DNA from: Halieaceae bacterium
Lineage (GTDB): Bacteria > Pseudomonadota > Gammaproteobacteria > Pseudomonadales > Halieaceae
DNA: 13,720 nucleotides
Direction of reading: 5' to 3'
Assembly: GCA_011523115.1 (NCBI GenBank)
Contig: WTHO01000173.1
Coordinates: 3,468 to 17,187 of the forward strand
In this document: in pieces, positions 1-13,720 of the stretch
Layout: each line of letters begins with the position of its first letter
Numbering within the stretch: position 1 is the stretch's first letter
Notes under the pieces: generated by a model
Database searches by the model: none
Seen by the model: the letters and a program-made list of their open reading frames with translations, nothing else
What the model was told of the DNA's origin: nothing
Translations under genes and position numbers: made by a program

Positions 1-519
1 GCTTGTGGTTCGCTGGCATGGATGACGATGGAGTGGTTACGACATGGAAAGCCCTCCGTATTGGGTATCGTGACAGGGATGGTGGCCGGTTTGGGTACTA
101 TCACCCCCGCCTCGGGTTCAGTGGGCCCAGCGGGCGCCGTGGTGATTGGTCTGTCTGCAGGCGTTATTTGCTACTTTGCAACGATCACGCTGAAAAACCG
201 CTTGGGTGTCGACGACAGCCTGGACGTATTCCCGGTCCATGGCGTGGGAGGCATGCTTGGCCTGTTGATGGCAGGCATTTTTTGCTCACCCTCGCTGGGT
301 CTCTTCAGCGGCAACGGCTTTTCAGACGGTATTGATGGAATAGGCGGTCAGCTGGGGGTTCAGCTAACGGGTATTGTGGCAACGTTTGTCTACACCGCCG
401 TGATCAGCTGGATCTTATTGCGTGTTGTGAATGTCTTTGTGCCACTGAGAGTGGACCAGGAGGATGAGACGGCAGGCCTTGATATCGTGCTGCACGACGA
501 GCGTGGCTACGATCTGTAA
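1..519 (+). CDS. amt: Ammonium transporter (Amt family), C-terminal fragment
   Basis: Inner-membrane channel for ammonium/ammonia uptake. The reading frame is open from base 1, so the gene starts outside the window and only about 172 C-terminal residues are seen. Recognisable Amt signatures in order are W-x-x-HGKPSVLG, a glycine-rich VAGLGTITPASG membrane segment, and DVFPVHGVGGMLG, which carries the second of the two conserved pore histidines. A final transmembrane helix follows, then the conserved cytosolic tail (PLRV..EDETAGLDI..HDERGYDL) to which the PII protein GlnK usually binds. The first pore histidine and the N-terminal half are off the edge. It converges with the exopolyphosphatase gene, with 54 bp between the stop codons. 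No glnB/glnK is visible in this window. Family identity is secure; exact paralogue (amtB or another) cannot be told from a fragment. Confidence 0.93.
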   Translation, partial: ACGSLAWMTMEWLRHGKPSVLGIVTGMVAGLGTITPASGSVGPAGAVVIGLSAGVICYFATITLKNRLGVDDSLDVFPVHGVGGMLGLLMAGIFCSPSLGLFSGNGFSDGIDGIGGQLGVQLTGIVATFVYTAVISWILLRVVNVFVPLRVDQEDETAGLDIVLHDERGYDL

Positions 520-573
520 CGGCGCAGCCTCACTGCAATCGCGCAGCTTGGCTGTAAAGGCCCAGCCTACCAG

Positions 574-2079
574 TTAGTTCGCCCTGAGCTGCACAGAGAC
601 GCCAAGTTGTGCCATGGCGTCCGCGCCCTGTTCGATTTCCCAAATGGTGAGCGGGTGGTCCGTGCCCCAGCTCTCAGGGTAGCTCAGGGTGAGAGATTGC
701 TGGTCTACGCAGACACTGAGGTCGGGGATTTCCTCAAGCGCCTCGACGTGTTTCAGAATCACGGCAAGGCGCAGTAGCACGATCATTCTGGCCACGCTTT
801 CCCGTTTTCTTTTGGCTACGGAGTCGAGCAGGCTGGCCCGCAGCCTTCCTTTGAGTCCGGCAATCAGCGTCGCCATGATTTCCTGATCTTGCTGGGCGAA
901 GCCGGGTAGGTCGGTGTTGAGGACGAGATAAGCCGAGTGTTGGGAGTAGTTTTTTTGCGAAATGGCCACGCCGATCTCATGTAGCGCGCCGGCCCACTTC
1001 AGCAAATCGATGTCGGAGTCCTGTAATTGCCAAGGCGAACGGGTGGCGTCCGCGAGCAAGCCCACCCGTTGAGTGACCATGTCAGCGATTTTTTGATCCA
1101 CCGAATACCGTTTCTGCATGGCGGAGATGCTGCGAAGACGCACGTCCTCATGGCTGAAACGCCCGATCAGGTCATAAATCACGCCCTCTCGCAGCGCTCC
1201 GGCAGAAGTACGCATCTCTGAGATTTGCAGGCCGTCAAAAATACCCATGGTGATGGCAAGCCCCGCCGTCACGACACCTTTGCGTGTCTCGCTGAGTCCC
1301 GGTAGTTCGATATCGTCGATGTGGCGGAATTCGAGCAGAATCTTTCGCAATTCGGTCAAGCTATCGCGATCGATACCGGCTTCACGCCATCCTGCGGTGG
1401 TGATCAGTGTCTCAATGGCACGGAGCGTGCCAGAGGAGCCAACCGCGTCTTGCCACAGTGCCCGGTGATAGTTTCGCTTGATGTGCGACACCTCTATGCG
1501 GGCTCTATGGTAAGCAGAGTCAAAGCGCTCTTTCGTGATCTTGCCATCCGGGAAAAACGCCTCTCCATAAGAGACACATCCCATTTGCAGGCTCTCGAGT
1601 TTTACCGGTTCAAACCGTTGCCCCAAAATAAATTCGGTGCTGCCGCCGCCAATGTCTACCACGAGCCGAGTGTCCTCATCGTCAGATAGGGAATGGGCGA
1701 CACCGAGGTAAACCAAACGAGCTTCCTCACGGCCATAGATGACATCAATGGGTGCTCCCAAAACCTGCTCCGCCGGCTCAATGAACTCTTGACGATTTTT
1801 TGCGCGGCGCAGCGCGTTGGTGCCAACTACGCGGATTTTGGCGGGGGCAGTGCTATCTATCAGTTGCTTGAAGCGCTCGAGGCACTCCAAGCCCCGAGTG
1901 ATCGCAGCCGGTGAGAGGGTGGCTTGCGCGGATGTTTCTCCAAGCTGAACCTTTTCGGCAAGGGTGTGCACCGGGCGCAGTTCACCAAAGTCAGATTTCG
2001 CGATGATCAGGTGAAACGAATTACTCCCGAGGTCAATCGCACAAAGTAACGCATCCTGATTGTTTATCTGTTCACTCAA
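574..2079 (-). CDS. ppx: Exopolyphosphatase (Ppx/GppA family)
   Basis: Cytosolic phosphatase that releases Pi from the ends of polyphosphate; Ppx/GppA relatives can also hydrolyse pppGpp. The product is 501 aa, close to the roughly 510 aa of E. coli Ppx. Actin-fold phosphate loops are present: AIDLGSNSFH (residues 14-23), GTNALR (86-91), the catalytic-glutamate motif GREEARLVYLG (116-126) and VDIGGGSTE (141-149). SSGT (215-218) and GALREGV (294-300) follow, then a C-terminal HD-like helical domain with ALHEIG (365-370) and HSAYL. The first motif begins at residue 14 and a stop codon lies only 11 codons upstream of the chosen start. No ATG is available there, so the TTG at 2079-2077 is the best start. 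The gene lies 42 bp downstream of alr on the same strand with no clear terminator between, so it may be read through from the D-amino-acid operon. Ppx is preferred over GppA because of its long two-domain form and close motif similarity, but substrate preference is not proven. Confidence 0.93.
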   Translation of the reverse strand: MSEQINNQDALLCAIDLGSNSFHLIIAKSDFGELRPVHTLAEKVQLGETSAQATLSPAAITRGLECLERFKQLIDSTAPAKIRVVGTNALRRAKNRQEFIEPAEQVLGAPIDVIYGREEARLVYLGVAHSLSDDEDTRLVVDIGGGSTEFILGQRFEPVKLESLQMGCVSYGEAFFPDGKITKERFDSAYHRARIEVSHIKRNYHRALWQDAVGSSGTLRAIETLITTAGWREAGIDRDSLTELRKILLEFRHIDDIELPGLSETRKGVVTAGLAITMGIFDGLQISEMRTSAGALREGVIYDLIGRFSHEDVRLRSISAMQKRYSVDQKIADMVTQRVGLLADATRSPWQLQDSDIDLLKWAGALHEIGVAISQKNYSQHSAYLVLNTDLPGFAQQDQEIMATLIAGLKGRLRASLLDSVAKRKRESVARMIVLLRLAVILKHVEALEEIPDLSVCVDQQSLTLSYPESWGTDHPLTIWEIEQGADAMAQLGVSVQLRAN

Positions 2080-2121
2080 TGATGAATTGTCTCGGACTCG
2101 ATAGTGTTAGGCGGACGCCGC

Positions 2122-3192
2122 TCACGATGATACATAGTGTTTCGGCACGCGCCCGGTAAGCCTCGTCATTAGCTCATAGCCAATGGTGCCAGAGTGAGCC
2201 GCGACCTCATCAACCCTTGGCGCATCGCCCCAGAGCACGACGGGCGCTCCTGGCTCGACTGTGTCGATATCGGTGACGTCGACGGTGATCATATCCATTG
2301 AAACTCTCCCTGCTAGCGGCACGACCTGACCGGAGACCACTACGGGCGTGCCGTCGGCGGCAGCCCAGGGATAGCCGTCGCCATAGCCCACGGGGATCGT
2401 GGCGATTTTGCTGTCTTTCTCCGCCACCCAGCGAGCCCCGTAGCCGACGGCCTCGCCTCGCTTGACGTGCCTCACTGCGAGCACGCGACTACTCAGTTGC
2501 ATCGCAGGTAGCAACTCACTGTCGAGGGGGTCATTCCCTATCCGGCCACCGTACAGTGCGTAACCCACTCGGACCCAGTGGCTGCGCCCGGTGATGCCAT
2601 GGCGAGTCGCTGCGGAATTATGCAGGCTGGCGGTATCGCACAAGTCTGCACAGTGACTATTCCATTGTCGAATCTGGCCTTGCGTTATGTCAGATTCAGG
2701 TGATTCCGCAGAGGCGAGATGCGACATGATTGTCATGTTCTGGATCTGCGCTTCGCCAAGGCATTGCTTGACGTCTGCAAGTTGCGATGGCGGAAATCCC
2801 AGCCGATGCATGCCAGTATCGACTTTAATCCATGCGTGTTTCAGTGGGTTGTCGAGTTTGGTGCACCATTCGAGTTGCTCCGCTTGATGCAGGACGGGCC
2901 AAAGGTCGAGCTTGCTTGATAGAGAGAGTTCGCTCGGCGTATGCGGGCCCTCCAGGACGAGGACAGGAGCAGCAATGCCAGACTCTCGGAGCTCGACGGC
3001 CTCCTCAGTAAAGGCAACCGCAAAAGCGTCGACCGTATCTTCTATGTGGGTGGCGACCCGCGCCGCACCATGGCCATAGGCATTCGCTTTTACGACGGCT
3101 ATGAGTTTTTGTGAGCCGGCACTTTTCTTGAGCGACCGCAGATTAGCATCGATGGCGGACAGGTTGATCTCGATCGAAGTGGATCGGGACAT
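2122..3192 (-). CDS. alr: Alanine racemase
   Basis: PLP-dependent interconversion of L- and D-alanine, supplying D-Ala for peptidoglycan or feeding D-Ala into the aminotransferase encoded just upstream. The product is 356 aa, typical for the family. The PLP lysine lies in VVKANAYGHG (Lys35), inside the N-terminal TIM barrel. Also visible are KVDTGMHRLGF (123-133), HNSAATRHG (191-199), VRVGYALYGG (207-216), the second catalytic base Tyr251 in VGYGARW, PVGYGDGYPW (267-276) and GRVSMDM (295-301). The ATG shares one base with the TGA of the aminotransferase gene (TGATG on the minus strand). There is no good Shine-Dalgarno sequence ahead of it, which suggests translational coupling. Whether this is the biosynthetic (alr) or catabolic (dadX) type cannot be decided by sequence. 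Its operon position next to a D-amino-acid aminotransferase and away from a dadA dehydrogenase argues for a role linked to D-Ala/D-Glu exchange. Confidence 0.95.
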   Translation of the reverse strand: MSRSTSIEINLSAIDANLRSLKKSAGSQKLIAVVKANAYGHGAARVATHIEDTVDAFAVAFTEEAVELRESGIAAPVLVLEGPHTPSELSLSSKLDLWPVLHQAEQLEWCTKLDNPLKHAWIKVDTGMHRLGFPPSQLADVKQCLGEAQIQNMTIMSHLASAESPESDITQGQIRQWNSHCADLCDTASLHNSAATRHGITGRSHWVRVGYALYGGRIGNDPLDSELLPAMQLSSRVLAVRHVKRGEAVGYGARWVAEKDSKIATIPVGYGDGYPWAAADGTPVVVSGQVVPLAGRVSMDMITVDVTDIDTVEPGAPVVLWGDAPRVDEVAAHSGTIGYELMTRLTGRVPKHYVSS

Positions 3193-4052
3193 CAGAAATC
3201 ACTAAAGCGATATTGCTGAAACAAAGACTGCGCCGCTTCCCATCGGGGTCCGGGTACACCTTCGTTGATGGCGACGCCATTCAGTTTGACGACCGGGGCC
3301 AACTCTTTGGTAGATGAGCTTAGCCAGATCTCCTCCGCTTTCAGCACTTCTTCAAGATGCACAGGTCGCGTTTCGATCGTCCAGTCGGTGTAGCGCTGTA
3401 GTAATTCGATGCACTGTCGGCGAGTCACGCCGGGGAGGATCTGATGATCCAGCTCCGGGGTGAGAATGGCGCCGCCTGACACAATAAATACGTTACAGGC
3501 AGCGGCTTCGGTCAGCTCCTCGCGCTCGTTGAAGAGTAAAACTTCCTCAGCGCCGTCCTCGACTGCCTCCATCATATGCAGGACATTACCCAGCAGTGCC
3601 GTGGATTTGATGTGGCAACGCTCCCAGCGTTTGTCTGGCTTGGTGACGGCAGTAAAGCAGCTGGCCGTGTCTGTTGAGCCGTCAGAAGGTTCACTGATGG
3701 GGAACGTATAGGCGAAAACTGTTGGCTGGCAGTGTTCCGGAAAAGCGTGCTGTCGCTTCATGGTTGGCCCACGGGTGATTTGCAGATACACGCCGAGATT
3801 ACCGCCCCCGTTTTTCTGAACGAGGGTTAGCAGCATTTCCAATAAGTCCGCTTCACTGTGCGGTGATGTGAGTGCGATACCGCTCAGGGAATGATTGAGA
3901 CGTTCCAGATGGTACGGCATGGCCACGAGCTGCCCTTCATAGCAGGGTATCACCTCATAAACACCGTCTCCAAAGAGGAAGCCGCGGTCCATCGGTGAAA
4001 TCTTCGCTTCGGATAAAGGGGTAAATGAGCCGTTCAAGTAGGCGATGCTCAT
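3192..4052 (-). CDS. dat: D-amino-acid aminotransferase (D-alanine:2-oxoglutarate type)
   Basis: Fold-type IV PLP aminotransferase that exchanges the amino group between D-Ala and 2-oxoglutarate, giving pyruvate and D-Glu, reversibly. The product is 286 aa, matching Bacillus DAAT. Evidence includes DRGFLFGDGVYEV (22-34), HLERL (48-52), and VYLQITRG followed by an R-x-H pair (Arg100, His102) then FPE. That Arg/His pair sits where Bacillus DAAT keeps its alpha-carboxylate-trapping residues, and it favours D-amino-acid over branched-chain L-amino-acid specificity. The PLP lysine is Lys149 in CHIKSTALLGNV, and Glu182 in LTEAAACNVF contacts the cofactor ring. LPGVTR (207-212) and SSSTKELAPV complete the pattern. 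A strong purine-rich Shine-Dalgarno (GAGGGAG) precedes the ATG. The start overlaps the stop of the DUF4392 gene by 4 nt (ATGA), and the stop shares a base with the alr start. An IlvE or aminodeoxychorismate-lyase identity is possible in this fold but fits less well. Confidence 0.92.
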   Translation of the reverse strand: MSIAYLNGSFTPLSEAKISPMDRGFLFGDGVYEVIPCYEGQLVAMPYHLERLNHSLSGIALTSPHSEADLLEMLLTLVQKNGGGNLGVYLQITRGPTMKRQHAFPEHCQPTVFAYTFPISEPSDGSTDTASCFTAVTKPDKRWERCHIKSTALLGNVLHMMEAVEDGAEEVLLFNEREELTEAAACNVFIVSGGAILTPELDHQILPGVTRRQCIELLQRYTDWTIETRPVHLEEVLKAEEIWLSSSTKELAPVVKLNGVAINEGVPGPRWEAAQSLFQQYRFSDF

Positions 4053-4903
4053 GATGCTTCTCCCTCGGTGAACGCTCGGCGGATGTCCGTCAACAGAAGG
4101 CTCGTTTTCTCGCGGGTAAATCCATCCTCCGTCGGCGTTGCCTCGCGGGTTACGCCGTCGAGGGCGCCCTGACTCACGAGATAGTCAAGGTCAGTTGCGA
4201 ACTCGTCCGACTCTGGGAGGTGATCGCCGGAAAGCCATGTGGTCATGCCGCATAACGCATAGGCACCCCAGTTGGACACGTCAGCGACAATGAGTTCAGA
4301 GCAGGTACTGACTGCCGGCCTGATATTCAGTTTCGATAAGCTCGACAGCACGTTCCCCATACCAATCTCGTTTCCCCCGTCCCCTATCGCTATGGTAGGG
4401 CAGGGAGCGAACACAAGGTAGGGTTCTGCAATGCCGCAGTGTGAAGTGATGTCTTCACCGCTCATGTTGTAGTACCTGCCGTCCGCCGCCATCCCCGGGC
4501 GCTCGATACTGATCACCAGCCCTGGGGGTGCCTCCCGATACAGGGCTTCCGCTGTTTTTGAGACGGTTTCGAAACTCTTGCCCGCAATCGATCTGCACAC
4601 GAATCGATCCTGCAGCGCCCCGGCGATGACGGTATCGGTGATGATGACAGCTTGGTGCCCCATTTTTTCGCACAGGCGATAGAGCGCAAAGGCCCCTGCG
4701 GGACCATCGGTCTCAAAGGTATCATTTACCGGAAATCCAGTGACGATATAGACAGGCCCGGAGCAGTCAAGCAAATACTCTGCGGCACGAAGGAGATAGC
4801 CGGGCTCAAGCGCTTCGCGAATCTCGGCCATGAAGCGATGGTTCTCGCGGATAAGCAGTGTCTCCACGGTACGGGATACGGCAATGGCCTCAGCTTTGCT
4901 CAT
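4049..4903 (-). CDS. DUF4392 protein, D-glutamate cyclase C-terminal-domain-like
   Basis: 284 aa. It resembles the DUF4392 domain that forms the C-terminal part of mammalian mitochondrial D-glutamate cyclase (DGLUCY), the enzyme that turns D-Glu into 5-oxo-D-proline. Visible family signatures are YIVTGFP (52-58), FETDGPAGA (63-71) and IGDGGNEIGMGNV (173-185). There is no signal peptide and no membrane helix. I chose the ATG at 4903-4901 because it overlaps the pxpC stop by 4 nt (ATGA) and has a well placed Shine-Dalgarno (CGAGG, 5-6 nt upstream). An in-frame ATG at 4969 would add 22 non-conserved residues and intrude 70 bp into pxpC. It lies between 5-oxoprolinase and D-amino-acid aminotransferase genes, exactly where a D-Glu to 5-oxoproline step would fit. 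Domain assignment is from motif recall. Whether the stand-alone bacterial protein is catalytic, needs the DUF1445 partner, or does something else is not shown. Confidence 0.82.
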   Translation of the reverse strand: MSKAEAIAVSRTVETLLIRENHRFMAEIREALEPGYLLRAAEYLLDCSGPVYIVTGFPVNDTFETDGPAGAFALYRLCEKMGHQAVIITDTVIAGALQDRFVCRSIAGKSFETVSKTAEALYREAPPGLVISIERPGMAADGRYYNMSGEDITSHCGIAEPYLVFAPCPTIAIGDGGNEIGMGNVLSSLSKLNIRPAVSTCSELIVADVSNWGAYALCGMTTWLSGDHLPESDEFATDLDYLVSQGALDGVTREATPTEDGFTREKTSLLLTDIRRAFTEGEAS

Positions 4904-5826
4904 CGCAGCCTCGTCTCCAGATAGTGTTGTTCCAACCACGCAATGCGATCCGCCTCCTGAGGGGTGCATGGCGCGAATCTGACTCGTTGACCGGGTCTCG
5001 CTTGAGCCAGCCTTCGGCAGTCGCTGCGAATAACCGCCCCGGGTTTTGGGTAGCCGCCGACAGTTTGTCGATCGTTGAGCAGCACGATGGGGTTCCCGTC
5101 GCCCGGTAATTGTATCGCGCCGTAGCAGGTGGCTTCTGAAAGCAGGGAAGTGACTCCGGTATTGACCGGGTCTCCAGACAGTGCCACGCCCATTCGATTC
5201 GCTCTCGAAGTCACTTTGAATTCACTCTCCAGCAACGAGCTCATAGCTTGCTCGGTGAGCAGCTCGTATTGAAAGCCGGGCACGAATCTGAGCATGAGAG
5301 TTGGAGCACTCTCGGGTAAGGGGAGGCTTGCGATTGACGCGATCACGTCGCTATTGGCAGACCCGATGGGCAGTTGATCTCCGTCTCGCAAGTAAGTGCC
5401 GGCAAGACCACCGATGCCCTCCCTGACTGAGGTGCTGCGGCTATCGAAAACGGCCGGTGTGGCGATGCCGCCTGAGACATGGAGATAGCTATAGACTCCA
5501 TGGGAGCGAGCCTTAATGCTGACGCGTTGGCCAGCACCGATTTTAAGCACTTCTGTATCGCAAGCCGGTGCCCCATCGACCCACAGGCTAACCGGTGCTC
5601 CAGTTACTGCGATGAGGCACGACGAGCCGGGTGTCACCTCCGTGTTTGCGTAAGCCATTTCAATGGCCGCTTCGTCCTGAGTGTGTCCGAGCAGATGCTG
5701 ACCGCTGACGAGTGCAGGGTGATCCATGGCGCCGGAGGGAGGCAAGCCCAATTGCAGCGTGCCAATGCGGCCACTGTCCTGCACTGTTGACGCGGCGCCT
5801 GCGCGATTGATGTGCAATACGGTCAT
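4900..5826 (-). CDS. pxpC: 5-oxoprolinase subunit C (KipA family)
   Basis: One of three subunits of the ATP-dependent prokaryotic 5-oxoprolinase that opens 5-oxoproline (pyroglutamate) to glutamate. It corresponds to E. coli YbgK and to KipA, the partner of the sporulation inhibitor KipI in Bacillus. The product is 308 aa, normal for a stand-alone PxpC and much shorter than urea carboxylase, which has a related domain. Family marks are TVQDSGR (14-20), LPPSGAMDHPA (28-38), EAAIEM, ANRMGVAL, and towards the end GAIQLPGDGNPIVLLNDRQT, followed by VGGYPK. Both ends overlap neighbours by 4 nt: its ATG overlaps the pxpB stop and its TGA overlaps the DUF4392 start. No Shine-Dalgarno is seen ahead of the ATG, so translation probably depends on pxpB. 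Confidence 0.94.
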   Translation of the reverse strand: MTVLHINRAGAASTVQDSGRIGTLQLGLPPSGAMDHPALVSGQHLLGHTQDEAAIEMAYANTEVTPGSSCLIAVTGAPVSLWVDGAPACDTEVLKIGAGQRVSIKARSHGVYSYLHVSGGIATPAVFDSRSTSVREGIGGLAGTYLRDGDQLPIGSANSDVIASIASLPLPESAPTLMLRFVPGFQYELLTEQAMSSLLESEFKVTSRANRMGVALSGDPVNTGVTSLLSEATCYGAIQLPGDGNPIVLLNDRQTVGGYPKPGAVIRSDCRRLAQARPGQRVRFAPCTPQEADRIAWLEQHYLETRLR

Positions 5827-6515
5827 ACTGAACCGCCCAAAGCGCGAAATTCGGACTCGCTCACGGGCTCAAAGCGGACGGAGTCACCGATAGTCAGGAG
5901 CGCGGGGGGGGACGCCTTCAGGTTGAATAGCCTGAGTGGGCAACTGCCAATCAATCGCCAGCCGCCCGGTGACGGTCCGGGATAGACTGCGGTTTGTTGA
6001 TCCGCCAGGGCAACCGATCCCGCCGAGACTTCCGATCGAGGTGTCGCCAGTCGCGGCACAGCCAATTTTGGTGAGGTCGTGCCGAGGTAGCAGAATCCCG
6101 GCGCAAATCCCGTAGCGTAGGCAAAATAGGTGGGGTCGCTGTGCAGATCGATAACCGTATCGACGCTGAGCGCGTTCTCCTCTGCGAGCCACTCCAGATC
6201 AGGGGCAACGCTCGGGTGATACCACACCGGTAGCACGACGACGGGTCGCGCGGCGAGTTGCGCCAGAAAAGCCTCATCAGTATCGGCGCCAGCGCTTTCC
6301 TGTAGCCAGGCAGTGGCGCGATCTCGCTCGATATTGTGTGGTTCGAAAAACAAGGTCAGCGTTGTATAACCAACTACGCTATCTATCAGTTCTGTGCCAA
6401 AGCGTTGCCTTGCCGAGTGTTGTATCGAAAGAAGCTTGCTGGTGAGAGCCTCATGCGGCTCTCCACTGAAGACGAGCCTTATTCCGCACTCGCCTGCCGG
6501 ACCGATTTCGAACAC
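5823..6515 (-). CDS. pxpB: 5-oxoprolinase subunit B (KipI family)
   Basis: ATP-dependent 5-oxoprolinase subunit; homologue of E. coli YbgJ and Bacillus KipI, cyclophilin-like at the C-terminal half. The product is 230 aa, the usual length. Visible motifs are ATGFAPGFCYLG (134-145), PRSEVSAGSVALA (159-171) and YPGPSPGGWRLIG (178-190), all typical of the family core, with CPLRLF after them. The start is GTG at 6515-6513, directly abutting the TAG stop of pxpA with no intervening base. The N-terminal sequence from this GTG (MFEIGPAGEC..) matches the family's opening beta strand, and no ATG in frame serves better. It lies in pxpA-pxpB-pxpC order, as in many bacteria. Confidence 0.93.
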   Translation of the reverse strand: MFEIGPAGECGIRLVFSGEPHEALTSKLLSIQHSARQRFGTELIDSVVGYTTLTLFFEPHNIERDRATAWLQESAGADTDEAFLAQLAARPVVVLPVWYHPSVAPDLEWLAEENALSVDTVIDLHSDPTYFAYATGFAPGFCYLGTTSPKLAVPRLATPRSEVSAGSVALADQQTAVYPGPSPGGWRLIGSCPLRLFNLKASPPALLTIGDSVRFEPVSESEFRALGGSV

Positions 6516-7259
6516 CTACTCTAGACCGTCCATCGCCTGGCGGATGGCAGTGATCATTTCTACTGCACCGGGAGTATCGCTGTGGACGCAGAGCGTGTCT
6601 GCGCTCACCGGGATCCGTTTGCCCCGAGGTGTGCGCAGATTGTTTTTCGCGATCGCGATGGCCTGATTGGCGGCGTCGAATGGGTTCAGCAGTGCCCCCG
6701 GTTTCTCTCTGCCAAGCAGCAGGCCTCGACTGGTATAGCCCCTGTCTGCGAACGCTTCATACCGCAGGTTGAGTCCGTGCTCTACAGCCAACTGTTGGGT
6801 TTTACGGTCTCTGGGTGTAGCCAGCACCACCAGTTCAAGATCGGCATGCCAACTCGCGACGGCACTCATGATGTCGTTCAGAATCAGGGAATCAGCCAGC
6901 ATGGCGTGGTACAGCGCACCGTGGGGTTTGACATAGGTCACCCTGGTGCCATGAGCGCGAGCGATACCATCAAGCGCGCCGATCTGGTAATGCACGAGGT
7001 CGACGAGTTCCTGTCCGCTGAGTGCCATGGCCCGTCGCCCGAAGCCTTGCTTGTCGGGGTATGAGACGTGAGCCCCGATTTCGGTGCGATGCCGTTTTGC
7101 TAACTCCACGCAGGCGCGCATAGTGCTGGGGTCGCCCGCATGACCTCCGCAGGCAACATTAGCCGCGTCAATCAGAGGCATGATGTTCCGGTCGTCGCCC
7201 ATCTTCCAAGGGCCAAACCCTTCGCCCAAGTCGCAGTTCAAGGTCAGTTTTCTTGTCAT
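6516..7259 (-). CDS. pxpA: 5-oxoprolinase subunit A (LamB/YcsF family)
   Basis: Third component of the 5-oxoprolinase complex, homologous to E. coli YbgL and Bacillus YcsF. It has a (beta/alpha)-barrel fold of the LamB/YcsF family, not related to maltoporin LamB. The product is 247 aa, the usual length. Signatures: LNCDLGEGFG (7-16), ANVACGGHAGDP (33-44), IGAHVSYPD (61-69) with GFGRR after it, VKPHGALYH in the middle, and FADRGYTSRGLLLGR, then the C-terminal VHSDTPGA. The acidic and histidine residues in the first three motifs are those shared throughout the family. The ATG overlaps the DUF1445 stop by 4 nt (ATGA), with only a weak GAAG ribosome site upstream. Together with pxpB and pxpC the complete three-subunit enzyme is encoded here. 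Confidence 0.95.
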   Translation of the reverse strand: MTRKLTLNCDLGEGFGPWKMGDDRNIMPLIDAANVACGGHAGDPSTMRACVELAKRHRTEIGAHVSYPDKQGFGRRAMALSGQELVDLVHYQIGALDGIARAHGTRVTYVKPHGALYHAMLADSLILNDIMSAVASWHADLELVVLATPRDRKTQQLAVEHGLNLRYEAFADRGYTSRGLLLGREKPGALLNPFDAANQAIAIAKNNLRTPRGKRIPVSADTLCVHSDTPGAVEMITAIRQAMDGLE

Positions 7260-8056
7260 CGATCTTCAGCCAAATCAACGTTTTTCAAATCGGTCACCAG
7301 CATGTGGCCCGGCTCATGAGTCATGGCCAGCGCCGGTTGCGCATTTTCAAGTGCAACCTGTGGTGTGACGCCACAGGCCCAGAACACCGGGACATCATCC
7401 TCGTTCAGGGACACAGGATCTCCAAAATCGGGCTGGCTCAGATCTTCTATTCCAAGCTGACTGGCATCGCCGAAATGGATTGGGGCACCGTGCACGGACG
7501 GGTAGCGGGAACAAATTTGAATGGCTTCGATCGCCTGTGCCGGAGGCATGGGGCGCATGCTCACCACCATTTTAGCCGTGAAAATACCGGCGGGTGTGCA
7601 GTCGAGGTTGGTGCGGAACATGGGGACATTCACGCCCTCGCTAATATTGCGGACTTCAATGCCCGCGTTTAACAGCGCCTCCTCAAAAGAAAATGAGCAA
7701 CCAAGCGCAAAAGCCACAAAGTCATCGCGCCACAGCTCAGCAATATGCAAGCGGTGCTCGGCGAGCGCGCCTTTCTGCCATATACGATAGCGTGGAATGT
7801 CGTAACGAATATCGATGTTGGTTCCCAGCGCCGGCAGACTGGGGTCCCCCGGTGTCGGGCTGGTGGCAAGAAGAGGGCAAGGTTTTGGGTTCAGCCGACA
7901 AAATTCCTCGAAACTCTTCGCGATATCCGCGGGCAAAATGACGATATTGCATTGCACGTACCCACGAGCGGCACCGGACGTGGGTTCCGTGAAGGCAGAC
8001 GTTCGGCACAGCGCTCTAACTTGCTCTCCGGACATCGACTCTGCTACGGCTACCAT
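7256..8056 (-). CDS. DUF1445/YcsI family protein (D-glutamate cyclase N-terminal-domain-like, 'putative hydro-lyase')
   Basis: 266 aa from the chosen start. Belongs to the DUF1445/YcsI family, often labelled putative hydro-lyase, whose mammalian member forms the N-terminal part of D-glutamate cyclase (DGLUCY). Motifs: TSGAARGYVQCN (26-37), FCRLNPKPCPLL (52-63), GCSFSFE (119-125), VPMFRTN (144-150), FWACGVTPQ (225-233) and THEPGHMLVTD (246-256), all family hallmarks. This is the first gene of the operon, followed by pxpA with a 4-nt overlap, the same neighbourhood as Bacillus ycsI-ycsF-kipIA. The start is uncertain. TTG at 8086 would lie upstream of the likely -10 box. ATG at 8056 has a GAG six bases ahead. 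ATG at 8035 gives 259 aa and matches the usual family N-terminus. I give 8056; 8035 is equally possible. Biochemical role in bacteria is inferred, not shown by sequence. Confidence 0.88.
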   Translation of the reverse strand: MVAVAESMSGEQVRALCRTSAFTEPTSGAARGYVQCNIVILPADIAKSFEEFCRLNPKPCPLLATSPTPGDPSLPALGTNIDIRYDIPRYRIWQKGALAEHRLHIAELWRDDFVAFALGCSFSFEEALLNAGIEVRNISEGVNVPMFRTNLDCTPAGIFTAKMVVSMRPMPPAQAIEAIQICSRYPSVHGAPIHFGDASQLGIEDLSQPDFGDPVSLNEDDVPVFWACGVTPQVALENAQPALAMTHEPGHMLVTDLKNVDLAEDR

Positions 8057-8070
8057 CTTGGTCTCGAGCT

Positions 8071-8099
8071 TGTATAGTGAGGTCAAATCATACGCTCAA
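8071..8099 (-). promoter_or_regulatory. Candidate sigma70 promoter for the D-amino-acid/5-oxoproline operon
   Basis: On the minus strand TTGAGC (8099-8094) and TATACA (8076-8071) are separated by exactly 17 bases. Each hexamer matches the consensus at four of six positions. Initiation would fall near 8064, just before the ATG candidates of the DUF1445 gene. It lies in the short gap shared with the divergent acyl-CoA synthetase gene, and no other good pair is seen there on this strand. Unproven. Confidence 0.45.
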
Positions 8100-8102
8100 T
8101 AA

Positions 8103-8110
8103 AGAGAGAG
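8103..8110 (+). promoter_or_regulatory. Ribosome binding site fixing the acyl-CoA synthetase start
   Basis: A purine run (AGAGAGAG) ends 5 bases before the ATG at 8116. It supports that codon over the upstream in-frame GTG at 8077, which has no such site and would add 13 non-conserved residues. Confidence 0.6.
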
Positions 8111-8115
8111 ACGCT

Positions 8116-9645
8116 ATGCCGCATTTTTCTGCCTTCGCCGCTGAAACGCCGGATCGCCCTGCCTACATCATGGCCAATACGGGGCAGGTGGTGACCTATG
8201 CCGAGCTGGACCGTCGGTCGAATCAGGTGGCGCATCTGTTGCGCGCATCGGGGGTCAAGCGCGGAGACCATATAGCGATGATGATGAAGAACTGCGCAGA
8301 ATTTTTGCAGGTTGCCCAGGGCGCGCTGCGCGCCGGCATCATTTTTACCCCCATCAGTACTCATTTGAAGCAGGAGGAGACGGCCTACATCATCACCAAC
8401 TGCAAGGCGAAACTGTTTGTTGCCTCGGCGGCTTTGTCGGAGGTGGCCATTGAAGCGGCTGCGGCATCAGGTGGTTTGAGCCGGTGTTTGTCGGTCGGCG
8501 GACACATAGACGGATTCGAGCCGCTGGATGAGCAGTTGGCCGCCTTGCCTATTACCCCCATCGAGGATGAGTTTTTGGGGGCGCCAATGCTGTATTCGTC
8601 GGGGACCACGGGCAAGCCCAAGGGGGTTTACTGGGAGCCTCACGCAGAGAGTATCCACACGGAACACCCAATGTCAGGCAGTGTGGGTGCTTTTTTCGGC
8701 TTCGGGGTCGATACCGTCTATCTGTCGCCAGCGCCGCTTTATCATGCGGCACCCTTGCACTACAACATCATGGTGCTGGGCTTGGGTGGCACCTCTTTGA
8801 TTATGGAGCACTTTGACCCCGAGCAATCCCTCGCGCTGATCGAGCGATATAAGGCCACTCACAGCCAGTGGGTCCCGATCATGTTCGTGAGAATGCTGAA
8901 GCTCCCCGAGAGCGCCCGAGCCCAGTATGACCTGAGCTCCATGAAATGCGCGATCCACGCCGCTGCGCCCTGCCCGATAGACGTGAAAGAGGCGATGATT
9001 AATTGGTGGGGGCCCGTTATTGTCGAATACTACTCCGGCAGTGAAGGCAACGGTTTTACCATCATTGATTCGGCAAATTGGCTTACCCACAAGGGTTCAG
9101 TGGGCCAGGCCCTTATCGGCGAGCCAAAAATCCTTGGTGAGGACGGTGAGGTGCTGGGCCCTGGAGAGGTGGGCGACGTTTACTTTGCCAACAGCCGGCC
9201 GTTTGAGTACTTCGACGAGCCCGAGAAAACGAAGAGCGCATTCAACGAGCATGGTTGGAGCACCATGGGAGACGTGGGCTACCTCGACGAGGAGGGGTTT
9301 CTCTATCTCACAGATCGCAAGAATTTCACGATTATTACCGGTGGGGTGAATGTTTATCCCGCAGAGATCGAAGGTCTGCTGATTTCACATGAGAAGGTTG
9401 CCGATGTGGCGGTGTTTGGTATTCCGCACCCCGAATTCGGTGAAGAGGTGATGGCGGTGGTGCAGCCGCTGGATTGGGCTCATGCTAATGCTGACACCGA
9501 AGCGGAACTGATCGAGTGGATGCGGGAACGTCTGTCCAGCGTAAAGGTCCCGAGAAAGGTCGATTTTCTGGAGCAACTCCCACGAATGGACAATGGCAAG
9601 CTGTATAAGCGTCACCTGCAGGATGCTTATCGCGAGGCAGTGTGA
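8116..9645 (+). CDS. Acyl-CoA synthetase (AMP-forming, fatty-acid CoA ligase type)
   Basis: Class I adenylate-forming enzyme, 509 aa, that activates a carboxylic acid with ATP to an acyl-adenylate and then to the CoA thioester. The domains are complete. ATP P-loop YSSGTTGKPKG is at 160-170. The A5 region reads EYYSGSEGNG (304-313), then MGDVGYLDEEG (384-394) with the ribose-binding Asp386. The hinge follows at LTDRKNFTIITGG (398-410), and the C-terminal catalytic lysine is Lys495 in MDNGK. The YYSGSEG form of A5 with the following IDS.NWL..KGSVG is a sub-type I associate with FadD-like ligases of medium/long-chain, bile-acid or terpenoid acids rather than acetate; the exact substrate is not readable. 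There is no signal peptide. It is divergent from the DUF1445 operon and 94 bp upstream of the patatin-like lipase gene, so the two may be co-transcribed: lipase releases acyl chains, ligase activates them. Confidence 0.93.
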   Translation: MPHFSAFAAETPDRPAYIMANTGQVVTYAELDRRSNQVAHLLRASGVKRGDHIAMMMKNCAEFLQVAQGALRAGIIFTPISTHLKQEETAYIITNCKAKLFVASAALSEVAIEAAAASGGLSRCLSVGGHIDGFEPLDEQLAALPITPIEDEFLGAPMLYSSGTTGKPKGVYWEPHAESIHTEHPMSGSVGAFFGFGVDTVYLSPAPLYHAAPLHYNIMVLGLGGTSLIMEHFDPEQSLALIERYKATHSQWVPIMFVRMLKLPESARAQYDLSSMKCAIHAAAPCPIDVKEAMINWWGPVIVEYYSGSEGNGFTIIDSANWLTHKGSVGQALIGEPKILGEDGEVLGPGEVGDVYFANSRPFEYFDEPEKTKSAFNEHGWSTMGDVGYLDEEGFLYLTDRKNFTIITGGVNVYPAEIEGLLISHEKVADVAVFGIPHPEFGEEVMAVVQPLDWAHANADTEAELIEWMRERLSSVKVPRKVDFLEQLPRMDNGKLYKRHLQDAYREAV

Positions 9646-9727
9646 CTTTCTGCGCTGTCAAGCTACCCCATTGCACAGTGACCCTTTATGCTGATGGCTT
9701 CGTAAGGAACCTAACCGACGGCGAGTC

Positions 9728-9733
9728 AAGGAG
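9728..9733 (+). promoter_or_regulatory. Shine-Dalgarno deciding a TTG start (patatin-like gene)
   Basis: AAGGAG ends 6 bases before the TTG at 9740. This near-consensus site makes the TTG start convincing; there is no in-frame ATG before codon 14, and that one lies inside the conserved DUF3336 N-terminus. Confidence 0.7.
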
Positions 9734-9739
9734 CGGTAA

Positions 9740-11365
9740 TTGACGAGCAAAGCTGAGTTGCGGCGACTTCAAGATGACATGGATGTTGCCGAATCCTACG
9801 ACGACTGGCTCCTAGCAGCCCGGGCTCACGATGCGCTGACTGGCAAAGCAGAATGGCGCCAGGAAGAGCCCTCTGAGCTCTACGATCACGCCCAAATTCG
9901 GTATCGCTTGGACAGGCTCAAGAAGTTTCGCAAGCAACAGGATTGGCAGGGGCTGCTCTACGCCCTGAATGAGGGCATCCACGGCAACATGGGGGGAATG
10001 GGTAAAAGCGTTCTCTACCGGCAGGCCAAGTCGGGAACGAAAGTACTGGTCGAGCAGTACATTCAGGAAATAGACGATGCTTTGAGGCTCCTCGCCGAGT
10101 TGCCAGAGGAGATCATACCCACCCAGCAAAAGCTCGATTTTTTCTATCGTAGCAATGTCTGTTACGGCCGGTCTGCTCTTATGCTCAGTGGCGGGGGAGT
10201 GCTCGGGTTTCTCCACGTCGGCGTCGTGAGCGAGTTGCTTCGACATGGGCTGTTACCGAGAGTGATTTCCGGCTCAAGCGCGGGCTCCATCGTAGCAGCG
10301 GCGCTGGCCGCCTACACTGATGAAGAAATGGCAGAGCTGGACCTGATTGGTCTCTTGGAGTCGGGGGAGGAAGAGGGCAGGGGCGTCATCCGGCAGTTTG
10401 TGTCGCTGTTGGGCAGTCGATTGACTGCAGAAGATACCGAGCAATTGATCTCCGCCACGATTCCCGACCTCACTTTTGCCGAGGCTTATGCCAAGACGGG
10501 ACGTCAGGTCAGTATTACCGTTGCGCCAGCGGAGCCCCATCAGCGCTCCCGGCTACTGAATGCCGTGTCATCACCCAATGTGTATTTGCGATCTGCAGCA
10601 ATGGCCTCGTGTGCTATTCCGGGTGTCTTTCCTGCGGTGATGTTGCAGGCCAAGAATGAGAAGGGGGAAGCGCAGCCCTATCTCCCGGCACGGCGCTGGG
10701 TAGATGGGTCTGTGGCCGATGACCTGCCAGCGAAACGTTTATCTCGCCTCTTCTCGACCAACCATTACATCGTCAGCATGGTGAATCCGATAGCACGTGC
10801 ATTTCTGCCGCGAGACGAGCGGGTTCGACCTCTTAGGCAGGCCGCGACGTCCCTGGGGATGGGGATAGGGAGGGAGGTGCTGAATTTCTATCGGGGCGTT
10901 GCAAAAAGATACGGCGATAATTGGCCTAAATTCAATATGATGATGCACAGTGTTCATGCACTGCTGGATCAAGAATATTCCGGCGACATCAACATCGTTC
11001 CGAAGTTTCGATTCCAAAATCCGCTCAATCTGATCAGCCAGCCGACGGAGGCGGAGCTACGCCAGTTGGTGAAGGAGGGTGAGCGCGCTACCTACAGCCG
11101 GATCGAGCCGATCCGGCGGTGCACGCAAATATCCAGAACGCTGGAAGAGATCTTGCACCGCTTCGAATATGGGGATTTGAGGCCTGCCCCTGGAACTTAC
11201 CGTCGACCCAAGAGCTCGCGACGACGCCCGCCCCCCACCGCCGCCCAAAAAAGGGCCCTGAAAGCAGAGACCGCTGCGCGAGCGGGCAAGTCCGGGCGCG
11301 CTGCTGCGTCTCAGCGTGCTGCGAACTCGGCCGCCACGGCGAGGAAAAAGCGATCGGTTGCGTGA
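9740..11365 (+). CDS. DUF3336 domain-containing patatin-like phospholipase/lipase
   Basis: 541 aa acyl hydrolase resembling the yeast Tgl3/4/5 and plant SDP1 triacylglycerol lipases as well as bacterial DUF3336 patatins. The N-terminal DUF3336 part (about residues 10-140) includes YDDWLLAARAHD (20-31), SELYD (45-49) and LNEGIHGNMGGMG (76-88). The patatin domain follows. It has the oxyanion loop LSGGGVLGFLHVG (149-161), the nucleophile elbow GSSAG (178-182, catalytic Ser180) and DGS (322-324, catalytic Asp322). A C-terminal tail from about residue 485 is rich in Lys, Arg and Ala and looks disordered. No signal peptide is seen, so it is probably cytosolic or peripherally membrane-bound. TTG start, chosen on the strong ribosome site. 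The gene follows the acyl-CoA synthetase on the same strand and converges with the phosphotransferase gene. Likely substrates are storage lipids or phospholipids, but none is proven by sequence. Confidence 0.92.
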   Translation: MTSKAELRRLQDDMDVAESYDDWLLAARAHDALTGKAEWRQEEPSELYDHAQIRYRLDRLKKFRKQQDWQGLLYALNEGIHGNMGGMGKSVLYRQAKSGTKVLVEQYIQEIDDALRLLAELPEEIIPTQQKLDFFYRSNVCYGRSALMLSGGGVLGFLHVGVVSELLRHGLLPRVISGSSAGSIVAAALAAYTDEEMAELDLIGLLESGEEEGRGVIRQFVSLLGSRLTAEDTEQLISATIPDLTFAEAYAKTGRQVSITVAPAEPHQRSRLLNAVSSPNVYLRSAAMASCAIPGVFPAVMLQAKNEKGEAQPYLPARRWVDGSVADDLPAKRLSRLFSTNHYIVSMVNPIARAFLPRDERVRPLRQAATSLGMGIGREVLNFYRGVAKRYGDNWPKFNMMMHSVHALLDQEYSGDINIVPKFRFQNPLNLISQPTEAELRQLVKEGERATYSRIEPIRRCTQISRTLEEILHRFEYGDLRPAPGTYRRPKSSRRRPPPTAAQKRALKAETAARAGKSGRAAASQRAANSAATARKKRSVA

Positions 11366-11395
11366 CGGCAGCCGGCTTCTGAGGCCAAGACTGCT

Positions 11396-12412
11396 CTACG
11401 GGATGCAGGCCGCGCCCAGGGCTGCGAGCGGCCCAACCATGATCGCGCGGCTGTCCGCCTCTGCGCTGGAGGCTGTCCCTATCTGTGCGCGCTTTTTAAT
11501 GCCCTGCAAAATCGCCGCTATTCGGAAGAAACAGAAGGCCATGTAGAACGGCCAGTTATCGATCCCGCTGCGACCGGTGCGTTCACAGTATGCGGCAATG
11601 TATTCTTCGTCCGAAGGAAGACCCAGTTCGGATCGGTTCAGCCCTTCGAGACCGGCAATGCCGCCTTCTCTGGGGAACTGCCAGGCCATCAACTGATACG
11701 CCAGATCGGCGAGAGGGTCGCCGAGTGTGGACAACTCCCAATCCAGAATGCCAATGATTCGCGGTTCGGTGGGGTGAAAAATCATATTGTCTAGGCGGTA
11801 GTCCCCGTGAACGAGCGCAACGGACTCCTCGCCCTCGGGTATGTGATCGGGGAGCCACTCAATCAGCGCCTCCATATCGGGGACGAGTTCTGTCTCGGAG
11901 GCGCGATACTGCTTTGTCCAGCGTCCAATCTGTCGGGCGTAGTAGTTGCCGGGCTTGCCATAGTCCGAAAGACCAACGCCCTCCACGCTGACGGAATGCA
12001 GCGCCGCAAGTACTCGATTCATCTCGTCATAAATCGCGGTTCTCTCGGCATTGTTAACCTCCGGCACGGCCGGGTCCCAAAAAATCCGACCCTCCAAATG
12101 TTCCATAACGTAGAACATCGACCCGATGATTTCGTCGTCGGTGCACAGTGCGATAGCTTGAGGCACCGGCACGTCAGTGTGTCGCAGGGCATCGAGGACC
12201 CGGTATTCCCGGTCTACGGCATGTGCGGATGCCAGTAGTTCGCCCGGCGGTTTGCGGCGCAATACGTAGTGATTCTCGCCAGCCGTCAGTTTGAAGGTGG
12301 GATTAGATTGTCCGCCGGCAAATTTGTCTGCTATCAATGGGCCGTCAAAATCCGGAACGTGCTGGCGAAGCCATGCATTCAGGCGGGTAAGCTCAAGTTC
12401 CTGTGTGCTCAT
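11396..12412 (-). CDS. APH-like phosphotransferase family protein (ACAD10/FadE36-associated type)
   Basis: 338 aa protein with the aminoglycoside-phosphotransferase/choline-kinase fold. Visible: a glycine-rich nucleotide loop FAGGQSNPTF (31-40), YVLRRKPPG (49-57) with the likely ATP-binding lysine/arginine region, MEHLEGR (103-109), the catalytic loop VHGDYRLDN (201-209, Asp204 and Asn209), and ILDWELSTLGDP (222-233) with metal-binding Asp224. The conserved end FFRIAAILQGI (295-305) marks the sub-family found beside acyl-CoA dehydrogenases and fatty-acid genes (like the kinase-like domain of human ACAD10), not drug-resistance enzymes. In mammals ACAD10/11 phosphorylate 4-hydroxyacyl-CoAs during degradation of 4-hydroxy acids, so a similar role is a reasonable guess here. 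The ATG has a good Shine-Dalgarno (AGAGGA, 12423-12418). It is divergent from an acyl-CoA synthetase gene, which supports a lipid role. Confidence 0.9.
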   Translation of the reverse strand: MSTQELELTRLNAWLRQHVPDFDGPLIADKFAGGQSNPTFKLTAGENHYVLRRKPPGELLASAHAVDREYRVLDALRHTDVPVPQAIALCTDDEIIGSMFYVMEHLEGRIFWDPAVPEVNNAERTAIYDEMNRVLAALHSVSVEGVGLSDYGKPGNYYARQIGRWTKQYRASETELVPDMEALIEWLPDHIPEGEESVALVHGDYRLDNMIFHPTEPRIIGILDWELSTLGDPLADLAYQLMAWQFPREGGIAGLEGLNRSELGLPSDEEYIAAYCERTGRSGIDNWPFYMAFCFFRIAAILQGIKKRAQIGTASSAEADSRAIMVGPLAALGAACIP

Positions 12413-12469
12413 GACGGTCCTCTAATCAGAGATATTGGCGCGGTTTATCGATCTGGTGCGGATACTTAC

Positions 12470-12494
12470 GTATTGGCATGATACCTGCCAATAC
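12470..12494. promoter_or_regulatory. Candidate operator: perfect inverted repeat GTATTGGCA-N7-TGCCAATAC
   Basis: Two 9-base arms (12470-12478 and 12486-12494) are exact reverse complements around a 7-base spacer. The site is 58 bp from the phosphotransferase ATG and about 104 bp from the acyl-CoA synthetase ATG. TTGGCA within each arm resembles a -35 hexamer, on either strand. The arms are AT-rich and there is no T-run, so a dimeric repressor site is more likely than a terminator. TetR-family regulators of fatty-acid genes often use such sites, but the regulator is not in this window. Confidence 0.55.
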
Positions 12495-12597
12495 AGTCGA
12501 TTCGGTAGCTGGTTGTTGCTGCGCGCATAGGGTATCGTGCGGTCGCTTCAATGGACAATGCCAAATCACGGCTCACAAAAATAAGGGGCACATTGCG

Positions 12598-13720
12598 ATG
12601 AGTAATCAGGTCATGGCGCACTATCGCGACGCAGTCGCGATGGTCACGGCACCGGGTGCATTTCTCGAGTTGACCACGATTGACCACGGTGGGCAGACAT
12701 TGAAAGCCTACAAGCATGCCCCTGTCTCCATGCGCGATCTATGGATGATGGGTCAGGGCTATGGTGATCAGGAATACATTGTCTACGGCGATGAGCGTTG
12801 GACCTTTGCAGAGGCGGGCCAACTGGTCGCTAATTTCGCGACCTGGCTTCAAACGCAGGGCATCGGTTCGGGTGACCGTGTGGCGATTGCTTTGCGCAAT
12901 TACCCCGAGTGGATCTTTGCCTACTGGGGTGTGATCGCCGTCGGCGGGGTTGTAGTGGGTATGAACGCCTGGTGGGTCGCAGATGAAATGGCCTACGCGC
13001 TGAGCGATTCTGAGCCCAAGCTGTTGGTTGCTGACGATCAACGGCTCGCCACCTTTGCGGAGATTGCTGGCGACTTCTCAGATCTCACAGTGGTGGCTGT
13101 CAGAGAGCCGGTACCGCCGGTGGCGGCCGTGCAATGGTCCCAGACGGTGAGCGAACCCGGTGAGCTCCCCATGCCGGCGATCGACACCAACGACGACGCC
13201 TGTATTTTCTACACGTCCGGAACCACAGGGCGTCCCAAAGGTGCTCAGCTCACTCATCGGGGTTGCGTGCACAACATCATGAATGTGGCGGCCATGGGAC
13301 AGATTTTTGGCACGACTCAGGCTTTGGGCCGCGGGGAGCACCTCGACGCGCCGGTGTCAGCGCCTCCCGCGACGTCCTTGGTGGCCACGCCTCTATTTCA
13401 CGTCACAGCCAATAACTGTGTCATGCACGGCGCTACTTTGAGTGGTGGCAAATTAGTGCTGATGTACAAGTGGGATACCGAGGAGGCGCTAAGGCTCATC
13501 GAGCGGGAACAAGTGAATACCTTGAGCGCGGTGCCAATGATGACCCGTGAGCTGCTCGCGCACCCCAGTTTTGGCGATTACGACACCTCGAGTTTGGCCT
13601 CTCTCGGCGGTGGTGGCGCAGCAATGCATCCTGATTTGCCCAGCAAAGTGATTGAGAGTACGCAGCGCGCCAAGCCAGCGCAGGGTTATGGCATGACGGA
13701 AGTCTGTGGCATCAGTACCT
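12598..13720 (+). CDS. Acyl-CoA synthetase (AMP-forming), N-terminal part cut by window edge
   Basis: Class I adenylate-forming ligase; 374 codons are visible and the frame is open to the last base, so the C-terminal lid domain with its catalytic lysine is missing. The ATP P-loop YTSGTTGRPKG is at 205-215. ATPLFHVTA (263-271) is the substrate-pocket strand, SLGGGGAAM (335-343) the A4-A5 linker, and QGYGMTE (362-368) the canonical A5 motif. About 40 residues precede the usual start of such enzymes (a segment with YKHAPVSMRDLW), as in other FadD-like members. The ATG at 12598 has GGGG nine bases upstream. It is clearly a different paralogue from the ligase at 8116, whose A5 motif is unusual. 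Divergent partner: the APH-like phosphotransferase. Substrate class probably a medium/long-chain or branched acid; not determinable here. Confidence 0.92.
   Translation, partial: MSNQVMAHYRDAVAMVTAPGAFLELTTIDHGGQTLKAYKHAPVSMRDLWMMGQGYGDQEYIVYGDERWTFAEAGQLVANFATWLQTQGIGSGDRVAIALRNYPEWIFAYWGVIAVGGVVVGMNAWWVADEMAYALSDSEPKLLVADDQRLATFAEIAGDFSDLTVVAVREPVPPVAAVQWSQTVSEPGELPMPAIDTNDDACIFYTSGTTGRPKGAQLTHRGCVHNIMNVAAMGQIFGTTQALGRGEHLDAPVSAPPATSLVATPLFHVTANNCVMHGATLSGGKLVLMYKWDTEEALRLIEREQVNTLSAVPMMTRELLAHPSFGDYDTSSLASLGGGGAAMHPDLPSKVIESTQRAKPAQGYGMTEVCGIST

What the first reader, a model, noticed from the sequence alone, without database searches (positions are those of the whole stretch)
2122..8056. 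Operon linking alanine racemase, D-amino-acid aminotransferase, D-glutamate-cyclase-like proteins and 5-oxoprolinase
Seven genes are packed with 4-nt ATGA overlaps (7256, 5823, 4900, 4049), an exact abutment (6515/6516) and a 1-nt overlap (3192), in the order DUF1445, pxpA, pxpB, pxpC, DUF4392, dat, alr. Known chemistry allows a chain from L-Ala to D-Ala, then D-Glu, then 5-oxo-D-proline, then glutamate. pxpABC with YcsI-type genes is common. Their tight joining to dat, alr and a DUF4392 gene makes a plausible complete D-amino-acid salvage or D-glutamate catabolic route that I do not recall described as a unit. The pathway direction and physiological purpose (peptidoglycan recycling, D-Glu removal, or growth on D-amino acids) are inference.
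Basis: partly seen in the sequence, partly recalled or inferred. Interest (0 to 1): 0.8.

Follow-up and report, generated by a model that had tools for sequence, protein, structure and literature searches.

The report
Cell-wall D-amino-acid operon with D-glutamate disposal
Marine bacteria of one family carry a conserved seven-gene operon that probably makes the D-alanine and D-glutamate needed for their cell walls and, next to it, genes that look able to dispose of surplus D-glutamate, a pairing that makes the role of the little-understood D-glutamate cyclase family directly testable.

Summary
In detail: seven minus-strand genes at 2122-8056, order DUF1445, pxpA, pxpB, pxpC, DUF4392, dat, alr, with the stated junctions. 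The linkage is conserved: of 65 related loci with enough flank, 47 have all seven collinear, 13 lack only alr, 5 differ.

In this family glutamate racemase MurI passes its cut-off in 1 of 140 genomes, MurD has the D-Glu-type residues in 10 of 10 checked, a strong Dat match exists in 129 of 140, and the operon's Alr is the only alanine racemase over cut-off in 15 of 15. So dat and alr look like suppliers of D-Glu and D-Ala for peptidoglycan. The five upstream genes are separable: one clade of the window's genus lacks them, yet all 14 of its fetched loci keep dat-alr. Most likely DUF1445 plus DUF4392 (the two domains of mammalian D-glutamate cyclase) drain surplus D-Glu to 5-oxoproline and PxpABC reopens it. 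That drain, and PxpABC's stereochemistry, are inference. Searches of the held library did not show this unit.

The parts
7256..8056 (-). DUF1445 / YcsI-type protein (PF07286 D-Glu_cyclase), 266 aa; homologue of the first domain of mammalian D-glutamate cyclase
   Evidence: PF07286 220.6 bits; NF003969 382.9 vs cut-off 324, named 'putative hydro-lyase'; solved relatives 2pif, 3db9
6516..7259 (-). pxpA, LamB/YcsF family 5-oxoprolinase subunit, 247 aa
   Evidence: PF03746 291.6 bits; NF003816 304.4 vs cut-off 213; solved relative 2xu2 PA4511
5823..6515 (-). pxpB, 230 aa, GTG start
   Evidence: PF02682 195.3 bits; TIGR00370 140.2, just under its cut-off 145.55
4900..5826 (-). pxpC, 308 aa
   Evidence: PF02626 261.8 bits; TIGR00724 239.8 over 230.2; PxpC equivalog NF045499 221.7, under its cut-off 500
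4049..4903 (-). DUF4392 protein (PF14336 GLUCM-like_C), 284 aa from the ATG at 4903; homologue of the latter domain of mammalian D-glutamate cyclase and of TON_0340
   Evidence: PF14336 201.5 bits; solved relatives 5gkx, 4dwz, 4fc5; acidic positions E86, D88, E156, D197, E201 (numbered on the 306-aa ORF) near-invariant in 114 relatives (108 distinct rows with the query)
3192..4052 (-). dat, fold-type IV D-amino-acid transaminase, 286 aa
   Evidence: PF01063; best solved relatives are D-amino-acid aminotransferases 4pbc, 4m0j, 9pxs, 3daa, 1daa; R100/H102 in all 122 aligned rows (115 distinct), 14 block-less loci included
2122..3192 (-). alr, alanine racemase, 356 aa
   Evidence: TIGR00492 341.9 vs cut-off 168; only match over cut-off in the genome, which is 79% complete
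8057..8115 (.). 59-bp gap between divergent DUF1445 and acyl-CoA-ligase genes; the operon's promoter probably lies here or inside the ligase gene
   Evidence: letters; the consensus scan finds no promoter-like site there and no excess of sites in the region

Best explanation
The operon is the cell's supply line for the two D-amino acids of peptidoglycan, joined to a drain for one of them. Alr makes D-Ala from L-Ala. Dat uses D-Ala and 2-oxoglutarate to make D-Glu, standing in for the absent MurI. Both feed Ddl and MurD. The DUF1445 and DUF4392 proteins together act like mammalian D-glutamate cyclase and turn surplus D-Glu into 5-oxoproline, and PxpABC, from the same operon, reopens 5-oxoproline to glutamate with ATP. 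Shown here by sequence: gene content, conservation, MurI absence, D-Glu-type MurD, single Alr, separability of the five-gene block. Inferred: co-transcription, that Dat is the D-Glu source (my estimate 0.85), that the DUF pair is a D-Glu cyclase (0.65), that PxpABC handles its product (0.35), and that the purpose is to cap the D-Glu pool. A possible reason, recalled and not from a call: MurI of E. coli is gated by a murein precursor, while a Dat-made pool has no such gate.
For: MurI (TIGR00067) over cut-off in 1 of 140 family genomes (G138), no match in the window's own; 8 of 14 control genomes pass the cut-off. MurD over cut-off in 10 of 11, with Asp182/Lys348 of E. coli MurD rather than the Glu/Arg of MurD2 in 10 of 10. 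Dat: best match >=142 bits in 129 of 140, the other 11 at <=104; by my count 77 of 78 genomes of >=90% completeness and <=5% contamination have it. A single Alr over cut-off in 15 of 15, by coordinates always beside dat. Block-less clade: 14 of 14 fetched loci keep dat-alr-ppx with the five genes gone, and the acyl-CoA ligase is next to dat in 13, the contig ending first in L147; one clade, support 1.0. DUF4392 and DUF1445 occur in 114 and 111 of 140 family genomes with only 5 mismatched genomes: G003, G009, G138 and G008 at contig ends, G121 probably. 25 of 26 DUF4392-bearing genomes that I judged to lie outside the family lack MurI over cut-off, against 253 of 370 in the class, Fisher p 0.0014. 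The mouse protein with both domains makes 5-oxo-D-proline from D-Glu (PMC5339696, abstract and passages).
Against: MurI is missing from about two thirds of the sampled class anyway, so its absence does not explain the cyclase block, which is rare: 2 of 369 other class genomes. 11 of 140 genomes show no strong Dat match, one of them 94% complete (G083), and five carry a second Dat-like gene at 222-267 bits. The 26 outside genomes are of unstated completeness, 18 of them have a MurI-family match at E <= 0.001, 17 only below the cut-off, and they are not independent. DUF1445 is not always in the operon: in G048 and G056 it lies about 0.24 and 1.04 Mb away on the same contig, and L056 has none. 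Three loci (L047, L068, L073) carry the block without dat beside it. No activity of a bacterial DUF1445 or DUF4392 protein on D-Glu showed up in the listings; TON_0340 was reported as a weak Mn phosphatase. Dat falls short of the curated DAAT cut-offs (216.5 vs 277.45). If PxpABC opened 5-oxo-D-proline to D-Glu, the cycle would be futile.
Confidence: 0.55

Rival explanations
1. Catabolic salvage: the operon takes D-Ala and D-Glu released from peptidoglycan or from outside and burns them to pyruvate, 2-oxoglutarate and glutamate for carbon and nitrogen.
For: Dat and Alr reactions are reversible (recalled); cyclase and 5-oxoprolinase would run towards glutamate; a catabolic role of D-Glu exists in another bacterium (PMC6131576, start of abstract). 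A GntP-family permease lies beyond the acyl-CoA ligase in block-less loci (L121 scanned; similar ORFs in L122-L124), and an ammonium-transporter gene lies beyond ppx in the window, but neither is in the operon.
Against: Dat and Alr appear to be the only enzymes of their kind in most family genomes and MurI is absent, so they can hardly be merely catabolic; dat-alr stay when the rest is lost. A D-amino-acid dehydrogenase was not searched for.
Confidence: 0.17
2. Two neighbouring units with no shared metabolite: DUF1445-pxpABC-DUF4392 is a 5-oxo-L-proline clean-up module, and it merely shares a transcript with an essential dat-alr pair.
For: The block is cleanly separable; the block-less clade has a different pxpABC cluster elsewhere in 4 of 4 genomes looked at, with an Nramp gene in front (Pfam for L181 and L185; similar ORFs in L182 and L187), so 5-oxoprolinase is kept while the cyclase pair is not; DUF1445 sits with pxpABC in Bacillus subtilis, which also rings for the MurI family.
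Against: DUF4392 has dat within 1.3 kb in 71 of 75 loci with >=1.2 kb downstream, also in genera outside Halieaceae and where alr is absent; two independent D-Glu-related families meeting by chance is unlikely.
Confidence: 0.2
3. D-Glu for the wall comes from the MurD2/MurL epimerase route, leaving Dat free for catabolism.
For: MurI-less bacteria with that route exist in Gammaproteobacteria (PMC8788868, parts 1 and 2 of 3 seen).
Against: 10 of 10 MurD proteins have Asp182 and Lys348 as in E. coli MurD, not Glu and Arg. This is supportive, not decisive: changing the two MurD2 residues switched MurD2 to D-Glu, but the reverse change in E. coli MurD did not work, and S. mutans MurD has the Arg. 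No direct MurL search was possible.
Confidence: 0.03
4. DUF4392 is a manganese-dependent phosphatase, as proposed for TON_0340, acting on an unknown small substrate.
For: Homology to 5gkx/4dwz, conserved acidic positions, measured Mn-dependent AMP hydrolysis (PMC5132392 passages).
Against: Activity was called very low by its authors; the mouse protein with this domain turns D-Glu into 5-oxo-D-proline and D-Glu builds up in its knock-out.
Confidence: 0.05

Closest known systems
Mammalian mitochondrial D-glutamate cyclase (DGLUCY, 9030617O03Rik/C14orf159)
   Same: Same two domains, DUF1445 and DUF4392
   Different: Here two separate genes, with pxpABC between them and linked to D-Glu synthesis; activity untested. 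A survey of split homologues in gut microbes lists the human protein with the numbers 0 and 6 (PMC11580864, table passage; column heads not seen, taken as full-length and split)
Prokaryotic 5-oxoprolinase PxpABC with YcsI and YcsG (Bacillus subtilis ycs-kip operon)
   Same: pxpA, pxpB, pxpC and a ycsI (DUF1445) gene together (PMC10448178 passages; PF07286 rings in B. subtilis)
   Different: No Nramp gene here; DUF4392, dat and alr added
D-amino-acid transaminase (4pbc, 4m0j, 1daa)
   Same: Best solved relatives; R-x-H kept in 122 of 122 rows
   Different: Sits in a cyclase/oxoprolinase operon; below the curated DAAT score cut-offs
MurI-free D-Glu supply by D-amino-acid transaminase
   Same: Known as a principle (stated in PMC8788868 and PMC5808125)
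   Different: Here in one operon with alr and with a putative D-Glu drain
MurD2/MurL pathway of Xanthomonas
   Same: MurI absent
   Different: MurD residues are of the D-Glu type

Membership tests
D-glutamate cyclase (DGLUCY type) | Both domains PF07286 and PF14336 present | tested here: met
   220.6 and 201.5 bits, over gathering scores 25 and 27.9, as separate genes
D-glutamate cyclase (DGLUCY type) | Conserved acidic metal pocket of DUF4392 | tested here: inconclusive
   ETDGP, ADGRYY and GDGGNEIGMG stretches shared with TON_0340 and acidic columns near-invariant; the six metal ligands themselves were not mapped from the structure
D-glutamate cyclase (DGLUCY type) | Converts D-Glu to 5-oxo-D-proline | not testable with these tools
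   needs enzyme assay
5-oxoprolinase PxpABC | All three subunits with curated scores | tested here: inconclusive
   PxpA over cut-off; PxpB 140.2 vs 145.55 and PxpC equivalog 221.7 vs 500 under cut-off; TIGR00724 domain over cut-off
5-oxoprolinase PxpABC | Activity on 5-oxoproline, and on which isomer | not testable with these tools
   search for '5-oxo-D-proline' with 'oxoprolinase' in the held library: 0 papers
D-amino-acid transaminase | Curated DAAT score (TIGR01121, NF005209) | tested here: not met
   216.5 vs 277.45 and 236.2 vs 320; these are nevertheless the two best-scoring models, and the best-scoring solved relatives are DAATs
D-amino-acid transaminase | R-x-H carboxylate trap (role recalled) | tested here: met
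   R100/H102 in 122 of 122 rows, 115 distinct, aligned to R-x-H of 4pbc, 9pxs and 3daa
Alanine racemase | TIGR00492 over cut-off | tested here: met
   341.9 vs 168
MurD2/MurL pathway | MurD2 residues Glu and Arg at E. coli MurD positions 182 and 348 | tested here: not met
   Asp and Lys in 10 of 10 relatives; the window genome's own murD was not found over cut-off, probably in an assembly gap
MurD2/MurL pathway | MurL homologue | not tested
   no profile or sequence at hand
MurI-dependent D-Glu supply | MurI over TIGR00067 cut-off | tested here: not met
   no match in G000; not over cut-off in 139 of 140 family genomes, G000 included

The most novel reading that the evidence does not exclude
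The five-gene block is an ATP-driven glutamate stereo-inversion route: DUF1445/DUF4392 turn D-Glu into 5-oxoproline with loss of the D configuration (DUF4392 acting as a 5-oxoproline racemase or epimerase, or the pair releasing the L-lactam), and PxpABC then yields L-Glu. Together with Dat and Alr this would be a MurI-free, two-way D/L-glutamate circuit, and would suggest what the domain does in its other hosts, human cells included.
Probability: 0.12. Interest if true: 0.8.

Novelty: new variant of a known kind. Interest (0 to 1): 0.5.

Why it matters
D-glutamate cyclase is conserved to man but its physiological setting is poorly understood, and its domains have been given conflicting functions (D-Glu cyclase, Mn phosphatase). 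Here both domains stand, in most genomes of a bacterial family, in one operon with what look like the only D-Glu-making and D-Ala-making enzymes. That is independent genomic evidence that D-Glu is the bacterial substrate and that the two domains work as a pair. It also names a group of marine bacteria in which D-Glu supply appears to depend on Dat, with natural block-plus and block-minus relatives for testing.

Tried and rejected
MurL/MurD2 route: considered and judged unlikely on MurD residues; a direct MurL search failed because the Pfam accession that I recalled is not in the library. In one search my MurD numbering was off by one (initiator Met); corrected.

G111 (L149) looked like a decaying block with an intact dat (split DUF4392, DUF1445, pxpA and pxpC), but ppx and the acyl-CoA ligase are also frame-split there, so I take it for sequencing error and do not count it.

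PF02626 in 78 of 78 good family genomes is not proof of a universal 5-oxoprolinase: the family also picks urea-carboxylase-sized proteins (907-1239 aa), so I use only the 4 inspected block-less loci.

G400 and G478, the two class genomes with DUF4392, are one genus, and G478 appears to be the same genome as G156 (same MurI-like hit coordinates); so the 27-of-28 Fisher test double counts and I use 25 of 26 only.

Some genomes were fetched twice, once by name and once by handle, so the rows are not all distinct (54 of 59 and 115 of 122 for dat).

Promoter/terminator consensus scan: nothing above shuffled expectation. Acyl-CoA thioesterase, acyl-CoA ligase, patatin and ppx neighbours: judged unrelated.

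Not done: structure prediction, fold search, homologous-protein search, RNA-family scan; search for D-amino-acid dehydrogenase; search for dat elsewhere in the L047, L068 and L073 genomes.
Full report
What is there. The seven genes lie on the minus strand exactly as reported, with four ATGA overlaps, one abutment and one 1-nt overlap. Pfam now calls DUF1445 'D-Glu_cyclase' and DUF4392 'GLUCM-like_C'. DUF4392 most likely starts at the ATG at 4903, so its protein has 284 aa. The divergent acyl-CoA-ligase gene has an ATG 59 bp upstream of DUF1445. The window lies on contig C48 of a 2.07-Mb draft genome, 79% complete. Its family is most likely Halieaceae and its genus near Luminiphilus: contig lengths of G112, G059 and G013 equal those of L. 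syltensis NOR5-1B, HTCC2080 and NOR5-3.

Is the linkage real. One genome scan with the window's DUF4392 gave 80 loci, the best of 223 confirmed stretches. They were searched with the window's proteins (hits under 50 bits dropped), and one search counts the order. Of 65 loci with enough flank, 47 have all seven genes collinear on one strand, 13 have six without alr, and 5 differ: L047, L068 and L073 have no dat nearby, L056 has no DUF1445 hit, L075 is rearranged. Fifteen of the 80 were too short to count. Dat lies within 1.3 kb of DUF4392 in 71 of the 75 loci with at least 1.2 kb downstream. In five loci (L042, L050, L057, L067, L076) a LysR-type regulator gene lies between the two: Pfam for four, by similarity of letters for L057. 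In the family, DUF4392 is found in 27 of 28 genera. In the window's genus 27 of 27 further block-bearing loci fetched besides G112 have the full order; G111 is set aside as error-ridden, and G074, G082, G097, G105 and G106 were not fetched. DUF1445 is the loosest member: in G048 and G056 it lies far from DUF4392 on the same contig.

What dat and alr are for. Three genome searches bear on this. MurI passes its cut-off in 1 of 140 family genomes (G138), while 8 of 14 controls pass it; 9 more family genomes have only weak matches of 22-42 bits. Dat is found at >=142 bits in 129 of 140 genomes. The other 11 have a best match of at most 104 bits, which is paralogue level or, in G082, a short piece: G008, G064, G069, G076, G082, G083, G090, G091, G094, G107, G123. 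Five genomes (G032, G044, G052, G066, G096) have a second Dat-like gene at 222-267 bits. The operon's Alr is the only protein over the alanine-racemase cut-off in 15 of 15 genomes from 7 genera. The known MurI-free alternative, MurD2 plus MurL, is unlikely: MurD from 10 genomes has the Asp182 and Lys348 of E. coli MurD, the positions at which MurD2 differs and whose change switched MurD2 to D-Glu (which also reports that the reverse change in E. coli MurD failed). The window genome's own MurD was not found over cut-off; its contigs break between murE-like and ftsW-like ORFs (read by eye), so an assembly gap is likely. So D-Glu for the wall most likely comes from D-Ala by Dat, and D-Ala from Alr. 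Dat scores below the curated DAAT cut-offs, but its best solved relatives are D-amino-acid transaminases and R100/H102 are kept in 122 of 122 rows, 115 of them distinct.

What the other five genes are for. They are separable. Of 57 genomes of the window's genus, 22 lack DUF4392. In the 14 of these with a strong Dat match, dat-alr sits beside ppx, and in 13 also beside the acyl-CoA ligase (L147 ends first), with the five genes absent from the place. These 14 form one clade with support 1.0 nested among block-bearing loci (rooted on other genera of the family), so this is one loss, not fourteen. The other 8 of the 22 showed no strong Dat; their completeness is 54-94%. Four block-less genomes were looked at for a replacement, and all four have a diverged pxpABC cluster elsewhere with an Nramp gene in front (Pfam for two; similar ORFs in the other two). 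So 5-oxoprolinase seems kept while the DUF pair is not. In another genus (L115, L116, L179) pxpB and pxpC are not in the operon while DUF1445, pxpA, DUF4392, dat and alr stay. PF02626 and PF02682 homologues lie elsewhere there, a few kb apart and without pxpA beside them (Pfam for L183).

DUF1445 and DUF4392 travel together: 111 and 114 of 140 family genomes, with five mismatches (G003, G009, G121, G138, G008), four of them at contig ends and G121 probably so (contig lengths, neighbour positions). In mouse the two domains form one protein whose loss raises D-Glu and which makes 5-oxo-D-proline from D-Glu (PMC5339696, abstract and passages). A rival claim for the archaeal DUF4392 protein is a weak Mn phosphatase (PMC5132392, passages).

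How specific is the tie to MurI loss. I chose 26 of the 80 loci that I judged, from record titles and gene content, to lie outside the family; in 25 of their 26 genomes MurI does not pass its cut-off, 17 of these 25 having a weak match. The exception is G140, reached through Thalassotalea locus L018. Kinship and completeness of these genomes are not told by the tool. But 253 of 370 class genomes drawn at >=90% completeness also lack it over cut-off (the draw includes G000 at 79%), so the excess is modest (Fisher p 0.0014) and the 26 are not independent. DUF4392 itself is rare: 2 of 369 other class genomes, though it is in 114 of 140 of this family. MurI absence is thus a setting in which the block occurs, not a sufficient reason for it.

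Best reading. One operon supplies D-Ala and D-Glu for murein and carries a drain for surplus D-Glu. The supply half is well supported, the cyclase half rests on homology plus linkage, and the fate of the lactam is open. If PxpABC is strict for the L-lactam, the D-lactam would need racemising. If it takes the D-lactam, D-Glu would be regenerated at the cost of ATP. This unsolved point is the most interesting part and is simple to test.

Literature. Held-library searches: 'D-glutamate cyclase' with '5-oxoprolinase' (one work, a survey of human proteins with gut-microbe homologues whose table lists both), DUF4392/DUF1445 (6 papers), 5-oxoprolinase/pxpA/YcsI (19 papers), dat/oxoprolinase/alr/operon (none), D-glutamate cyclase with bacteria (10 papers, 9 listed), MurL (20 of 69 listed), 5-oxo-D-proline with oxoprolinase (none), cyclase synonyms (40 of 116 listed), MurI with DAAT in Gammaproteobacteria (the two MurL reviews), and 5-oxoprolinase with alanine racemase and D-glutamate (none). 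I saw listings and passages, and of PMC8788868 parts 1 and 2 of 3. The 2017 PxpABC discovery paper is not held. So 'not described as a unit' holds only for what these searches showed.

Noticed in passing
class-level survey: MurI passes its cut-off in only 117 of 370 genomes drawn evenly from the class at >=90% completeness, so a MurI-free D-Glu supply looks like the commoner state in this sample.
   Followed up: partly
L115:4214-8477, L116:3553-7816, L179:2460-6717: One sister genus keeps DUF1445-pxpA-DUF4392-dat-alr but has no pxpB or pxpC in the operon; diverged homologues of both lie elsewhere (L183, L184, L186), apart from each other and without pxpA.
   Followed up: partly
L189:3882-4739, L190 around 3133-3978, L191 around 4658-5488, L192:4304-5149, L193:2586-3269: A second Dat-like gene (43-46% identical to the window's) in five family genomes; beside it are amidohydrolase genes in L189 and L193 (Pfam) and membrane-protein-like ORFs without a Pfam match in L189 and L191, so a separate catabolic enzyme is possible.
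   Followed up: partly
L067:10384-11301; also L042, L050, L057, L076: LysR-type regulator between DUF4392 and dat in Marinobacterium- and Oceanospirillaceae-like genomes, a candidate regulator responding to a D-amino acid or 5-oxoproline.
   Followed up: partly
L181:2705-6340: Nramp-pxpA-pxpB-pxpC cluster in the block-less clade; the Nramp protein YcsG of the similar Bacillus operon has been reported as a Mn importer, and an archaeal DUF4392 protein binds Mn.
   Followed up: no
L121:7787-9148: GntP-family permease beyond the acyl-CoA ligase in the block-less locus (Pfam); similar ORFs in L122-L124.
   Followed up: no
L149: Frame-split genes (ppx, acyl-CoA ligase, pxpA, pxpC, DUF4392, DUF1445), best explained by assembly indels in this genome.
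   Followed up: yes
window 22-519 (+): C-terminal part of an Amt ammonium transporter (PF00909, 156 bits); a similar ORF follows ppx in block-less relatives L121 and L122.
   Followed up: partly
G036: A second DUF4392 match (162 bits) on another contig of one family genome.
   Followed up: no
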